Below are positions 1-64,000 of a stretch of DNA of 64,000 nt, in pieces. Source of the DNA: Melioribacteraceae bacterium (GTDB lineage: Bacteria; Bacteroidota; Ignavibacteria; Ignavibacteriales; Melioribacteraceae); assembly GCA_030584085.1 (NCBI GenBank), contig CP129490.1, forward strand, positions 248,001 to 312,000, written 5' to 3'. Position numbers and translations under genes: made by a program. The notes under the pieces were generated by a model, which made no database searches, had not been told where the DNA came from, and was given only the letters and a program-made list of their open reading frames with translations. The first letter of the stretch is position 1, and each line of letters begins with the position of its first letter.

Positions 1-267
1 ACCGGTAAGGATGATGCGGTTATAAAATTTTTAGAAGAAAAATCTGATGTTGATAAGTATTTAAAAAATGTATGGAAATTAATTTTACCAACCGTAAAAG
101 AATATCAAGAACGCGGGTTTAAAAATCTTATGATAAATTTCGGCTGTACCGGTGGACAACATCGTTCGGTTTATTGTGCCGAAAAAACTGCAAAATACTT
201 TTTCACCAAACCAAATCTTCAAGTTGATGTTAAACATACAGAGTTAAAAAAACGAGATGAGTTATGA
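1..267 (+). CDS. RapZ C-terminal domain protein (3' end only)
   Basis: The frame is open from base 1 and gives 88 residues before TGA, so the 5' part lies outside the window. The segment GCTGGQHRSV followed by a conserved tyrosine is the hallmark of the RapZ (YvcJ) C-terminal domain. The next gene starts inside its stop codon (ATGA overlap) and encodes a MurU-like nucleotidyltransferase. In Bacteroidetes relatives a RapZ C-terminal domain is often fused to an aminoglycoside-phosphotransferase-like sugar kinase next to such a gene, which would resemble the AmgK-MurU salvage pair. The kinase part is inferred and not visible here. Full-length RapZ, an RNase adaptor, is the alternative. Confidence 0.75.
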   Translation, partial: TGKDDAVIKFLEEKSDVDKYLKNVWKLILPTVKEYQERGFKNLMINFGCTGGQHRSVYCAEKTAKYFFTKPNLQVDVKHTELKKRDEL

Positions 268-959
268 AAGCAATGATTTTTGCTGCCGGTTTAGGAACTC
301 GCCTTCGCCCGCTAACTAATGATAAACCAAAAGCATTAGTTGAAGTAAAAGGGAAATCTCTACTTGAAATTACAATCAACCGCTTAATCGAAAATGAAAT
401 TGATAAAATAATAATTAACGCGCATCATTTTGCTGATCAAGTAATTCAGTTTGTAAATGAGAAAAAATTCAAAGCAAAAATTGTTATTTCTGATGAACGT
501 GATAAGTTATTGGATACCGGTGGCGGGCTTAAAAAAGCAAAGTGGTTTTTCGATGATCAACCTTTCCTTGTGCATAACGTTGATATTGTCTCTGACATAG
601 ATCTAAGAGAACTTTATAATATCCACATAAAAAATAACTCTCTTGCAACCGTAGCAGTTAGAAATAGAAAAAGCTCGAGGTATTTTTTATTTGATAACGA
701 TATGATTTTATGCGGATGGGAAAATGTTAATAAAAATGAGAAGATAATCTCACGAAGACGAAATAATCTAAATCAATTTGCGTTTAGCGGAATTCAAATT
801 ATGAGCCCCAAAATATTCGATTTCTTTCCTAATAAAGATGTTTTCTCAATTATAGATGTCTATTTAACCGCCTCGAAGCATGAGCTAATAAAAGGATATC
901 TGCACAATTATTCATTTTGGCAGGATGTTGGCAAAATTGAAGATCTTAATGGGTTATAA
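264..959 (+). CDS. MurU-like sugar-phosphate nucleotidyltransferase
   Basis: The 231-residue protein opens with the nucleotidyltransferase signature GLGTRLRPLT followed by KPKALVEV (residues about 9-29), which binds the NTP phosphates. The segment HNVDIVSDIDL near residue 105 carries the metal-binding aspartate. Its length matches the short MurU/HddC type rather than the bifunctional GlmU type. Family knowledge suggests transfer of UMP or another nucleotide to a sugar 1-phosphate. MurNAc 1-phosphate is a plausible substrate because of the overlapping upstream gene. The 4-bp ATGA overlap implies translational coupling. The exact sugar cannot be read from sequence. Confidence 0.8.
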   Translation: MKAMIFAAGLGTRLRPLTNDKPKALVEVKGKSLLEITINRLIENEIDKIIINAHHFADQVIQFVNEKKFKAKIVISDERDKLLDTGGGLKKAKWFFDDQPFLVHNVDIVSDIDLRELYNIHIKNNSLATVAVRNRKSSRYFLFDNDMILCGWENVNKNEKIISRRRNNLNQFAFSGIQIMSPKIFDFFPNKDVFSIIDVYLTASKHELIKGYLHNYSFWQDVGKIEDLNGL

Positions 960-1365
960 TTTTTCTATGAAGTTACCACCTACCTCATCTTAATCTCACT
1001 GTACTAGACCCACAAGTTTAAATTTGTGTCAAATTTTGAAACAGTAGCCCAAAATCCTCAAAATGAGACATTAATAATTCATTAAAAAGTTAGAAAATTC
1101 CCCATTTTTAGACATTTTAAGATGGCACATCGGTTGAACAGTATAGAGAAAATGCACCCTCATTTTTAAGACGTAAAAACAAAAAATTCGAACAAACGTC
1201 TGGTTCGTTACTGAGAGGGCGGGAGCATCGGTTGTCTCTTGGCTGGTGGCAGCCGGTAAACTTTCGCCCTACTATTTTTGCCTAACTCCTTCCTTGTAAA
1301 TAATTTAATATTTCCATATTTTTCGGTTCTTTTGAAAAGTTATATTTTAATAAAGGTATATTGTA
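960..1365. other. Gene-free stretch between murU-like gene and rpmH
   Basis: This 406-bp interval has no convincing coding frame. The first 200 bases are AT-rich without clear structure. Bases 1191-1270 hold strong inverted repeats described separately as a candidate minus-strand RNA. The last 90 bases are very AT-rich and presumably carry the rpmH promoter. No DnaA-box cluster (TTATCCACA type) was seen, although rpmH-rnpA often lies near oriC. Confidence 0.7.
1175..1270 (-). ncRNA. Candidate structured small RNA with intrinsic terminator
   Basis: Read on the minus strand, an outer stem AGGGCG (1270-1265) pairs with CGCCCT (1221-1216). It encloses a perfect GGCTG/CAGCC hairpin with a GTGG-complement loop (1254-1241). 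This is followed at 1209-1191 by a 7-bp stem AACGAAC/GTTTGTT with one G-U pair, and then by a T-rich run (complement of 1186-1175). That order is typical of a small RNA or riboswitch-like leader ending in a terminator. No minus-strand gene follows, so a free RNA is more likely than a leader. I could not match it to SRP RNA, 6S, RNase P, tmRNA or a known riboswitch. Folding was done by eye only. Confidence 0.35.
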
Positions 1366-1509
1366 ATGAAAAGAACATTTCAACCAAGCAACAGAAAGCG
1401 TAAAAATAAACACGGATTTCGTGAAAGAATGGCTACCAAAAACGGTAGAAAAGTTCTTTCGAGAAGAAGAGCAAAAGGAAGAAAAAAATTAACAGTTAGC
1501 GACGAATAA
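1366..1509 (+). CDS. rpmH: 50S ribosomal protein L34
   Basis: The 47-residue basic protein starts [19 protein letters not shown] and contains the [11 protein letters not shown] segment, which is diagnostic for bL34, a component of the large ribosomal subunit. The short extension KKLTVSDE after the usual end is common in the group. It is followed four bases later by rnpA, which begins with GTG, in the near-universal rpmH-rnpA-yidD-yidC order. Confidence 0.97.
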
Positions 1510-1513
1510 AAAT

Positions 1514-1909
1514 GTGAAGAATCAAGGGTTTTCAAAATCAGAACGCATCAAACGAAAAAATGATTTTGAAAAGGTTTATAGCTTTGGTACTACTGTTTAC
1601 TCTTCCGATAAAAAATTAAAAGCAACATACTTTTTCGATAAAACAAACGAACGCGGCTTAATTAAGGCTGCGTTTGCTGTTCATAAGAGGGCGGGAAAAG
1701 CCGTCTGGCGTAATAGAGTAAAAAGACTTTTAAGAGAATCTTTCAGATTGAATAAAAATTTGTTGTACCAGGCATTGAATTTGGATCAAGGTAATTTACT
1801 GATTGTTTTTTCTCCAAATAATTTTAATGAAAGAACTGAAAAAACGATTCATCTAAAAGATATTATGCCTTCGTTTATCGAGTTGGTTGGCAGAATTAAG
1901 GTCGTTTGA
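1514..1909 (+). CDS. rnpA: Ribonuclease P protein component
   Basis: This 131-residue protein carries the RNR motif region FAVHKRAGKAVWRNRVKRLL, which contacts the RNase P RNA. The protein subunit helps the ribozyme cleave 5' leaders from pre-tRNA. The start is GTG at 1514. The ATG two bases upstream is followed at once by a stop, so it cannot be used. It lies four bases after rpmH and six bases before yidD, and is most likely co-transcribed with both. Confidence 0.95.
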   Translation: MKNQGFSKSERIKRKNDFEKVYSFGTTVYSSDKKLKATYFFDKTNERGLIKAAFAVHKRAGKAVWRNRVKRLLRESFRLNKNLLYQALNLDQGNLLIVFSPNNFNERTEKTIHLKDIMPSFIELVGRIKVV

Positions 1910-1915
1910 ATATAG

Positions 1916-2125
1916 ATGCGTAATATTTTTATATATCTGATTAAGCTTTACCAAAAATTTATTTCTCCTTTATTCCCGCCTTCATGCAGATTTTACCCGA
2001 CATGTTCGGAATATTCGGTTCAAGCATTTAGAAAATATGGTGTTATTAAGGGAGGCGCAAAATCTGTTTGGAGAATTTTAAGATGTAATCCCTTTAATAA
2101 AGGGGGCTATGATCCCATTGAATAA
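1916..2125 (+). CDS. yidD: Membrane protein insertion efficiency factor YidD
   Basis: The 69-residue protein has the family core [19 protein letters not shown] with the conserved cysteines, followed by the typical [18 protein letters not shown] ending. The amino-terminal stretch [14 protein letters not shown] is an amphipathic membrane-associating helix. YidD assists insertion of membrane proteins together with YidC, whose gene follows 14 bases downstream. Confidence 0.95.
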
Positions 2126-2139
2126 AATTTGGAAATATA

Positions 2140-3996
2140 ATGGATAAACAAACAACAGCTGCTTTTGTTTTAATAGGTATCATTTTAGTCGTATGGTTAT
2201 ATTTTAATGCACCCGAACCTCAACCCCAAACCGCTACTACACCGGATACTACAAGCATAATTAATAAACAGCAAAGCGAATCAGTTCTATCCGATGAATC
2301 TGAACAAGAAGTAAATAATGAAATACTTACTCCCGAAGTTATAATCCCGGAACAAGTAATAACAATTGATAACAATCTTTTTAAAGCTGAATTAACTAGC
2401 AGCGGCGGACGAATTAGAAAATTCTACTTAAAAAATTATGCTACTTGGTATCATAGAGATATACCTGAAGACAATTTTTACGATAAACATGTTCAGCTTG
2501 TAAATCAAACAGAAGGCGGCGATTTTAATTTATTGTTTGTTACTAAAAGCGGACAGCTTATTAATACAAAGAATTTACCGTTTACTGCCTCCCTTAGCGG
2601 AAATCAATATGAAATTTCCGAAAATGATTCATTAACTCTAAAGTACACATACTCCTTGGGTGAAGGAAGAGAAATTATAAAATCTTTTACTTTTTACGGA
2701 GATAAATATTCTGCGGCTGTTGATATTGAATTAATAAATCTAGATGACATAGTCAGCAGTTACACTTGTGATTTGATGTGGGAAAATGGAATTAATTTCG
2801 TTGAACAAAATTCTGTAGATGAAGCAAATTATAGCAATGCCTCTGCATTTTCAGGCGGTGAACAAGTAATTGTTGATGCTACCAGTGAAGGAGAAAAATT
2901 AACAAAAGATATCTCCGGTTCTGTTGATTGGATTGGTGTTAAAAATAAGTACTTCGGTATTATAATTGCCCCTGAAAAACCTAATTCTGATGGCGGTGCT
3001 TATTTTGAAGGAACTCATGTCAACACAAAGTATGGTGCAAGAGAGTATTATAGCGCCACTTTAAAAATCCCATTCAAAAATCAGAAACATCAAAAGGATT
3101 CATTCTTACTTTACATTGGTCCCATGGATTATAGTTTATTGCATTCATATAATCGTAACTTCGATGCGATGTATGACTTCGGAAGTATTTTCGGGTTACA
3201 ATTACTAAGACCAATTTCTGAATATATTATTCTTCCTCTGTTTTTATTCTTGCATAACTTTATACCGAATTATGGGTTTGTAATAATTGTGTTTACAATT
3301 ATTATCAAAATAGCATTGTACCCGCTTACCAAACAAAGTTATAAATCGATGAAGCGAATGTCGATGCTTCAACCAAAGATCAAAGAGTTGAAAGAAAAAT
3401 ATCCCGATGATCAGCAAAAAGTGCAGAAGGAAACGATGAAGTTGTATTCAACCTATGGCATTAATCCCGCCGGAGGTTGTTTACCGATGCTGCTTCAAAT
3501 GCCGATTTTATTTGCATTGTTTACTTTCTTTAATGTTACGATTGAAATTAGAGAAGAACCTTTTATTTTGTGGATAACAAATCTGTCATCACCGGATATA
3601 ATTGCCACACTTCCGTTTACGATTCCTTTGTTTGGAGTAGACAAGATCAGTGGACTTGCTCTTCTTCTTGGTATAACAATGTTTCTCCAGCAGAAAATGT
3701 CAATTAAGGATCCGAGCCAAAAAGCCTTAGTTTATATTATGCCGGTTATGTTTACTGTATTGTTTATGAGTTTTCCTTCGGGACTTAATCTTTACTACTT
3801 CATGTTCAACTTATTCTCAATTGCTCAACAGTACTATATCAATAATCATAAGACAGATGAAGAATTAGTTCCGGTAAAAGATCCTAAGAAAAAAGGCGGT
3901 GGATTTATGGCGAGGATGATGGAAGCTGCCGAGAAACAACAGAAGTTACAAAAGGAAGCTACAAGACAATCAAAAAAGAAGACTAAAAAATTCTAA
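2140..3996 (+). CDS. yidC: Membrane protein insertase YidC
   Basis: The 618-residue protein has an N-terminal membrane anchor (about residues 7-25) and a low-complexity linker. A large periplasmic beta domain (about 75-335) follows, typical of Gram-negative YidC. The conserved 60 kDa inner-membrane-protein domain starts near FIPNYGFVIIVFTIIIKIAL and contains INPAGGCLPMLLQMPILFAL. The C-terminus is lysine-rich (KKKGGGFMARMM, SKKKTKKF), as expected for ribosome contact. It inserts inner-membrane proteins alone or with SecYEG. It is the last gene of the rpmH block. Confidence 0.97.
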   Translation: MDKQTTAAFVLIGIILVVWLYFNAPEPQPQTATTPDTTSIINKQQSESVLSDESEQEVNNEILTPEVIIPEQVITIDNNLFKAELTSSGGRIRKFYLKNYATWYHRDIPEDNFYDKHVQLVNQTEGGDFNLLFVTKSGQLINTKNLPFTASLSGNQYEISENDSLTLKYTYSLGEGREIIKSFTFYGDKYSAAVDIELINLDDIVSSYTCDLMWENGINFVEQNSVDEANYSNASAFSGGEQVIVDATSEGEKLTKDISGSVDWIGVKNKYFGIIIAPEKPNSDGGAYFEGTHVNTKYGAREYYSATLKIPFKNQKHQKDSFLLYIGPMDYSLLHSYNRNFDAMYDFGSIFGLQLLRPISEYIILPLFLFLHNFIPNYGFVIIVFTIIIKIALYPLTKQSYKSMKRMSMLQPKIKELKEKYPDDQQKVQKETMKLYSTYGINPAGGCLPMLLQMPILFALFTFFNVTIEIREEPFILWITNLSSPDIIATLPFTIPLFGVDKISGLALLLGITMFLQQKMSIKDPSQKALVYIMPVMFTVLFMSFPSGLNLYYFMFNLFSIAQQYYINNHKTDEELVPVKDPKKKGGGFMARMMEAAEKQQKLQKEATRQSKKKTKKF

Positions 3997-4027
3997 ATTG
4001 TATGTTGGTTTTAGATCGGGTTAACAA

Positions 4028-6721
4028 ATGTTTAAGAAGACGACATTTCTGGTTTTATGTTTAATACTGCCTTCTTTATTTTTTGCTCAAACATCAAAAG
4101 AACTCGATCTAAAACTAATTAAACAAACTCTCCCCTTCGAATTATCATCGTTTCGTTCTGAATATAATCCTCGTGTTGCATTGGCTTTAAGTGGCGGCGG
4201 TGCGCGTGGAATTGCTCAACTTGGTGTGTTAAAAGCTCTTACTGAATCCGGTATTGAATTCGACCAAATTATAGGAACGAGTATGGGCAGTATTGTGGGT
4301 GGATTATATGCAGCAGGTTATTCACTCGATGAACTCGATTCGCTTGTTATAACTGCCCCATGGATAGATTTTTTCTCGTTAGAAGAAACTAATAGAAGAG
4401 AACTTTTCTTGGATCAAAAAGTAACTGAAGATAAAGCTATTTTTGCAATCAGATTGGATGGTTTTGAACCGGTTATTCCCACCGCAATTAATACAGGTCA
4501 ACGTGTTTCAAATTATCTTAATTTATTAAGTCTAAATGCTCCGTTGAATACAGTTTACAACTTTGATGAGTTTTTATATCCATTTAAAGCAGTTAGTACA
4601 AATCTTATAACAGGGGAACCACATGTGTTGAGTAAGGGAACACTCGGCGCTGCGATGAGAGCGAGTTCAAGTGTATCTTTAGTATTGGAACCGGTCCGGG
4701 TTGATAGTTTAATTTTGGTTGATGGTGGTTTAGTGGCAAATGTACCGGTCGAAATTGCTTCACAAACTAATGCCGATTATATAGTCGCTGTTGATGTAAC
4801 AAGTCCATTAAGAACTTCGGAAGAACTTAAGTATCCTTGGGAAATTGCCGATCAATTGGTCAGTATTCCGATGAGATTAATTAATGATGAACATCTAAAA
4901 AATGCTGATGTTATAATTCGTCCTGATATTAATCATCGGAAGAACAATGATTTTACCGAATTAAGAAAGTTGATAGATTCCGGTTATCAATCATCCAGAG
5001 AATCGACAAATATATTAAAAGAAAATATAGAATCACTCACTCTCTCAAAAATCGATATTGATGAAGTGCTTTACTCTAATTTGGAGATTGTTTGTGAAAA
5101 TGTCGATTTAAAAAATTACTTAGATGAACAAATAATTGATGGACAAAACATTTCCGAAAAGGAATTAATTAAAATTATTATAAGCTATCCTGCTCTTGAT
5201 GACTTCAAATCACTCTCGGCAGAAATTGATTCGTTATCATCTAAGCTCATAATAAGTTTTGAAGTGAATCCGGTTGTTGAGAATATTATTATTTCCGGAG
5301 CCAAATTAATAGATGCAGATTCGGTTGTTGCAAAGTCTATGAATTTACGTGGTAAACCGTTCAACAGTAAAAAAATTCTCGAAACTTTTCTAAATATCCT
5401 TAGACATTATAGAACGGAAGGATACTCACTTGTTAGAATAGCAGATTATTTATTTGAGGATAACGTTCTTCGCATAAATGTTGATGAACAGACAATCGAT
5501 AGACTTATTGTTCACGGTAATGAAAAGACCAATGACGAAATTATATTAAGAGAATTACCCTTTAGTGAAGGCGATATCTTTGTGAGGGGAGAAGTAGAAC
5601 AAGGATTAACTAATTTAAGAAGTACCGGGCTATTCGAAAATATTGAACTAAGGATTGAACAAAAAGAAAATCAAAATATTTTGACGGTAGAAGTAAAAGA
5701 AAAGCCATCACTATTATTCCGATTCGGACTAAGATTGGATAATGAATATTTTACACAACCATCCTTCGACATAAGGGAGGAAAATTTACTAGGAACCGGA
5801 ACTGAACTTGGAGCAATTTTTACAGGTGGAATAAGAAATCAATTTGCCGCTCTTGAACTTCGTGCCAATAGAATTTTTAATACGTACTTTACTTATAAAA
5901 TTCAAGCATTTTATAATTCTATTGATATAAACACATATATGGACGACTCAACAAGCACTGAAAAGAGATTTGTAAGAACAAAACTTGGTGAGTATTCGCA
6001 GTCATATTTTGGCGGCTCAATCGGTATAGGAACTCAATTCCAAAAATTCGGCAATATAATTGTCGAAGCAAGATATCAACAAGATAATATAAAAGCGATT
6101 GAACAATTTGCATCGAGCGATGAATACACAACCAATATAGCAGCATTAAAATTTGAGCTGTCAATTGATTCACAAAACAGATATCCTTTCCCAACAGAGG
6201 GAATTTATTTTAACGGATTTTATGAAACAGCACAAACAGCTTTTGGCGGTGATATAGGCTATTCAAAACTTTACTTGGATTATAACAGTTATTTTGCTTT
6301 CACCGACGACCACAATTTAAACCTCAGATTGAAATTTGGTTATGGGGACGAAACACTTCCGCTAAGCCAGCAATTTTCCTTCGGCGGACAAAATTCATTT
6401 TTTGGTTATCGTGAATATGAATATCGAGGCAGACAAATATTAATTTCATCGCTGGAATACCGTTATAAGCTTCCGGTTAAATTTTTCTTCGATACATACT
6501 TTAAAGCAAGGTATGATCTTGGGTCAATATGGGCGCAACAAGAAAATATACGGTTTAAAGATTTACGCCATGGAATTGGCGGCACAATTGCTATTGATAC
6601 TCCGATTGGACCGGCGGAGTTTTCAGTTGGAAGAAGTTTTCTAATTAAAAATGCTCTTCCTAAAAATGTATTAAGCTGGGGAGAAACACATTTCTATTTT
6701 ACGATTGGTTATTACTACTAA
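4028..6721 (+). CDS. Patatin-like phospholipase with POTRA and outer-membrane barrel (PlpD/FplA type)
   Basis: The 897-residue protein begins with a signal peptide ending near FFAQ (residue 21). The patatin domain shows the oxyanion-hole motif SGGGARG (55-61), the nucleophile elbow GTSMG with Ser85, and the catalytic DGG with Asp232. POTRA-like repeats follow (about 410-555), with a C-terminal BamA-type 16-strand barrel ending in FTIGYYY. The family is a type Vd autotransporter. It is expected to hydrolyse phospholipids at or outside the outer membrane. Its stop codon touches the stop of the convergent gene at 6722. Confidence 0.9.
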   Translation: MFKKTTFLVLCLILPSLFFAQTSKELDLKLIKQTLPFELSSFRSEYNPRVALALSGGGARGIAQLGVLKALTESGIEFDQIIGTSMGSIVGGLYAAGYSLDELDSLVITAPWIDFFSLEETNRRELFLDQKVTEDKAIFAIRLDGFEPVIPTAINTGQRVSNYLNLLSLNAPLNTVYNFDEFLYPFKAVSTNLITGEPHVLSKGTLGAAMRASSSVSLVLEPVRVDSLILVDGGLVANVPVEIASQTNADYIVAVDVTSPLRTSEELKYPWEIADQLVSIPMRLINDEHLKNADVIIRPDINHRKNNDFTELRKLIDSGYQSSRESTNILKENIESLTLSKIDIDEVLYSNLEIVCENVDLKNYLDEQIIDGQNISEKELIKIIISYPALDDFKSLSAEIDSLSSKLIISFEVNPVVENIIISGAKLIDADSVVAKSMNLRGKPFNSKKILETFLNILRHYRTEGYSLVRIADYLFEDNVLRINVDEQTIDRLIVHGNEKTNDEIILRELPFSEGDIFVRGEVEQGLTNLRSTGLFENIELRIEQKENQNILTVEVKEKPSLLFRFGLRLDNEYFTQPSFDIREENLLGTGTELGAIFTGGIRNQFAALELRANRIFNTYFTYKIQAFYNSIDINTYMDDSTSTEKRFVRTKLGEYSQSYFGGSIGIGTQFQKFGNIIVEARYQQDNIKAIEQFASSDEYTTNIAALKFELSIDSQNRYPFPTEGIYFNGFYETAQTAFGGDIGYSKLYLDYNSYFAFTDDHNLNLRLKFGYGDETLPLSQQFSFGGQNSFFGYREYEYRGRQILISSLEYRYKLPVKFFFDTYFKARYDLGSIWAQQENIRFKDLRHGIGGTIAIDTPIGPAEFSVGRSFLIKNALPKNVLSWGETHFYFTIGYYY

Positions 6722-7249
6722 TCACTCACGCTCTTTGGATTTTTGAGCTAACAATTCATATTTCTTCTGAAGTTCAAAGTTTTCCACAAGTTTGTAATGC
6801 TCTGCCAATTTTAAATATACCTTGCTTTTCCTGTTTACATGACGTACGGAATCTTCAACAAACTTAATTATATGAGCGTTTAATTCCATTTCAATTTCGT
6901 AGTTGAATAGATTCATAGCTTCGATATACGGAATATAATTTGTGGGATTATTTTGCGCGGCTTTTCTAAAATAATAAAAAGATTTTTCGAGTGATTCTAT
7001 TTTATATGTTAGCGGTTCAAATAATTTTGCAGTCCACATAAAAACTGGATATGAATGCTGTTTAAATTCTTTTGCAATTTTATCGGTGTACATGCAGATT
7101 TCATCTTCTGATAATGCCGGATTTGCAAGTAAAATTTTATATAACTCGATTTCATTAATATTAGATTTTAATGCGAATTGAAAAGCATCAAACAATTCGT
7201 CATTATCATTTGAATTACGAAAAATATCTTCTATCTCTGTTCTTTCCAT
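6722..7249 (-). CDS. Hypothetical helical (TPR-like) protein
   Basis: I do not recognise a named family. The 175-residue protein is predicted to be soluble and alpha-helical. Helical pairs such as ESLEKSFYYFRKAAQNNPTNYIPYIEAMNLF resemble degenerate TPR units, and no signal peptide is present. Its ATG follows the TAA of the upstream PD-(D/E)XK-like gene with no gap, so the two are almost certainly co-translated and may act together. No catalytic motif is visible. Confidence 0.6.
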   Translation of the reverse strand: MERTEIEDIFRNSNDNDELFDAFQFALKSNINEIELYKILLANPALSEDEICMYTDKIAKEFKQHSYPVFMWTAKLFEPLTYKIESLEKSFYYFRKAAQNNPTNYIPYIEAMNLFNYEIEMELNAHIIKFVEDSVRHVNRKSKVYLKLAEHYKLVENFELQKKYELLAQKSKERE

Positions 7250-7741
7250 TTACAATAATTGATTTACAAGATTTGATTTCGTAAAATCCGGAAGTTCATC
7301 TGAAAACTCAATAGTTGAATTTTTATCCCATTGCTTTTCGGTATTCTCTTTAACCGGGTGTTTATTTATAACCGCAAATTTTCTTTCACTTAATTTGTTA
7401 TTTTCATCAAACACAAAAAATGCGATTATCACGTTTGTAGAAAATTTATTTGACCAATTAATGTATGAATCATAAGCTCTTTTGTTTAATATCCACTTTG
7501 ATTTATGTTTGCTTTTCCAATCCAATAAAAATTTCTGTTCACCAATGTTAATTATCAAATCGGGTTTGTCTTCTCCTTTTTCCCAAAGTTTTTCGAATCG
7601 TTTATCCTTCCCAAATTCCTCAAAGTCTATGCCCCACTGGATTAATAAATTTTTTCCATGATTTTCCGCTAAGTCATGCAGTTTATAATTTTTTCTGAAA
7701 TCATCCTTTGATTTGTGAGGTTTGAAATCTAACTTCTTCAT
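7250..7741 (-). CDS. Uncharacterised protein with PD-(D/E)XK nuclease-like core
   Basis: Numbered from the longer start at 7795, the protein shows Glu44 in a helix (DLAENHGKNLLIQWGI), then KPDLIINIG with Asp79, then FLLDWKSK with Asp92 and Lys94. The E-PD-DxK order is the fingerprint of PD-(D/E)XK nuclease folds. The product may cut DNA, or may have lost activity. I chose ATG 7741 (163 residues, MKKLDF) because the longer start leaves only 20 bp to the divergent start at 7816. ATG 7795 (181 residues) remains possible, and neither has a clear ribosome-binding site. It is directly coupled to the helical protein gene downstream. Confidence 0.55.
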   Translation of the reverse strand: MKKLDFKPHKSKDDFRKNYKLHDLAENHGKNLLIQWGIDFEEFGKDKRFEKLWEKGEDKPDLIINIGEQKFLLDWKSKHKSKWILNKRAYDSYINWSNKFSTNVIIAFFVFDENNKLSERKFAVINKHPVKENTEKQWDKNSTIEFSDELPDFTKSNLVNQLL

Positions 7742-7815
7742 AACACGAGAAATTAATAAAAATAACTCAGATATTGAGTATATTTTCGCTTTCAATTTTA
7801 AAATATTTCGAGATA

Positions 7816-8649
7816 ATGATAGAATTAAAAATTGCGATATTAGATCTTTACAACGGTGAAGAAAATCAAGGAATTAGATGCCTTAAGGATTTGATTAAAG
7901 AAGCTGATGAAAGAAATGCTAATCTAAAAATTAATTATGATTTGTTTGATGTGAGATCAAAAAATGAAATCGCCGAATTAGATTATGATATCTACATTTC
8001 ATCAGGTGGTCCCGGAAGCCCGTTCGAAGGTGAGGGAAGTGTTTGGGAAAAGTCTTATTTCAATTTATTATCAAGCATTGATTCGTTTAATAAGTCCGAA
8101 GAAAGAAAGAAACATGTTCTATTCATTTGTCATTCATTCCAGCTAATGGCAAGACATTATGGATTTGCTGAAGTGAAAAAGAGAAATTCTACATCATTCG
8201 GTATCATGCCTATTCATAAAACCGAAGCTGGTTTAAATGAGAAGATTTTCAATAAACTTGGAGTTGTATTTTACGGCGCTGATTTTAGAGAATACCAAGT
8301 TATTCAACCGAATCAAGATGTATTAAAAAATCTCGGTGCCAGGATTATCGCAATAGAAAAAGAACGTCCGCATGTTGATTATGAACGTGCATTGATGGGA
8401 GTAAGAATCTCGGAAGAGATAGTCGGGTTACAGTTTCATCCCGAAGCCGATCCGCCGAGCATGCTTCATCATTTGCATAAACCTGAAAGAAAAGAACAAG
8501 TTGTGAGCAAATTTGGCGAGGCAAAATATTTATCGATGTTAAGTTTAGCGGAAGACCCAAACGCATTGTTGAAAACAAGAAACGCTGTAATACCAACCTT
8601 TTTGGATAACGCCATTGCTAAAAAATTAGCACATGTAAAATTGAATTAA
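7816..8649 (+). CDS. Class I glutamine amidotransferase (GMP-synthase-like)
   Basis: The GATase1 fold is shown by the oxyanion segment SSGGPGSPFEG, the nucleophile elbow FICHSFQ (Cys) and the His-Glu pair in LQFHPEADPPS. These form the Cys-His-Glu triad that releases ammonia from glutamine. No synthetase domain is attached, so it is a stand-alone amidotransferase of the type often mislabelled GMP synthase. I chose ATG 7816 (MIELKIAILDLY) rather than 7774 because the extra 14 residues look non-conserved and overlap the divergent gene. Its stop overlaps that of the convergent histidine kinase by 4 bp. The acceptor substrate is unknown. Confidence 0.75.
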   Translation: MIELKIAILDLYNGEENQGIRCLKDLIKEADERNANLKINYDLFDVRSKNEIAELDYDIYISSGGPGSPFEGEGSVWEKSYFNLLSSIDSFNKSEERKKHVLFICHSFQLMARHYGFAEVKKRNSTSFGIMPIHKTEAGLNEKIFNKLGVVFYGADFREYQVIQPNQDVLKNLGARIIAIEKERPHVDYERALMGVRISEEIVGLQFHPEADPPSMLHHLHKPERKEQVVSKFGEAKYLSMLSLAEDPNALLKTRNAVIPTFLDNAIAKKLAHVKLN

Positions 8650-10154
8650 CCTTGTGTGGGAAGTCTAAAGTAGAATGTACTTCCTTTTCCAAGTTCGGAT
8701 TCGACCCAGATTGATCCTTTATTTTTCTCGACTAATTCTTTACAAAGAATTAAACCCAAACCTGAGCCTTCTTCCTTTTCAGTCCCGGCAGTTGTTAGAT
8801 GTTGATCCATCCTAAAAAGTTTTGCTTTATCTTCCTCTTTTATGCCAACACCTGTATCTGCCACAAAGAGATCAATTTTTTCATGAGCAGTGATACAGCC
8901 GAGCTCAATTTTGCCTTCTTTAGGAGTAAATTTAATTGCGTTGGAAAGTAAGTTCTGCATTACCGAACTGATAGTTTGAACATCCGAGTAAACCAAAGTT
9001 CTTTGAGGGATATTATTGATGACTTTAATACTTTTTTTGAGCGCATTATTCTTTAGTAAGTTTATAGTAGAATCAGCTAATTGTGAAATATCATATATTT
9101 CCGGATCTATCTTAATCCTTCCTGTTTGTACACGAGACCATTGTAATAAGTTTTCGAGCAGATTAAAAACTACTTGTGCCGATTCATTAATGTTTCCCGC
9201 AAATGATTTAATCTCTTCTTTAGAAAGTTCTTCTATATCATCAATTAAAAATTCCGAATAACCTATCAGCGAAGTGAAGGGACTTCTCAAATCATGTGCA
9301 AGGATTGAAAAGAATTTATCCTTTGCGGCATTAAGATTCTTTAATTCCTCTTCAGATTTAATAAGCTGTTTATTTACTTGGCCAAGCTCATTTATATATT
9401 TGCGAAGTTTTGCCTCATAATTTTTTGCGGCAGTTATATCACGCAAAATACCACGGTAGGATTTAATTTTGCCTTCGGCATCTTTAACTGTGAATGCTGT
9501 TTCTAAAACTGTCGCAATTGTTCCATCCTTTCGACGAACACCTATTTCATAATCTTTTACATATCCTTCTCGTTCAAGTTGATTTTTGAACTTAGTTCTA
9601 TCATATGGATTTAGATACAATTCTTCGGCAATATTAGCTTTAAGCATTTCTTCTTTTGAACTATAGCCAAAAAGTTCAACACCGGAAGGATTCATATCGA
9701 CCAATGTTCCATCGGGAGTGCTTTCATAAATTGCATCTTTAATCTCTAAAAACAAGGTTTGAAATCTATCTTCATATTCTTTTAGCTCACGTTTTTGTTC
9801 TATTTTTTCACGCAAGTCATTTACGAAAAAAAACTTATACTCTAGGTTTTCATTAGAGGTATGAGTCACTGATTTTAGTTCACATTTAAACTCCACACCG
9901 TTCTTATCAACCATAGTAGCTGTGGATATTTTACCGTCCGAAATATCTTTCTGCTTATTAAGGAAAAGATTATCAATGTTTTTATCCTTAATTTGTTGTT
10001 CGGAAAATCCGAAATGTTTTTTAAATGCTTCATTTGTAAAGACTATTAAATCTTTGTTATCCGTGATAATTATTATTTCATTAAGATGATTGCAAAATTC
10101 TAAGAATGAATTTAGGTTAATTGTTTTTTCGGAATTATTATTTTGATTTGTCAT
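8646..10154 (-). CDS. PAS-domain sensor histidine kinase
   Basis: About 502 residues when started at ATG 10154 (MTNQNNNSEK). Two PAS domains (about 25-115 and 135-255), the second followed by a PAC motif (GILRDITAAK), lead into a short coiled coil. The HisKA box is FSILAHDLRSPF, with the phospho-accepting His near residue 287. The ATPase domain shows the N box NLLSNAIKFTP, G1 VADTGVGI and G2 GSGLGL. There is no transmembrane segment, so it senses a cytoplasmic signal. No response regulator is adjacent, and the nearest is the single-domain one at 21566. The longer start at 10190 is possible. Confidence 0.9.
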   Translation of the reverse strand: MTNQNNNSEKTINLNSFLEFCNHLNEIIIITDNKDLIVFTNEAFKKHFGFSEQQIKDKNIDNLFLNKQKDISDGKISTATMVDKNGVEFKCELKSVTHTSNENLEYKFFFVNDLREKIEQKRELKEYEDRFQTLFLEIKDAIYESTPDGTLVDMNPSGVELFGYSSKEEMLKANIAEELYLNPYDRTKFKNQLEREGYVKDYEIGVRRKDGTIATVLETAFTVKDAEGKIKSYRGILRDITAAKNYEAKLRKYINELGQVNKQLIKSEEELKNLNAAKDKFFSILAHDLRSPFTSLIGYSEFLIDDIEELSKEEIKSFAGNINESAQVVFNLLENLLQWSRVQTGRIKIDPEIYDISQLADSTINLLKNNALKKSIKVINNIPQRTLVYSDVQTISSVMQNLLSNAIKFTPKEGKIELGCITAHEKIDLFVADTGVGIKEEDKAKLFRMDQHLTTAGTEKEEGSGLGLILCKELVEKNKGSIWVESELGKGSTFYFRLPTQG

Positions 10155-10263
10155 TTGTTTGTCGGATTTGTTCGGGAAATAAAATAACAAGAGTGATCAA
10201 GACTTACAAGTCTTCCATTTAAGTTAATTATCGAATTCTTTTAAGAATTGTTTAGGGTGCCGA

Positions 10264-11013
10264 ATGTTGAATGATTTTGAAAGTGTCGGAATTTTATTTG
10301 CAGCCGGAGTTATTTCGGGAATTATTAATGTAATGGCAGGCGGTGGCTCCACTTTAACTCTACCTGCTTTAATATTTTTGGGATTAGACGGAACAGTCGC
10401 AAACGGAACTAATAGAATTGCGGTGCTTGTACAAAGCATAGTTGCTATTTATACATTCCGCTCTGAGAAATATTCACGTTTTCAACTAAGTTTAAAAATG
10501 GGTCTGTTCACATTACCAGGAGCAATTTTAGGTGCGATTGTTGCAAGCAGAATCGAAGGAGTGTTGTTTGAAAAAATTCTTGGTGTGGTAATGATAGGTG
10601 TCGTTGCAACACTTCTCATTCCAAAGAAGAAGGTGTTGAGCATTGAAAATATTCAGAATGTTCCTGTACTTGTTTATCTAGCAATGTTTGGAATTGGTTT
10701 TTACGGGGGGTTCATTCAAGTAGGAGTTGGATTTTTACTTATGGCTGCTCTGAGTTATCTGTTAAAAGAGAGTTTGGTTCTAGTTAATGTTCATAAAGTA
10801 TTTATAACATTCTTGTTTACTATTCCCGCAATTGTAATATTTATCTTAACTGATAATATAGTTTGGTTTTATGCAATTAGTTTGGCTGCTGGAAACGGAT
10901 TGGGTGCTTGGTGGTCTGCTAAAATTTCCGTTAAAAAAGGCGAGAAAATCATTAAACCGATACTTATCGTTTCAATTATTATTATGGCGTTAAAATTAAT
11001 GGAAGTCTTTTAA
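10264..11013 (+). CDS. TSUP family transporter (TauE/SafE)
   Basis: The 249-residue integral membrane protein has about eight hydrophobic segments and the family motifs GGGSTLTLPAL in the first half and GFYGGFIQVGVGFLL in the second, which are internal-repeat equivalents. The family exports or takes up sulfite, sulfoacetate or related organosulfur anions across the inner membrane. A Shine-Dalgarno-like AGGGTG precedes ATG. It is divergent from the histidine kinase, and its stop overlaps the convergent Sua5 gene. The substrate cannot be assigned. Confidence 0.88.
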   Translation: MLNDFESVGILFAAGVISGIINVMAGGGSTLTLPALIFLGLDGTVANGTNRIAVLVQSIVAIYTFRSEKYSRFQLSLKMGLFTLPGAILGAIVASRIEGVLFEKILGVVMIGVVATLLIPKKKVLSIENIQNVPVLVYLAMFGIGFYGGFIQVGVGFLLMAALSYLLKESLVLVNVHKVFITFLFTIPAIVIFILTDNIVWFYAISLAAGNGLGAWWSAKISVKKGEKIIKPILIVSIIIMALKLMEVF

Positions 11014-11978
11014 GAAAAATTTGCTGCTGCCTTATTCAATCTATCCATCATTGCTAAACCTAGTCCTTCTTCGGGAATTGGCTCAACTAATATTAAATCT
11101 AAGTTTTGTTCATCTAAATGGTGAAGAGCGGAAAATAAATTTGCAGCGGCTTCGCGTAAATTGTTATCTTCTGACAAAATATTTACTTCACTAAAATTGA
11201 ATTCGACATTCTGCTCAAATAAAAATATGGCTCCCACTTTATTCCCCTTCAATTGTTTTAAATCAACCTTGTTTAAGAAATATAAAGGGGTTCTCGGAGA
11301 ATAATGAAAAGGTAATTGACCCGGTGAATTTGGGTCTGCTGATTTTTGTTTTACTATAACTTTACGATCAAGCAACTTTTCAATTTCCTCTTTAGTAATT
11401 CCACCCGGTCGCAATAAGTAAACATTTTCGTTTTCTATTTCCACAATTGTGGATTCAACTCCGACTTCTGTAGCACCCCCATCAATTATCATATCTACTT
11501 TATTCCCGATCTGAGTGTAAACATGTTCGGCTGTTGTTGGACTAAGTCTATTAAATAAGTTTGCACTTGGTGCGGCAATCGGTCTTTGAGAATGCTTAAT
11601 TAACTCCAAAGCAATTTTATTATCCGGCATTCTTACAGCAACCGTCGGATTATCAGCGGTAACTATCTCGGGTACAATTTCTTTTTTAGGCAGAACTAAT
11701 GTAAGAGGACCCGGCCAAAATTTTTCAATTAATTTGTTTACCCAATCATTATTAGTTCTGCAAACTGAATGAAGTTGGTCTATACTCCCGATATGAAGAA
11801 TAAGCGGATTGAATGTAGGACGATTTTTGATATCGAATATTTTAGCAACTGCAACCGGATTTAACCCATCGGCACCAAGTCCATATACGGTCTCGGTCGG
11901 AAATGCAACTGTTCCGCCTGAACGAATTATATCGGCGGCTTTTTTTATATTAGCAGATGTTGGTTGTACTGGTTTCAT
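11010..11978 (-). CDS. L-threonylcarbamoyladenylate synthase (Sua5/YwlC type)
   Basis: The 322-residue protein has the YrdC core with TVAFPTETVYGLGADG (residues about 23-38), KRPxxNPL-like RPTFNPLILHI and the AVRMPDN segment. A C-terminal Sua5 domain beginning near SPGQLPFHYSPRTPL distinguishes it from the short TsaC form. It makes threonylcarbamoyl-AMP from threonine, bicarbonate and ATP for the t6A37 modification of ANN-reading tRNAs. It is transcribed alone, convergent to the TSUP gene. Confidence 0.94.
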   Translation of the reverse strand: MKPVQPTSANIKKAADIIRSGGTVAFPTETVYGLGADGLNPVAVAKIFDIKNRPTFNPLILHIGSIDQLHSVCRTNNDWVNKLIEKFWPGPLTLVLPKKEIVPEIVTADNPTVAVRMPDNKIALELIKHSQRPIAAPSANLFNRLSPTTAEHVYTQIGNKVDMIIDGGATEVGVESTIVEIENENVYLLRPGGITKEEIEKLLDRKVIVKQKSADPNSPGQLPFHYSPRTPLYFLNKVDLKQLKGNKVGAIFLFEQNVEFNFSEVNILSEDNNLREAAANLFSALHHLDEQNLDLILVEPIPEEGLGLAMMDRLNKAAANFS

Positions 11979-12072
11979 TATTTTATTATTTATCCAACAA
12001 AGATAACGAGATAAAAGGGAATTGTGAATTAAGTCGGGTTGATATTTTATTTAAATAAACCGTGAGTATTAA

Positions 12073-12837
12073 ATGAAAGAATTAAACGAGTTAAAAAAGT
12101 TCTCTAAAGTGCTAGCAGATGAAAGCGGTAAAATAATTCGTAATTACTTTAGAAATGATATAGCAATCGAAACAAAAAGTGACGAGTCACCTGTTACAAT
12201 TGCTGATAAGAAAGCAGAAGAATGTCTGCGTAAAATGATCGAAAAGGAATTTCCCGAGCATGGAATAATTGGCGAAGAATTCGGAATTACCAATGAGAAC
12301 TCCGAATATAAATGGATTCTTGATCCAATCGACGGCACAAAAAGTTTTATTACCGGAACAGTTACATTTGGGACACTAATTGGTCTTACAAAAAATGATT
12401 ATCCAATCTTAGGTGTTATCAATCAACCAATTCTTAATGAATTTTTAATCGGTGATAATGAATCTGCTGAATTAAACGGGATTCGAGTAAAAATTAGAGA
12501 AGGCGAAAGTTTAGAGAATGCTACATTATTGACAACTGATCATCTGAACATTGAAAAATTTCAAAATATTTCTGCGTTCGAGTCTTTAATAAGAAAAGTA
12601 AAATTATATAGACAATGGGGTGATTGTTATGGTTACTATCTTGTAGCAACAGGATATGCAGATATAATGATTGATCCGATTATGTCCGTTTGGGATTCAA
12701 TGGCTTTGATTCCAGTTATAAAAGGTGCCGGCGGAACCATAACCGATTATCATGGAAATGATGCAATAACCGGCAACAGTATTATCGCGGCATCAAAAGG
12801 AATTCATAGCCGAGTAATAAAAGAATTAAACAACTAA
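12073..12837 (+). CDS. hisN: Inositol-monophosphatase family phosphatase, probably histidinol-phosphatase
   Basis: Metal ligands are visible as GEEFG (Glu68/Glu69), DPIDGTKSF (Asp84, Asp87) and the C-terminal WDSMALIPVIKGAGG. The DGTKSFITG variant and the length of 254 residues match HisN-type histidinol-phosphatases, which remove phosphate from L-histidinol phosphate in histidine synthesis. No other his gene is nearby, so inositol-1-phosphatase or another sugar phosphatase is an alternative. Its stop overlaps the convergent small exported protein gene. Confidence 0.75.
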   Translation: MKELNELKKFSKVLADESGKIIRNYFRNDIAIETKSDESPVTIADKKAEECLRKMIEKEFPEHGIIGEEFGITNENSEYKWILDPIDGTKSFITGTVTFGTLIGLTKNDYPILGVINQPILNEFLIGDNESAELNGIRVKIREGESLENATLLTTDHLNIEKFQNISAFESLIRKVKLYRQWGDCYGYYLVATGYADIMIDPIMSVWDSMALIPVIKGAGGTITDYHGNDAITGNSIIAASKGIHSRVIKELNN

Positions 12838-13154
12838 CGCCGGTAGCCTTCCTTTTCCAATGAATCATATGATCTATAAACCGTGAGATCAACAGAGTAA
12901 GTTTTATAAATTCCGGTTGATGTAACTTTAACACCGTTTGTCTCCTTAGATAATTTTACCGAGGCAATAAGAACATCATTATCAATTAGATCTTGTGACA
13001 GAGAATTTTTTGTGATGGGGATATTTCCCAATGCAAAATAAAGCCCCTTTTTTGCATGAATGAATGCGCGATCTATATCATCTTCAAATGTAGTTTCTTC
13101 TTGAGCGGAAAGAATAACTATAAACAGAAAGGGAATTATAAATTTTAGTTTCAT
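12834..13154 (-). CDS. Small exported protein of unknown function
   Basis: I chose ATG 13154 because AAGGTG lies about seven bases upstream and the protein then begins directly with a signal peptide (MKLKFIIPFLFIVILSAQ). The 13196 start would put 14 unlikely residues in front. The mature part is about 88 residues, with a predicted alpha-beta pattern (GVKVTSTGIYKTYSVDLTVYRSYD). No family was recognised and no lipobox is present. Confidence 0.65.
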   Translation of the reverse strand: MKLKFIIPFLFIVILSAQEETTFEDDIDRAFIHAKKGLYFALGNIPITKNSLSQDLIDNDVLIASVKLSKETNGVKVTSTGIYKTYSVDLTVYRSYDSLEKEGYRR

Positions 13155-13317
13155 AATTGCACCTTTATTAATTAATAATTTATGATGTCGATTCAATATT
13201 AAATGAAAATAGTATTAATAAAAGTTTAATTCAAGATTAATCGTATTATATTTTTTGTTTTTTGTTGATGAAATATTCTCATCGCTAAACAACTCACACT
13301 TTCATATATTTGATTTT

Positions 13318-14049
13318 ATGATTGAAATCAGTGGATTATATAAGTCTTTCGGTGAAAATAGCGTCCTACGCGGTGTTGATCTAAATATCGAACCTGGCGA
13401 AACTTTTGCGATTATTGGTCGAAGCGGGTGCGGGAAAAGTGTTTTACTCAAGCACATTGTCGGATTATTAGAACCGGATTCTGGTACGGTTAAAATTGAA
13501 GGTCAAAATATTTCGACACTTGATGAAAGCGAGTTGACAGAAATTCGAAAGAAATTCGGATTCTTATTTCAAGGTGCCGCACTTTTTGATTCGCTTAATG
13601 TAGAAGAAAACATTTCACTTTCATTGGTTGAAAATGATTATGGTTTTACAAAAGAAGAAATTGATAAAAAAGTTGAAGAAAAATTGTCACTTGTCGGTTT
13701 ACCGGGAATTCAAAAAATAAAACCATCTGAACTTTCCGGCGGAATGAGAAAAAGAGTTGGACTTGCTCGCGCGCTTATTCACGATCCTCAATATATTTTG
13801 TATGATGAACCTACAACGGGACTCGATCCGGTTATGTCCGATTCAATTGATGAACTAATTAAAGAACTAGCAGAAAAGTTAAATGTAACTTCAATTGTAG
13901 TTACACATGATATGTTTAGTGTAAAAAATGTAGCTGCAAGAATTGCTATGATGCATGAAGGTAAAATTTATTTTAACGGAACACCAAACGAAGTTTTACA
14001 AAGCACGGATCCGGTCATAAAAGGATTTATACAAAGGACAGGTTTTTAA
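13318..14049 (+). CDS. ABC transporter ATPase, MlaF/Ttg2A-like
   Basis: The 243-residue ATPase shows Walker A GRSGCGKS (Lys40), Q-loop FQGAALF, signature LSGGMRKR (139-146), Walker B ILYDEP and H-loop VVTHD. FQGAALFDSLNV and SGGMRKRVGLARAL are typical of MlaF, which energises phospholipid or sterol movement between membranes with MlaE and MlaD. Neither partner is adjacent, which is unusual. ATG 13318 fits the family start (MIEISGLYKSFG), while the frame upstream to 13255 looks spurious. Its TAA overlaps the ATG of radA by one base. Confidence 0.88.
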   Translation: MIEISGLYKSFGENSVLRGVDLNIEPGETFAIIGRSGCGKSVLLKHIVGLLEPDSGTVKIEGQNISTLDESELTEIRKKFGFLFQGAALFDSLNVEENISLSLVENDYGFTKEEIDKKVEEKLSLVGLPGIQKIKPSELSGGMRKRVGLARALIHDPQYILYDEPTTGLDPVMSDSIDELIKELAEKLNVTSIVVTHDMFSVKNVAARIAMMHEGKIYFNGTPNEVLQSTDPVIKGFIQRTGF

Positions 14050-15398
14050 TGAGCAAGATGAAAACAAAATACGTTTGTAACGAATGCGGTTATGAATCAT
14101 TAAGATGGGTTGGAAGATGTCCGAATTGTGAAAGTTGGAATTCATTTGTAGAAGAAATTTTTGAAACGAAAAAAAGCGGCAGTACAAAAAGCAAAAGTGA
14201 ATCGAAACCAATTAAATTAACTGAAGATGTTCCGCTTAGTGAAGAACGAATTAAAACCGGAATAAATGAATTTGACAGAGTTTTAGGAGAAGGAATAATG
14301 CCCGGTTCCGTCGTATTATTAGGTGGTGATCCGGGAGTGGGTAAATCAACATTAGTTATGCAAGCAGCCGGAAAAATTTCAGATAAAGTATTATATGTAA
14401 CCGGAGAAGAATCATTCCGCCAAATTAATCTTCGTGCAAAACGATTAAAAGTTAATAACGAAAATATTTTAGTTTATCCCGAAACAAATTTGGAATTCAT
14501 AACAGATCAAATAAAGAATGAAAATCCCGCCGTTGTTATAATTGATTCTATACAGACAATCTACAACCCCGATTTTGATAGCGCACCCGGAACGGTTACG
14601 CAAATTAGAGAATGCACTGCATCATTGATGCAGCTTGCAAAAGCTAAGGGTTGCGCGGTTATTGTGGTGGGTCATGTTACAAAGGAAGGATTTATAGCCG
14701 GACCAAAAGTTCTGGAACACATAGTCGATACGGTATTACAATTTGAAGGTGAACGGAATCATTCATATAGAATTTTGCGCGCTCAGAAAAACAGATTCGG
14801 TAGCACAAATGAAATCGGAATTTTTGAAATGCACGGAGCTGGATTATCGGAGGTTACAAATCCAAGTGAAATATTTTTAAGTGAACGTGATAAAATTGTA
14901 AGCGGATCTGTAGTCACTGCAAGTATGGAAGGAACTCGTCCCGTTCTGCTCGAAGTTCAAGCATTAGTTACTCCATCTAATTACGGCAATCCGCAAAGAG
15001 TTGCAACCGGATTTGATTACAGAAGATTATCAATTTTACTAGCTGTATTAGAAAAGCGTGCACAGCTTCGTCTTTCATCATCAAATGTATTTTTAAATAT
15101 GGCGGGCGGTTTAAGAATTGAAGAACCCGCAATTGATCTAGCAGTCTGCGCTGCGATTGCATCTAATCTTAAAGAAGAAATTGCAAAAGAAAGTTTGGTC
15201 GTTGTCGGAGAAGTTGGTTTAGGCGGTGAAGTAAGAGGTGTTAGCAATATCGAAAAAAGAATTGCCGAAGCTGAAAAGCTCGGATTTAATTCTATCGTCA
15301 TTCCAAAAGCAAATATGAAATCGGTTAAGAAGAAATCAAAAATAAAAATTATTCCGGTTGAGGATATTCAATCTGCATTGGCTGAGATATTGAATTAG
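14049..15398 (+). CDS. radA: DNA repair protein RadA
   Basis: The 449-residue protein has an N-terminal zinc finger (Cys10, Cys13, Cys24, Cys27), a RecA-like ATPase with Walker A GGDPGVGKST, the RadA-specific KNRFG motif, and a C-terminal Lon-like domain containing MAGGLRIEEPAIDLA. RadA promotes branch migration of recombination intermediates. It is translationally coupled to the MlaF-like gene (TAATG). A CCCCGGGATT repeat follows the stop. Confidence 0.96.
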   Translation: MSKMKTKYVCNECGYESLRWVGRCPNCESWNSFVEEIFETKKSGSTKSKSESKPIKLTEDVPLSEERIKTGINEFDRVLGEGIMPGSVVLLGGDPGVGKSTLVMQAAGKISDKVLYVTGEESFRQINLRAKRLKVNNENILVYPETNLEFITDQIKNENPAVVIIDSIQTIYNPDFDSAPGTVTQIRECTASLMQLAKAKGCAVIVVGHVTKEGFIAGPKVLEHIVDTVLQFEGERNHSYRILRAQKNRFGSTNEIGIFEMHGAGLSEVTNPSEIFLSERDKIVSGSVVTASMEGTRPVLLEVQALVTPSNYGNPQRVATGFDYRRLSILLAVLEKRAQLRLSSSNVFLNMAGGLRIEEPAIDLAVCAAIASNLKEEIAKESLVVVGEVGLGGEVRGVSNIEKRIAEAEKLGFNSIVIPKANMKSVKKKSKIKIIPVEDIQSALAEILN

Positions 15399-15401
15399 TT
15401 A

Positions 15402-15490
15402 ATCCCCGGGATTTCTCAGAATAGAATCCGTAACAAATGTCACCGAAAAATTTTTTAAATCAACAAATCTTGGAGATTTACTGCGGGGGT
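15402..15490. repeat. Degenerate CCCCGGGATT-type repeat after radA
   Basis: Bases 15403-15428 (CCCCGGGATTTCTCAGAATA followed by GAATCC) closely resemble the left part of the element at 43501, which reads CCCCGGGATTTTTCAAGTAT followed by AGAAT. About 65 bases further on, GCGGGGGTGACTAAT can pair loosely with the left arm and shares GACTAAT with the other copy. It may act as an imperfect terminator for radA and marks the left border of the BrnT/BrnA pair. Confidence 0.5.
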
Positions 15491-15510
15491 GACTAATAAT
15501 TTTATACCTT

Positions 15511-15789
15511 TCAAGAATTTAGACTACTTTCTCTATCTATTCGTTCTTTTAGAATTACCTTTATAAATGATTGATATGGCACATCTCTTTTATTAGCAAG
15601 AGATTTTAAGTCATCTAACATTGATTCCGGTAATCTTAGCGATATGGTTTTTGTAGACGGCTTGAGATTAGGAAAAGTTACTGGTTTAGCCTTTTGCCAA
15701 TTAATAAATTCTGAGGATTCGTTCTTTAACCAGAAATCTCTTTCTTCGACTTCACTTTTAAATTTTGGAATGTTTTTTAACTTCTTCAT
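15511..15789 (-). CDS. BrnA/CopG-type ribbon-helix-helix antitoxin
   Basis: The 92-residue protein has an N-terminal toxin-binding region (FKSEVEERDFWLKNES) followed by a ribbon-helix-helix segment TKTISLRLPESMLDDLKSLA and the PYQSFIKVILKERI helix. This is the typical architecture of antitoxins paired with BrnT. It should neutralise the upstream toxin and bind the operon operator. Its start lies 32 bases inside the toxin gene, so translation is coupled. AGAGTGAT precedes the ATG. Confidence 0.85.
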   Translation of the reverse strand: MKKLKNIPKFKSEVEERDFWLKNESSEFINWQKAKPVTFPNLKPSTKTISLRLPESMLDDLKSLANKRDVPYQSFIKVILKERIDRESSLNS

Positions 15790-16072
15790 GATATATCACT
15801 CTTTCTTTTTTACTCATATTTCTTGCCGATATTATTCGGATTTGTTTTCTTCTTATTGTAAAAACAACAAATAATTCTTTATTATCGTCGGTTCGGCCAA
15901 GCAAATACCATCTTTTCTCATTTGTTTCTTTCTGTATGGAATCAATTATAATTGGTTTGTTAAAAAAAACTTGTTCACACTCACTTACAGTAACATTATG
16001 TTTAATCCAGTTTTTTGTTGAATTTCCTTCATCCCATTGAAAACTTTCACATTTATCAAAAATTTTCTTCAT
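15758..16072 (-). CDS. BrnT family toxin
   Basis: The 104-residue protein matches the BrnT pattern: FQWDEGNSTKNWIKHNV at the N-terminus, then a central EKRWYLLGRTDDNKELFVVF, and IRIISARNMSKKER at the end. The family has a RelE-like RNase fold that blocks translation when free. The toxin gene comes first and overlaps the antitoxin gene by 32 bp, the usual order for brnTA. A perfect inverted repeat sits 7 bases upstream of its start codon. Confidence 0.88.
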   Translation of the reverse strand: MKKIFDKCESFQWDEGNSTKNWIKHNVTVSECEQVFFNKPIIIDSIQKETNEKRWYLLGRTDDNKELFVVFTIRRKQIRIISARNMSKKERVIYHEEVKKHSKI

Positions 16073-16078
16073 AATGAT

Positions 16079-16099
16079 TGTATATTATGTTAATATACA
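16079..16099. promoter_or_regulatory. Probable brnTA operator (9-bp perfect inverted repeat)
   Basis: TGTATATTA (16079-16087) and TAATATACA (16091-16099) form a perfect dyad with a three-base spacer, directly upstream of the toxin ATG at 16072. Ribbon-helix-helix antitoxins bind such short palindromes and repress their own promoter. The AT-rich arms could also overlap the -10 region. Confidence 0.6.
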
Positions 16100-16240
16100 C
16101 AAATAATCAAGTCAATTTTAGTACTCAGGATAGAAGAAATTTTTCGGGGGTTGAAGAATTACAATTAATACTTTTTGTTAGGGGCTTGGCGGAAAATTGT
16201 ATTTGAGTCAGAGAAGGGTGAATAGATGATTAACTGAGAA

Positions 16241-16813
16241 TTACAACTTTTTGTTAATCGAAATTGCACCTCGAAGATCACCGTTCTTATAGTCCACCGC
16301 AGTATCATCTTTGTACTTATGTTTTATTAAAGCACGAACATCTTTACTCATCGTATTCTCACTTCCATGACAAAGTAAGCAAGGACCTTGAACAAAAATT
16401 GGTTTCATAAAACGAGCATATTCAGTAGAATCGATCTTGATAATTTCTAAATATTCATAATTATCATCGAGCGTGCCTTCTTCAAACTTCTTTTGGAAAT
16501 CGAGCAAAACTTTTTCTTCAAACTTATCCGGAGTATTGTTTCTATTTCTTGGTTTAAACGTTGTTCGCTTAATTAACACACCGGTTTGCTTTCCAATTTC
16601 ATCTGTTAGCGCCATTGCCGTATCTGAACAAACATTAATCGCTTGAAGTGGTCCGCCTTCTTTAATATTCTTCATTAATACAGATTTTAAATCACCCATA
16701 AACAATTTGGAAATTTCTCGGAACTCTACTCTTATATCTTGATCGGGTTGAGTTTGTGCGGTGAATAAAAAAACAAATATTATAGTTATTAATGTGAAAT
16801 ATATTCTTTTCAT
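16241..16813 (-). CDS. DUF3365-type haem-binding exported protein
   Basis: Started at ATG 16813, the protein has a signal peptide (MKRIYFTLITIIFVFLFTAQ) and one c-type haem motif, CLLCH (Cys145, Cys148, His149), near PIFVQGPCLLCHG. This arrangement is characteristic of DUF3365 (Tll0287-like) sensor or redox proteins. The ORF opens at 16831, but that start lies inside a palindromic repeat. It is the last gene of a minus-strand redox operon running from 18457, although the palindrome separates it from the TlpA genes. It is probably periplasmic. Confidence 0.82.
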   Translation of the reverse strand: MKRIYFTLITIIFVFLFTAQTQPDQDIRVEFREISKLFMGDLKSVLMKNIKEGGPLQAINVCSDTAMALTDEIGKQTGVLIKRTTFKPRNRNNTPDKFEEKVLLDFQKKFEEGTLDDNYEYLEIIKIDSTEYARFMKPIFVQGPCLLCHGSENTMSKDVRALIKHKYKDDTAVDYKNGDLRGAISINKKL

Positions 16814-16822
16814 TTTAACTGG

Positions 16823-16848
16823 TAGGGACAACTCATGAGTTGTCCCTA
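16823..16848. repeat. Perfect 26-nt palindrome, TAGGGACAACTC type
   Basis: TAGGGACAACTCA is followed directly by its exact complement, TGAGTTGTCCCTA. The same sequence with one further base pair occurs at 19405-19432. The copy lies between the TlpA lipoprotein gene and the DUF3365 gene, in the 44-bp gap. The hairpin RNA would be very stable and could act as an mRNA end or a mobile palindromic element. Confidence 0.9.
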
Positions 16849-16857
16849 TACCTAAAT

Positions 16858-17394
16858 TTATTTAATTGTCGGTAATGAAAAATCGGGAGCTTTGATATAA
16901 TCTTCTCTATTATAATTTCCGGCAAGAGCTTTTTCAATATCGCTTCTATAAGTTTCAATTGATGCTAAACCAACATGTCTTGCAACTACAAATCCGCGTC
17001 TGTCAATAACAAAAGAAGTTGGAATTGATTGAATGCCACCGTATTGCTGAATAACATTCATATCACCCTTAACGATGGGATAGTTAATTCCATATTCTTT
17101 CATAAACGGAACTACATCATTTTCAGTTGCGCCGCCACGTGAAACTGCATCAAGAGATATTCCTATAACCACGACTTGATCATTTTCATTTTGTAATTGA
17201 ATTAAGTCCGGTACACCTTTGCGACAAGGTGGACACCAGGTTGCCCAAAAATCTACAATAACAACTTTACCTTGAAACTCGGATAAAGATATATTTTCTC
17301 CGTAAGTGCTTGCTTCCGCATCTTTGTTATTACATCCCAAAGTAAATACTGCGAAGAAAAGAAAGAACGCTACTACTTTTATTGATTTCTTCAT
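16858..17394 (-). CDS. TlpA-like thioredoxin-fold lipoprotein
   Basis: The 178-residue protein has a lipoprotein signal ending at TLGC (Cys21) and a thioredoxin domain with the redox-active WCPPC (Cys54, Cys57) and the cis-proline loop QSIPTSFVID. TlpA/ResA-type proteins reduce disulfides in the periplasm, often for cytochrome c or copper-centre assembly. The ATG immediately follows the TAA of the upstream paralogue, with GAGGA as ribosome-binding site. It probably arose by duplication with its neighbour. Confidence 0.9.
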   Translation of the reverse strand: MKKSIKVVAFFLFFAVFTLGCNNKDAEASTYGENISLSEFQGKVVIVDFWATWCPPCRKGVPDLIQLQNENDQVVVIGISLDAVSRGGATENDVVPFMKEYGINYPIVKGDMNVIQQYGGIQSIPTSFVIDRRGFVVARHVGLASIETYRSDIEKALAGNYNREDYIKAPDFSLPTIK

Positions 17395-17991
17395 TTATTC
17401 CTCTAATAGTTTTTCAATGTCTTTTACGTAAATTGATTTATCCATGTACCCGATATAAGTACTGAAAATTCTTCCTTCTTTATCCAGCACAAAAGAAGTT
17501 GGAATTGATTGAATTCCACCATACCGATTTGTAATATTCATATCGCCGTAAACAATCGGGTAATTTATTTTGAATTGTTCCACGAAGTAGGGTACATCAT
17601 CTTTAGTATCCGAATCAAGTGAGATACCTATAATTTCAAACTGATCGGAAGGATATTCACTTTTCAGTTCAATTAAATCCGGAATGGCTTTTCTGCAAGG
17701 TGCGCACCAAGTTGCCCAAAAATCCAAAATTACAATTTTGCCTTTATAATCCGATAAACTTATTGATTCGCCGGAAACAGATTCAAGTTGAAATTCGGGT
17801 GCGATTTCTCTGCTTGACGGATCAACTTTGGCTTTATAGTTTGGCGGGTACGGACCCGGTTCTGGTTCGTTAAAACTGTTGTTAACAAAAAAGAATATCA
17901 AGAATGCTATTACAAAAAGTCCCGTGTAAACATGACTTCTTTGTTTTTTTGTTAACCCTAAAATTTTCTTTTCTTCTTTTTCCGTGCTCAT
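17395..17991 (-). CDS. TlpA-like thioredoxin-fold protein, membrane-anchored
   Basis: The 198-residue protein has a basic N-terminus, one transmembrane anchor (about 22-38), a proline-rich spacer and a thioredoxin domain with WCAPC (Cys96, Cys99) and QSIPTSFVLD. It is a clear paralogue of the downstream lipoprotein: both share SIPTSFV, GGIQ and YPIV segments. The pair would place two disulfide reductases on the inner and possibly outer membrane. A handover of electrons between them is an inference. Confidence 0.9.
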   Translation of the reverse strand: MSTEKEEKKILGLTKKQRSHVYTGLFVIAFLIFFFVNNSFNEPEPGPYPPNYKAKVDPSSREIAPEFQLESVSGESISLSDYKGKIVILDFWATWCAPCRKAIPDLIELKSEYPSDQFEIIGISLDSDTKDDVPYFVEQFKINYPIVYGDMNITNRYGGIQSIPTSFVLDKEGRIFSTYIGYMDKSIYVKDIEKLLEE

Positions 17992-18042
17992 AATCTCTCT
18001 ATTTTTAGGTCAAAAATAGCAAATGCAGAGTTCGATTCACAA

Positions 18043-18252
18043 TCAATTATGATGTAATTCATTTAACTCTTTTACAAAAATTTCGATTTTTTCATCATCG
18101 AAACCTTTTTCTTTTGCGGCTTCTTCAAGAGAACCCCAAATCGGTTCACCACATCGTAAGCATCTTATTCCTTTATCGCTTAAATATGAAACAGCTTTTG
18201 GCAGAATTCTGACTAAATCTTCAATTTCAATATCTTTAGTTATTTGATTCAT
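18043..18252 (-). CDS. DUF1858 domain protein
   Basis: The 69-residue cytosolic protein matches DUF1858: an ITKDIEIEDLVRILPKAVSYL helix pair, then GIRCLRCGEPIWGSLEEAAKEKG with a CxxC. Family members occur beside redox enzymes and hybrid-cluster proteins, and their function is not established. The CLRC pair may bind metal or be redox active. It overlaps the upstream DUF6132 gene by 17 bp and precedes the TlpA pair by about 50 bp. Confidence 0.8.
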   Translation of the reverse strand: MNQITKDIEIEDLVRILPKAVSYLSDKGIRCLRCGEPIWGSLEEAAKEKGFDDEKIEIFVKELNELHHN

Positions 18253-18457
18253 TTACTTCTTTTTTATCTTTTTTTGATGTAGGAAATGACCAGATTGCTC
18301 CGATTAGTGCGCCATAAATTGTTGTCGTATATGGATTGCTTGTAATGGGACAACTTCCAGTATTACATCCAATAAAATAATAATAAGCATATCCCAACAC
18401 AGACCCGATAAAAACAGGCAAGCCGAACTTCAATATTTTTTTGAGATCTATTTTCAT
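18236..18457 (-). CDS. DUF6132 small membrane protein
   Basis: I chose ATG 18457 (MKIDLKKILKFG, 73 residues) over 18514 because a GAAAG sequence precedes it. It has two hydrophobic segments around the motif GCNTGSCPITSNP, followed by GALIGAIW. The Cys-rich loop between helices is the hallmark of this family, often found beside rhodaneses and thioredoxins in Bacteroidetes. It is the first gene of the minus-strand operon and is divergent from the gene at 18605. Confidence 0.75.
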   Translation of the reverse strand: MKIDLKKILKFGLPVFIGSVLGYAYYYFIGCNTGSCPITSNPYTTTIYGALIGAIWSFPTSKKDKKEVNESNN

Positions 18458-18604
18458 TATTTTTCTTTCAAATATAGAATAAAGTGTCTTTATAAGATGT
18501 CGTAAAAGCGACAAAGATTCAGTTTATTAACTGCTAATTTCTTGCTCTTGAAACCACTATTTAATAGTTTTAACTGCTCGAAAATTAATACATGGAGAAT
18601 CATA

Positions 18605-19396
18605 ATGCCCGAATACCAGAAACATTTGTACATGATAGTTTTCCCGATAAACGCATTAGTTGCATCACAATTAGAACCTGATCAATTTGGAAAACATTAC
18701 ACAACCGGAAGCGCTAAACATTACAGCGGCAAGGTTATTTTCACCGAAATTGACATAAACTACCGTCACCTTTACTTTGAAATTGATAAATATTTGGATT
18801 TAACAGTTCCGCACGAAGATGGTTCCCCAAAGAAAACAAAGTTTATAAAATCTTACGGTGTTTTAGAACATGTTGATCTTTCGGCTATAAAGAAATTATT
18901 TCTTTGTACGAATAACGGAACGGTTCTCCCTATTGAACCGGCAGAATATACAGCGGTTAATCAACCGGGGTTAATTAGAGTTTATCAAGAAGTCTGCCCG
19001 CTTGAGAATCTAGTTGCGTCAAACAAAGATCAACGAGAGTTTGGTAGATTTATTACAACTGAAACCATTTCAAAAGGCGCACCTTCAATGTGCTTTACTC
19101 AAATTGATTTTAATATTGAGCAATTTTTTGAAAAAAATAAAAATAAAGATATTCTTCAAATTGATTTGCCCGGTGTAAATCCTTATAGATTTTATGATTG
19201 TATTATGGATTTGAAAAACAATCCGGATAAATTTACAAAGACTATAAGTCTGGGAAGTTTACTAAGAGAGATATCATATAAATTTTTACGTCACGGAATT
19301 TGGTTTGTAAAAGGCGAAGAAATTAAATTCTTCCCTATGCCGTCAGAAGCTGATCTCGAAAATAAATACTTCTACTGGTGGAAGTTTGTGAGATAG
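18605..19396 (+). CDS. Unknown protein with an internal two-fold repeat
   Basis: The start at 18605 is supported by GGAGAA seven bases upstream. The 263-residue soluble protein has no signal or membrane segment and matches no family I know. Residues 14-52 and 132-170 align without gaps at 14 of 39 identities (P...LVAS......FG...TT...FT.ID.N), so the protein consists of two related halves. The C-terminal tail is aromatic (KYFYWWKFVR). It is divergent from the redox operon and is followed directly by a palindromic repeat. Confidence 0.7.
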   Translation: MPEYQKHLYMIVFPINALVASQLEPDQFGKHYTTGSAKHYSGKVIFTEIDINYRHLYFEIDKYLDLTVPHEDGSPKKTKFIKSYGVLEHVDLSAIKKLFLCTNNGTVLPIEPAEYTAVNQPGLIRVYQEVCPLENLVASNKDQREFGRFITTETISKGAPSMCFTQIDFNIEQFFEKNKNKDILQIDLPGVNPYRFYDCIMDLKNNPDKFTKTISLGSLLREISYKFLRHGIWFVKGEEIKFFPMPSEADLENKYFYWWKFVR

Positions 19397-19404
19397 GTTT
19401 AATT

Positions 19405-19432
19405 GTAGGGACAACTCATGAGTTGTCCCTAC
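19405..19432. repeat. Perfect 28-nt palindrome, GTAGGGAC type
   Basis: GTAGGGACAACTCA is followed immediately by its exact complement. It is identical over 26 bases to the palindrome at 16823 and lies in the 41-bp gap between the convergent ends of the repeat protein gene and rlpA. It could serve as a two-way transcription stop, although no U-run follows either arm. Confidence 0.92.
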
Positions 19433-19437
19433 CGCTA

Positions 19438-19944
19438 TTATTTTTTATACTCCCCATCACCCCATTTTAAAACTTCAACTTTTACTTCTGCTATACCATC
19501 ATCAATCATATCAAGTTTTTGCGCTGCGCCGTAAGATAAATCAATAATTCTTTCGGGATGCTGCGGCATGTGATCGTTTATTCTAAGAATTTCAGATTTG
19601 TTGTTTGCCAAATTAGTTACACGCACAACTGTTCCGGAAGGATAAGTCGGATGTGCTGCGGATATTCCGTACATGTCAAAAATTTCACCGTTTGCTGTAA
19701 GATTGCCGTGAAAATCATCTGCATAGAAAGAAGCAATGCCCGTTTGAACTTCGAGAATGCTTACATTATGAAATTCAGTATAATCATTTTCCTTTTCGGT
19801 ATTCTTTGAAAATTCTTTAGTTGGAGTTTTGGTATTCTTTTTTGAAGTATGCGGATCATTACTTGTAAATCTTGGCGATGAACCGCATGACCAAAATAAG
19901 AAAGTAATTAAAAGAATTAATATGTGGTTAAGTTTTGTTTTCAC
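19438..19944 (-). CDS. rlpA: RlpA family lipoprotein (septal ring lytic transglycosylase)
   Basis: The 168-residue protein has a lipoprotein signal ending at FWSCG (Cys20), a polar linker and a double-psi beta-barrel domain. IASFYADDFHGNLTANGEIFD and RINDHMPQHPERIIDLS are diagnostic, and the aspartate of NDHMP is the catalytic acid in characterised RlpA. No SPOR domain is attached, so septal targeting by denuded glycan binding is not expected. Family members cleave naked peptidoglycan strands. Confidence 0.9.
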   Translation of the reverse strand: MKTKLNHILILLITFLFWSCGSSPRFTSNDPHTSKKNTKTPTKEFSKNTEKENDYTEFHNVSILEVQTGIASFYADDFHGNLTANGEIFDMYGISAAHPTYPSGTVVRVTNLANNKSEILRINDHMPQHPERIIDLSYGAAQKLDMIDDGIAEVKVEVLKWGDGEYKK

Positions 19945-20078
19945 CTTGCTTGTGAAATTGTACTATTATAAAATAAGTTTTTATTCTAGTTAAAAAAAGT
20001 ACAAGCTATGTGCACTGTTTGGTTTGCTAATTAAACTTAGTGTCTCTAATTTTACCTTTCATCAAATCAGAAAAGGAT

Positions 20079-21473
20079 ATGAATCTACAAAAATTAAAAA
20101 CTCCTAACACATTCTTAATAATTTTTTCACTGGTAATATTAGCTGCTGTTTCAACCTGGTTTATACCTGCCGGTGAATTTGAAACTACGATTAAAAACGG
20201 AAGAGAAATTGTTGTCAGTGGTTCTTATCACGAAGTGGAATCAAATCCGCAGGATGTTTTTGATGTACTCACATCTCCGATTGATGGCTTTGTGGACGCT
20301 GCATTAATAATTGGATTTGTTTTAATCGTCGGCGGTGCGTTTGGAATATTTACAAAAACCGAAGCAGTTGATGCTGGTATAAAATCCATAGCAAAAGCTC
20401 ACTCAAAATCTGCATTGGTAAGAAAATTATTAATCCCGATTTTCATGATACTATTTTCTCTCGGCGGCTCAGTTTTCGGAATGGGCGAAGAAGTAATTCC
20501 GTTCATTTTAATCTTTGTCCCGATGGCATTAATGCTTGGTTACGATTCAATAACGGGAGTTGCAATTCCATTTGTAGGCGTGGGAGCAGGCTTTGCCGGT
20601 GCTTTTATTAATCCCTTTACAATTGGAATTGCTCAGGGAATCGCTGATCTCCCGCCTTTATCGGGAATTGAATACAGAATTGTAGTTTGGATCATCTTAA
20701 CTGCGACTGCGATTTATTTCGTAATGAGATACGCAAATAAAATTAAAGTTAATCCCAAGTTGAGTTTGACATATGAAATGGATCAAAAAAAGAGAGAGAA
20801 TCTTCATACAACTGAGTTAGATAAATTTGAAGGAATCGATCCTAAACACAAACGCGTCCTATTAATATTTTTACTTGGTCTGATTGTTCTTGTATTCGGT
20901 GTTATTGTTTATGGATGGTATATAGCCGAAATTAGTGCGGTCTTCTTTGCAACGGGAATCGCGGTTGGGATTGCAGGTAAATTATCGGTCAACGAAATAA
21001 CCGATTCATTTTTGCAAGGGGCTAAAGATTTGATGGCAACTGCTATGATTATCGCGTTGGCCAGGGGAATTCTAATAATAGCAACGGACGGAAAAATAAT
21101 CGGGACTATTCTTTACGCATTATCCGATCCTATTGAGTCACTTCATCCAATTGTATCGAGTCAAGCTATGTTTATTATTCAATCAATGATAAACTTTTTT
21201 GTTCCTTCAGGAAGTGGTCAAGCTGCATTAACTATGCCCATTATGGCACCGCTGGGCGATTTGGTTGGTGTTTCCAGACAGACAGCAGTTCTTGCCTATC
21301 AGTTTGGTGATGGTTTTTCTAATATGATAATTCCGACTTCGGCAATAACAATGGGGGTTTTAACCCTTGCTGAAATTCCTTGGGATAAATGGGCAAGATG
21401 GATGATCAAGCTTCAAATTATTTTTATTGTTCTCGGGTTAATTTTATTGATTCCGCCGTATTTCTTTTGGTAA
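20079..21473 (+). CDS. YfcC family transporter
   Basis: About 464 residues with roughly twelve hydrophobic segments. Signature regions are FGMGEEVIPFILIFVPMALM, a hairpin-type GAGFAGAFINPFTIG, and the second-half FVPSGSGQAALTMPIMAPLG with FSNMIIPTSA. These place it in the YfcC/DcuC group of the ion-transporter superfamily. Substrates are probably C4-dicarboxylates, amino acids or peptides and are not determined. I prefer ATG 20079 over GTG 20040 because the product then starts MNLQKLKTPNTF as in relatives. Confidence 0.85.
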   Translation: MNLQKLKTPNTFLIIFSLVILAAVSTWFIPAGEFETTIKNGREIVVSGSYHEVESNPQDVFDVLTSPIDGFVDAALIIGFVLIVGGAFGIFTKTEAVDAGIKSIAKAHSKSALVRKLLIPIFMILFSLGGSVFGMGEEVIPFILIFVPMALMLGYDSITGVAIPFVGVGAGFAGAFINPFTIGIAQGIADLPPLSGIEYRIVVWIILTATAIYFVMRYANKIKVNPKLSLTYEMDQKKRENLHTTELDKFEGIDPKHKRVLLIFLLGLIVLVFGVIVYGWYIAEISAVFFATGIAVGIAGKLSVNEITDSFLQGAKDLMATAMIIALARGILIIATDGKIIGTILYALSDPIESLHPIVSSQAMFIIQSMINFFVPSGSGQAALTMPIMAPLGDLVGVSRQTAVLAYQFGDGFSNMIIPTSAITMGVLTLAEIPWDKWARWMIKLQIIFIVLGLILLIPPYFFW

Positions 21474-21565
21474 AATTAATCTTTTTGGTTGGATATTTTT
21501 CTTTTACTTGTCATAATCATAAGTTAATTTTATATTCAATAGAATAAAAATTAGAGACGATAATT

Positions 21566-21961
21566 ATGAGCGAAACCGAGAATAGAAAACCACATCTTCT
21601 TGTTGTAGAAGATGACTATGAAAATCAAAAATTTCTTGAAATCTTTTTAAAAAGAAAATTTGAATTAATGATTTGTGATTCCGCCGATTCATTTTATAAA
21701 TTAATAAATGAACATGATTTTCAGATAATTTTAATGGACATTTCTCTTCGCGGAAAAAAAGACGGTTTGCAGTTAACTCGCGAAATAAGAGAAATGCCTA
21801 AATATAAAGATATTCCAATCGTTGCTCTTTCCGCACATGCTTTTCAAAAGGATAAAGAAAATGCTTATCAAGCAGGTGTTGATATGTTCTTAACTAAACC
21901 TGTTCAGAATGAAGTTCTTCTTGAAACTTTGGTAAACCTCTACAAAGAAAAAAATAAATAG
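21566..21961 (+). CDS. Single-domain response regulator (CheY-like)
   Basis: The 131-residue receiver has the acidic pair VVEDD (Asp16, Asp17), the phosphorylation site LMDISLRG (Asp58), the signalling Ser in ALSAHAF and the lysine of LTKPV. No output domain follows, so it must act by protein contact or as a phosphorelay shuttle. No kinase is adjacent, and the orphan PAS kinase at 8646 is one possible partner. Confidence 0.93.
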   Translation: MSETENRKPHLLVVEDDYENQKFLEIFLKRKFELMICDSADSFYKLINEHDFQIILMDISLRGKKDGLQLTREIREMPKYKDIPIVALSAHAFQKDKENAYQAGVDMFLTKPVQNEVLLETLVNLYKEKNK

Positions 21962-22015
21962 ATGTAACATTTTCACCTCGAAATCCGTCTAAAGAGTTAA
22001 AACCTGGGGATAACT

Positions 22016-22927
22016 ATGTTTAAGCGTACCAAACTCTTTTTATTATTTGCAATAATCACTATATCAATCCAAATAAATGCACAACAATATTATAGTTATG
22101 GCGGAGATTGGGATGACTGGGATGATTGGAATGTACAAGTAGAATTTGACAGACCTTTCATTGAAGTAAATTATGGCTTCGGACAACCGAAACATGATAA
22201 ATTTAACTCTGATTTTTCTAATATCGGTCTCATGGAAATTAAGCTCGGTTATCTAAAAGAAAGTGATCTCTTCTATGATAATATTGATGATCGAAAAGAA
22301 ACTTTCTTATTCGGTTCAAAACTATCGACTGATCTTAGCAACTCGGATCAAAAACCAACCGAATTTGAAAGCACTCTTTGGAGATTTGGTTTAGCAACTC
22401 GACATACACTAGGCTATTACAGTGAAAATTTTTCCGTACTTCCTTATCACCAGGACGGATTTGTTTGGTCAATGTTGGAATTAGATGAAACAAAATATCC
22501 CGTTCTTCATGAAACACTTTTAGGTTTACTTACACCGGAAGCAGCTAATGATTATAAAATTGTTGAACGATATCGCGATACATTTAGATTCGGGACAATT
22601 AACGAAGGCGGAATTAGATTTGAAATTATGAATACGGTTTCTCTAAATGCCGGTTATGAAGCTTCTGTAATTTTTCCTCGACATTTATTTTGGAAACAAG
22701 CCGGAAGTTATATAATTCAAAAAGCGGGACAGGGAGCATTGACATATTTTGTAAATGAAATTCTTGATTCATCTCCGATTGCCGGACCAATTGTCAGCTT
22801 TATATTACAAAACGGTTATGCTTACGCTTTTCATTTGTTAAAACAGAAAGACATGAACTGGCCATTTGATACTGAGACACCGCTGACATATGAAACTTTT
22901 AAACTTGGTGTAACTTTTACTTTTTGA
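22016..22927 (+). CDS. Exported, probably outer-membrane protein of unknown function
   Basis: The 303-residue protein has a signal peptide ending near INAQ (residue 22) and a striking acidic aromatic start to the mature chain, QQYYSYGGDWDDWDDWN. Later parts alternate polar and hydrophobic residues, and it ends in FKLGVTFTF, as outer-membrane barrels do. A glycine/alanine-rich stretch (about 250-275) could be helical. GGGGATAA precedes the ATG. No named family was recognised. Confidence 0.65.
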   Translation: MFKRTKLFLLFAIITISIQINAQQYYSYGGDWDDWDDWNVQVEFDRPFIEVNYGFGQPKHDKFNSDFSNIGLMEIKLGYLKESDLFYDNIDDRKETFLFGSKLSTDLSNSDQKPTEFESTLWRFGLATRHTLGYYSENFSVLPYHQDGFVWSMLELDETKYPVLHETLLGLLTPEAANDYKIVERYRDTFRFGTINEGGIRFEIMNTVSLNAGYEASVIFPRHLFWKQAGSYIIQKAGQGALTYFVNEILDSSPIAGPIVSFILQNGYAYAFHLLKQKDMNWPFDTETPLTYETFKLGVTFTF

Positions 22928-22959
22928 TATTGTGTTTTACTAGATACTTGATGGATGAA

Positions 22960-24429
22960 TTAAGAATCTTTTTCTATAGAGAAAATATGCGCTTGGAATG
23001 CTCTTAGTTCAACGTATAATCCATCGGCTTGAATTTCACTTACGTTTCTGATGTAAGTCACTTCATTAAGTAAATCGACTAACTTAATTTCATTGTTCTC
23101 AAGAGGCACATCAAATTTAATTCTGCATTGAGATGTTTGGTCGGAGTAATTCACAATTACTATTCTTTTGTTAGACTTATATTCCCAAGCCCATACTAAA
23201 AAATAATTGTTAGAATAATTTCCTTCCCATGCTTGTACGGCATCAAGCAATTTCCAATTACCATTTTTGAAAGTTTCATTTCGAATAATTTCTAATAATC
23301 TATTGTAGAAAGAGTAAATGTCATTATTAATTTCTTCTTTCGGTTCTCTGCCAAGTTGAACCGGAAGTCGAACTTGTTTGCCTGCAAATTGTCCATCGTA
23401 AATTAACTTTAATCCCGGTAAAGTATAAGCAATAATTGCCGCTGCTTTATTTTTTCGTAAGTTAAAAATTTTAGCAGCACGTTGTTCATCGTGATTTTCA
23501 ATAAATCGAATGGACTTTTGCTGGAAACTATAATCCGCAAAGAGATGCGATCTTATTTCATTCACATTCTCTGATTTTAATCTATCTAATAATCTTTTGT
23601 CATAAGTATAATCGAATCCAAATTGCTGCAATATCCACTCGGTATTCCAATAAGCTTCCGCAATAAAAATGAAATCCTTTTTTCTTTTAATCTTTTGAAT
23701 AGCATCAAACCAAAATTCATTTTTGGGAAATTTACTTTTTTGCAAAGTAGAATTATTCTTCCACGTATTAGAAAAGATAGAGTTATTAATCAGCATGGCC
23801 ATATCACAACGAACCCCATCACATAATTCGGAAATTCGCTCAAGTTTATCCAACATAGTTCTTCTTGCAGAACTGTTGAAATAATTTATTTGAATAGTGT
23901 CTTGCCATGCATCAAAGTTAGGATCTTTACCATGAGCAAAAATTTTGTCATTCTTCTTGAAATAAGTTTTTAAATCGATGTTTAATTCTTTTTCGGTTCC
24001 TTGTAAAAATAATTCCGGATTAGACTCGATTAAATTTGACTCTGCGCTGAAATGATTAGGAATAAAATCTAAAATCAGTTTTAACCCGATTGAATTTAAC
24101 TGTTCTTTAAGTTGTAATAAACTCTCATTATCGCCTAGGCTTTGTGAAACAACATAATCTTCAATTGAATAAGGAGACCCGATAACATCTTCCTTTTTCC
24201 AATCGGGTAATGCATTGGTGTACTCTTGTAATAATCCTTCTTCAAAACAATACTTTTCAATTGTGTTAGGATTGATTTGCCATACCCCCATTAGCCAAAT
24301 AAACTCAAAACCTTTGGCGCGTAATTCTTTCCAATATGCAATAGGAATTTCATGAAGCAGTTTATTTTGCCCGAATCTTTTAATCCATACACGTGTGTTA
24401 ATTTCGTAAAGAAGTGAGTTGCTACTCAT
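22960..24429 (-). CDS. GH13 alpha-amylase family protein
   Basis: The 489-residue protein has the GH13 catalytic motifs: LILDFIPNH (region I), DGVRCDMA with the nucleophile Asp209 (II), FIAEAYW with the acid Glu258 (III) and ENHDEQR with Asp314 (IV). No signal peptide is present, so it acts in the cytosol on alpha-glucans or a related sugar. The start overlaps the end of dnaG by 8 bp. The replacement of the usual arginine context in region II (GVRCD) is normal for GH13. The precise substrate is unknown. Confidence 0.88.
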   Translation of the reverse strand: MSSNSLLYEINTRVWIKRFGQNKLLHEIPIAYWKELRAKGFEFIWLMGVWQINPNTIEKYCFEEGLLQEYTNALPDWKKEDVIGSPYSIEDYVVSQSLGDNESLLQLKEQLNSIGLKLILDFIPNHFSAESNLIESNPELFLQGTEKELNIDLKTYFKKNDKIFAHGKDPNFDAWQDTIQINYFNSSARRTMLDKLERISELCDGVRCDMAMLINNSIFSNTWKNNSTLQKSKFPKNEFWFDAIQKIKRKKDFIFIAEAYWNTEWILQQFGFDYTYDKRLLDRLKSENVNEIRSHLFADYSFQQKSIRFIENHDEQRAAKIFNLRKNKAAAIIAYTLPGLKLIYDGQFAGKQVRLPVQLGREPKEEINNDIYSFYNRLLEIIRNETFKNGNWKLLDAVQAWEGNYSNNYFLVWAWEYKSNKRIVIVNYSDQTSQCRIKFDVPLENNEIKLVDLLNEVTYIRNVSEIQADGLYVELRAFQAHIFSIEKDS

Positions 24430-26275
24430 TATTAATTTGAGTTTCTGTTATGAGGATTTTCTTTTCTGCTTGCAGTTCCTTTATCTCTTTCATCAACTCA
24501 ATCACATCGGATTCATCGGAAGTTTCCGCAATCCGCTTATTTGTGGCTTTAATCTGGTCATCAATTTTTTGAAGTTTATATTTTCGTAAGAGATCATCAA
24601 CATATCGATCCATGTTTGACGAAATCGAAATGTTGAAATTGGCATTATCCCATTTCTTGCTGATAGATTCTTCTGAAATTGCGAATGCAAGTGTGAATTG
24701 TCGAAGATTATCATCTTCAATTTTTTCAATTATAGATGCAGGAGACTTAATTCCATGATCATAACAATCGTAGATTATTTCGGCTAATCTTTTATAAATA
24801 GGATTAATAAACTCATCGGGCAAAATAAAATTAATAATCTTTTCCATCACATTAGGATTACCGGAAAAAAGCAATTTAATTAAATCTCGTTCTTGTCTGT
24901 TTTCTTTTGTTTTGGTCAGCTCAGGTGAAGTTGATTTTGATTCCTGTCTAACTTCAATCTTTTTCTGTTGTCTGTTTTGTAGATCAAGATATTTATTAAG
25001 CTCGGTCTCAATTAACTTTTCACGCAAACCGAATTTCTTTGCAATTGATTTAATTAACAAGTTACGTTTAAGTTCATCTATAACAAGTGCCGCGGATTTA
25101 ACCATTTCACGAATAGCTTCGGCATGTTTGGAAGGATCATCAAACAAACCAGCTTCCTTAAATTGAGCAGTTTGATATTCAAGAAAGTTTTGTGCGTTAT
25201 TAATTTGCTTCTCGAATTCGTCTTTTCCGAACTTATTAATGAATGAATCCGGATCTTCTCCTTTGGGTAAAGTTGCTATCTTAACTTCGAAATCTTGTTT
25301 AAGTAAAAGTTCGATGCTTCTTAAAGATGCTTTCATACCGGCAGCATCTGCATCAAAAAGTAAGACAACATTTTTTGAAAACCTTGAAATAAGCTGAACT
25401 TGTTCTTCGGTTAACGATGTTCCGGATGAAGCTACAACATTTTTAACTCCTCCTTGGAATAGAGCAATTACATCCATGTATCCTTCAACGAGAATTACCC
25501 TGTCAAGCTTTCTGATTTCTTCCTTTGCGTGAAACAAACCGTAGAGTGATCTTTTTTTATGATAGACAATCGATTCGGGCGAGTTCAAATATTTTGCAGC
25601 ATTCTCAGAATCGTCTAATATTCTGCCGCCAAAGGCAATAATTCGTCCATTGGTTGAAAAGATTGGAAACATGATTCTATTTCTATACTTATCGTAGTAA
25701 TCACCATTATCTTTTTTGTCGATCAAACCGAGAGTTGTGGCATTTTGTAAATCTATTTGGTTCTCTTTTGCGAACTTTAAAAAATTATCCCAGCCGGGTA
25801 AAGCAAAACCGAGACCGAAAATTCGCATAGTTTTTTCGGTTAACTTTCTTCCTGTTAGATAATCTCTGGCATACTCACCGGCGAGACCTTTAAGTAAATT
25901 ATCGGAAAAATATTTAGCGGCTTTTAAATTTATATCGTAATAAGCTTCCTGCTCGTTTTGTGCTTTGGCAGAAATATTTTGGTCGTATTCAATTTTGATT
26001 CCGAGCTGTTCAGCCATTTCTTGAACGGCTTCAACAAAGGAAATACTTTTATATTCCATTAAAAATTTGAAAACATTACCGCCGTTTCCGCATCCGAAAC
26101 AATGATAAATTTGTTTCTCATCATTAACAGCAAAAGATGGTGTTTTCTCTTGATGGAATGGACAAATGCCAAAGAAATTTTTTCCTCGTTTCTTTAGCTG
26201 AACATATGCCGAGACAACATCAACTATGTCAGAAGCATTTAAGATTTCTTCTATTTTGGATTCCGGTATTCGCAT
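24422..26275 (-). CDS. dnaG: DNA primase
   Basis: The 617-residue protein has the CHC2 zinc finger (Cys38, His41, Cys59, Cys62), the primase core, and a TOPRIM domain with VILVEGYMDVIAL and VVLLFDADAAGMKAS. A C-terminal helicase-binding region follows. It makes RNA primers at the replication fork. It overlaps the downstream GH13 gene by 8 bp and shares a 127-bp divergent intergenic region with the DJ-1 gene. Confidence 0.97.
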   Translation of the reverse strand: MRIPESKIEEILNASDIVDVVSAYVQLKKRGKNFFGICPFHQEKTPSFAVNDEKQIYHCFGCGNGGNVFKFLMEYKSISFVEAVQEMAEQLGIKIEYDQNISAKAQNEQEAYYDINLKAAKYFSDNLLKGLAGEYARDYLTGRKLTEKTMRIFGLGFALPGWDNFLKFAKENQIDLQNATTLGLIDKKDNGDYYDKYRNRIMFPIFSTNGRIIAFGGRILDDSENAAKYLNSPESIVYHKKRSLYGLFHAKEEIRKLDRVILVEGYMDVIALFQGGVKNVVASSGTSLTEEQVQLISRFSKNVVLLFDADAAGMKASLRSIELLLKQDFEVKIATLPKGEDPDSFINKFGKDEFEKQINNAQNFLEYQTAQFKEAGLFDDPSKHAEAIREMVKSAALVIDELKRNLLIKSIAKKFGLREKLIETELNKYLDLQNRQQKKIEVRQESKSTSPELTKTKENRQERDLIKLLFSGNPNVMEKIINFILPDEFINPIYKRLAEIIYDCYDHGIKSPASIIEKIEDDNLRQFTLAFAISEESISKKWDNANFNISISSNMDRYVDDLLRKYKLQKIDDQIKATNKRIAETSDESDVIELMKEIKELQAEKKILITETQINNE

Positions 26276-26402
26276 AAGCCTTTGATTAAAAAATGAAAAA
26301 TAAGAAAAGATTTCATCCTTTATTTAGAAAACTAACTCTTTTCATTCATTGCCCGCCAAATGTTATATTTGTATTTTGAACATCACGAAAACGAGCAAAT
26401 AA

Positions 26403-26915
26403 TTGATAAGCAAAAGTATACTTTTAATCTTAGCTTCTAAAGACTTTAATGAGGACGAATATTTAATAGTCAAGAAAACTTTAGAAAAGGAAAATTTTAA
26501 AGTTTTTATAGCTTCAGACGCACACACACTTTGTGTCGGTAACCGTGGAATAAAAGTCCGTGCCGATGTCTCATTTTTTAATATGCGCGAAAGTAATTTT
26601 AGTGCAATTATAATTATTGGCGGAAATGGAATTAAATCTTATTGGAATAATCTTCACTTACACAATTTGATAAATGCCTTTGCCAAGTCAAATAAAGTTA
26701 TTGCTGCAATTTGTAGTGCACCTGTAGTTCTTGCAAAAGCCGGCTTGTTGGAAGGAAAAGAGGCAACATGTTATCACAAGGATAAACAAGACCTCGAAAA
26801 TAATGGGGCAATTTACATCGATAACCCGGTAGTTTTTAAGAAAAACATAATTACTGCACAAGATGCATCTTCGGCACAAGATTTTGCGCAAAGAATCGCA
26901 GAAAGGCTAAAATAA
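26403..26915 (+). CDS. DJ-1/PfpI family protein
   Basis: The 170-residue protein has a flavodoxin-like fold with the nucleophile elbow AAICSAPVVLAKAG, whose cysteine is the reactive residue in DJ-1, and the early LILASKDFNEDE strand with the supporting glutamate. Members act as deglycase-like, chaperone or redox-sensing proteins, or as amidases. The start appears to be TTG at 26403, since no ATG fits the N-terminal strand. It is followed 40 bp later by ispG. Confidence 0.82.
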   Translation: MISKSILLILASKDFNEDEYLIVKKTLEKENFKVFIASDAHTLCVGNRGIKVRADVSFFNMRESNFSAIIIIGGNGIKSYWNNLHLHNLINAFAKSNKVIAAICSAPVVLAKAGLLEGKEATCYHKDKQDLENNGAIYIDNPVVFKKNIITAQDASSAQDFAQRIAERLK

Positions 26916-26955
26916 TTGCGAACCTTTTTAATCCGCTATTTGTTTAAGACCTAAT

Positions 26956-28926
26956 ATGACTGATAAAATCGAAAAATTAAGAAACTATTGTAATAGTTTA
27001 ACTCAATATTCTCGATATAAAACACGAGAAGTTTTCATCGGGGAAATTCCTCTCGGTGGCGATAATCCAATTCGTATTCAATCAATGACTACTACAAATA
27101 CGATGGATACAATTGCTACAGTTGAACAGACAATTCGAATGGTTGAGGCCGGATGCGAATATGTACGTATTACGGCACCAAGTTTAAAGGACGCTCAAAA
27201 TTTAGAAAATATTCGGAAAGAGTTAAGAACACGTGGATATAACGTTCCTCTAATTGCGGATATTCACTTCACACCGAATGCAGCCGAACTTGCCGCAAGG
27301 CTGGTCGAGAAAGTGCGTGTTAATCCCGGTAACTATGCCGATAAAAAGAAATTCGAGAACATTGAATATACTGACGCTTCTTATGAAGCTGAACTTGAAA
27401 GAATTAGAAAGAAGTTTACTCCGCTTGTTAAAATTTGTAAAGAATATGGCACTGCTATGCGGATTGGGACTAATCACGGGTCATTATCCGATAGAATTAT
27501 GGGAAGATATGGTGACACACCGCTTGGAATGGTGGAATCTGCATTAGAGTTTGTCAGAATTTGTGAAGATTTGGATTACCACAATATTGTTCTTTCAATG
27601 AAAGCCAGCAATACTCAAGTGATGGTGCAAGCATATAGATTACTTGTACAGATGATGAACGAAGAAGGAATGAAATATCCGCTTCATCTTGGTGTAACAG
27701 AAGCCGGTGATGGTGAAGACGCAAGAATTAAATCGGCCGTAGGAATAGGGACATTACTTGAAGATGGACTTGGCGATACAATTAGGGTATCTTTAACTGA
27801 AGAACCCGAAGCCGAAGCGCCCGTCGCAAAAGATTTAGCCGATCGATATAAATCTCGGGCTGGACATAAGCCAATTATTCCTGTTGTTGAAATTCCTAAA
27901 AGTCCTACTGTATTTTTAAGAAGAAAAACTTTTGAGGTAAACGGAATTGGAGGAGATAACCCTCCGGTTGTATTATCGGATTATTCTAATAAAGTTGTTA
28001 ATGATTATACCGACCTAAAATTAATCGGTTATACTTATTCACCAAAGCTTGATAAATGGAATACGTCAGACATTGCGAGTGATTTACTATTTCTTGGTGA
28101 TAACAAATTGCCATTTGAACAACCAAATAATTTGAAGACACTTTATAATTTCGAAAGCTGGAAAGAAATTTCATCTGATAAACGAGCGTTCCCGGTTTTC
28201 ACTTTAAATGAGTTTGCAAATACAAATGGTATATCTCCGGTATTAAATTTTGTGCAAGTCTCGATAGATGATATAAATTCTCAAAACTTTGAGCTAACAG
28301 CAAATAAAAACTCGGTTGTCTACGTGTTGACTACAAACAATGAACACGGGATGGCTGAACAAAGAAGATTCTTTTTCGAACTCTTAAATCGGGGGATTGA
28401 AAACCCGGTTATAGTAAAGAGAAAGTATTCCAATCTAAACGAAGATCAATATAGACTTTATAGCGCAACAGATGTCGGTGGATTATTAATTGATGGATTC
28501 GGTGACGGAGTTTGGTTGGAAGCTGAGAATGTAAAATTTTCAGTAGCTACATACGAAGCAATCAATAGAATTTCATTCGGTATTTTACAAGCGGCAAGAG
28601 CAAGAATATCCAAAACAGAATATATAGCTTGTCCTTCATGCGGCAGAACATTGTTTGATCTTGTAATTGTGACAAACATGATTCGTAAAAGAACCGAACA
28701 CTTAAAGGGAGTAAAGATTGGAATTATGGGTTGCATAGTTAACGGTCCGGGTGAAATGGCTGATGCCGATTACGGTTATGTTGGTTCCGGAGTTGGGAAA
28801 ATCACTTTGTATAAAGGTCAGAATATCGTAAAAAAGAATGTTCCTTCCGAAAAAGCAGTTGATGAATTGATAAATATTATTCGAGAAGATGGTAATTGGA
28901 TTGAACCTAAAGTTTTGGAAGAATAA
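26956..28926 (+). CDS. ispG: 4-hydroxy-3-methylbut-2-en-1-yl diphosphate synthase
   Basis: The 656-residue protein is the long, three-domain form of IspG found in Bacteroidetes, Chlamydiae and plants. An N-terminal TIM barrel (IRIQSMTTTNTMDT) is followed by a large inserted domain (about 330-545). The C-terminal iron-sulfur domain carries the cluster ligands CPSC (Cys559, Cys562), MGC (Cys593) and GPGE (Glu600). It converts MEcPP to HMBPP in the MEP isoprenoid pathway. The dxr gene of the same pathway lies at 49881. Confidence 0.97.
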   Translation: MTDKIEKLRNYCNSLTQYSRYKTREVFIGEIPLGGDNPIRIQSMTTTNTMDTIATVEQTIRMVEAGCEYVRITAPSLKDAQNLENIRKELRTRGYNVPLIADIHFTPNAAELAARLVEKVRVNPGNYADKKKFENIEYTDASYEAELERIRKKFTPLVKICKEYGTAMRIGTNHGSLSDRIMGRYGDTPLGMVESALEFVRICEDLDYHNIVLSMKASNTQVMVQAYRLLVQMMNEEGMKYPLHLGVTEAGDGEDARIKSAVGIGTLLEDGLGDTIRVSLTEEPEAEAPVAKDLADRYKSRAGHKPIIPVVEIPKSPTVFLRRKTFEVNGIGGDNPPVVLSDYSNKVVNDYTDLKLIGYTYSPKLDKWNTSDIASDLLFLGDNKLPFEQPNNLKTLYNFESWKEISSDKRAFPVFTLNEFANTNGISPVLNFVQVSIDDINSQNFELTANKNSVVYVLTTNNEHGMAEQRRFFFELLNRGIENPVIVKRKYSNLNEDQYRLYSATDVGGLLIDGFGDGVWLEAENVKFSVATYEAINRISFGILQAARARISKTEYIACPSCGRTLFDLVIVTNMIRKRTEHLKGVKIGIMGCIVNGPGEMADADYGYVGSGVGKITLYKGQNIVKKNVPSEKAVDELINIIREDGNWIEPKVLEE

Positions 28927-29054
28927 ATGAAATTGAAAAATTGATCATATTGTATTATATTTCGTTTTCAGCTTATGATTGCAAGGATAATTAATACGAC
29001 AAGGGTGATTATAAAAAACCCAAATTACTATATAGAAAGAAAGAATTAACAAAA

Positions 29055-29088
29055 AATGCACTCTCGATTTTAGGAGTGCATTTTTTTT
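29055..29088 (+). terminator. Intrinsic terminator just before the Nif3 gene
   Basis: AATGCACTC (29055-29063) pairs with GAGTGCATT (29074-29082) across a ten-base loop, followed by a run of T to 29088. The T-run ends only five bases before the Nif3 ATG at 29094. It probably terminates ispG transcription but would also lie in the leader of any transcript that starts upstream of it. Confidence 0.8.
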
Positions 29089-29093
29089 ATTAT

Positions 29094-30209
29094 ATGATTG
29101 CAGAAGATCTTATAAAATATGTTGAATATTGGGCGCCCCCCGGTGCCGCTTGGGAAAGAGACAACGTCGGACTTCAAGTGGGGGATAGGAGAAAGAGAGT
29201 TACGAATGTTCTTCTTGCCCTAGACCTCAATAAAGAAGTTATAAAAGACGCGCTAAAGAAAAACTGCAATTTTATTTTCACTCATCACCCCTTCATTTTT
29301 AACCCAATTAAAAAGTTAGACTTCACAAAAGACCCGAAAGCAGAAATTATTAAGATCGCAGTTCAAAAAGAATTAATAATTTTTTCCGCCCATACAAATT
29401 TAGATTTCACAAAAGACGGTGTAAGTTTTGAACTTGCGAAAACACTTGCGTTAAAGAATATTTCCTTTCTACTGAATCAAGAAAATAATCAAGTTAAGAT
29501 TGTTGTATTTGTTCCGGGTAACGATATTGAGAAAGTTGCATTAGCAATTTTTAATGCCGGTGGTGGAATTATCGGTGAGTATTCAAATTGTAGTTATAGA
29601 GTAAAGGGTGAAGGTACATTCAAAGGTTCTGATGAGTCGAATCCAACCATAGGGAAAAAAGGGAAACCAGAAACTGTTGAAGAAATAAGATTAGAAGTAT
29701 TGGCGGAACAATGGAAAATAAAACATATAATTTCTGAAATGATAAAAGTTCATCCATATGAAGAAGTTGCCTACGATGTTTATCCGCTTAATAACAAGAA
29801 TGTAAATTATGGAATGGGTGCAATCGGCAAGCTTGAAAATGGAATGAAACAAAATGATTTTCTTGACCATGTTATCAAAAAATTGAAAGCCAAAAATCTA
29901 AGGTTTACAAAAGGCAAATCTAGTTCAATAAATAAAGTCGCGGTCTGCGGCGGAAGTGGATCTGAATTGCTTAATGCTGCTATCAGTAGCGGAGCTGATG
30001 CATTTATCACGGCTGATGTTAAATACCATACTTTTCAAGATGCCGAAAATAAAATCCTTCTAATTGATGCCGGGCATTACGAAACAGAAATTCATTCACT
30101 AAATATTGTCCAAAAAAGATTACAAAAGTTTATTAAAGAAAATAAAAGTGGTTTAAAAGTTTATAAGTATTCCGGGACTACCAACCCGATAAGTTTTTAT
30201 AAAACATAA
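29094..30209 (+). CDS. Nif3-like dinuclear metal centre protein
   Basis: The protein is 371 residues from ATG 29094. Metal-ligand motifs of the Nif3/YqfO family are present: FTHHPFIF, SAHTNLDF, ITADVKYHTF and IDAGHYETE. Between them sits the inserted PII-like domain (about 125-235), as in the longer bacterial form. The family was once annotated as GTP cyclohydrolase 1 type 2, but its function is unsettled. No ribosome-binding site is visible because the terminator hairpin occupies that position. It is followed by the zinc-ribbon gene, a conserved neighbour. Confidence 0.9.
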   Translation: MIAEDLIKYVEYWAPPGAAWERDNVGLQVGDRRKRVTNVLLALDLNKEVIKDALKKNCNFIFTHHPFIFNPIKKLDFTKDPKAEIIKIAVQKELIIFSAHTNLDFTKDGVSFELAKTLALKNISFLLNQENNQVKIVVFVPGNDIEKVALAIFNAGGGIIGEYSNCSYRVKGEGTFKGSDESNPTIGKKGKPETVEEIRLEVLAEQWKIKHIISEMIKVHPYEEVAYDVYPLNNKNVNYGMGAIGKLENGMKQNDFLDHVIKKLKAKNLRFTKGKSSSINKVAVCGGSGSELLNAAISSGADAFITADVKYHTFQDAENKILLIDAGHYETEIHSLNIVQKRLQKFIKENKSGLKVYKYSGTTNPISFYKT

Positions 30210-30220
30210 GGAGTAACAAA

Positions 30221-30958
30221 TTGGTAAACAGGTTATCAGCTTTATTCGAACTACAATTGATTGATGATCAATTGGATGAACTGGAGGAACTACGCGGCGA
30301 TCTTCCGGCAGCAGTTAATGATCTTAAGGGACAAATGCAAACTCTTAAAGATCAATCGGATGAAAAAGAGAGACAGAAAGAAGAATCTCTTAAAAAACGA
30401 AAACATAATGACAATGAAGTCGCTGACTTAAAAGAGAGTCTAAAAAAATTCAAAGCCCAACTTTATCAAGTCAGAAACAACAAAGAATATGATGCTCTCA
30501 CAAAGGAAATAGATCATACCGAAGAAGAAATTGAAAGATTAGAAACTGAGAACTTAGCTTTAGAAGATCTTGTTGAACAATTGAAGATGCAGATTGATGA
30601 AGTAAAACCCGAACTTGAGAAACTTCAAGAAGAACTTGCTGAAAAAGAAGATGAACTTAAACAAATAATTAAAGCAAACGAAAAAGAAGAAGCTCGCCTT
30701 TTAGATAGAAGAGAAAAATCAGTCGCAAATGTAAAAAAACCCGATTACAATACCTACATGCGAATTAGAAAAGCTCTTGGCGGTAAAGCAATTGCAACAA
30801 TTAACAGAGCTGCTTGTACCGGATGTCATAATGTGGTCCCGCCGCAAAGACAATTGGAAATTAGACAAAGTAAAAGAATTTACTCATGTGAATCATGCGG
30901 AAGAATTTTAGTTTCTTCAGAAATTTCTGATGAAGTAACTAAAAAATTCAAACTGTAA
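30221..30958 (+). CDS. Zinc-ribbon coiled-coil protein (zf-RING_7 / CT398-like)
   Basis: The 245-residue protein starts with TTG, supported by AAGGAG at the right distance. A long antiparallel coiled coil (about 10-175) is followed by a C4 zinc ribbon, CTGCHNVVPP and CESCGRIL. The family is widespread, is linked to Nif3 by gene order, and may interact with transcription or secretion components; its role is not settled. It follows the Nif3 gene by 11 bp and ends at a clear terminator. Confidence 0.88.
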   Translation: MVNRLSALFELQLIDDQLDELEELRGDLPAAVNDLKGQMQTLKDQSDEKERQKEESLKKRKHNDNEVADLKESLKKFKAQLYQVRNNKEYDALTKEIDHTEEEIERLETENLALEDLVEQLKMQIDEVKPELEKLQEELAEKEDELKQIIKANEKEEARLLDRREKSVANVKKPDYNTYMRIRKALGGKAIATINRAACTGCHNVVPPQRQLEIRQSKRIYSCESCGRILVSSEISDEVTKKFKL

Positions 30959-30965
30959 TTTTTAG

Positions 30966-31013
30966 AAAGAGATTGTCTTTGTAATTTAGACTAGGACAAT
31001 CTCTTTTAGTTTT
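30966..31013 (+). terminator. Intrinsic terminator after zinc-ribbon gene
   Basis: AAAGAGATTGTC (30966-30977) and GACAATCTCTTT (30995-31006) form a perfect 12-bp stem with a 17-base loop, followed by TAGTTTT. It ends the Nif3/zinc-ribbon unit. Confidence 0.85.
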
Positions 31014-31055
31014 ACTAAAACCATCTCACAAAATCTACTTTAGTTTATTACATTA

Positions 31056-31523
31056 ATGAAGAAAACCAACGCGATAAGAATTCTTGAAGCACAAAAAATC
31101 AATTTCACTTTTCACCCTTACGAATTTAATGAAGAAGAACTGGATGCAGTTTCTGTTGCAAAGAAAATAAATGCAGAGCCGGAACAGGTTTTTAAAACAT
31201 TAGTTGCTATAGGTACTGATAATAATCATTACGTATTTGTAATACCCGGAAACTATGAACTAAATCTTAAGAAAGCAGCATCTGCTTCTGGCATAAAGAA
31301 AATTGAAATGATTAAAATGAAAGATCTCCTCGAAGTAACAGGATATATTAGGGGAGGTTGCTCGCCAATCGGGATGAAAAAATTATTTCCCACATTTATT
31401 GATGAATCTGCATTATTGTTCGAGAATATTTATATAAGTGCCGGACAAAGGGGGATGCAAATTTTTATCAATCCGGAAAACCTTGCCGAAATCATAAATG
31501 CTAAATTTGAGGATTTAATTTAA
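31056..31523 (+). CDS. ybaK: Cys-tRNA(Pro)/Cys-tRNA(Cys) deacylase YbaK
   Basis: The 155-residue protein has the YbaK/EbsC editing fold. VFKTLVAIG contains the catalytic lysine region, and GYIRGGCSPIGMKK matches the conserved GYxxGGxSPxG motif. It removes wrongly attached cysteine (or related amino acids) from tRNA(Pro). It is flanked by the terminator at 30966 and a small basic protein gene and is probably transcribed from its own promoter. Confidence 0.92.
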   Translation: MKKTNAIRILEAQKINFTFHPYEFNEEELDAVSVAKKINAEPEQVFKTLVAIGTDNNHYVFVIPGNYELNLKKAASASGIKKIEMIKMKDLLEVTGYIRGGCSPIGMKKLFPTFIDESALLFENIYISAGQRGMQIFINPENLAEIINAKFEDLI

Positions 31524-31622
31524 TCTCGCCTTACAATGAGGATAAGATTTGTACATCCGTTTTCATTTTTTTTAAAGAAAAAATTACCTAAATTTGTAAG
31601 CTAAAATTAAAAGGAGTTAATA

Positions 31623-31787
31623 ATGGCTAAACAACAATCGTTTGCCGATAAATCTAAAGCAAAAGCAAAATCAGGTTTTGTTACTGTTAAGTATATAAAA
31701 ACAGTAAAAACTGAAGCCGGCAATTATAAATTTCAAGAAAAATTTGTAAAGCTTCCGGATATCAGTAAAGTTACAGAACTCAATTAA
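31623..31787 (+). CDS. Small basic protein resembling DUF4295
   Basis: The 54-residue protein starts at ATG 31623 after AAAAGGAG and ends at a terminator. It begins MAKQQSFADKSKAKAKSGFV and continues VKYIKTVKTEAGNYKFQEKF. The last part resembles the IKMVKSPKTGAYSFKEE segment of the small DUF4295 proteins found beside ribosomal genes in Bacteroidetes. The match was made from memory and is tentative. High lysine content and strong initiation signals suggest an abundant RNA- or ribosome-associated protein. Confidence 0.7.
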   Translation: MAKQQSFADKSKAKAKSGFVTVKYIKTVKTEAGNYKFQEKFVKLPDISKVTELN

Positions 31788-31810
31788 AGCGGCTAAATAC
31801 CGCTTTTTTT
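31787..31810 (+). terminator. Intrinsic terminator after the small basic protein
   Basis: AAGCGG (31787-31792) pairs with CCGCTT (31800-31805) across a seven-base loop, followed by an uninterrupted T-run to 31810. The stem overlaps the stop codon of the small gene. Confidence 0.88.
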
Positions 31811-31873
31811 GTCTTCATTGTTGGCTGTTTAAATTCAAACCTTGATATCCACTAAATAATTTTTATATTGTAT

Positions 31874-31895
31874 TTGTCCGGTCGGTTTCGGACAA
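31874..31895. promoter_or_regulatory. Hairpin in the kamA upstream region
   Basis: TTGTCCG (31874-31880) and CGGACAA (31889-31895) form a perfect 7-bp inverted repeat with an eight-base loop, about 105 bp before the kamA ATG. It may be a regulator site or leader structure. No ligand-binding RNA family was recognised in the 190-bp leader. Confidence 0.35.
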
Positions 31896-31999
31896 TCCGA
31901 ATTACTCACATAAAATATAGCGAACCATTTTACTTCTATTATGGATTTTTTGCCGGGGGCAGTTCCGGTTTTTCGCTTAAAGAAGAAAGAGGTGACGAT

Positions 32000-33397
32000 A
32001 TGATTAAACCAAAACAAATGAGATTTTACGGGTTACGTGATTTAACAAAAATCCCACAGTTTCAAAAAATTCCCAAAGATGATCTATTTGCAGTAAAAGT
32101 TGTTTCTCATGTACTTCCATTCAGAACAAATAATTACCTTGTTGAAGAACTGATTGATTGGGATAATATTCCGAATGATCCAATCTTCCAATTAACTTTT
32201 CCTCAAAGGGGAATGATTGAAGATAACGACTTTAATAGAATCGCAGATTTGTTAAAAAAGAAAGCAACCAAAGAGGAAATTCAAAAAGCTGCTAACGAAA
32301 TTAGATTCTCATTAAATCCTCACCCGGCCGGACAGATGACAGCAAACGTGCCCTATATGGAGGATGATGACGAACCGGTAAGAGGAGTTCAACATAAGTA
32401 CAGAGAGACTGCATTAGTTTTTCCATCTGCCGGTCAAACGTGTCATGCTTATTGTACTTTCTGTTTCCGTTGGGCACAGTTTGTTGGGATGACGGACTTA
32501 AAGTTTACAACGGATGAATCCAATAGATTCCAAAAGTATTTAAAACAGCATAAAGAAATTTCAAATGTTCTTTTCACCGGCGGCGATCCGATGGTTATGA
32601 CATTAAAAAAGTTGGAAATATTCTTAAAACCATTTCTCAAACCGGAATTTGAGCATATACGAAATATTAGAATTGGTACAAAATCAGTTGCATATTGGCC
32701 TTACAAATTTGTTACCGATAAAGAAGCTGACGGAGTATTAAAACTTTTTGAAAAATTAGTAGATGCCGGAAAACATGTTGCTATTATGGGACATTACAAT
32801 CATTGGGTGGAGCTTTCTACTCCTGTTGCACGCGAAGCTGTTAAAAGAATACAAAGCACTGGAGCAGTAATAAGAGCACAATCACCGATTGTAAAACATG
32901 TAAATGATGATCCCACAATTTGGCGGAGAATGTGGAAAGATCAGGTTAGTCAGGGAATTATTCCTTATTACATGTTTGTTGAACGAGATACCGGTGCAAA
33001 AAATTATTTTGAAATTCCTCTCTATAGAGCTTTCCAAATTTTCCGAGATGCTTATAAGAATGTATCGGGACTTGGAAGAACAGTCCGCGGTCCATCAATG
33101 TCGGCATTACCTGGTAAAGTTGTAATCGAAGGTATTGCGGAAATTAACGACGAAAAAGTTTTTGTATTAAACTTTTTACAAGCTCGAAATCCGGATTGGG
33201 TAAGAAGACCATTTTTCGCCAAGTATGATGAAAATGCATACTGGTTGAATCATCTTAAACCTGCTTTTGGTAAAAAGAAATTTTTCTACAAAGATGAGTT
33301 AAAACAAATATTGCTTGAAAGAGCTGCCAAAGATCATCATAAATTCAATGAAAAAGAAGAAATGGAAGATGAACACTTGGCAACAGGTGCAGCTTAA
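32000..33397 (+). CDS. KamA family radical SAM protein (lysine 2,3-aminomutase-like)
   Basis: I chose ATG 32000 (GAGGTG upstream), giving 465 residues; the open frame from TTG 31868 lacks family character. The radical SAM motif is CHAYCTFC (Cys148, Cys152, Cys155), followed by FTGGDPMVM for SAM binding. KamA enzymes use SAM, a 4Fe-4S cluster and PLP to interconvert L-lysine and L-beta-lysine. This protein is longer than classical KamA at the C-terminus and may act on glutamate or lysine. It ends at a strong terminator. Confidence 0.85.
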   Translation: MIKPKQMRFYGLRDLTKIPQFQKIPKDDLFAVKVVSHVLPFRTNNYLVEELIDWDNIPNDPIFQLTFPQRGMIEDNDFNRIADLLKKKATKEEIQKAANEIRFSLNPHPAGQMTANVPYMEDDDEPVRGVQHKYRETALVFPSAGQTCHAYCTFCFRWAQFVGMTDLKFTTDESNRFQKYLKQHKEISNVLFTGGDPMVMTLKKLEIFLKPFLKPEFEHIRNIRIGTKSVAYWPYKFVTDKEADGVLKLFEKLVDAGKHVAIMGHYNHWVELSTPVAREAVKRIQSTGAVIRAQSPIVKHVNDDPTIWRRMWKDQVSQGIIPYYMFVERDTGAKNYFEIPLYRAFQIFRDAYKNVSGLGRTVRGPSMSALPGKVVIEGIAEINDEKVFVLNFLQARNPDWVRRPFFAKYDENAYWLNHLKPAFGKKKFFYKDELKQILLERAAKDHHKFNEKEEMEDEHLATGAA

Positions 33398-33440
33398 CAG
33401 CAGAACTAAGAATTCAGAATTCTGAACTCAGAATATAAAG

Positions 33441-33468
33441 AAGGCGAATCAGATGATTCGCCTTTTTT
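33441..33468 (+). terminator. Intrinsic terminator after kamA
   Basis: AAGGCGAATC (33441-33450) and GATTCGCCTT (33455-33464) form a perfect 10-bp stem with the tetraloop AGAT, followed by a T-run. It separates kamA from the convergent gene that stops at 33470. Confidence 0.92.
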
Positions 33469-33469
33469 A

Positions 33470-34021
33470 TTAATTTTGATTCGGTTGCTGTTGTTGCATT
33501 GTCATCAATTTATTTCTGAGTTGTTCTAACTTAGATAATAACTGAGGGGTTTCGGGATTTATTGCTTCCATTTTTTGCATGACAAGTGTCTCAAATTCTT
33601 GAAGATGCGAACCGATTTCTGGTTGTTGAATCACCTTTTGCTGCTCAGTTTGAATTATCTGTGAAACTGATTGAAACTCTTGTCCTAACGATTGCATCTT
33701 TTGTTGATCACCTGATTGCTCAGCCGCTTGATACTGTGAAATTATATTATCTCGTTTATCCAATGATTTTTTTATCTCGGGATTATTCTTCACCATTGCG
33801 TCAGTAATTTCTTTATCAAGTGCTTCGCCTTTTTGTGCAATATTTTCATCATTCATAGCTTGCTGTTGTAATTGTTGAATTTGTTGATTCAACTGATTGT
33901 ACTCTTGAAATAAAAGCTGAGCTTCAGATGATTGATCCTGTTGCATTTGACCTTGAGCAAAAATTGTACTTAAGCACAAAATCATTATCATTGAAATAAT
34001 ATTTCTCTTTTTTAAAAACAT
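33470..34021 (-). CDS. Exported Gln-rich coiled-coil protein (paralogue 1)
   Basis: The 183-residue protein has a signal peptide (ISMIMILCLSTIFAQG). The mature chain is helical and very rich in glutamine (QQIQQLQQQ, MQQQQPNQN). Its mid part (KGEALDKEITDAMVKNNPEI) and end part (MEAINPETPQLLSKLEQLR) align with the gene upstream at 34155, so the two are tandem paralogues. It resembles small periplasmic chaperone-like proteins (Skp or Spy style) only in general helical character; no family is assigned. Confidence 0.65.
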   Translation of the reverse strand: MFLKKRNIISMIMILCLSTIFAQGQMQQDQSSEAQLLFQEYNQLNQQIQQLQQQAMNDENIAQKGEALDKEITDAMVKNNPEIKKSLDKRDNIISQYQAAEQSGDQQKMQSLGQEFQSVSQIIQTEQQKVIQQPEIGSHLQEFETLVMQKMEAINPETPQLLSKLEQLRNKLMTMQQQQPNQN

Positions 34022-34154
34022 ACTTTTCCTTTCTTTATGGCTAATATTAATTTATTGATGGCAAAACTTATTATAATTATTTCGGAAATCAAAAAAAGTG
34101 AAGTTTTTTTGCGGCAGTAATGATATGTAGTATTAAGAATATATGCATGACAAA

Positions 34155-34685
34155 TTATTTTGTAGTTTGATTTAACTTTTCTCTCAGCTCGGCTAATTTT
34201 TCTTCTATCTTTGGTGTATTTGGGTCAATTGCAATCATTCTTTCTCTTAATTTTTTACTTATTGCTTCTGCTCTATCCTTAAATTTTTTCTGTTCCATAA
34301 TATCATGTTGTTTTTCATGAAGAATTTTTGAAGTTTCTTGATACTGTTCGTGCAACTTTGCTAATTCTTCTTTATCCATATTGGGATTAGCATCCACTTT
34401 TTCCTCTATTTCTTTTCGATCATCCAGTACTTGTTTAAGAGAGGGATCTTTCTTAATCATAAGTGCTTCAACATCATTTTTTAATTTTTCACCTTCGGCA
34501 ACAAGTTCTTTATCAGATGATGCTTGCTTCTGAATTTCTTGATATTTCTTATACAAGTCGGAATATTCTCTCATTATCTTTGCATGTTCTTTTGATACTT
34601 TTTTTAATTGTCCGGAAGTATTTATGGTTAAGAAAGCAAATGATAATATAAGTAATACACGTGCCGCAGTTTCGAATAACTTCAC
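34155..34685 (-). CDS. Exported Lys/Glu-rich coiled-coil protein (paralogue 2)
   Basis: The 176-residue protein has a signal peptide ending near NTSGQ. The rest is a highly charged coiled coil. EGEKLKNDVEALMIKKDPSL and MIAIDPNTPKIEEKLAELRE match the equivalent segments of the neighbouring Gln-rich protein in order and spacing. The charge composition has diverged from mainly Gln to Lys/Glu. Function is unknown, and a periplasmic chaperone or scaffold role is possible. Confidence 0.65.
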   Translation of the reverse strand: MKLFETAARVLLILSFAFLTINTSGQLKKVSKEHAKIMREYSDLYKKYQEIQKQASSDKELVAEGEKLKNDVEALMIKKDPSLKQVLDDRKEIEEKVDANPNMDKEELAKLHEQYQETSKILHEKQHDIMEQKKFKDRAEAISKKLRERMIAIDPNTPKIEEKLAELREKLNQTTK

Positions 34686-34786
34686 AATAACTCCTTGATT
34701 GTCAAAAAATTTGTGTAACCTAATAATCTACAGCTATTTAAAACATATCAATCGGAAAATGTTTCAAAAAATATTAAATGATGTGA

Positions 34787-34817
34787 GATTCCCGCAATAT
34801 GGGAAATTGCGGGAATC
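34787..34817. repeat. Perfect 12-bp inverted repeat after fbaB
   Basis: GATTCCCGCAAT (34787-34798) and ATTGCGGGAATC (34806-34817) enclose seven bases. It lies seven bases past the fbaB stop on the minus strand but has no following U-run. Its ATTCCCGC core resembles the larger palindrome at 42559, so it may be a relative of that repeat as well as an mRNA 3' end. Confidence 0.7.
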
Positions 34818-34824
34818 CGAAAAA

Positions 34825-35871
34825 TTATGCTATCGTAACATCCTTGCAAAGATATACGTCTTGAATTGTGTTTAATAATTTTACACCTTCTTCCATTGGT
34901 CTCTGAAATGCTTTGCGACCGGAAATCAAACCCATACCGCCAGCACGTTTATTAATTACCGCAGTTTTAGCCGCTTCGGCAAAATCGTTTTCTCCTGAAG
35001 CACCGCCGCTGTTTATTAATCCAGCTCTTCCCATATAGTTGTTAATAACCTGATAGCGGGTCAAGTCAATTGGGTTATCACTAGTCAGATCAGAATAAAC
35101 TTTTTTATGAGTTTTTCCGAACTTAATTGCGTTAAACCCGCCATTGCAATCCGGTAATTTTTGTTTGATAATATCGGCTTCGATAGTAACACCGAGATGA
35201 TTTGCCTGTCCTGTCAAATCAGCTGCCGTGTGATAATCTTTATCCGCTTTAAAATCAGAATTACGAAGATAACACCAAAGTATTGTTGCCATACCAAGTT
35301 CATGAGCATATTGAAAAGCTTCGCTAACTTCAATAATTTGTCTGGTACTTTCATCCGAGCCGAAATAAATTGTAGCACCTACTGCGGCAGCACCCATATC
35401 AAATGCTTGATCGACTCCCGCAAACATTATTTGATCATATTTATTCGGATAAGTTAGAAGCTCGTTATGATTCAGCTTAACGATGAAAGGAATTTTGTGA
35501 GCATATTTTCTTGATGTCATTCCAAGAACACCAAGCGTTGAAGCGACTGCATTGCATCCTCCTTCAACAGCAAGTTTAACAATATTTTCGGGATCAAAAT
35601 ATTCCGGGTTCGGAGCAAATGATGCACCGGCGGAATGTTCAATTCCTTGATCAACCGGAAGAATTGAAACGTATCCGGTTCCGGCTAATCGTCCACTACT
35701 AAAAATCCAATTTAGATTTTTTAAAACGTTCGGTGATCTGTCAGATTGAATAAAAATTCTGTCAATAAAATCCGGACCGGGAAGATGTAGTTTTTCTTTA
35801 GGGAATATTGCTTTGTAACTAAGCAATTGATCAGCTTCGGAACCGAGATATTCTTTAATTTTATCTATCAT
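34825..35871 (-). CDS. fbaB: Class I fructose-bisphosphate aldolase (FbaB/DhnA type)
   Basis: The 348-residue protein matches the archaeal-type class I aldolase. [18 protein letters not shown] contains the conserved aspartate, FIVKLNHN and the later [14 protein letters not shown] carry lysines including the Schiff-base position, and the phosphate-binding [11 protein letters not shown] and GLISGRKAF come near the end. It cleaves fructose 1,6-bisphosphate in glycolysis or forms it in gluconeogenesis. GAGGGTGAT precedes ATG. The upstream 14 bases recur before gpmA. Confidence 0.94.
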
Positions 35872-35877
35872 ATCACC

Positions 35878-35891
35878 CTCAAATTTGATTT
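35878..35891. promoter_or_regulatory. CTCAAATTTGATTT motif upstream of fbaB
   Basis: This 14-base sequence contains the palindrome TCAAATTTGA and occurs identically, in the opposite orientation relative to the gene, at 42663-42676 upstream of gpmA. The right part also forms a 10-bp inverted repeat with AAATCAAATT at 35926-35935. It could be a shared regulator site for glycolytic genes; chance in AT-rich DNA is possible. Confidence 0.3.
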
Positions 35892-35933
35892 AAGTTATGC
35901 TTATAGTTAAAATATCTTAGCTACAAAATCAAA

Positions 35934-36626
35934 TTAAAAATATGCAGTTACACCAATGTGCACAGAAAGTAAATCTGTTTTTGATTCCAGAACATCATAG
36001 TAAACGTTACCGTTTTTCTGGTCGACTGTAATTGAACCTTCTGCAAGATATTCGGCATTGGTTCCGAACATATATCGAGCTTTCAGATCAAGATAAAGGG
36101 TTGATACATCACCAAGATTTTCAGATAACTTAATCAACAATCCGGCTCCGCCGCCATAACTCCAAGTATAGTCGTCAAAATTGGTTGAGCGAGCTATTTC
36201 TTCATTATCCCATTCACTTTCAATATTTGTTGAGGTGAAGATATAAGCACCGCCGAATAATCCTTCAACATAAGGTCTCCAAGTTCCGGTAAACGGTGAA
36301 ATCTGGAACAACAAATGAAAATTCAAAATACTGTTTGTTCTGTTTACATCCACCCACACATCAGGAATTGGGTTACTAAATCTTCGTCTTTCGGATTCTT
36401 CTCCATACACAAGGTATCCGACATTTAATCCAATGGTAAAGGGTCTTTCTTTGCTGGGTGACCAGAGCGTTCCATGAATATTAAATCCATAACCCAATCT
36501 ATCGACATTTTCTTTGAATTCCCCTTGCGGATAACCCAGCATTAAATGAATTCCGGCACTTTGAGCCTTTACAATCGATATCATTGAAATAAGAACAATT
36601 ATTGAAACTAAGAAGCGAAATTTCAT
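35934..36626 (-). CDS. Outer-membrane beta-barrel protein
   Basis: The 230-residue protein has a signal peptide ending at VKAQS and then amphipathic beta strands: GFNIHGTLWSPSK, FTIGLNVGYLVYG, LLFQISPFTGTWRPYVEGLF. It ends LLSVHIGVTAYF with a terminal phenylalanine. The pattern fits a small eight- to ten-strand porin-like barrel of the OmpA/OprF-like group in Bacteroidetes. Its role is unknown. It lies upstream of fbaB on the same strand with a 62-bp gap. Confidence 0.72.
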   Translation of the reverse strand: MKFRFLVSIIVLISMISIVKAQSAGIHLMLGYPQGEFKENVDRLGYGFNIHGTLWSPSKERPFTIGLNVGYLVYGEESERRRFSNPIPDVWVDVNRTNSILNFHLLFQISPFTGTWRPYVEGLFGGAYIFTSTNIESEWDNEEIARSTNFDDYTWSYGGGAGLLIKLSENLGDVSTLYLDLKARYMFGTNAEYLAEGSITVDQKNGNVYYDVLESKTDLLSVHIGVTAYF

Positions 36627-36726
36627 TACAATCCCTCTAAATTTTGTTTAGTAAATATAAAAAGTTTTTTACGGTAAGTTTGACGTTGATGAGTAGTTAA
36701 AGTTCTTCTAAGATGAGGTAATATTT

Positions 36727-37323
36727 TTAATTAAAAGATATTTCCCATTGATAAGCTTGTTTCAGCAAAGCAGCATATTCTTCGAAAGGAATTTCCCTTG
36801 CTCCGAACATACCTAAGTGATCGGTGTAATATTGAACATCCAGAACTTTGAATCCCTTCGCGTGGAGCCGCTCAATTAATTTTACTAAAGCGGCTTTTGA
36901 TGCTTGTGATTTCTTTGAAAACATAGATTCTCCAAAAAATGCACCGCGGAAAGTAACCCCATAAAGTCCGCCGACTAAATTTTGTTTCTCATAAACTTCA
37001 ACAGAATGTAAATGACCGAGTTGCATTATTCCTTCATATGCTTTTATTAATCTGTCATTTATCCAAGTTTCATTGCGGGAAGAGCAGTTTTTTACAACAT
37101 CCATTGTTGATTGATCGTATGAAAATGTGAAGTTGGTCTTCTTCATAAATTTTGAAAGTGAGCGTGGAATATTAAAACTATCGAGTGGAATGATTGTTCT
37201 AATTTCCGGCATATACCAATTAATTCTTCCGTTTTTTTCTGCCATAGGAAATGCACCGCGGGCATAGAGAAGAATCATATTCTTCGGGTCAAGATAATCG
37301 ATATTAGTTTGCTTGTTACTCAT
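36727..37323 (-). CDS. aat: Leucyl/phenylalanyl-tRNA--protein transferase
   Basis: The 198-residue protein shows the family N-terminus LLYARGAFPMAEKNGRINWY and the core LVGGLYGVTFRGAFFGESMF, ending with the KVLDVQYYTDHLGMFGA segment. It adds Leu or Phe from charged tRNA to the N-terminus of proteins with basic N-terminal residues, which marks them for ClpAP in the N-end rule. Its start overlaps the DUF2721 gene by 8 bp. Confidence 0.96.
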   Translation of the reverse strand: MSNKQTNIDYLDPKNMILLYARGAFPMAEKNGRINWYMPEIRTIIPLDSFNIPRSLSKFMKKTNFTFSYDQSTMDVVKNCSSRNETWINDRLIKAYEGIMQLGHLHSVEVYEKQNLVGGLYGVTFRGAFFGESMFSKKSQASKAALVKLIERLHAKGFKVLDVQYYTDHLGMFGAREIPFEEYAALLKQAYQWEISFN

Positions 37324-37807
37324 CAGCTTGAACTTCGAATCTGACGATTGAATATCCGCGTGCGGTTTCAGTCATCGCAAAAAGAATCCCGACAAATACC
37401 GCCAGCATTCCTAGTAAAAATGAACCGAGAATAATAATATCCAACTCAATGTTTTTAGTAAAGAATGCAATGCCGATTAAAAGTGACGATAGGATAAAAA
37501 ATGCAATAGCAACGGTGTAAGAGAGAACACAATTGCGAACGAGTTTGACTCTATACACAAGAAGAACTAACTGTTTGGATATACTTTCTAATCTAACATT
37601 GTCTTCGGTTTCATAAATCTCGCCACCGATTTTTAATTTGTATTTTCTTCTTTCTTCATTTAAAAGTCTAATTCGATTAACTACAATGGAATATTTATTG
37701 TTTATTCCGAGTAAAAGAAGTCCACACGCATTAATCATTACCGCGGGAGCGAGCATAAATTGAATTAGTTGAATTAGCGTTAATTCTTTTCCACCAAAGA
37801 TTTCCAT
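37316..37807 (-). CDS. DUF2721 membrane protein
   Basis: The 163-residue protein has an N-terminal membrane segment containing QFMLAPAVMINACGLLLLGI, a basic cytosolic loop (SIVVNRIRLLNEERRKYK) and two further transmembrane helices near the C-terminus. This matches DUF2721, whose function is unknown. GAGGA precedes ATG. It sits between the TPR lipoprotein and aat in an apparent three-gene unit. Confidence 0.85.
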   Translation of the reverse strand: MEIFGGKELTLIQLIQFMLAPAVMINACGLLLLGINNKYSIVVNRIRLLNEERRKYKLKIGGEIYETEDNVRLESISKQLVLLVYRVKLVRNCVLSYTVAIAFFILSSLLIGIAFFTKNIELDIIILGSFLLGMLAVFVGILFAMTETARGYSIVRFEVQADE

Positions 37808-37820
37808 ATTTCCTCAAAAA

Positions 37821-38543
37821 TCATTTACAAAATTTATTAAGAAAAACTATCGCAGTCGAATCTATTTTAAATGCTGAGTTGAAATCTTCACACGCTTCTT
37901 CATTTTTACCCAATTGAATTAACGACAATCCTCGCGATATAAAATTTTGCGGATTATCCGCAGAAATATGCAATGCTTGAGTATAATTTTCGATTGCACC
38001 TTCGAATTGTTTTAAACTGTCCAATACAGAACCGCGATTAAAGTAAAGAATTGAATTTGTTGTATCGAGTTCAATTGCTCTTGAATAATCTTCGAATGCT
38101 GATGTAAAATCCTTTATTGAGGTTTTTACATATGCGCGGTTATTTAGTGCTTCGGTATCGCGGGGATTTATTTGTAATGCTTGCGAAAAATCATCAATAG
38201 CTCTGTCATTTAAGCCGATATTAAAATAAGATGACCCACGACTTTTCAAAGCAACCGAGTTTTGAGGAAATAGTTGTAGAACATGAGTGTAATCTTTTAT
38301 AGCAAATTCGTAATTACCGATTGCAAAGTAAGCACTTCCTCTATTAAAATAATAATTTTGATTTGATGAATTTGCTTCTATTGCTTCTGTATATTTATCA
38401 ATTGCTTCTTGAAATTTTCCTTTATCATAAAGTTCATTACCTTGTTTATAATAAACTGGAGAAAGATCAATTGCTTGCTGGCATGATATTATTCCAGCCA
38501 GAATCAAAGAACTTAATAATATTTTAAATAAGTCAATTCGCAT
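37821..38543 (-). CDS. TPR-repeat lipoprotein
   Basis: The 240-residue protein has a lipoprotein signal ending at GIISCQQ and about six tetratricopeptide repeats, for example YYKQGNELYDKGKFQEAIDK, YYFNRGSAYFAIGNYEFAIK and LYFNRGSVLDSLKQFEGAIE. It should form a periplasmic or outer-membrane-attached protein-binding scaffold. It is the first gene of a unit with the DUF2721 gene and aat, 13 bp apart. Confidence 0.88.
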   Translation of the reverse strand: MRIDLFKILLSSLILAGIISCQQAIDLSPVYYKQGNELYDKGKFQEAIDKYTEAIEANSSNQNYYFNRGSAYFAIGNYEFAIKDYTHVLQLFPQNSVALKSRGSSYFNIGLNDRAIDDFSQALQINPRDTEALNNRAYVKTSIKDFTSAFEDYSRAIELDTTNSILYFNRGSVLDSLKQFEGAIENYTQALHISADNPQNFISRGLSLIQLGKNEEACEDFNSAFKIDSTAIVFLNKFCK

Positions 38544-38595
38544 TTTGGACTAAAATACTTATAATTCGGTTTACTTAAAACAGAGATTCTTATTA

Positions 38596-39501
38596 GTGAA
38601 ACTAAAAACAGAAACACTTTCTATTATTTACGCACTTAGTGCAGTATTACTTTGGTCAACTGTTGCAACGGCTTTTAAACTTACTTTAGCCGGATTAAAT
38701 TATGCCCAGCTTTTATTTTATTCGTCTTTAGCCAGCATGATGGTTTTGCTTGTGTTTGCTTATTACGAATCACCAAGAGATGTTCTTAATGTCTTTAAAG
38801 GTGAATCAATAGGTAAAAACTTACTTTTAGGATTGTTTAACCCGTTTTTATATTACTTAGTTTTATTTCAAGCGTACTCATTACTTCCAGCACAAGAAGC
38901 ACAACCTTTAAACTATACATGGCCGATTATGATTTCGATTTTTTCAGTGATCTTTCTCGGTCAGAGAATTACAATTCGTACAATTATCGGATTAGTTTTG
39001 GCATTTCTCGGTGTTGTTGTGATTGCAACTCGTGGAGATATATTTGGTTTGTCATTCCACAATTTATTTGGAGTAATTTTAGCAGTTGGAAGTTCTGTAA
39101 TTTGGGCAACTTTTTGGACAATGAGTTTGATTGATAAAAGAAAAAACTCCGTCAAATTATTTGCCTCATTTCTTTTCGGTTCAATTTTTACATTCGTTTT
39201 CGTGCTTGTATTCGAGTCATTTCACATTGAATCTATCGGTTACTTATTCGGAGCAATTTATATCGGTTTGTTCGAAATGGGGATTACATTCTTTTTGTGG
39301 ATGAAAGGAATGCAATTAAGTACAGATCAAGCAAAGACATCGACGCTTGCTTATTTATCGCCATTCATTTCATTATTATTTATTGCTTTAATACTTGGAG
39401 AAACAATTCTGTTCTCTTCAATTCTTGGGTTAATTTTAATTATTAGCGGGATATTGTATCAGCAGTTAGAGAATTTCAAAATTAGAAGATTCGAAAAATA
39501 A
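38596..39501 (+). CDS. EamA/DMT family transporter
   Basis: The 301-residue protein has ten hydrophobic segments arranged as two EamA repeats, each starting with a pattern like LLWSTVATAFKLTL or VIWATFWTMSL and ending near LGQRITI or LGETILF. Drug/metabolite transporters of this type export amino acids or other metabolites; the substrate is unknown. The start is GTG at 38596. The aldo/keto reductase gene follows after 11 bp with its own Shine-Dalgarno. Confidence 0.88.
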   Translation: MKLKTETLSIIYALSAVLLWSTVATAFKLTLAGLNYAQLLFYSSLASMMVLLVFAYYESPRDVLNVFKGESIGKNLLLGLFNPFLYYLVLFQAYSLLPAQEAQPLNYTWPIMISIFSVIFLGQRITIRTIIGLVLAFLGVVVIATRGDIFGLSFHNLFGVILAVGSSVIWATFWTMSLIDKRKNSVKLFASFLFGSIFTFVFVLVFESFHIESIGYLFGAIYIGLFEMGITFFLWMKGMQLSTDQAKTSTLAYLSPFISLLFIALILGETILFSSILGLILIISGILYQQLENFKIRRFEK

Positions 39502-39512
39502 TCGGAGTAATT

Positions 39513-40499
39513 ATGAACTACATTGCAGATGAAAATCGATACGAAAAAATTCAGTACAGAAGATGCGGAAGAAGCGGAATTAAACTTCCTTTAATCTCGC
39601 TTGGTTTGTGGCATAACTTTGGCGATGTCGATGATTTTGAAAACGGCAGAAAAATAATTTTAACTGCATTCGATAACGGAATCACTCATTTCGATTTAGC
39701 AAATAATTACGGTCCGCCCTACGGAACAGCCGAGAAAAATTTTGGTAAAGTTTTAGCAAATGATTTAAAACCTTACCGAGACGAATTGATAATTTCCAGT
39801 AAAGCGGGTTATGATATGTGGCCGGGTCCCTACGGGAATTTTGGTTCACGCAAATATTTAATTGCGAGCTGTGATCAATCGCTTAAAAGAATGGGTTTAG
39901 AATATGTTGATATATTTTATCATCATCGTCCCGATTACGACACACCACTTGAAGAATCAATGATGGCACTGGATCAAATTGTGAAAAGTGGTAAGGCACT
40001 TTATGCCGGGATATCAAATTATCCGGCTGACCGGACAACGGAAGCCGCAAGAATTATGAGAGAACTCGGAACTCCGTTATTAATTCATCAACCAAAGTAC
40101 AGCATGTTTGAAAGATGGATTGAGTGGGATTTAATAAATACATTGAATCACGAAGGAATAGGAGCGATTGTTTTTTCACCCCTTGCCCAAGGATTATTAA
40201 CGAATAAATATCTTAACGAAATTCCAAACGATTCGAGAGCTGCGAAGGAATGGGGGTTTCTAAAACGAGAAGAAGTCCGACAAAAAATTGATAAAGTAAA
40301 AAAGCTGAATGAAGTCGCAGCTCAACGCGGACAATCACTTGCTCAAATGGCAATAGCGTGGGTGCTTCGTCATCCCGTTGTAACTTCCGCTTTAATCGGT
40401 GCTAGTAAAGTCGATCATGTTTTGGATCTTATTAAAGTTCAAGATCAATTAGGGTTTTCTGAAGATGAGTATAATACTATTGGAGCAATTTTGAATTGA
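39513..40499 (+). CDS. Aldo/keto reductase, YghZ/MgrA-like
   Basis: The 328-residue (beta/alpha)8 protein has the catalytic tetrad in FDLANNYGPPYG (Asp, Tyr), ISSKAGYDMW (Lys) and IFYHHRPD (His). The GPYGNFGSRKYL loop and overall start are typical of the YghZ branch, which reduces L-glyceraldehyde 3-phosphate and methylglyoxal with NADPH. CGGAGTAA precedes ATG. It is co-transcribed with the EamA gene. Confidence 0.9.
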   Translation: MNYIADENRYEKIQYRRCGRSGIKLPLISLGLWHNFGDVDDFENGRKIILTAFDNGITHFDLANNYGPPYGTAEKNFGKVLANDLKPYRDELIISSKAGYDMWPGPYGNFGSRKYLIASCDQSLKRMGLEYVDIFYHHRPDYDTPLEESMMALDQIVKSGKALYAGISNYPADRTTEAARIMRELGTPLLIHQPKYSMFERWIEWDLINTLNHEGIGAIVFSPLAQGLLTNKYLNEIPNDSRAAKEWGFLKREEVRQKIDKVKKLNEVAAQRGQSLAQMAIAWVLRHPVVTSALIGASKVDHVLDLIKVQDQLGFSEDEYNTIGAILN

Positions 40500-40529
40500 T
40501 AGCAGAACTTTATTCTTAAGTGATATTTT

Positions 40530-41009
40530 TCAAGGTATGTATAAATACTTCATCTTAAAAAAAACATCATTTGCTGCTTCCGCTTTAAAGATGAATAGAG
40601 TCGTATCAAAATCTAACTTTTGAAAACCTAGTGAATAACTTCCTTTAGTAAAATAATCTTCTTCAAATTTATAGCAGGAACTTTCATTCTCATTACATAT
40701 AAAAAATTTTATTGTGTCAGATTTTTCAATAGTAAAATTTATAAATGTTGGTGGAGAAATTGGATTTGGGTATTTACGATCAATTTTAAGAGGTTTATAT
40801 TTCTTTCTTGGGATATCAGCAAGATTTCCCTCTTCATTCCACCGATACCCGTATGGCTTAACGGCAGCTTTTAAATTAGTGGAATCTATTTTTTCTGCTA
40901 TTGGATATTTTTTAGGTGGTGTTCCTCGCCGTGCTCTAAAATTATTAGCGGATTGAGAGCAGCCGATAAAAAATGAAATGATTATAAAAATTAAAAAATA
41001 ATTTCTCAC
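40530..41009 (-). CDS. Hypothetical lipoprotein
   Basis: The 159-residue protein has a lipoprotein signal ending at FFIGCSQS (Cys17), a basic proline-rich segment (RRGTPPKKYP), and a C-terminal beta-rich region (FINFTIEKSDTIKFFICNEN, SLGFQKLDFD). The last part could be a fibronectin- or carbohydrate-binding-like sandwich, but no family is assigned. It follows the MBL-fold gene on the same strand by 25 bp. Confidence 0.65.
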   Translation of the reverse strand: MRNYFLIFIIISFFIGCSQSANNFRARRGTPPKKYPIAEKIDSTNLKAAVKPYGYRWNEEGNLADIPRKKYKPLKIDRKYPNPISPPTFINFTIEKSDTIKFFICNENESSCYKFEEDYFTKGSYSLGFQKLDFDTTLFIFKAEAANDVFFKMKYLYIP

Positions 41010-41034
41010 TATTATAATTACTTATTATTGGCTA

Positions 41035-41982
41035 TTAATTCAACCTAAAAGTCTGCCCAATTTCCTCAATACCAATTTGCGGTCTAAATTTTGGTGCGGC
41101 GGCTAACATTCTATCAATCGGTTCATTAAAAGGTTCTTGTCCTTGTTGAAATGTTTTAGTGTGCATCGGAATAAAATACTTTGCATTAATTGAATCAGTC
41201 ATTTCTAAAGCTTGTTCCGGTGTGCAGTGACTTTGCAGCCAAGGATCGTAAGCACCGATCGGCATAAATGCGATATCAACATTTTCATTTTTTATTATTT
41301 CTAACTTATTGTGCATGCGCATATCACCACCAAACAAAATCGATTTTCCGTTTCGTTTAAGCAGATACGCATTATAGCTTCTTCCGTCTTTTATAAATCC
41401 GCGTGAACGATCTTTTTCCCATGGGAAACGCCAGCCGAAATGTTCAACTTCAAGAGCAGTAATATCAATTTCATTCGATTTTAGTTTATCATTCCAATCC
41501 ATAACATGCAGCGATTTCCAAGGAAGATTATCAATTACATCCTGTGTTAAGTATGCGGTAACTACATCAATTTGGTTTGGATATTTGTAAGCAAAATCTG
41601 ATAACGTGGGGTAATCCATGTGATCCATATGAGCGTGAGATAGTAAAATTAAATCTGGTTTAGGAATTTCATCGATCGTTAATGCAGGCGGAGTCATTCT
41701 TGATGGACCGATACTGGTTCCAAAAAAATATACACCGACCCTTTCCTTTAATACTGGATCGGTTAAAATCCATTTTCCGAAAAAATTGATCAGCATAGTT
41801 GAATGACCAATCCAAGTTACTGTTACTTCGGTATCTGACCATTGACTGGGATCCGGTTTAAAATTCAGCGGGAAAATACCGGAGGCTTCGGTATCGCTTG
41901 TTAATAGGAAACTCGGAATTAAATAACTTCCAATCGATGCCAAGAATCCTTTTTTTATAAATTTTCTTCGGGTTGATTTCAT
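41035..41982 (-). CDS. MBL-fold metallohydrolase with Tat-type signal
   Basis: The 315-residue protein begins with a twin-arginine signal, MKSTRRKFIKKGF, followed by a hydrophobic stretch. The metallo-beta-lactamase motif is LLSHAHMDHMD, with further ligands in LFGGDMRMH and YFIPMHTKTF. The pattern WIGHSTMLINFFGKWILTDP is typical of the UlaG/NAPE-PLD branch, which hydrolyses lactones or phosphodiesters. Export by Tat implies a folded metal-loaded periplasmic enzyme. The substrate is unknown. Confidence 0.85.
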   Translation of the reverse strand: MKSTRRKFIKKGFLASIGSYLIPSFLLTSDTEASGIFPLNFKPDPSQWSDTEVTVTWIGHSTMLINFFGKWILTDPVLKERVGVYFFGTSIGPSRMTPPALTIDEIPKPDLILLSHAHMDHMDYPTLSDFAYKYPNQIDVVTAYLTQDVIDNLPWKSLHVMDWNDKLKSNEIDITALEVEHFGWRFPWEKDRSRGFIKDGRSYNAYLLKRNGKSILFGGDMRMHNKLEIIKNENVDIAFMPIGAYDPWLQSHCTPEQALEMTDSINAKYFIPMHTKTFQQGQEPFNEPIDRMLAAAPKFRPQIGIEEIGQTFRLN

Positions 41983-42025
41983 GAATTATTAAACAAAGCA
42001 GTTAATGAAAAGATTCAATTTGGAT

Positions 42026-42478
42026 TTAGAACTCTACCTTATTGGTTAGTTCGTTGACGTCATCTGGTTTAATAGGGAAGTTACTCGAGAGAATTTTGCC
42101 TACTTCATTAATACCGAATATGATTCCTTCGGTATAGTGTCCGAGCTTAAATTCATTTTGGATTTCATCACGAATTTTATCCCATGTTGCTTGGTCAACC
42201 TTTTCATTAATTCCGGAATCGGCTAGGATGTAGAACTGTCTTAATAAAAGATTTACATAAATAAGAATCCCGGTTTTATCGCGTGTATAATTCATCCCAA
42301 GACGAAAGAATTCTTCTTCTGCGAGTTTTCTAATATCCTTTTTGTTCAATAGCGGAAGATCATCTTTTATAGCTACACGGATTTCACCGGCGGTTGTTTT
42401 TTCATTAAGTGAAATTGCCTCAGAAATTCTAAGGAAATCATCATCGGTGAAAAAATGATATATTAAGTTCTCATTCAT
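42026..42478 (-). CDS. TPM domain protein
   Basis: The 150-residue protein has the TPM (TLP18.3/Psb32/MOLO-1) fold pattern: an N-terminal helix, EKTTAGEIRVAIKDDLP, GMNYTRDKTGILIYVNLLLRQFYILAD and ADSGINEKV. No signal peptide is present, unlike many members, so it is probably cytosolic. The function of this single-domain form is unknown. Confidence 0.8.
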   Translation of the reverse strand: MNENLIYHFFTDDDFLRISEAISLNEKTTAGEIRVAIKDDLPLLNKKDIRKLAEEEFFRLGMNYTRDKTGILIYVNLLLRQFYILADSGINEKVDQATWDKIRDEIQNEFKLGHYTEGIIFGINEVGKILSSNFPIKPDDVNELTNKVEF

Positions 42479-42558
42479 TTGATGGGAAAAATATCAATTT
42501 GTTTGATGGAAGTAAACAAAGTTAAAAAAATAAGTGGCAGTTACACAAATTAAAATAA

Positions 42559-42630
42559 TGTCATTCCCGCGAAAGCGGGAATCTGAAACCAAACCTGGTA
42601 GATTCCCGTTAGAAGTACACGGGAATGACA
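42559..42630. repeat. Nested palindromic repeat, TGTCATTCCCG type
   Basis: Outer arms TGTCATTCCCG (42559-42569) and CGGGAATGACA (42620-42630) are perfect complements. Inside, CCCGC and GCGGG flank a GAAA loop (42567-42580), and GGGAATCT (42577-42584) can pair with AGATTCCC (42600-42607). The element can thus fold either as one long stem or as a branched structure. It lies in the 264-bp gap upstream of gpmA. Confidence 0.85.
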
Positions 42631-42662
42631 ACAGAGAAAATTAATAATAATTAATTTGTCAG

Positions 42663-42676
42663 CTCAAATTTGATTT
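42663..42676. promoter_or_regulatory. CTCAAATTTGATTT motif upstream of gpmA
   Basis: Identical to the 14 bases upstream of fbaB at 35878-35891. It lies 67 bases before the gpmA start, in a position that could overlap a promoter. Confidence 0.3.
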
Positions 42677-42742
42677 CCGCTCGGCACAGGTTTATTTTTG
42701 TACGGATAGTTGCAGAATTCATTAAGTATAAACGGAGATAAA

Positions 42743-43489
42743 ATGTACAAAGTAGTTTTAATTAGACACGGCGAGAGCGTTTGGAATAAGCTGAATCTTT
42801 TTACCGGCTGGACTGATGTTGATCTTTCCGAAAAGGGAATTCAAGAAGCACTTCAAGGCGGCAAAGTGTTAAAGGAAGAAGGTTACACTTTTGATATTGC
42901 TTACACTTCCGTATTGAAAAGAGCAGTAAAAACATTGAATATTGTATTAGATCAAATGGATTTGGATTGGATTCCTGTTGTGAAAAATTGGAGATTGAAC
43001 GAAAGACATTACGGTGCTTTACAAGGTTTGAACAAGGCAGAAACCGCCGAAAAATACGGTATGGAACAAGTTTTAGAATGGCGAAGAAGTTTCGATACTC
43101 CTCCGCCGGCATTAGAAGAAAGTGACGATCGTTATCCAGGCAAAGATCCTCGATATGCCGATCTTTCTAAAGATGAACTCCCTTTAACGGAAAGCTTGAA
43201 ATTGACTATCGACAGATTTTTACCTTACTGGCATGAAACAATCGCACCGACAATTAAATCCGGTAAGAAAGTTGTTGTTGTCGCCCACGGTAATAGTTTG
43301 AGAGCACTCGTAAAATATCTTGACAACATTTCGGAAGAGGAAATTGTTGGTCTTAATATTCCGACTGGAGTTCCATTAGTTTACGAACTAGATAAAAACT
43401 TAAAACCGATTAAAAGTTATTATTTAGGTGATCAAGAAAAAATTCAAGCTGCGATAAACTCTGTAGCAAAGCAAACTGAAAAGAAGTAG
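42743..43489 (+). CDS. gpmA: 2,3-bisphosphoglycerate-dependent phosphoglycerate mutase
   Basis: The 248-residue protein starts [15 protein letters not shown], with the phosphorylated histidine His9 in RHG. It contains [13 protein letters not shown] and the second histidine in [12 protein letters not shown]. It interconverts 2- and 3-phosphoglycerate in glycolysis. ATG 42743 is preceded by GGAGAT, while the frame up to 42710 lacks conservation. A CCCCGGGATT inverted repeat follows the stop. Confidence 0.96.
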
Positions 43490-43497
43490 CTAAGAAA

Positions 43498-43582
43498 AAA
43501 CCCCGGGATTTTTCAAGTATAGAATGGGAATGATAAATTCTGATTGTCAAATAGTTGCCGACTAATCCCGGGGTTTGAGTTT
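43498..43582. repeat. Long inverted repeat AAACCCCGGGATT after gpmA
   Basis: AAACCCCGGGATT (43498-43510) and AATCCCGGGGTTT (43564-43576) are perfect 13-bp complements separated by 53 bases, then GAGTTTTT follows. It begins nine bases after the gpmA stop and could terminate transcription. The left part recurs after radA at 15402, so it is also a dispersed repeat. Confidence 0.75.
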
Positions 43583-43648
43583 TTCCCTTGATTTTAAGTC
43601 TCGTTTTCCCAAATTTCGATTCAAATTAAATGATTTTTAAGGAAATCT

Positions 43649-44683
43649 ATGATTAAGAGAATCTTCATCCTTCTCACTTTTTGCATTTCACTTTTTACTT
43701 CATTAAACGCTCAAACTGTAATCGGTAAATATGCAGGTGAATTTTTGGCAATAGGTGTCGGCGGACGAGCACTCGGAATGGGCGGCGCGCATACCGCAAT
43801 TGTTAATGATGTTACCGCTGGTTATTGGAATCCCGCCGGACTTGCCAGAATTGATTATCCGCAAATTGCACTTATGCATGAAGAACATTTTGGTGATCTT
43901 GTAAATTATAATTACGGTGCGGTTGCAATTCCATACGGAACGGATATGACATTCGGATTGAGTGTTATTCGTCTTGGTGTTGACGGAATTCCCGATACAC
44001 GCGATGCACTTTATGACGCAAACGGTGATGGAATTCTGGATATAAATACCGATCGACTTGATTATTCGAAAATAACAGAATTCAACAATACCGATTGGGC
44101 ATTTTATCTTTCATTTGCAAAGCGCCATTCAGAAAATTTCTATTGGGGTGCGAACGTTAAAGTTATTCGCAGAGATTTAGCGGAATTCAGTGCTACAGGT
44201 GTTGGCTTTGATGTCGGCGCAGTTTATATGCCGATGGAAGATCTTTATCTCGGTGCAACAATTCAAGATGTAACAACAACATTAGTTGCATGGAGTACTG
44301 GGCGAAATGAATTGATTTCACCGACCGCAAAAGTTGGTGCCGCTTATGCATTCCATATTTTAGGCGGAAGAGTAATGCCGGTTCTCGATCTTGATATTCG
44401 TTTTGAAGGAAGAGATTACGCGTCATATTTTAACATTGGTCCGGTAAGTTTTGATTCGCACTTTGGTGTTGAATATACCTACGATAATCTGTTCTCGGTT
44501 AGAGCCGGTTATAACGACGTTAAACAATTTACAATAGGTGCGGGAATAAAACTGCCTAAACTTTATATCGACTATTCATTCGCAAGAATGAGTCAATCCG
44601 AAAATGAGAGATTGCCCGACACACATAGAATCTCGTTAATGTTATCTCTCGAAGAGCCGAAGTTTATGAGAGACATAAATTAA
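43649..44683 (+). CDS. PorV/PorQ family outer-membrane protein
   Basis: The 344-residue protein has a signal peptide ending at LNAQT and the family opening GEFLAIGVGGRALGMGGAHT followed by AGYWNPAGLA. It is a FadL-like barrel. PorV-type proteins serve type IX secretion in Bacteroidetes, but many family members in Ignavibacteria are not near secretion genes, and no other Por gene lies in this window. AAGGAAA precedes ATG. Confidence 0.87.
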   Translation: MIKRIFILLTFCISLFTSLNAQTVIGKYAGEFLAIGVGGRALGMGGAHTAIVNDVTAGYWNPAGLARIDYPQIALMHEEHFGDLVNYNYGAVAIPYGTDMTFGLSVIRLGVDGIPDTRDALYDANGDGILDINTDRLDYSKITEFNNTDWAFYLSFAKRHSENFYWGANVKVIRRDLAEFSATGVGFDVGAVYMPMEDLYLGATIQDVTTTLVAWSTGRNELISPTAKVGAAYAFHILGGRVMPVLDLDIRFEGRDYASYFNIGPVSFDSHFGVEYTYDNLFSVRAGYNDVKQFTIGAGIKLPKLYIDYSFARMSQSENERLPDTHRISLMLSLEEPKFMRDIN

Positions 44684-44688
44684 TTTAC

Positions 44689-44716
44689 GTAGAGACTTGA
44701 TTAATCAAGTCTCTAC
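44689..44716. repeat. Perfect 28-nt palindrome, GTAGAGAC type (copy 1)
   Basis: GTAGAGACTTGATT is followed directly by its exact complement. The same 28 bases recur at 47637, and at 48458 with an insertion. It begins five bases after the stop of the PorV/PorQ gene. Confidence 0.95.
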
Positions 44717-44738
44717 AATAAATAAAAATTATTAAATT

Positions 44739-44764
44739 AAGGGAGAGTTATTCTCCCTTTTTTT
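44739..44764 (+). terminator. Intrinsic terminator before the lipoprotein gene
   Basis: AAGGGAGA (44739-44746) pairs with TCTCCCTT (44752-44759) across a five-base loop and is followed by a T-run. The T-run ends 12 bases before the TTG start at 44777. Confidence 0.88.
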
Positions 44765-44776
44765 ATTGGTGTTGAT

Positions 44777-45334
44777 TTGAACAAGATTAAATTAATATCA
44801 GCAATATTATTAACTGCATTTTGGTTTTCCTGCTCGGGACCGGCATCGTTTTATAACTTTGATACACCCCTCTCAAATGAGTTAACTTTTTCTCAAACTA
44901 CTGAACTTAAAGTAAATATTCCTAAAGGTTGGTTTACCGCGGAGGATAACAAAGACAGCAAAATTGATCTGTGGTTAATTGAGGAAAATTATTCTGCCTC
45001 CATTTCATTCATCCGAATTCACATTGATCAAGAAATGAAGAAAAGTAGAACAGAAAATTCACTAAACAGAGTGAAAGAATTTTCTTTACTTAATAACAAA
45101 TTGGCACACAGAAATAATTTTATCGATTTACTGAAAACCGAAACTTTTGAACTTAACGGTAGAGAATTTAATGCTTATCAATTTGCCGGATCAAATTACC
45201 GTTACCGTGTTGTGGTTTTCGGTTATAAAGGAAATTACTACGAGTGTGTTTCGGCAATAAAACCTGGTTTAACTGAAGCAGATTTAATAAATATATATTC
45301 TATCCAAAATTCCGTGCTGGCATCAATTAAATAA
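44777..45334 (+). CDS. Hypothetical lipoprotein
   Basis: The 185-residue protein starts with TTG and has a lipoprotein signal ending at FWFSCSGP (Cys19). The mature part (TELKVNIPKGWFTAEDNKDS, later REFNAYQFAGSNYRYRVVVF) has a beta-rich pattern similar in outline to PsbP-like or DUF1795 folds that bind at membranes; this is only an impression. It comes directly before the ECF sigma gene and may be part of the same cassette. Confidence 0.65.
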   Translation: MNKIKLISAILLTAFWFSCSGPASFYNFDTPLSNELTFSQTTELKVNIPKGWFTAEDNKDSKIDLWLIEENYSASISFIRIHIDQEMKKSRTENSLNRVKEFSLLNNKLAHRNNFIDLLKTETFELNGREFNAYQFAGSNYRYRVVVFGYKGNYYECVSAIKPGLTEADLINIYSIQNSVLASIK

Positions 45335-45387
45335 TTATTTTTAGGCAACTTTTCTTAAACAAACACATCTTTAATAGAAAAGAAAAA

Positions 45388-45909
45388 TTGAAGCATTCGC
45401 CGGCTGAAATATTAGAGTTTACTATTACATACAATCAGTTCAAGGGATATATCTACAATTACATATCCAAAATGCTGAACGATAAAGAAATGTGTTTTGA
45501 TGTTGTTCAATCTGTGTTCCTTAAATTCTTTGAAAATTTTCATCTGATAAAGAATAAAGAAAGTACAAAATCATGGTTGTTTACAACCGCAAGAAATGAA
45601 GTTTTTTCAATTTATAGAAAGAAGAAAGTACGAAAGAATGTTTTCACGTTTGAAGATGAAGAAGAATTAAGCAGTAACGAAGATAATTTTTCGGAAGAAA
45701 TTGAAATGAAAGAAATAAAAGAACTTCTTCAAATAGAACTTGATGATTTACCCGAAGAACAAAAAGAAATTTATGTCTTAAAAGAATACGGCGGATTAAG
45801 TTATAAAGAAATCGCGGAAACTCTTGGCATTGAAGAAGACTTGGTTAAAAGTCGTTTATATAAAACACGACAAAAACTTATAAAAAGATTATCCAAAGTT
45901 TTAAAGTAA
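45388..45909 (+). CDS. ECF-type RNA polymerase sigma factor
   Basis: The 173-residue protein starts with TTG at 45388. Region 2 is FDVVQSVFLKFFENFHLIKN with STKSWLFTTARNEVFSIYRKKK; region 4 is LPEEQKEIYVLKEYGGLSYK followed by EIAETLGIEEDLVKSRLYKT. Only sigma-2 and sigma-4 domains are present. The gene is followed after nine bases by a membrane protein gene that should encode its anti-sigma factor. Confidence 0.93.
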   Translation: MKHSPAEILEFTITYNQFKGYIYNYISKMLNDKEMCFDVVQSVFLKFFENFHLIKNKESTKSWLFTTARNEVFSIYRKKKVRKNVFTFEDEEELSSNEDNFSEEIEMKEIKELLQIELDDLPEEQKEIYVLKEYGGLSYKEIAETLGIEEDLVKSRLYKTRQKLIKRLSKVLK

Positions 45910-45918
45910 AGGTGAATA

Positions 45919-46389
45919 ATGACAACCGACAAGGTAATAGTATTGATAAATGAGTTCATTGACGGTGAACTCCCCAAAGAAAAAGAAAACGTTTTGTTTA
46001 CTGAGCTTGGCATAAATGAAATCGCGCGTGAATATTTCAAAAAAATTAACTCACTTAAAATAGTTACAATGAATCAAACGGAAACTTTCCCGAATGAGTT
46101 GGACAAGAAGATTCTGACTAAAATGCAATCCGTTCAATCGGTACCATTCATTTCAAAAATTAAAAGTGGTGCAGTCTCATATATAAGTTATGCATTATTG
46201 CTGATTGCACTTTTAACCGGTTACTACATTTATGAAGACGCGAATATTTCTAAGCAGCAGCTTGAACTTGCTAAGACCAGAATTGAGCAGCAAGATAATT
46301 TGTTGAAAGTGATTTTTACAAATCAACTCGCACCAATTACTGTTAAGCCCGAATATGAAAATGAAATTATAATAGAAGCTAGAATGTGA
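45919..46389 (+). CDS. Putative membrane anti-sigma factor
   Basis: The 156-residue protein has a cytosolic N-terminal part (VIVLINEFIDGELPKEKENV, residues 7-26) resembling the zinc-free anti-sigma helix bundle. It also has one transmembrane helix (about 86-105, SYISYALLLIALLTGYYIY) and a short periplasmic coiled coil. No HxxxCxxC motif is visible. AAGGTG precedes ATG. The position after an ECF sigma gene is the main evidence for function. Confidence 0.78.
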   Translation: MTTDKVIVLINEFIDGELPKEKENVLFTELGINEIAREYFKKINSLKIVTMNQTETFPNELDKKILTKMQSVQSVPFISKIKSGAVSYISYALLLIALLTGYYIYEDANISKQQLELAKTRIEQQDNLLKVIFTNQLAPITVKPEYENEIIIEARM

Positions 46390-46396
46390 GGTAGTT

Positions 46397-47230
46397 ATGA
46401 AAAAAATGTTACTAATATTTATCGCGGTTTTTGTTTTTGGTTGTACTGAAAAAAGTGACGGTGTGAAAATAATCGATAATTATGACGAAGAATATTTAAC
46501 GGAAAAACAAGTTGATAACGAAGCGGGAACCGAAGAAGAACTCAAGTTAGTAATGGAAGATATCAAACAAATAGTCCACGATGAATATTCTAAACTAAAC
46601 TCACCGATCAAAGCTGTTTTTAATTATAGACTTTACATTAATGAGGAAGGAAGAGTTGATGGCATTAAACAATTGCCGATCTCGGAAAAATATTCAACAG
46701 AAGACGGCAGTTATAAATTAATTGCTAAGGAATTATTATTAAAAGAGTTTGCAGACGCAGCCAAGAGTTGGAAGTTTACTGCCGCAACAAAGGAAAACAA
46801 TCCAGTAAAATTTCGTGGTGATCTTGAATTAATCTTAACGGTAGATGAAACCGGAACTATTAAAGAAGAAATTCCATCACTTAAGTCATTGGGCAATGTG
46901 TTATCGAAACTGAAATTCACAGATGATGATATTTACTTTGTTGTTGTAGAAGAACAGCCTGAACCTATTGGCGGGTTAATGGCAATTCAAGGAAAAATAG
47001 TTTATCCGAAAAAAGCAAAGGAAGCCGGTATTCAAGGCAGAGTTTTTGTAAAAGCATTCATAAACGAAGAAGGTATTGTTGATAAAGTAGAACTTCTAAA
47101 AGGATTTGATCCCGAATGTGATTCTGTTGCAATGAATGCAATTAAGCAGACAAAATTTACATCACCAAAACAAAGGGGAGAACCTGTTAAAGTGCAGGTT
47201 GCAATTCCCATCGTATTTAAATTACAATAA
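46397..47230 (+). CDS. TonB-domain lipoprotein
   Basis: The 277-residue protein has a lipoprotein signal ending at FVFGCTEK (Cys16), a variable middle domain, and a C-terminal TonB domain: PEPIGGLMAIQGKIVYPKKA, IQGRVFVKAFINEEG, AIKQTKFTSPKQRG. An N-terminal lipid anchor instead of a transmembrane helix is unusual for an energy transducer. A second TonB-domain protein follows 10 bp later. GAGGTAG precedes ATG. Confidence 0.85.
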   Translation: MKKMLLIFIAVFVFGCTEKSDGVKIIDNYDEEYLTEKQVDNEAGTEEELKLVMEDIKQIVHDEYSKLNSPIKAVFNYRLYINEEGRVDGIKQLPISEKYSTEDGSYKLIAKELLLKEFADAAKSWKFTAATKENNPVKFRGDLELILTVDETGTIKEEIPSLKSLGNVLSKLKFTDDDIYFVVVEEQPEPIGGLMAIQGKIVYPKKAKEAGIQGRVFVKAFINEEGIVDKVELLKGFDPECDSVAMNAIKQTKFTSPKQRGEPVKVQVAIPIVFKLQ

Positions 47231-47240
47231 GGGGGTAGTT

Positions 47241-47630
47241 ATGAAAAATGTTGTTGCGAACAGTTTCAGATTTATAATTATTTTATCATTCATTCTCATA
47301 GGAACACAAACTCAAAGTTTTGCACAAGCGAATGAATATGTGACAGATGCGGAAGAAATGCCTCAACCAATCGGGGGATTGGAAGCTATCATGAAGAATG
47401 TTGTCTATCCGAAAGAAGCAAAGGTAAATAATATTCAAGGTAAAGTTTTGGTAGAAGCTTTTATTGATGCAAGCGGGAATGTTGTTGAAGTAAAAATCAA
47501 AGAAGGAGTTGAAGCATTAAATAATGCTGCTCAAACTGCAGTGAAGAAAACTAAATTTACTCCGGCAAAAGTGAAAGGAAAAGCAGTTAAATCAAAGATT
47601 ATAATTCCAATCATGTTTAAGCTAAGTTAA
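47241..47630 (+). CDS. Short TonB-domain protein
   Basis: From ATG 47241 (preceded by GGGGG) the protein is 130 residues. A signal peptide or anchor (FRFIIILSFILIGTQTQSFA) is followed directly by a TonB domain, PQPIGGLEAIMKNVVYPKEA to KFTPAKVKGKAVKSKIIIPI. It is a paralogue of the C-terminal domain of the preceding protein. It lacks the proline-rich spacer that lets TonB span the periplasm, so it may bind within the periplasm. The frame up to 47136 overlaps the previous gene and is not used. Confidence 0.85.
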   Translation: MKNVVANSFRFIIILSFILIGTQTQSFAQANEYVTDAEEMPQPIGGLEAIMKNVVYPKEAKVNNIQGKVLVEAFIDASGNVVEVKIKEGVEALNNAAQTAVKKTKFTPAKVKGKAVKSKIIIPIMFKLS

Positions 47631-47636
47631 ATGAAT

Positions 47637-47690
47637 GTAGAGACTTGATTAATCAAGTCTCTACAAAACATTTCACAAACTCAGTATATC
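47637..47690. repeat. Direct repeat, left copy: palindrome plus rseP-end sequence
   Basis: Bases 47637-47664 are the perfect GTAGAGAC palindrome (copy 2). Bases 47665-47690 read AAAACATTTCACAAACTCAG followed by TATATC. That tail matches 48506-48531 at 25 of 26 positions, where it covers the last codons of rseP. The pair of 54-nt repeats brackets the RelE/Xre module. Confidence 0.92.
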
Positions 47691-47753
47691 ACACCCATAA
47701 TAACCACGTTCAACCAAAATTCCGAATTGAATTTAATTGTAATGGATTACAAC

Positions 47754-47831
47754 TTTTGACAGAATATTAAAGGAGTTTTTTTGAACGAATTTTGTGTCAA
47801 AGTGATTTTGTTGTATGTAACATATTTGTTA
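47754..47831. promoter_or_regulatory. Probable promoter/operator of the RelE/Xre module
   Basis: TTTGACA (47755-47761), a good -35-like sequence, and TGTCAAA (47795-47801) form 7-bp inverted arms. Closer to the gene, TAACA (47818-47822) and TGTTA (47827-47831) form a dyad with a TATT spacer, 10 bases before the GTG start. Xre-type antitoxins commonly bind such palindromes. Confidence 0.4.
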
Positions 47832-47841
47832 TATTCCGATT

Positions 47842-48189
47842 GTGAAGTGGAGCATTGAATATTATAGTGAAGATATTCAAAAAAAAATTCTTTCTTTGCC
47901 TTCGGGGTTATTAGCACGGTACTTAAGATTAACAGACATAATGCTGGAATTTGGCTCTCATTTGGGGATGCCTCATACAAAGTTTTTGGAGGATGGTTTA
48001 ATAGAACTTAGGGTAAAAGGTAAAGAGGGAATTGCGCGGATATTCTACTGTACATTAATTGAAAAGCGAATTATAATGTTGCATTCATTTATTAAAAAAT
48101 CAAATAAAACACCAAAGAAAGAAATACAAATAGCCAGAGGAAGAATGAAAGAGGTGATAAAAAATGACGCACGAAGAACTAAAAAATAA
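47842..48189 (+). CDS. RelE/HigB-like toxin (phage Gp49-like family)
   Basis: The 115-residue basic protein starts with GTG. WSIEYYSEDIQKKILSLP, LGMPHTKFLEDGLIELRVK and GIARIFYCTLIEKRIIMLHS followed by FIKKSNKTP match the RelE/ParE-superfamily Gp49-like toxins, which are ribosome-dependent mRNA interferases. The toxin gene precedes and overlaps the Xre antitoxin gene by 26 bp, the order of HigBA systems. Confidence 0.9.
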   Translation: MKWSIEYYSEDIQKKILSLPSGLLARYLRLTDIMLEFGSHLGMPHTKFLEDGLIELRVKGKEGIARIFYCTLIEKRIIMLHSFIKKSNKTPKKEIQIARGRMKEVIKNDARRTKK

Positions 48190-48451
48190 AGCACTTAAAA
48201 AAGCTTCGGTAAAAAAAGAATATGATAAACTTGAGCCGGAATTTACTTTGTTGAGAGAAATGCTTCGAGCAAGGAATAGAGCCGGTCTTAGTCAAGCACA
48301 AGTAGCTCAAAAAATGGGGACGAAATCTACTGCAATAACAAGGCTAGAATCATCTCTAAGCTCCGGAAAACATTCTCCGTCACTGGCAACAATCAAAAAA
48401 TATTTAGAAGCATTAGATTGTCGTTTGGAAATTAAAATTACACAAAACTAA
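48164..48451 (+). CDS. Xre-family antitoxin (HigA-like)
   Basis: The 95-residue protein has an HTH_3 domain: ARNRAGLSQAQVAQKMGTKS followed by TAITRLESSLSSGKHSPSLA and a C-terminal helix YLEALDCRLEIKI. It should bind the toxin and the operator upstream. Its start lies 26 bases inside the toxin gene and has a strong GAGGTGAT ribosome-binding site. Confidence 0.92.
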   Translation: MTHEELKNKALKKASVKKEYDKLEPEFTLLREMLRARNRAGLSQAQVAQKMGTKSTAITRLESSLSSGKHSPSLATIKKYLEALDCRLEIKITQN

Positions 48452-48457
48452 AATTCA

Positions 48458-48531
48458 GTAGAGACTTGATCACGCCGGAGGCGGACAGGTTAATCAAGTC
48501 TCTACAAAACATTTCACAAACTCATTATATC
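48458..48531. repeat. Direct repeat, right copy, with 20-nt insertion in the palindrome
   Basis: The palindrome arms GTAGAGACTTGAT (48458-48470) and TAATCAAGTCTCTAC (48491-48505) are intact, but CACGCCGGAGGCGGACAGGT is inserted at the centre. The tail 48506-48531 is the same 26-nt sequence as in the left copy with one change. It runs into the 3' end of rseP, whose stop codon is at 48514-48516. Confidence 0.92.
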
Positions 48532-49869
48532 GCTGTAAATAATAAATGCCATCAACATAAGTAAAACAATAAATCCAAAATTTTGAATTGCGATTTTAAT
48601 TTTAACCGGTAGTTCTTTTCTCATTATTCCTTCGATAATAATTATAACAAAATGACCTCCGTCAAGAACCGGGAAGGGAAGGAAATTTAATATTGCCAAA
48701 CTCAAGCTCAACATTGCTAAAAAGTATAAGAAGGAAATAATTCCGGTATCCGCACTTCTTGCAGCAAATTGTGCAATCTTAACCGGTCCGCCAAATACTT
48801 GATCGAATTGGACATCACCGACTATTACATTCTTGAACATCGAAAAAGTTAATGCAGTTATTTGAGTAATATTCTCGAAGCTTTGAAACAATGAACCGAA
48901 GAAGCCATAATTCTCGAACTTTATTGGGCCTGTATAAACGTCTGTAATATAGATTCCTATCTTACCGTCATAACCAGATTTTACTGTTGTAGTTACAGTA
49001 TCTTCATCTCGCAAAAGAACAAGTGATATTTCTTTTTCCGGATTAGAAGAAATAATGCGTATTGCTTCATGGCTGTTGTTCAGTTTCATTCCGTTCATTT
49101 CGAGGAAAATATCGCCGGCTTGAATACCGGCGGCTTCTGCCGGAGAATTTTTCATAATTTCCGATATGTAAGGCTGAGTGTGACCGAAAGGAATCATAAA
49201 ACTTTTCTGAGCATTTTCGGCTATTAATTCTTTCTGTATTTTGAATGAAACTTCTTCTCCGCCTCTTAATACAGTTACGTTGACATCTTTACCAATATTA
49301 TCTATTAAGAGATTGTTAACGATATCATCCCAATTCTCGGTTGTTTTTCCATTAATAGATAATATTTTATCGTTTGTTTCGAAACCGGCTTGTGCGGCAG
49401 GTGTATTTTCTTCAACATAACCAAGATCGGTTGTGTCGATTATTTGTTTACCTTGAAAGAAATTAATTCCCCATAAAATGAGAATTGTCAATGTAAGGTT
49501 CATCATAACACCGGCAGAGATTACAAAGAGTTTTTTATAAGTTGGCTTAGCTCTGAATTCATAGTCCTTCGGTTCTGATTTGGCAAATTCCGTATCAAAA
49601 CTTTCATCGATCATGCCTGATATTTTTACATATCCGCCAAGTGGTAGAAGTGAAATTCTATAATCGGTATTCCCTTCTCCGTCAAAATCTTTTGGTAAAG
49701 GTCCGAATGTAAAACCGGTAATTTTGTTGTAACCTAGGATTCTTCTTCCGTATCCGATTGCAAATACCTCGGCTCTCATTCCGGACATTTTTGCTGCAAG
49801 GAAGTGTCCAAGTTCATGAACAAAAACCAAAATACCGATTGTTATAGCGAAATAAATTATATAGTCCAT
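48514..49869 (-). CDS. rseP: RIP metalloprotease RseP (site-2 protease)
   Basis: The 451-residue membrane protease has the zinc motif HELGH (His18, Glu19, His22) in its first helix and PVLDGGHFV with the third ligand near residue 400. Between them lie two PDZ domains (EENTPAAQAGFETNDKIL, KNSPAEAAGIQAGDIF). It cuts anti-sigma factors and signal-peptide remnants within the membrane, and it could process the anti-sigma factor encoded at 45919. It follows dxr by 11 bp, a conserved order. Confidence 0.96.
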   Translation of the reverse strand: MDYIIYFAITIGILVFVHELGHFLAAKMSGMRAEVFAIGYGRRILGYNKITGFTFGPLPKDFDGEGNTDYRISLLPLGGYVKISGMIDESFDTEFAKSEPKDYEFRAKPTYKKLFVISAGVMMNLTLTILILWGINFFQGKQIIDTTDLGYVEENTPAAQAGFETNDKILSINGKTTENWDDIVNNLLIDNIGKDVNVTVLRGGEEVSFKIQKELIAENAQKSFMIPFGHTQPYISEIMKNSPAEAAGIQAGDIFLEMNGMKLNNSHEAIRIISSNPEKEISLVLLRDEDTVTTTVKSGYDGKIGIYITDVYTGPIKFENYGFFGSLFQSFENITQITALTFSMFKNVIVGDVQFDQVFGGPVKIAQFAARSADTGIISFLYFLAMLSLSLAILNFLPFPVLDGGHFVIIIIEGIMRKELPVKIKIAIQNFGFIVLLMLMAFIIYSDIMSL

Positions 49870-49880
49870 ATTTCCATCAA

Positions 49881-51038
49881 TTAATTGTCAAAAAAGTGTT
49901 CTGCATATTCCCTCGTTTGACGATCACATTCAAAAATTGTTTCCAAATCAGGTGTACGGTGATTTTCAATTTTATCAAGTGATGATTTTATTATCAAGGG
50001 AATATCAGTAAAATGTATTTTTCCTTTAAGGAATTTATCAACAGCGATTTCATTTGCAGCATTTAAAATGCATGGCGAAGTTCCGCCGGCCGTCATTACT
50101 TCATAAGCTAATTTTAAGCATTCGAATTTCTCGAAATCCGGTTCAAAGAAAGTTAGTTCTCTTATTCTGGGAAGTTTCGTTTCAACAAAATCACATCCGA
50201 ATCTTTCCGGGAAAGATAACGCATATTGAATCGGAAGTTTCATATCCGGCAAACTTAATTGCGCTTTGATCGATCCGTCAATAAACTCAACCATTGAATG
50301 AATAATTGATTGAGGATGAACAACAACTTCAATCCTTTCTTTCGGTAAACCGAACAACCAATGAGCTTCGATTACTTCCAAGCCTTTGTTCATCATTGTT
50401 GCGGAATCAATTGTGATTTTACTTCCCATTTTCCAATTCGGATGAGCAAGAGCTTGTTCAACCGTAACTTTGGATAAACTTTCTTTGTCGAGATTAAGGA
50501 AAGGTCCGCCCGAAGCAGTTAAAATTAATTTATCGATGTATTCTTTTTCTTCACCTATTAGGCATTGAAAAATTGCGCTATGTTCGGAATCAACCGGAAT
50601 CAATTCGGAACCGAATTGATAAATCATATCAGTTATTAATTCACCGGCAACAACAAGAGTTTCCTTGTTTGCTAATGCAATTCGTTTTTTTCTTTTAATT
50701 CCTTCTATTGTAGGTGATAATCCCGCAAAACCAACCAGAGCTGTAACTATTATGTCATAGTTAAGATTTTTTGCGATTTCAATCAAACCATCTTTACCGG
50801 AAAGTACTTCGCATTTAATATTAATCCGCTTTTTCAACTCATCAGCTTTGGACTTATCCGTCACAACAACATAAGATGGATTAAACTCCTCAATTTGTTT
50901 TTCGAGATCAGCAATATTTGTGTTAACGGTCAAACCAGTGACTTTAAACTTTTCCGGGAATTCTCTTATCACATTAAGAGTATTAACACCAATTGATCCC
51001 GTTGATCCGAGAATTAATATTTCCTTTTGTTCACTCAC
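49881..51038 (-). CDS. dxr: 1-deoxy-D-xylulose 5-phosphate reductoisomerase
   Basis: The 385-residue protein has the NADPH-binding start ILGSTGSIGVNTLNVI, the catalytic LANKETLVVAGELI and PVDSEHSAIFQCL, and the C-terminal helical domain (AANEIAVDKFL). It makes MEP from DXP, the first committed step of the MEP pathway. The start is GTG, overlapping the TAG stop of the upstream membrane protein gene by one base (TAGTG). Confidence 0.97.
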   Translation of the reverse strand: MSEQKEILILGSTGSIGVNTLNVIREFPEKFKVTGLTVNTNIADLEKQIEEFNPSYVVVTDKSKADELKKRINIKCEVLSGKDGLIEIAKNLNYDIIVTALVGFAGLSPTIEGIKRKKRIALANKETLVVAGELITDMIYQFGSELIPVDSEHSAIFQCLIGEEKEYIDKLILTASGGPFLNLDKESLSKVTVEQALAHPNWKMGSKITIDSATMMNKGLEVIEAHWLFGLPKERIEVVVHPQSIIHSMVEFIDGSIKAQLSLPDMKLPIQYALSFPERFGCDFVETKLPRIRELTFFEPDFEKFECLKLAYEVMTAGGTSPCILNAANEIAVDKFLKGKIHFTDIPLIIKSSLDKIENHRTPDLETIFECDRQTREYAEHFFDN

Positions 51039-51523
51039 TAGATATAAAGGATTCTTGTTACAGCCATTAAAAAGTTAATAATCACTAACAGGTTGATTTG
51101 AAAACTAACCGAATAAAGTTTCTTCAAATTTTCGCGAACATTTGATTTATCATCTACGGGTGATTTAACTTCCTCACTGATTAACAGACGAACTTTTTTA
51201 GCTGTAGGAATTAGCTTCCAGCCAAGTAATATCAAAATTACAACCATAATAATTTGCTTTGACGCCAGCCAATGATTACCTGAGAAATCAAAAAAGCCGT
51301 AACCTACGTCCATCAATATCATCCAGATTCCGGTTACTAAAATTCCGACAGCTCCGATCATACCCAAGAGATTAACAAATTTTAGGTAAAGTGAAATTAA
51401 TTCTATTTCTCCCTTAGAGTTTTTTGCTTTAGATATATATCTCTTAAATAATGGATCTGCGATAAAAACTACAAGCCATATTCCGGCAAAAGTTACGTGA
51501 AGCCATGTAAGTAATAAGTACAT
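51038..51523 (-). CDS. DUF2269/CopD-like membrane protein
   Basis: The 161-residue protein has four hydrophobic segments: LLLTWLHVTFAGIWLVVFIA, then LLGMIGAVGILVTGIWMILM, IIMVVILILLGWKLI, and the C-terminal NLLVIINFLMAVTRIL. The WLHVTFAGIW helix with a histidine resembles haem- or copper-binding helices of DUF2269 and CopD proteins. Function is unknown. AAAGGG precedes ATG, and the stop overlaps the dxr start. Confidence 0.7.
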   Translation of the reverse strand: MYLLLTWLHVTFAGIWLVVFIADPLFKRYISKAKNSKGEIELISLYLKFVNLLGMIGAVGILVTGIWMILMDVGYGFFDFSGNHWLASKQIIMVVILILLGWKLIPTAKKVRLLISEEVKSPVDDKSNVRENLKKLYSVSFQINLLVIINFLMAVTRILYI

Positions 51524-51607
51524 AATTAGCCCTTTCAGTTTTATGTATTTTCAAATATATGAAATTGAGGACTTATTAATAAGTCAAATTGAGGAAAGAA
51601 AGTTCAA

Positions 51608-52315
51608 TTAATCGTCAACCCAGGCATGGAAAAGCTTTAGGAGATTTGAAAAATCTTCGCTTCCAATATTAAATGTGACAAACGTGGCTAAATTGTTAAG
51701 TAAAACTACCGAATTGAGACTTGCATCTTTTTTAACTACTTCGGCTAATTTTTTTACGAAGTTCTCGTTTATTTTTTGAATGTCTTCATAAAGTGAAACC
51801 AAAGATTTCATATTCCAATCAGCTTCCTTGCCGGTTTTAAGTCTTAATAATTGCGCTAAAGCAAACATTGATAAAACGCGGAACTCTGTTTCTTCAAGAT
51901 CTGAAAACGGAAGATGAAATCTAAGCATAGGTCTAAGTTTAGATAGAATAGGACACCCGCTTGCGGACATCAACACACCCATTAAACTTCCAACCGCGGA
52001 TTGTAAATCGGTTTCAGAGAAATATGATCGTTCAGGTGTGGAAACTGTTACTTTTACTTTTTCGTGGGAAGATTTATCTGAGAAGAATTTTATTAACTCT
52101 TCTATTTCAATTGCGGTGGGACAGTGTTTATGTTCTGATTTATTCAATGGACAATGTTCACATTGAAAATTCTCCATTTTTGTCCAATCACCGGGCTGAA
52201 TTTTTGATTTTCTCAAAATTTTAAGCGTAACATTATCTAAACAAACATCGAATGTTTTTTCAGATCCGTTTTTGAACTCAAATCTATAACTATATTTTCT
52301 TCTATCTTTTTGCAT
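51608..52315 (-). CDS. Conserved hypothetical protein with Cys/His cluster (DUF6901-like)
   Basis: The 235-residue protein starts with YSYRFEFKNGSEKTFDV and then has a probable metal site: CEHCPLNKSEHKHCPTA (Cys52, Cys55, His61, His64, Cys65). Downstream lies SASGCPILSKLRPMLRFHLP with Cys120. This pattern is conserved in proteins annotated as DUF6901, which I recall without certainty. No enzyme motif is visible. Its ATG follows the FabK/NMO stop by one base, so the two genes form one unit. Confidence 0.65.
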   Translation of the reverse strand: MQKDRRKYSYRFEFKNGSEKTFDVCLDNVTLKILRKSKIQPGDWTKMENFQCEHCPLNKSEHKHCPTAIEIEELIKFFSDKSSHEKVKVTVSTPERSYFSETDLQSAVGSLMGVLMSASGCPILSKLRPMLRFHLPFSDLEETEFRVLSMFALAQLLRLKTGKEADWNMKSLVSLYEDIQKINENFVKKLAEVVKKDASLNSVVLLNNLATFVTFNIGSEDFSNLLKLFHAWVDD

Positions 52316-52316
52316 T

Positions 52317-53261
52317 TCAGCAACTTAACATTTTGCATGCATCAGAATATTCTTTTATTAATCTTTGCATCAATTCATTAACTGTCGGGATATCTTTTAT
52401 CAACCCGGAACCTTGTCCTGCTTCCATCATACCCTGTTCGGAATCTCCCTCGAATATACCTAATCTTTCGCGCTTTTGTCCAAGTAGTTCTTTTAGCATG
52501 TGAGCATCAGCACCTGAATACTCTGCGGTAATTACATCTTCGCTGAATTTATTCTTTAACAATCTAGCCATTCCGATCTTTTTAAAAATTAACACAGTAT
52601 CGTTATCCTTCGCTTCAACTACTTTGTCCTTATAATTCTGATGAGCTGAAGATTCAACTGTCACGGCAAAACGAGTTCCGATTTGAACTCCTTCTGCACC
52701 TAATGCAAAAGCAGCTAAAATCCCTCTACCATCAGCAATACCACCGGCAGCTATAACTGGAATTTTAACTGAATCAACCAATTGAGGAATCAAAGCAAAT
52801 GTTGTTAATTCATCCACCCCGTTGTGTCCTCCGGCTTCAACACCTTCGCCGATAATTGCATCGCATCCCACACTTTCAGCTTTCAAAGCAAATTTAATTG
52901 ATGGAACAACATGGCAAACGGTTATATTATTTTTCTTAAGAATATCTATAAATTTACCCGGATGACCAGCCGAAGAAAAAACGATCTTTACATTTTCTTC
53001 AATAACCACATTCACCAAATCTTCTACATCTCCGCGTAATAATGGAATATTAACACCGAAAGGTTTATCCGTAGCTGCTTTACATTTTTGAATATGCTCA
53101 CGAAGTAAGTCCGGCTTCATTGATCCTGCACCAATTAATCCGAGTCCGCCGTTATTAGAAACTGCCGAAGCAAGTTTCCAACCCGATACCCAAACCATTC
53201 CTGCTTGAATAATAGGGAATTTGATGTTGAAAAATTTTGTTACACGGTTGTTGATATTCAT
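52317..53261 (-). CDS. FabK/nitronate monooxygenase family flavoprotein
   Basis: The 314-residue TIM-barrel protein has GVEAGGHNG, IPVIAAGGIADGRG and GVQIGTRF, the FMN-phosphate and substrate-binding motifs shared by FabK and NMO. The EAGGHNG motif and GIADGRG loop favour enoyl-ACP reductase II (FabK) of fatty acid synthesis, but nitronate monooxygenase is a common alternative. It is divergent from metK and translationally close to the Cys/His protein gene. Confidence 0.82.
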   Translation of the reverse strand: MNINNRVTKFFNIKFPIIQAGMVWVSGWKLASAVSNNGGLGLIGAGSMKPDLLREHIQKCKAATDKPFGVNIPLLRGDVEDLVNVVIEENVKIVFSSAGHPGKFIDILKKNNITVCHVVPSIKFALKAESVGCDAIIGEGVEAGGHNGVDELTTFALIPQLVDSVKIPVIAAGGIADGRGILAAFALGAEGVQIGTRFAVTVESSAHQNYKDKVVEAKDNDTVLIFKKIGMARLLKNKFSEDVITAEYSGADAHMLKELLGQKRERLGIFEGDSEQGMMEAGQGSGLIKDIPTVNELMQRLIKEYSDACKMLSC

Positions 53262-53369
53262 GTCCTCTCACATACTATTATAACAAACTTATCAATTATA
53301 ATTTTATTACGAAACATATTTGCTAATAGTTAGGGTATTGGGTAATTTTGACGTTATTGTTTTTAACTA

Positions 53370-53394
53370 TAAGTGATTTTATTTATATCACTTA
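53370..53394. promoter_or_regulatory. Inverted repeat upstream of metK
   Basis: TAAGTGAT (53370-53377) and ATCACTTA (53387-53394) form a perfect 8-bp dyad with a nine-base spacer, 35 bases before the metK ATG. It may be an operator or a leader hairpin. The region shows no SAM-riboswitch consensus. Confidence 0.4.
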
Positions 53395-53429
53395 CAAAAA
53401 TTTTCACTAAAGATAACACAGAGGTATAA

Positions 53430-54581
53430 ATGTCCTACCTATTTACATCCGAATCGGTTTCGGAAGGTCATCCGGATAAAGTTTGTGATGCTATATCCGA
53501 TGGAATACTTGATGCAATATTAAAGCAAGATGCAAATGCAAGAGTTGCCTGCGAAACTTTTGTAACAACCGGCTTAGTTTTGGTTGGAGGAGAAATTACA
53601 ACTAAAGCATATGTTGATGTTCAAGATGTTGTTCGTAAAATTGTAGAAAATATTGGATATACAGAAGCAGAGTATAAATTTGATTCTGAATCTTGTTCGG
53701 TCTTAAACGCAATTCATTCTCAATCACCTGATATCGCAATGGGTGTAGATAAAGGCGGAGCCGGTGATCAAGGTATTATGTTTGGTTATGCTTGTGATCA
53801 AACAAAAGAATACATGCCGATGCCGATAGTTTTCGCGCATAAACTAGTTCAAAGATTAGCATATATAAGAAAACGTAAACCTGATTTAATGCCGTACTTA
53901 AGACCCGATTCCAAATCCCAAGTAACAATTGAATATGATGATAATCATAAACCTGTTAGAGTAGATGCAGTAGTAATTTCAACACAGCATGACGCAAATG
54001 TTCGTCAATCCACAATTAAGAAAGATGTAATTGAACATGTAGTAAAGAATATAATTCCTTCGAAGTATCTTGATAAGAAAACTAAGTACTATGTAAACCC
54101 AACCGGTAGATTTGAAATCGGTGGGCCTCACGGTGATAGCGGTTTAACAGGCAGAAAAATTATTGTTGATACATATGGTGGATGGGCTCCTCATGGCGGC
54201 GGGGCTTTCTCAGGAAAAGATCCTTCTAAAGTTGATCGAAGTGCAACATATGCAGCCCGATATGTTGCTAAAAATATTGTCGCGGCAAAACTTGCAAAGG
54301 AATGTTTAGTTCAACTTTCATATGCAATTGGTGTTGCCGAACCCGTTTCAATTTATGTTGATACAAAAGGAACCGGTAAAATCTCCGATGCGGAAATTTC
54401 AAAAATGATAAAGAAAGAAGTTGATCTTACTCCAAAAGGAATTATTAATAAACTGAAATTAAGAAATCCAATTTATCTTAAGACTTCATCATACGGACAC
54501 TTTGGTCGCAATGAAAAATCTTTCACTTGGGAACAATTGGATTTGGTACCAACATTCAAGAAATATTTACCTAAAAAATAA
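53430..54581 (+). CDS. metK: S-adenosylmethionine synthase
   Basis: The 383-residue protein begins [20 protein letters not shown] and has the ATP-binding [12 protein letters not shown] (signature 1) and [17 protein letters not shown] (signature 2, phosphate loop). It makes SAM from methionine and ATP. GAGGT precedes ATG. The ahcY gene follows 17 bases downstream, so SAM synthesis and removal of its product inhibitor are co-expressed. Confidence 0.98.
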
Positions 54582-54598
54582 AGGAGCATTAATACGTA

Positions 54599-55876
54599 AT
54601 GGATTATAAACAAGGAAAGTATAAAGTACGCGATTTAAAATTAGCGGCTGAAGGAAGAAAAAGAATCGAATGGGCTGAGTCACGTATGCCCGTGATGATG
54701 GCTTTGAGAGAGAAATACAGCAAAACGAAACCATTGAAAGGTTATAAAATTGCCGGCTGTCTTCACGTAACCAAAGAAACAGCAGTGCTTGTTGAAACAC
54801 TTCAAGCTGCAGGAGCAAAAGTTAGTTGGAGCGGATGTAATCCACTTTCAACACAAGATGATATTGCTGCCGCATTAGCTAAGGGTGGAACAGAAATTTA
54901 TGCATGGCACGGACAAAATGTTAAGGATTTCTATTGGTCAATTGATAGAACTCTCGATATGAAACCAAACTTGACTCTTGATGACGGTGCCGATCTTATT
55001 TTTACTGTTCATAACAAATACAAAAAACTTGCAGAAAATATTATTGGTGGAACGGAAGAAACTACAACCGGTGTTCATAGATTGAGAGCAATGGCTGCCG
55101 ATGGTAAATTGTTGTATCCGGTAATCGCCGTTAATGATGCAGAAACAAAATGGGATTTCGATAATGTTTACGGAACCGGTCAATCTTCTATAGACGGTAT
55201 TTTAAGAGCAACTTCTGTTCTTTTAGCCGGTAAAAACTTTGTTGTTGCCGGATACGGACATTGCGGTCGCGGTGTTGCAATGCGTGCTGCCGGTATGGGC
55301 GCAAATGTAATTGTTACAGAAGTAAAACCAACTGCCGCATTAAAAGCTACTCTTGAAGGTCACACTGTTATGACAATGGATGAAGCAGCCAAAATTGGTG
55401 ACATTTTTATTACCGCGACAGGTGTTAAAGATATCGTTATTAAAAAACACTTCGAGAAAATGAAAGACGGTGCGATTGTTTGTAATACCGGCCATTATGA
55501 TTGTGAATTAAATCTAGACGATCTAGAAAAAATTAAAAAATCAAAGAGAGTTGTAAGAGCAAATAACGAAGAATATACTCTAAAAAATGGTAATAGAGTT
55601 TACGTTTTAGCTCAAGGTAGATTAGTAAACTTAGCCGCAGCCGAAGGACATCCATCGGAAGTTATGGATATGTCTTTTGCAAATCAGTTTATGTCTCAAA
55701 TTAAATTAGCTGCATTAGATAAAGAAGGGGTTCTCCTAGATCCTGAAGTTATTGATATTCCGGTTGAACAAGATCAAGAAATTGCTGCTATTAAATTGAA
55801 AACAATGGGTTATAAAATTGATAAGCTTACAAAAGAGCAAATACTTTACATGGACGATTATAGCGCAGGAACGTAA
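54599..55876 (+). CDS. ahcY: Adenosylhomocysteinase
   Basis: The 425-residue protein has the substrate segments AGCLHVTKETAVLVETL and GTTE-like GGTEETTTGVHRL, and the NAD-binding GYGHCGRGVAMRAAGMGA. It ends in the conserved helix with DKLTKEQ and the final lysine/tyrosine region. It hydrolyses S-adenosylhomocysteine to adenosine and homocysteine. AAAGGAG precedes the start, and a terminator follows. Confidence 0.97.
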   Translation: MDYKQGKYKVRDLKLAAEGRKRIEWAESRMPVMMALREKYSKTKPLKGYKIAGCLHVTKETAVLVETLQAAGAKVSWSGCNPLSTQDDIAAALAKGGTEIYAWHGQNVKDFYWSIDRTLDMKPNLTLDDGADLIFTVHNKYKKLAENIIGGTEETTTGVHRLRAMAADGKLLYPVIAVNDAETKWDFDNVYGTGQSSIDGILRATSVLLAGKNFVVAGYGHCGRGVAMRAAGMGANVIVTEVKPTAALKATLEGHTVMTMDEAAKIGDIFITATGVKDIVIKKHFEKMKDGAIVCNTGHYDCELNLDDLEKIKKSKRVVRANNEEYTLKNGNRVYVLAQGRLVNLAAAEGHPSEVMDMSFANQFMSQIKLAALDKEGVLLDPEVIDIPVEQDQEIAAIKLKTMGYKIDKLTKEQILYMDDYSAGT

Positions 55877-55902
55877 GTCTATTTAAGAAATGAATTCAAT
55901 TT

Positions 55903-55937
55903 AAAGCCCAATCATAGATAATTGGGCTTTGTTATTT
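55903..55937. terminator. Terminator between ahcY and the polyferredoxin gene
   Basis: AAAGCCCAAT (55903-55912) and ATTGGGCTTT (55921-55930) form a perfect 10-bp stem with an eight-base loop followed by GTTATTTT. It lies between convergent genes and mainly serves the plus-strand metK-ahcY unit. Confidence 0.82.
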
Positions 55938-57496
55938 TAAAACGGAAAGTCCTCTTCCAAATCCGGTTGCTCTAATTCTTCTTGAACCGGTAGTTTTGCT
56001 GTCAAGTGTGAAGGATTGCTTTTAACGTAGATGGCTTTGTAAGGTATTGTCGGACATGCATACTCACAAGCACCGCAGCCGACACAAATTTCTTCATCAA
56101 TTTTAGGCGCGTTTTTATTTACTTCAGGATCAAGTACCATTCTTACAGCTTTGGTCGGACAATGTTCTGCACACGCACCACAATCTGTCTTCTGTGTGTA
56201 AACAATACAGTTATCCTTTTCAAATTTTGCTATGCCTAGTTGGATCAATTTTTTCGATTCTTGCTTTATGGGCAATATTGCACCACTCGGACAAACTTGA
56301 CTGCATATAACACAATCGTAATTACAAAAACCTTTTATATAATCCATTCTTGGCTGCATAATCCCTAACAGACCATATTCTAAAAATGATGGTTGAAGAA
56401 CATGAGTTGGGCAAGCTGCAACGCATAAATGGCAAGCCGTACAATTATCGGTAAAATTATTTATTGAAACAGAACCCGGAGGAGAAACTGCATATTCTCT
56501 AATAACCGGGATTTCATTTTCTTTATAGACTTCTATTTTCTTTTGTGCTTTCAATACTGCACTTGCACCAACAAAATAAACTGCCGATTTAATTACAAAA
56601 TCTCTTTTAGAAATATTTACAATCGGTCCATCTTTTTTTTGAGGCAAATATCTAAATTGATATTCAATTGCTTCAGTTGAACAAGAAGTGAAACAATTAA
56701 AACATGCTATACATCTTTCAAAATCGATTGAAGAATTATCTGTATCAATGCAATTAGCTTTACATACTCTTTCGCATACACCACAACTAATACAATTTGA
56801 TTCCGTTATACCAATTTTAAAGAGTGAAAATTTTGAAATGAATCCTAAGAAGGTTCCAACCGGACAAATTGTATTACAGTAAAGTCTGCCATGTTTATAA
56901 CTCATCCACCCGACTATACCAAAAACACCAATACTGAATAAGAGTGAAAATATTTCTATTCCTCTAAACTCAACGGGATAAATCCAATATAGATTAAAAC
57001 TCTCTAAAAAGAATGCAATTGTGTTATTAATTCCAACTACAATTGGTTGAAAAATATTTGAAAGAATTCTTCCGAAGTTGCTGTAAGGATCAAGTAAATT
57101 AAATGTGATGACCGAACCGCTCAAGAAAACGAGTATCGTTACAATCAGAATAGAATAACGAGTTTTAGTTAATGGTTTTTTGTAAACATATTTTCTCTTC
57201 TTAATCTTTTTCGAAATGAAAGAAATTATATCTTGCAAAACTCCAAGGGGACAAGCGGTAGAGCAATAAACTCTTCCAAATAATAGAGTAAAAACAATGA
57301 CAACGAGAAATCCTGCAGCGGCTAATGTTCCTAGTGATAAATATTTTAATAGTGAGGGAATAAACTGAAGATATAATGGATAATCAGAAAATTTTTCGGG
57401 TAATGAAAAAGTAATATCCAGAAATAGAATTGTTATAGATAAAAGAAAAGCGAGAGCTACAATCACTCTCACTTTTTTAAGTAAAGAATAGTTCAT
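55937..57496 (-). CDS. NapH/CcoG-like membrane polyferredoxin
   Basis: The 519-residue protein has several N-terminal transmembrane helices with the NapH-type motifs CSTACPLGVLQDI and CNTICPVGTFLGF. At least five 4Fe-4S sites follow, for example CISCGVCERVCKANC, CIACFNCFTSC, CTACHLCVAACP, CGACAEHCP and CVGCGACEYACP. It would move electrons between a membrane pool and soluble partners. It follows the DUF362 gene by five bases, a common pairing in Bacteroidetes; the donor and acceptor are unknown. Confidence 0.88.
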   Translation of the reverse strand: MNYSLLKKVRVIVALAFLLSITILFLDITFSLPEKFSDYPLYLQFIPSLLKYLSLGTLAAAGFLVVIVFTLLFGRVYCSTACPLGVLQDIISFISKKIKKRKYVYKKPLTKTRYSILIVTILVFLSGSVITFNLLDPYSNFGRILSNIFQPIVVGINNTIAFFLESFNLYWIYPVEFRGIEIFSLLFSIGVFGIVGWMSYKHGRLYCNTICPVGTFLGFISKFSLFKIGITESNCISCGVCERVCKANCIDTDNSSIDFERCIACFNCFTSCSTEAIEYQFRYLPQKKDGPIVNISKRDFVIKSAVYFVGASAVLKAQKKIEVYKENEIPVIREYAVSPPGSVSINNFTDNCTACHLCVAACPTHVLQPSFLEYGLLGIMQPRMDYIKGFCNYDCVICSQVCPSGAILPIKQESKKLIQLGIAKFEKDNCIVYTQKTDCGACAEHCPTKAVRMVLDPEVNKNAPKIDEEICVGCGACEYACPTIPYKAIYVKSNPSHLTAKLPVQEELEQPDLEEDFPF

Positions 57497-57501
57497 ATAT
57501 A

Positions 57502-58425
57502 TTAAAGAGAAATTCGATCGATTTTAAGTTTAGTTAAATCCATTGTTCCCACATTCATTTGATTGGCATAAACAATATGATCAATATCATTTGGATCAAA
57601 GCCGAATAACTTTGCCGCTGCTGCATCAACCGCTACCATATCTGTAGAAATTAATTGAGATTTCATCGTGACGACATCTGCTTCCGAAACCCCGCGTGGA
57701 CCGTTGCGCTTCATAACATAATATGCATCAACAACATTTAAGTCAGGTTGTCTTAACGTAGCATAATCTGCAATGCATTGATGTAAATCATTTCTATGCC
57801 AGTAACCTCTATCCCATACAACACCCATTAAATTTTTCATAGCTACAGTGAGCTTAGCGCCACCGTGATTTTTTAATATTGGGACATTAATAAATACATC
57901 TGAATTTAAAACCAGCTCGTGAACTTTAGCTTCTTTGAGTCGCTTGCCATTAGGTATTGCTATCTCTTGATAATAACTTTCATTAGCACCGGAAACTAAT
58001 TTACCTTTTGCCTCTTTAACCGCATTCTCTATACCGCTATTTTTGTAACACTTCGTCCAATTATCACAGGTATTATCAAACACATAAACATCTTTTGCAC
58101 CGGCATCAAAACATTCTTTAACGATTTGCTTTACTAATTTGGGATTTGTATTACCGGCTCTTTCCGGTGAAACGTCCCATCCGATATTAGGTTTCACAAC
58201 AACAGTTTGGTTCGGCTTAACAAATCTTTTCATTCCGCCCAACGAATTAATTGCTCTATTGAACATTACATCAGCTTCGCCGCCTTTTATAGCGACAAGA
58301 TCATATATATTATCCGGCGCTGTTTTTGTATTGGCAAATAGATCAAAGTTATTTCCAAATTTTAGGTACGCTGCTGTCCCTAGACCTGCTACTGCAGACT
58401 TAATAAAAAATTCTCTTCGCTTCAT
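57502..58425 (-). CDS. DUF362 protein with Tat-like signal
   Basis: The 307-residue protein starts MKRREFFIKSAVAGLGTAAY, a twin-arginine-like export signal. The body has the DUF362 pattern: VVVKPNIGWD, VFDNTCDNW, FINVPILKNHGGAKLTVAMK followed by NLMG. DUF362 proteins are linked to iron-sulfur redox enzymes, but their reaction is unknown. GGGAG precedes ATG. The polyferredoxin gene follows directly, so the two probably form one exported/membrane redox unit. Confidence 0.87.
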   Translation of the reverse strand: MKRREFFIKSAVAGLGTAAYLKFGNNFDLFANTKTAPDNIYDLVAIKGGEADVMFNRAINSLGGMKRFVKPNQTVVVKPNIGWDVSPERAGNTNPKLVKQIVKECFDAGAKDVYVFDNTCDNWTKCYKNSGIENAVKEAKGKLVSGANESYYQEIAIPNGKRLKEAKVHELVLNSDVFINVPILKNHGGAKLTVAMKNLMGVVWDRGYWHRNDLHQCIADYATLRQPDLNVVDAYYVMKRNGPRGVSEADVVTMKSQLISTDMVAVDAAAAKLFGFDPNDIDHIVYANQMNVGTMDLTKLKIDRISL

Positions 58426-58481
58426 AAAAGACTCCCTGTCCTTAAATAGATATTTGGGTCTTGTTTATTTTAATAAAAGAT

Positions 58482-59027
58482 ATGAATATATTGGATACAC
58501 TTCAAGAAAATAAAATGGTAAATATTATGGAAGCGATTTTAAAAAAAGTTACAACTAAAGAATTTACAAGACCACTTGTTTTTGATATTCTGACATTAGG
58601 AGTCATTTACTTAGTTCCGGTTTTCTCTCATTTATTTGCTATTCCAATTTATTACGCTGAACCAATGAGATTGATGTTAGTTCTTTCAATAATGTTCACA
58701 TCAAAAAAGAATGCATTTATAATTGCGGCAACAATGCCGATATTTTCAATGTTGGTCTCCGGTCATCCCATATTTTACAAAGCATTGATAATGTCAGGCG
58801 AGTTAGTTTTGAATGTTCTTGTATTTTATATAATTGTTGAAAAACTAAAAAATAAATTTTCTGCGATGGCAATTAGTATTGTAATTTCTAAAGCAGCTTA
58901 TTATGGTTTAAAAATATTGTTACTCAATTTAGCTTTAATTAGCGGTGATTTGGTAGCAACTCCAATTATCTTTCAACTTGGTGTTGTATTTGTCTTTAGT
59001 GCATTGTTTATGTTGAAGAAGGATTAA
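58482..59027 (+). CDS. Membrane protein resembling ECF-transporter S components
   Basis: The protein is about 181 residues with five to six hydrophobic segments (LTLGVIYLVPVFSHLFAI, LMLVLSIMF, FIIAATMPIFSMLVSG, ALIMSGELVLNVLVFYII, VVFVFSALFML). The size and the pattern of helices with a GHPIFYKAL loop resemble substrate-binding S components of ECF vitamin transporters. No energising genes are nearby, so this stays tentative. Starts at 58461 (TTG), 58482 or 58515 are all possible. It is divergent from the DUF362 unit. Confidence 0.6.
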   Translation: MNILDTLQENKMVNIMEAILKKVTTKEFTRPLVFDILTLGVIYLVPVFSHLFAIPIYYAEPMRLMLVLSIMFTSKKNAFIIAATMPIFSMLVSGHPIFYKALIMSGELVLNVLVFYIIVEKLKNKFSAMAISIVISKAAYYGLKILLLNLALISGDLVATPIIFQLGVVFVFSALFMLKKD

Positions 59028-59048
59028 ATTTTTACTGAAGGATACACG

Positions 59049-59477
59049 ATGGACCATGTTGTTTATCTTGACGCTAAAGCCAAGGAGCTTGAAAGTTTGC
59101 TGAGTGGTAAAAAGAAAATGATAATAAGAGGAGCCACAGGCAGAAAGCTGCCATATGGAAGAGTGAACATAAATGATAATCTTTATTTTATAAATAATAA
59201 TGGTAAAGGTGAAGTTCTTGCGATTGCACAAGTTAAATCGGTCTTAAATTCGGAAAGGTTAACAGAACAAGAGTCAATTAATTTAGTAAATAAAAATCAA
59301 AAGAAACTTTTACTAACTGATAAGCAATTTACTAAATGGGCAGGTAGAAGATATATTGTTTTAGTAGAAGTGGAGAACGTGAAAGAAATTAAACCATTCC
59401 AAATTGATAAAGGTAATTACGGCAACATGGACGATTGGTTGTTGGTTGAAAAAATTGATAACGTTTTGAAACAATAA
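59049..59477 (+). CDS. ASCH/PUA-like domain protein
   Basis: The 142-residue protein has the ASCH-like pattern: an N-terminal helix (AKAKELESLLSGKKKMIIRG), a strand-turn GRVNINDNLYFINNNGKGEV followed by LAIAQVKSV, and later RRYIVLVEVENVKEI. Such PUA-fold domains bind RNA or modified nucleic acids. It ends with a WLLVEKI strand. It lies between the S-component-like gene and the GNAT gene with short spacers. The family assignment is from pattern only. Confidence 0.6.
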   Translation: MDHVVYLDAKAKELESLLSGKKKMIIRGATGRKLPYGRVNINDNLYFINNNGKGEVLAIAQVKSVLNSERLTEQESINLVNKNQKKLLLTDKQFTKWAGRRYIVLVEVENVKEIKPFQIDKGNYGNMDDWLLVEKIDNVLKQ

Positions 59478-59498
59478 TCTTCCGGAATTTTCAAATCA

Positions 59499-60380
59499 GT
59501 GGCTAATACGAATCATATAATTTGTAATTACCGCGATAACGATTTACATCGAAATTACTTCTTCCAATTCATTTCAAAAGTATTTCCTAGTATCAACTTT
59601 GTTGAGTGGTATGAAAAAGGATTTTGGACTGAAAATTATATCCCTTTCTCAATTATCGATTCTAATAAAATTATTGCAAGTGCTTCGGTCTCATTAATGG
59701 ATATTCTGATCAATGGTAATCAGCACAAAGCTGCTCAAATCGGTGCCGTTGGAACACTACCCGAGTTTCGTAAACAAGGTTTATCCCGCCAATTAATGAA
59801 TCATATAATTGAAGTGTATAAAGAGAAAGTTGATTTCTTCTTCTTATATGCAAATGATTCAGTCCTAAATTTCTATCCCAAGTTTGGATTTAAAAGTATA
59901 AAAGAAAATATCTTCATTGCTGAAATCGAAAAGAGGAATCACAAGTCGCATGCGAGAAAATTGGATATAACAAACTCAGATGATTATTCATTGTTGTTAA
60001 ACTTAATTAATAACCGTTTACCGATTACAAAATTATTTGGAGCGGAGAAATATGATTTTGTAACAATGTGGCATATCTTAAATATTTACAGAGATAATTT
60101 ATACTTTTTAGAAGAAGAGAATGCCGTAATAATTAAAGAAGAAAAGAATGATACGCTTCATATTTATGAAGTTATACACACAATTCAATTTGATTTACAA
60201 TCAGCCTTACCAAAAATTGTTGAATCCGATTCTATAAAAACTGTGCAATATTATTTTCCACCGGATCAACTAAAGTATGAATATAGTAAAGTTATCGACG
60301 AGGATACAAAATTATTTATGCTTGGTAATGTTGATTTGAGAGAAAAGACCTTTAGATTTCCAACTACGGCGGTTACTTGA
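59499..60380 (+). CDS. GNAT family N-acetyltransferase
   Basis: The 293-residue protein starts with GTG and has an N-terminal GNAT domain with the acetyl-CoA loop VGTLPEFRKQGLSRQLMNHI (Q/RxxGxG/A type) and the beta-bulge segment LYANDSVLNFYPKFGFKSI. A second, C-terminal half (about 150-293) has no clear acetyltransferase motif and may be a degenerate domain, as in Eis-like enzymes. The substrate is unknown. Confidence 0.82.
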   Translation: MANTNHIICNYRDNDLHRNYFFQFISKVFPSINFVEWYEKGFWTENYIPFSIIDSNKIIASASVSLMDILINGNQHKAAQIGAVGTLPEFRKQGLSRQLMNHIIEVYKEKVDFFFLYANDSVLNFYPKFGFKSIKENIFIAEIEKRNHKSHARKLDITNSDDYSLLLNLINNRLPITKLFGAEKYDFVTMWHILNIYRDNLYFLEEENAVIIKEEKNDTLHIYEVIHTIQFDLQSALPKIVESDSIKTVQYYFPPDQLKYEYSKVIDEDTKLFMLGNVDLREKTFRFPTTAVT

Positions 60381-60389
60381 TTTAATTAA

Positions 60390-60749
60390 TTAGTCTGAGT
60401 GATCATGCTTATCAAAATCTTGATAAAGATCTTTTATTGATTCAAAATACTTTCCCCATGTTCTTAAAAGATCATACGAATAAATTCCATAATCATAACC
60501 ATCTTTCCATTTTATACTAAGTCCGTAGTTTCCAACTGTTTCTATTTTATCAATCTCGTATTTACCGGGTTTATCTGGACCTTTTGGCGATGGTGCATAT
60601 TCTCGCCAAAGAATGGTTTCACCTTTGTTCTCGGCATCTGGAGATTCATCACGTAAATAGTGAAGGGGATAATGATAAACTTCACTATCGTTCCATTCAA
60701 TTAAAAGTGTGTCTTTATTTTCTAATTTTATTTTTATCGGTTGTGTCAT
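60390..60749 (-). CDS. DUF971 protein
   Basis: The 119-residue protein matches DUF971, the GBBH-like N-terminal domain: LLIEWNDSEVYHYPLHYLRD, then GNYGLSIKWKDGYDYGIYSY followed by DLLRTW. Stand-alone DUF971 proteins are linked to iron-sulfur assembly (Mrp/ApbC) in other genomes; their role is unproven. The start lies 13 bases after a strong terminator of the upstream gene, without a visible ribosome-binding site. Confidence 0.88.
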   Translation of the reverse strand: MTQPIKIKLENKDTLLIEWNDSEVYHYPLHYLRDESPDAENKGETILWREYAPSPKGPDKPGKYEIDKIETVGNYGLSIKWKDGYDYGIYSYDLLRTWGKYFESIKDLYQDFDKHDHSD

Positions 60750-60756
60750 TGATTAG

Positions 60757-60798
60757 TTTATAAAAAGCCCAACCCCGATTGATCGGGGTTGGGCTTTT
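60757..60798 (-). terminator. Strong terminator after the SPFH gene
   Basis: AAAAGCCCAACCCCGAT (60763-60779) and ATCGGGGTTGGGCTTTT (60782-60798) form a perfect 17-bp stem. On the minus strand it is followed by TTTTTATAA. It begins five bases after the SPFH gene stop and ends just before the DUF971 start at 60749. Confidence 0.92.
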
Positions 60799-60802
60799 AG
60801 TT

Positions 60803-61675
60803 TTAGTTATTTCCACCGAGTATAATCGGCAATCCGTCTTTTCCTGAACCGATAACAACCATCTTCGTATTTTGCGATTGAGCCAATTTTTCTGTGGCTT
60901 CAATTCCTTTCCATCTTAGTAATTGTTCATTGATACCTTCGGAAACAATATTTTGGAAATCGGAAATACCTTTGGCTTCAATTCTTTTTCTTTCGGCTTC
61001 TTGCTCTTCTCTTCTTAGAACAAATTGCATTCTTTCACTTTCTTGTTCGGCTTGAAGTTTTTCTTCAATTGATTGTGTTAATCCGGGTGGAAGTACAATT
61101 TGTCTTAATGCAGCCGCTTCAATTTGAATACCGCGAGGATTAACAAGCGCACTTAACTCATTCATAATTTCATTCGCAAGTTTTTCGCGGGAAGCAGTAT
61201 AAAGTGCTTTTGCTTGATATTTAGCAGTCACACCTCTTACTACAGAACGAAATTGAGGCATCAATATTATATCACCGTAGTTTGGTCCGACGGTTTTGTA
61301 AATCTGGTTAGCTTGATCCGGATTCAATCTGTATAAAAGACTTATTTCCAGATTAACACTCAGACCTTCTTCGGATGGGACATTCATTTGCTCTTTAAAT
61401 TCTTGAGTCTTGATGCTGAACTTAACAATATTAGCCATTGGATTAACTATGTTGACACCGGCTTTCAAAGTATTGTCACTTACATTCCCGAGAAAATCAA
61501 TTACGCCAACAGTACCCGCCGGAACAACAGTAAAAAGTTGAAGAACAACAATGACAATTGCAACGCCCATACCGCCCGCTGCAATTAGTGATTCTTGTTT
61601 TCTTCCTCTTTTGCGTAAATTATTGAAAGCTACAAACGCGACTGCAATAGCAATCAAAGCAATAATAAATAACAT
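60803..61675 (-). CDS. SPFH/prohibitin family membrane protein
   Basis: The 290-residue protein has two N-terminal hydrophobic segments (MLFIIALIAIAVAFVAF; GGMGVAIVIVVLQLFTVVPA), an SPFH domain (VPAGTVGVIDFLGNV to ILPPGLTQSIEEKL), and a coiled coil rich in Glu/Arg (EQEAERKRIEAKGISDF). It resembles prohibitin/HflC proteins that form large membrane rings and modulate proteases such as FtsH. GAGGAG precedes ATG. Confidence 0.9.
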   Translation of the reverse strand: MLFIIALIAIAVAFVAFNNLRKRGRKQESLIAAGGMGVAIVIVVLQLFTVVPAGTVGVIDFLGNVSDNTLKAGVNIVNPMANIVKFSIKTQEFKEQMNVPSEEGLSVNLEISLLYRLNPDQANQIYKTVGPNYGDIILMPQFRSVVRGVTAKYQAKALYTASREKLANEIMNELSALVNPRGIQIEAAALRQIVLPPGLTQSIEEKLQAEQESERMQFVLRREEQEAERKRIEAKGISDFQNIVSEGINEQLLRWKGIEATEKLAQSQNTKMVVIGSGKDGLPIILGGNN

Positions 61676-61720
61676 ATATTCTCCTCTATTTAATTAATAT
61701 GATTTTTTTAACAATAAATT

Positions 61721-63025
61721 TTATTTCAGAACTTTTTTAACCAATTTTAATTTTTCTACCGGCTTAACAGAAAATTGAATTGCTTCATTGACATGTTTTT
61801 TTACTTCATCAAGTTTGTTTTCTTTATCAGTGAATAATTCAATTAATTTATCTCCCTTGTTTATCTTATCGCCGACTTTCGGGTAGAATATAATTCCGGC
61901 TTTATAATCAAGTTTGTCGGTTAATGTATATCTTCCGGCGCCAAGTTCTAAAGCAGCCATGCCAATTTCGTAAGTATCAACCGATTTTAAATATCCTTCA
62001 TTTTCCGCATAAATTATTTCGTGGTGTTTTGATTTGGGATAACTTTCCGGTTTATGAAGAGTTGTTTCATCGCCACCTTGAGCTTTTACAATTTCGACAA
62101 ACTTATCAAATGCTTTCCCGTTTTTTATCAACTCATTTGAAATTTCAATTCCTTCTTCAACCGAATTTGCTTTACCTCCAAGATAAATCATTGCTCCCGA
62201 AAGGGTAACAGATAAAGTTTTTAAGTCCTCAACTTCATCACCCTGCAGAACTTTAACGGATTCATAAACTTCAAGAAAATTACCAATATAATTTCCCAGC
62301 GGTTGGTTCATATCTGTAATATATGCCATCACTTTTTTGTCAAATGATTTTGCTGTATCCATCAATGATTCGGCAAGTTCAATCGAATCATCCAACGATT
62401 TCATAAAGGCACCGGTTCCGGTTTTTACATCGAGAACCAGTCCGTCAATTCCTTCAGCTAACTTTTTGCTCATAATTGAAGCAGTTATTAACGGAATTGA
62501 CTCCACAGTAGCCGTTACATCTCTTAATGCATAAATTAATTTATCTGCAGGTGCAATATCTTTTGTTTGACCGATTAAAACAGCTCCGAATTCTTGAAGA
62601 ATTTCTTCATACCGTTCTAATCCAATATCGGTTCTAAAACCGGGGATAGATTCAAGTTTATCAAGAGTTCCGCCTGTATGACCCAAACCTCTTCCGCTAA
62701 TCATTGGGACTTTTACTCCGGCGGCTGCAACAATAGGCGCGAGTATTAAGGATGTCTTGTCTCCAACTCCACCGGTCGAATGTTTATCGATTTTTAATCC
62801 ATTAACGTGTGATAAATCAATGACTTTTCCGCTGAAAAGCATTGCACTTGTTAAAGCTGAAGTTTCCCAATCATTTAATCCGCGTATAAAAGCCGCCATT
62901 AAAAATGCCGCAAATTGGTAGTCCGTTACTATACCGTCAACATAACCATTTATCAAATAACCAATTTCCTCAATTGATAAAGCCTTTCCATCCCGCTTTT
63001 TCTTTATCAAAGTCACTACATTCAT
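61721..63025 (-). CDS. Pyrimidine-nucleoside/thymidine phosphorylase
   Basis: The 434-residue protein has the family signatures KIDKHSTGGVGDKTSLILAP and SGRGLGHTGGTLDKLESIPG, the latter typical of DeoA/Pdp. It cleaves thymidine (and possibly uridine) with phosphate to the base and (deoxy)ribose 1-phosphate. The length fits the bacterial Pdp type. It is transcribed alone and is divergent from pepT. Confidence 0.94.
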   Translation of the reverse strand: MNVVTLIKKKRDGKALSIEEIGYLINGYVDGIVTDYQFAAFLMAAFIRGLNDWETSALTSAMLFSGKVIDLSHVNGLKIDKHSTGGVGDKTSLILAPIVAAAGVKVPMISGRGLGHTGGTLDKLESIPGFRTDIGLERYEEILQEFGAVLIGQTKDIAPADKLIYALRDVTATVESIPLITASIMSKKLAEGIDGLVLDVKTGTGAFMKSLDDSIELAESLMDTAKSFDKKVMAYITDMNQPLGNYIGNFLEVYESVKVLQGDEVEDLKTLSVTLSGAMIYLGGKANSVEEGIEISNELIKNGKAFDKFVEIVKAQGGDETTLHKPESYPKSKHHEIIYAENEGYLKSVDTYEIGMAALELGAGRYTLTDKLDYKAGIIFYPKVGDKINKGDKLIELFTDKENKLDEVKKHVNEAIQFSVKPVEKLKLVKKVLK

Positions 63026-63132
63026 ATTTAATCCAAATTGTTAAACAAGACTTCAATATATTGAATTTGGAGTCCAATTTCGATATAATTAAAATTCTAA
63101 ATCATTTGTTAATAGTTAAATACGAGGCGATT

Positions 63133-64000
63133 ATGTTTGATGCTAATTATAAGTTTTCCGTAGTTGATCGTTTTTTGAAATATGTAAAAATTGATACACA
63201 GTCAAAGGAAGATTCATCAACCTTTCCTAGCGATCCAAAACAGTTAGAACTTTCTAAAATTCTAGTTGAAGAATTAAAAGAGCTTGGTCTTAATGATTCA
63301 CACATGGACGAGAATGGTTATGTAATGGCAACTTTACCTTCAAACACAGAAAAAGAAGTTGATGTGATTGGGTTTATTGCTCATGTTGATACTTCACCGG
63401 CTGTTTCTGGCAAAGATGTTAATCCTCAAATTCATAAAAATTATCAAGGCGGAGATATTATTGTTAATAAAGAAAATAATGTTGTGATTGCCGAAGCAAA
63501 TAACCCTGAACTAAAAGATCTGAAAGGTTGCGATATTATTACAACAGATGGAACAACATTACTCGGCGCGGATGATAAAGCCGGAATTGCTGAAATTATG
63601 GATGCGATTAGTTATCTAGTAAAACATCGTGAAGTAAAACACGGAACAATAAAAATTTGTTTTACACCTGATGAAGAAGTCGGACGAGGTGCGGAAAAAT
63701 TTAATGTTCCAAAGTTTGGGGCAAAATATGCGTATACTATTGACGGTTCAACAAGAGGCGAAGTTGAAACTGAAACTTTTAGTGCTGATGCAGTAGTAAT
63801 TAAGATCAAGGGCATTAATGTTCATCCGGGTTATGCAAAAGGTAAAATGGTTAACTCATTGAAAGTTGCTGCAAACTTTATGGAAAGTTTACCGAAAGAT
63901 CATCTTTCGCCTGAAACAACAGAAGGAAGAGAAGGTTATGTTCATTGTGTTTCGATGGAAGGCAATGAAGAACTAACAACAATGAAATTTATCATCAGAG
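63133..64000 (+). CDS. pepT: Peptidase T (5' part)
   Basis: The frame runs from ATG 63133 to the window end (289 residues), so the 3' part is missing. M20 metal-ligand motifs are present: IAHVDTSP (His84, Asp86), LLGADDKAG (Asp147) and FTPDEEVGRG (Glu181, Glu182), and the domain joint with VHPGYAKGKM follows. Peptidase T releases the N-terminal residue of tripeptides in the cytosol. AGGCG lies upstream of the ATG. Confidence 0.95.
   Translation, partial: MFDANYKFSVVDRFLKYVKIDTQSKEDSSTFPSDPKQLELSKILVEELKELGLNDSHMDENGYVMATLPSNTEKEVDVIGFIAHVDTSPAVSGKDVNPQIHKNYQGGDIIVNKENNVVIAEANNPELKDLKGCDIITTDGTTLLGADDKAGIAEIMDAISYLVKHREVKHGTIKICFTPDEEVGRGAEKFNVPKFGAKYAYTIDGSTRGEVETETFSADAVVIKIKGINVHPGYAKGKMVNSLKVAANFMESLPKDHLSPETTEGREGYVHCVSMEGNEELTTMKFIIR

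Follow-up and report, generated by a model that had tools for sequence, protein, structure and literature searches.

In the RpoE-RseA-RseB system the genes run in the order sigma factor, anti-sigma factor, periplasmic partner, and RseB shields RseA. The locus described here has the same order, and an RseP-type protease is encoded in the genome. To our knowledge RseB is not a TonB fold, unlike the partner found here. In the account of FoxA-FoxR-FoxI drawn from PMC11637429, the FoxA signaling domain protects FoxR. The logic proposed below is alike in that a periplasmic partner would bind the anti-sigma C-terminus and shield it from proteolysis, but in that account the partner is the signaling domain of an outer-membrane receptor (PMC11637429). 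The nearest known case is VreA of Pseudomonas. The VreA-VreI-VreR (PUMA3) system of Pseudomonas aeruginosa comprises an ECF sigma factor, an anti-sigma factor and a periplasmic partner without a β-barrel (PMC2729926). As the system is presented there, an STN-type domain of VreA is proposed to contact VreR and a TonB-like domain is proposed to contact outer-membrane partners (PMC2729926). Our locus likewise pairs a sigma and an anti-sigma factor with a barrel-less partner carrying a TolA/TonB-like C-terminal domain. In contrast to the STN-bearing VreA of that account, the partner here is at the sequence level a lipoprotein with tandem TonB_C domains, Pfam listed no STN family for it or for the second TonB_C protein, and the anti-sigma factor has a short tail with box-like strands.

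The window is the whole stretch of DNA that was analyzed, 64,000 nucleotides at genome positions 248001-312000 of a Melioribacteraceae bacterium. We give roughly an even chance to the reading that it holds a receptor-less variant of cell-surface signaling, an autoregulated sigma/anti-sigma switch in which a TonB_C lipoprotein replaces the outer-membrane receptor as periplasmic partner. All five open reading frames reported by the first-pass annotation, LIPO, SIG, ANTI, TonL and TonS, were found at the locus in the ORF listing. The features are as follows.

43649..44683, + strand: PorV/PorQ-family outer-membrane protein, partner of LIPO, probably outside the sigma operon (NF033709 PorV_fam, 137.5 bits, cut-off 90)
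44689..44716, no strand: 28-nt perfect palindrome directly after the PorV stop codon (4 exact genome sites, 6 with both 8-nt arms)
44739..44759, + strand: terminator-like hairpin between PorV and LIPO (terminator scan against shuffles)
44777..45334, + strand: LIPO, lipoprotein of PsbP/DcrB-like fold (lipobox by eye, AlphaFold2, Foldseek)
45345..45370, + strand: predicted sigma-dependent promoter GCAACTTT-N13-CATCT (enriched pair upstream of sigma genes)
45388..45909, + strand: SIG, ECF sigma factor (Sigma70_r2 35.8 bits, r4_2 54.5 bits, both above Pfam cut-offs)
45919..46389, + strand: ANTI, single-pass membrane anti-sigma factor with a periplasmic tail of about 50 residues (position, generic anti-sigma N-domain, column conservation)
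46327..46350, + strand: ANTI tail motif M1, here LAPITVKP (family consensus LPxVEVxG)
46357..46386, + strand: ANTI tail motif M2, ENEIIIEARM, TonB-box-like (box score 9.9, shuffle P 0.013)
46397..47230, + strand: TonL, lipoprotein carrying a degenerate (46529-46876) and a clear (46946-47227) TonB_C domain
47241..47630, + strand: TonS, signal peptide (by eye) and one TonB_C domain, without spacer (TonB_C 69.4 bits)
47637..47664, no strand: the same palindrome repeated exactly, just past the stop codon of TonS (scored as terminator-like on the minus strand too)
48514..49869, - strand: RseP-type site-2 protease, convergent neighbor and candidate for cleaving ANTI (Peptidase_M50 with PDZ)

SIG has no Sigma70 regions besides 2 and 4, as expected of an ECF sigma factor, and also matched sigma70-ECF TIGR02937 (100.2 bits, cut-off 42.9). 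ANTI (156 aa) has one hydrophobic segment by eye and matched no Pfam family above cut-off. No FecR family was listed for it at E up to 1, and its tail of about 50 residues is not the long periplasmic domain of FecR-type anti-sigma factors. The family of ANTI occurs in 71/116 genomes of the order. As the first-pass annotation had stated, the window lacks a TonB-dependent receptor (TBDR) and ExbB: there were 0 plug-domain matches, hence no linked receptor with an STN domain, and 0 matches to the MotA/ExbB family.

The TonB_C family PF03544 was matched by both TonL (72.2 bits) and TonS (69.4 bits) against a cut-off of 24.6. One TonB protein had been described as lipid-anchored and the other as lacking a spacer, and by eye this holds: TonL has the lipobox VFGC and TonS has a signal peptide only, which is obtained from a start at 47241 (129 aa) rather than from the listed ORF start at 47136. 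Also by eye, neither has the N-terminal transmembrane anchor and Pro-rich spacer of an energy-transducing TonB. The C-domain of TonL was modeled by AlphaFold2 with the fold of the TonB C-terminal domain (Z 11.6), the fold seen in receptor complexes with BtuB (2gsk), FhuA (2grx) and FoxA (6i97), although the ligand proposed here is an anti-sigma tail. The modeled structure of its N-domain gave no clear TonB match, the best row being DUF5043 (Z 5.5), while an iterated HMM, supported by a profile comparison, found a TonB_C-like N-half in 73/80 partners.

Across the order, ANTI was followed immediately by a TonB_C gene in 80/85 anti-sigma ORFs and directly preceded by SIG in 75/85, one locus (L165) being counted twice because its anti-sigma gene is split by a stop. 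Removed before these counts were L022, L025 and L026, which are near-copies of other loci, and loci without an anti-sigma gene in the ORF calls, including L106, L110 and L174 (although a match was listed for the last). A small TonB gene came next in only 15/80 ANTI-TonB loci. The five-gene order presented as a unit by the first-pass annotation was rejected, since all five genes were contiguous in only 7/80. Relatives whose TonB genes are unlinked from the sigma pair, named there as evidence to the contrary, do exist in part. Thus L025 (=L115), L026 (=L114) and L108 have TonB genes beside LIPO without the sigma pair, those of L025 and L026 being a small TonB and a canonical TonB, and L024 has a gene with a TonB_C domain 62% identical to that of TonL and no sigma pair in the examined stretch.

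The transcription unit is probably SIG-ANTI-TonL-TonS with LIPO outside, since a hairpin precedes LIPO and the predicted sigma promoter follows it. LIPO belongs with PorV as a separate pair; PorV lies at most two genes upstream of LIPO in 42/48 cases. The AlphaFold2 model of LIPO (mean pLDDT 84.1) matched CyanoP (2lnj, E 3.2e-7) and DcrB (6e8a, E 8.5e-4) in Foldseek. Positions 44600-48600 contain 5 terminator-like sites against a shuffled mean of 1.9 (sd 1.3), and the exact 28-nt palindrome did not occur in shuffled sequence. The two palindromes noted earlier are indeed exact copies, starting 6-7 nt past the stop codons of PorV and TonS. The pair of genes that comes next also has a copy behind its stop, interrupted, at 48458-48505. 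Given these positions behind stop codons and 4 exact sites in the genome, the palindromes look like gene-end elements and not like borders of a unit. A role as borders of a mobile unit was likewise unsupported, as the window copies trail stop codons and the family is dispersed genome-wide.

A predicted sigma-dependent promoter, which the first-pass annotation had advised looking for, lies before SIG and after LIPO. The conserved promoter of SIG operons has the consensus GCAACWTT-N13-CATCT, and the window copy ends 17 nt before SIG. The pair GCAAC-N16-CATC occurred in 35/80 sigma upstream regions, compared with 6-7 for the best pair in 5 shuffled sets; counted at fixed spacing the promoter was present in 41/81, with L165 counted twice. 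Sites of 26 nt were intergenic in 15/21 and sites of 25 or 27 nt in 0/18, among 39 distinct sites with sequence at hand from 72 listed, the 26-nt ones being chosen deliberately. Other spacings were rejected since those sites were never intergenic. Allowing one mismatch gave 16 rows in the window's own genome, including 2 exact, versus 3 matches for a reversed control. Of the new one-mismatch sites, three lie in intergenic DNA ahead of a gene. One (L302) precedes the gene of a thioredoxin-like protein, and two of the three have CGTCT and may belong to another sigma factor. The same promoter precedes a TPR-protein gene elsewhere in this genome and likewise in relatives. Relatives of this gene lie inside or beside the sigma operon in other species (15 ORFs is the count used, as 22/83 by HMM may take in other TPR proteins).

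The anti-sigma tails of the family carry LPxVEVxG, then often NEIIIxA, like TonB boxes. M1 of the window deviates from the consensus yet passes the tail profile. This order-trained profile, with its threshold at the 99th percentile of 1101 other C-termini, passed 20/24 TonB-linked versus 0/27 unlinked anti-sigmas (AUC 0.96; 4 linked tails failed) in a class set mostly outside the order, whose members were profile matches picked non-randomly by score, frame length and place, several from one genus, and were found with a profile that included the tail, the counts being based, once the members had been detected, on residues 1-100 alone. A simple regex was weaker, with 15/21 linked and 2/25 unlinked with sigma upstream. 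On the sigma tree the motif occurred in 0/28 unlinked rows, including those nested among linked ones. The motif went with linkage in 3.7 of 4 supported independent pairs on average and never in the opposite direction (p 0.125), too few independent origins for significance. Tail motif and TonB linkage are partly co-inherited.

Linked tails are closer than unlinked ones to the TBDR boxes of the window's genome (p 7e-4 in the class set, 2.7e-6 in the order). The likeness of a single tail is weak, with shuffle P<0.05 in 5/24 class, 22/80 order and 1/27 unlinked tails, and the median box scores of linked tails (3.0 and 3.3) lie below 6.2, the 95th percentile of other C-termini. The receptor-box profile was therefore rejected as sole proof, being too weak per tail. 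M2 is missing in 22/80 order tails by eye, 12 with a partner without a lipobox and 10 with one, and nine partners without a lipobox, in one clade, retain it; the link of M2 to partner type was non-significant. Co-evolution of M2 with the lipid anchor or the TonB_C number of the partner was also rejected as non-significant, with 2 independent pairs each on supported branches, in the same direction in 1.4 and 1.5 on average and never opposite. The M2 and anchor labels used there were assigned by eye because the regex misread L143, L145 and L186; L187 was excluded as ambiguous.

The confinement of the motif to TonB-linked tails bears on an alternative that we consider possible, if less probable, namely that the TonB_C proteins merely belong to the sigma regulon as effectors of envelope maintenance, and that the tail motif is where a protease or some other partner docks or cuts. 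The TonB partners do differ across loci in length, anchoring and domain number, the TPR gene resembles an effector-type regulon member, and an RseP-type gene lies within six genes of the anti-sigma gene in 30/83 loci (flanks of unequal length). A protease would be expected to serve anti-sigma factors generally, however, and the motif passed in 20/24 linked and 0/27 unlinked tails. We think it unlikely that the tail is instead a sensor of TonB status, competing with receptors for canonical TonB so that the Ton motor force pulls ANTI, with TonL and TonS as modulators or decoys. Such a role would agree with the resemblance of M2 to TBDR boxes of the same genome (ENEIIIEA in the window) and with a relative (L324) in which the sigma promoter stands at the gene for a canonical TonB. 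By regex a Pro-rich TonB of 195-260 aa was present in the stretch at 10/83 loci, but it was unseen in the other 73, and the constant partner is the TonL-type gene (80/85). Standard cell-surface signaling through an unlinked TBDR merely energized by TonL is very improbable despite 26 plug-domain matches in the genome, as TonL has a lipobox without transmembrane anchor or Pro-rich spacer and no STN or FecR family was listed for ANTI. Genome-wide there were also 4 MotA/ExbB and 7 TonB_C matches. Away from the locus the genome encodes a canonical TonB, which has a membrane anchor and a Pro-rich spacer, as well as a cluster resembling ExbB-ExbD-TonB (ExbD assigned by eye).

We return to the receptor-less switch. 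Because the anti-sigma tail ends in TonB-box-like strands and a TonB-domain protein is co-encoded, our results suggest that the TonB_C domains hold the switch shut instead of powering nutrient uptake. The tie of TonB_C proteins to the sigma pair proposed by the first-pass annotation thus stands, and the sensing role that it raised as a possibility is inferred. With gene linkage, TonB_C folds, linkage-tied tail motif and shared promoter established, we infer binding and proteolysis of the following kind. SIG, ANTI, TonL and TonS, judged by spacing and promoter, would form one operon, and ANTI would keep SIG at the membrane. The TonB_C domains of TonL may bind the one or two box-like tail strands by sheet extension, as TonB does TonB boxes, and by analogy to the FoxA signaling domain on FoxR and RseB on RseA this would block a site-1 protease. 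If something competed for the TonB_C groove, or if TonL left its membrane, the tail would become free for site-1 cleavage, then RseP, and SIG would be released. Judging by the shared promoter, SIG would transcribe its own operon and the unlinked TPR-protein gene via GCAACTTT-N13-CATCT, and more TonL would therefore reset the switch.

More tentatively, TonB_C domains may be the periplasmic ligand-binding partners of a widespread class of anti-sigma factors with box-mimicking tails, and free TonB boxes, for example those of unassembled or idle receptors, may be sensed by competition with these tails. Such a system would act as a quality or demand sensor for TonB-dependent transport without requiring a gene for a receptor. 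The group repeatedly shows TonB_C proteins that have no membrane anchor or spacer, and the domain models that they match are those of energy-transducing TonB. For any of them that are anti-sigma partners, annotation as energy transducers would mislead. If the proposal is true, a 10-residue peptide and a 90-residue domain would allow receptor-less envelope signaling to be tested directly.

The genome that holds the window is a single contig of 3.74 Mb, and the closest named relative reached by the TonL search was Ignavibacteriales bacterium SURF_28 (98% identity over the best segment). The features of the locus are:

43649-44683, PorV, gene for a PorV/PorQ-family outer-membrane protein
44777-45334, LIPO, lipoprotein gene
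45388-45909, SIG, ECF sigma factor
45919-46389, ANTI, single-pass membrane anti-sigma with a periplasmic tail of ~50 residues
46397-47230, TonL, lipoprotein with two predicted TonB_C domains
47241-47630, TonS, small one-domain TonB_C protein
47842-48451, Gp49-family (DUF891) gene, then an HTH_3 gene
48458-48505, interrupted palindrome copy

The five ORFs from LIPO to TonS in the first-pass annotation were all confirmed, and both palindrome copies that it reported are exact. Its statement that the locus lacks a receptor and ExbB also held, as no receptor plug or MotA/ExbB match was found there. Outside the locus there are 26 receptor plug, 4 MotA/ExbB and 7 TonB_C matches; these include a canonical TonB with a membrane anchor and Pro-rich spacer, and an ExbB-ExbD-TonB-like cluster (ExbD assigned by eye). 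The Gp49-family/HTH_3 pair directly follows the operon and resembles a HigB/HigA-type toxin-antitoxin pair; the interrupted palindrome copy lies 3' of it.

Among 116 Ignavibacteriales genomes searched, 71 gave an anti-sigma match and 45 a LIPO match. In the loci examined from the order, the gene that follows the anti-sigma on its strand encodes a TonB_C protein for 80/85 anti-sigma ORFs and another protein for 3/85 (L165, a split anti-sigma fragment; L175, with one intervening gene; and L195), the stretch ending in 2/85. SIG is immediately 5' in 75/85. A conserved five-gene order was not borne out: all five genes are contiguous in only 7/80 loci, window included, LIPO-SIG-ANTI-TonB in 15/80, and a small TonB is next in line in 15/80. 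LIPO, whose model has a PsbP/DcrB-like fold, pairs with PorV (42/48). Contrary to strict linkage, L024 has a TonL-like TonB_C gene and the sigma pair is absent from that stretch. In L025, L026 and L027 a membrane-anchored TonB of ~230 aa closes the cluster; the window has none at that place. L190 (4287-5528) encodes a 413-aa protein with two TonB_C domains preceded by repeated short motifs, and no sigma gene was noticed within the stretch listed around it.

Most anti-sigma tails of the order carry the strand motif M1 (LPxVEVxG), and most of these also carry a second, M2 (NEIIIxA). From residue 105, over 81 rows, Q125 is the most conserved position (4.77 bits); the Pro of LPxVEV reaches 4.27 bits, and residues 111 (Y) and 134 (N) mark columns of 3.54 and 3.39 bits. 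The window ANTI is off-consensus at the latter three.

A 9-residue tail profile trained on the order tails was scored on 51 further anti-sigmas, taken from outside the order but within the class, plus unlinked paralogues of the order itself; a score above 99% of 1101 other C-termini counted as a pass. It passed 20/24 anti-sigmas with an adjoining TonB_C gene (linked) versus 0/27 without one (Fisher p 1.4e-10, AUC 0.96). A plain regex fixed before the tails were inspected matched 15/21 linked and 2/25 unlinked, counting only those with a sigma gene upstream. Detection at the count stage used residues 1-100 only, the loci having initially been found by a tail-containing profile. These counts and the 80/85 gene order uphold the tie of TonB_C proteins to the sigma pair.

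The sigma tree comprised 126 rows, 98 linked (94 with the motif) and 28 unlinked (0 with the motif), and required linkage to change 6 times and the motif 9 times. It yielded 4 independent pairs on supported branches and 6 on all; motif and linkage agreed in 3.7/4 supported pairs on average and were never opposed (p 0.125). The association is therefore strong in counts and rests on few independent events, and the profile was itself trained on rows from the order.

TonB boxes of the genome's own receptors include LDEIVVTD, YNEIVVTG and LDQIVVSA. With a profile built from 19 boxes, linked tails scored above unlinked (p 7e-4 in the class set, mostly outside the order; 2.7e-6 in the order). Few tails were significant singly, 5/24 linked of the class set, 22/80 of the order and 1/27 unlinked; the window tail gave P 0.013.

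TonL carries a lipobox, and its C-terminal domain is clearly TonB_C: its AlphaFold2 model (mean pLDDT 75.7, 10 sequences) matched the C-terminal domains of TonB proteins, the highest Z being 11.6, with rmsd 1.7 over 81 residues. By sequence profile, the N-half is predicted to be a second, degenerate TonB_C domain: an iterated HMM found a TonB_C-like N-half in 73/80 partners, and a profile of 40 N-halves matched one of 37 TonB_C domains from other genes (probability 97.8, E 1.1e-12), while four unrelated families used as control gave <1%. The modelled N-half topology is strand-strand-helix-strand, and a structure search with this AlphaFold2 model gave no clear TonB match. All four one-domain partners of 130-160 aa (L143, L145, L158, L166) accompany an ANTI without M2, by eye, as do some two-domain partners. 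M2 may serve the second TonB_C domain, a pairing with too few independent events.

The pattern GCAAC-N16-CATC lies 5' of SIG in 35/80 loci (best pair in five shuffled sets, 6 or 7), and a looser form in 40/80, 43-83 nt 5' of the start, mostly ~50. In the class set it was found in 10/47 (7/21 linked, 3/26 unlinked). The window's genome has three exact matches: before SIG, within an ORF, and 31 nt 5' of a gene at 36 kb for a 431-aa TPR protein, which is unlinked to the sigma operon yet has the same promoter. With this protein as query, 15 ORFs near sigma loci of the order were recovered, several between SIG and ANTI (L023, L089, L096, L097); a ~430-aa TPR protein in or by the operon was seen in these four, L105 and L292.

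In a non-random selection of 39 distinct sites out of 72 listed, 15/21 with 26-nt spacing were intergenic versus 0/18 with 25 or 27 nt. Of these 15, seven precede SIG (six by label, L320 from its coordinates), three precede the TPR gene (L292, L313 and L339) and one precedes the gene of a 133-aa protein (L321); L338 and L350 have no gene within 200 nt. The other two stand 90 nt 5' of a canonical TonB gene of a relative (L324) and, in a same-genus genome, 35 nt 5' of a gene that by eye encodes an RND-type transporter (L342). Outside these 15, coordinates place a site at the TPR gene of a fourth genome, L104. The TPR protein is likely a further member of the system. Separately, GCAACTTT-N13-CGTCT sites in the window's genome precede 491- and 435-aa ORFs with signal-like starts (L296, L299), and may form the regulon of a different ECF sigma.

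The nearest published system found was PUMA3 of Pseudomonas, whose VreA has STN-type and TolA/TonB-like domains, lacks a barrel and is mostly soluble (PMC2729926). Among the open-access matches listed (title and start of abstract, with subscription literature mostly outside), no other description of TonB_C proteins as anti-sigma partners, or of TonB-box-like anti-sigma tails, was found. The order sigma, anti-sigma, periplasmic partner and the adjacent RseP-type gene suggest release by proteolysis. A 2024 FoxA/FoxR study reports that, when no signal is present, the C-terminus of the anti-sigma is bound and protected by the signalling domain of a receptor (PMC11637429). TonL would take the role of that domain, binding and protecting the ANTI C-terminus, and its TonB_C domains would accept the strands of the ANTI tail as if they were a TonB box.
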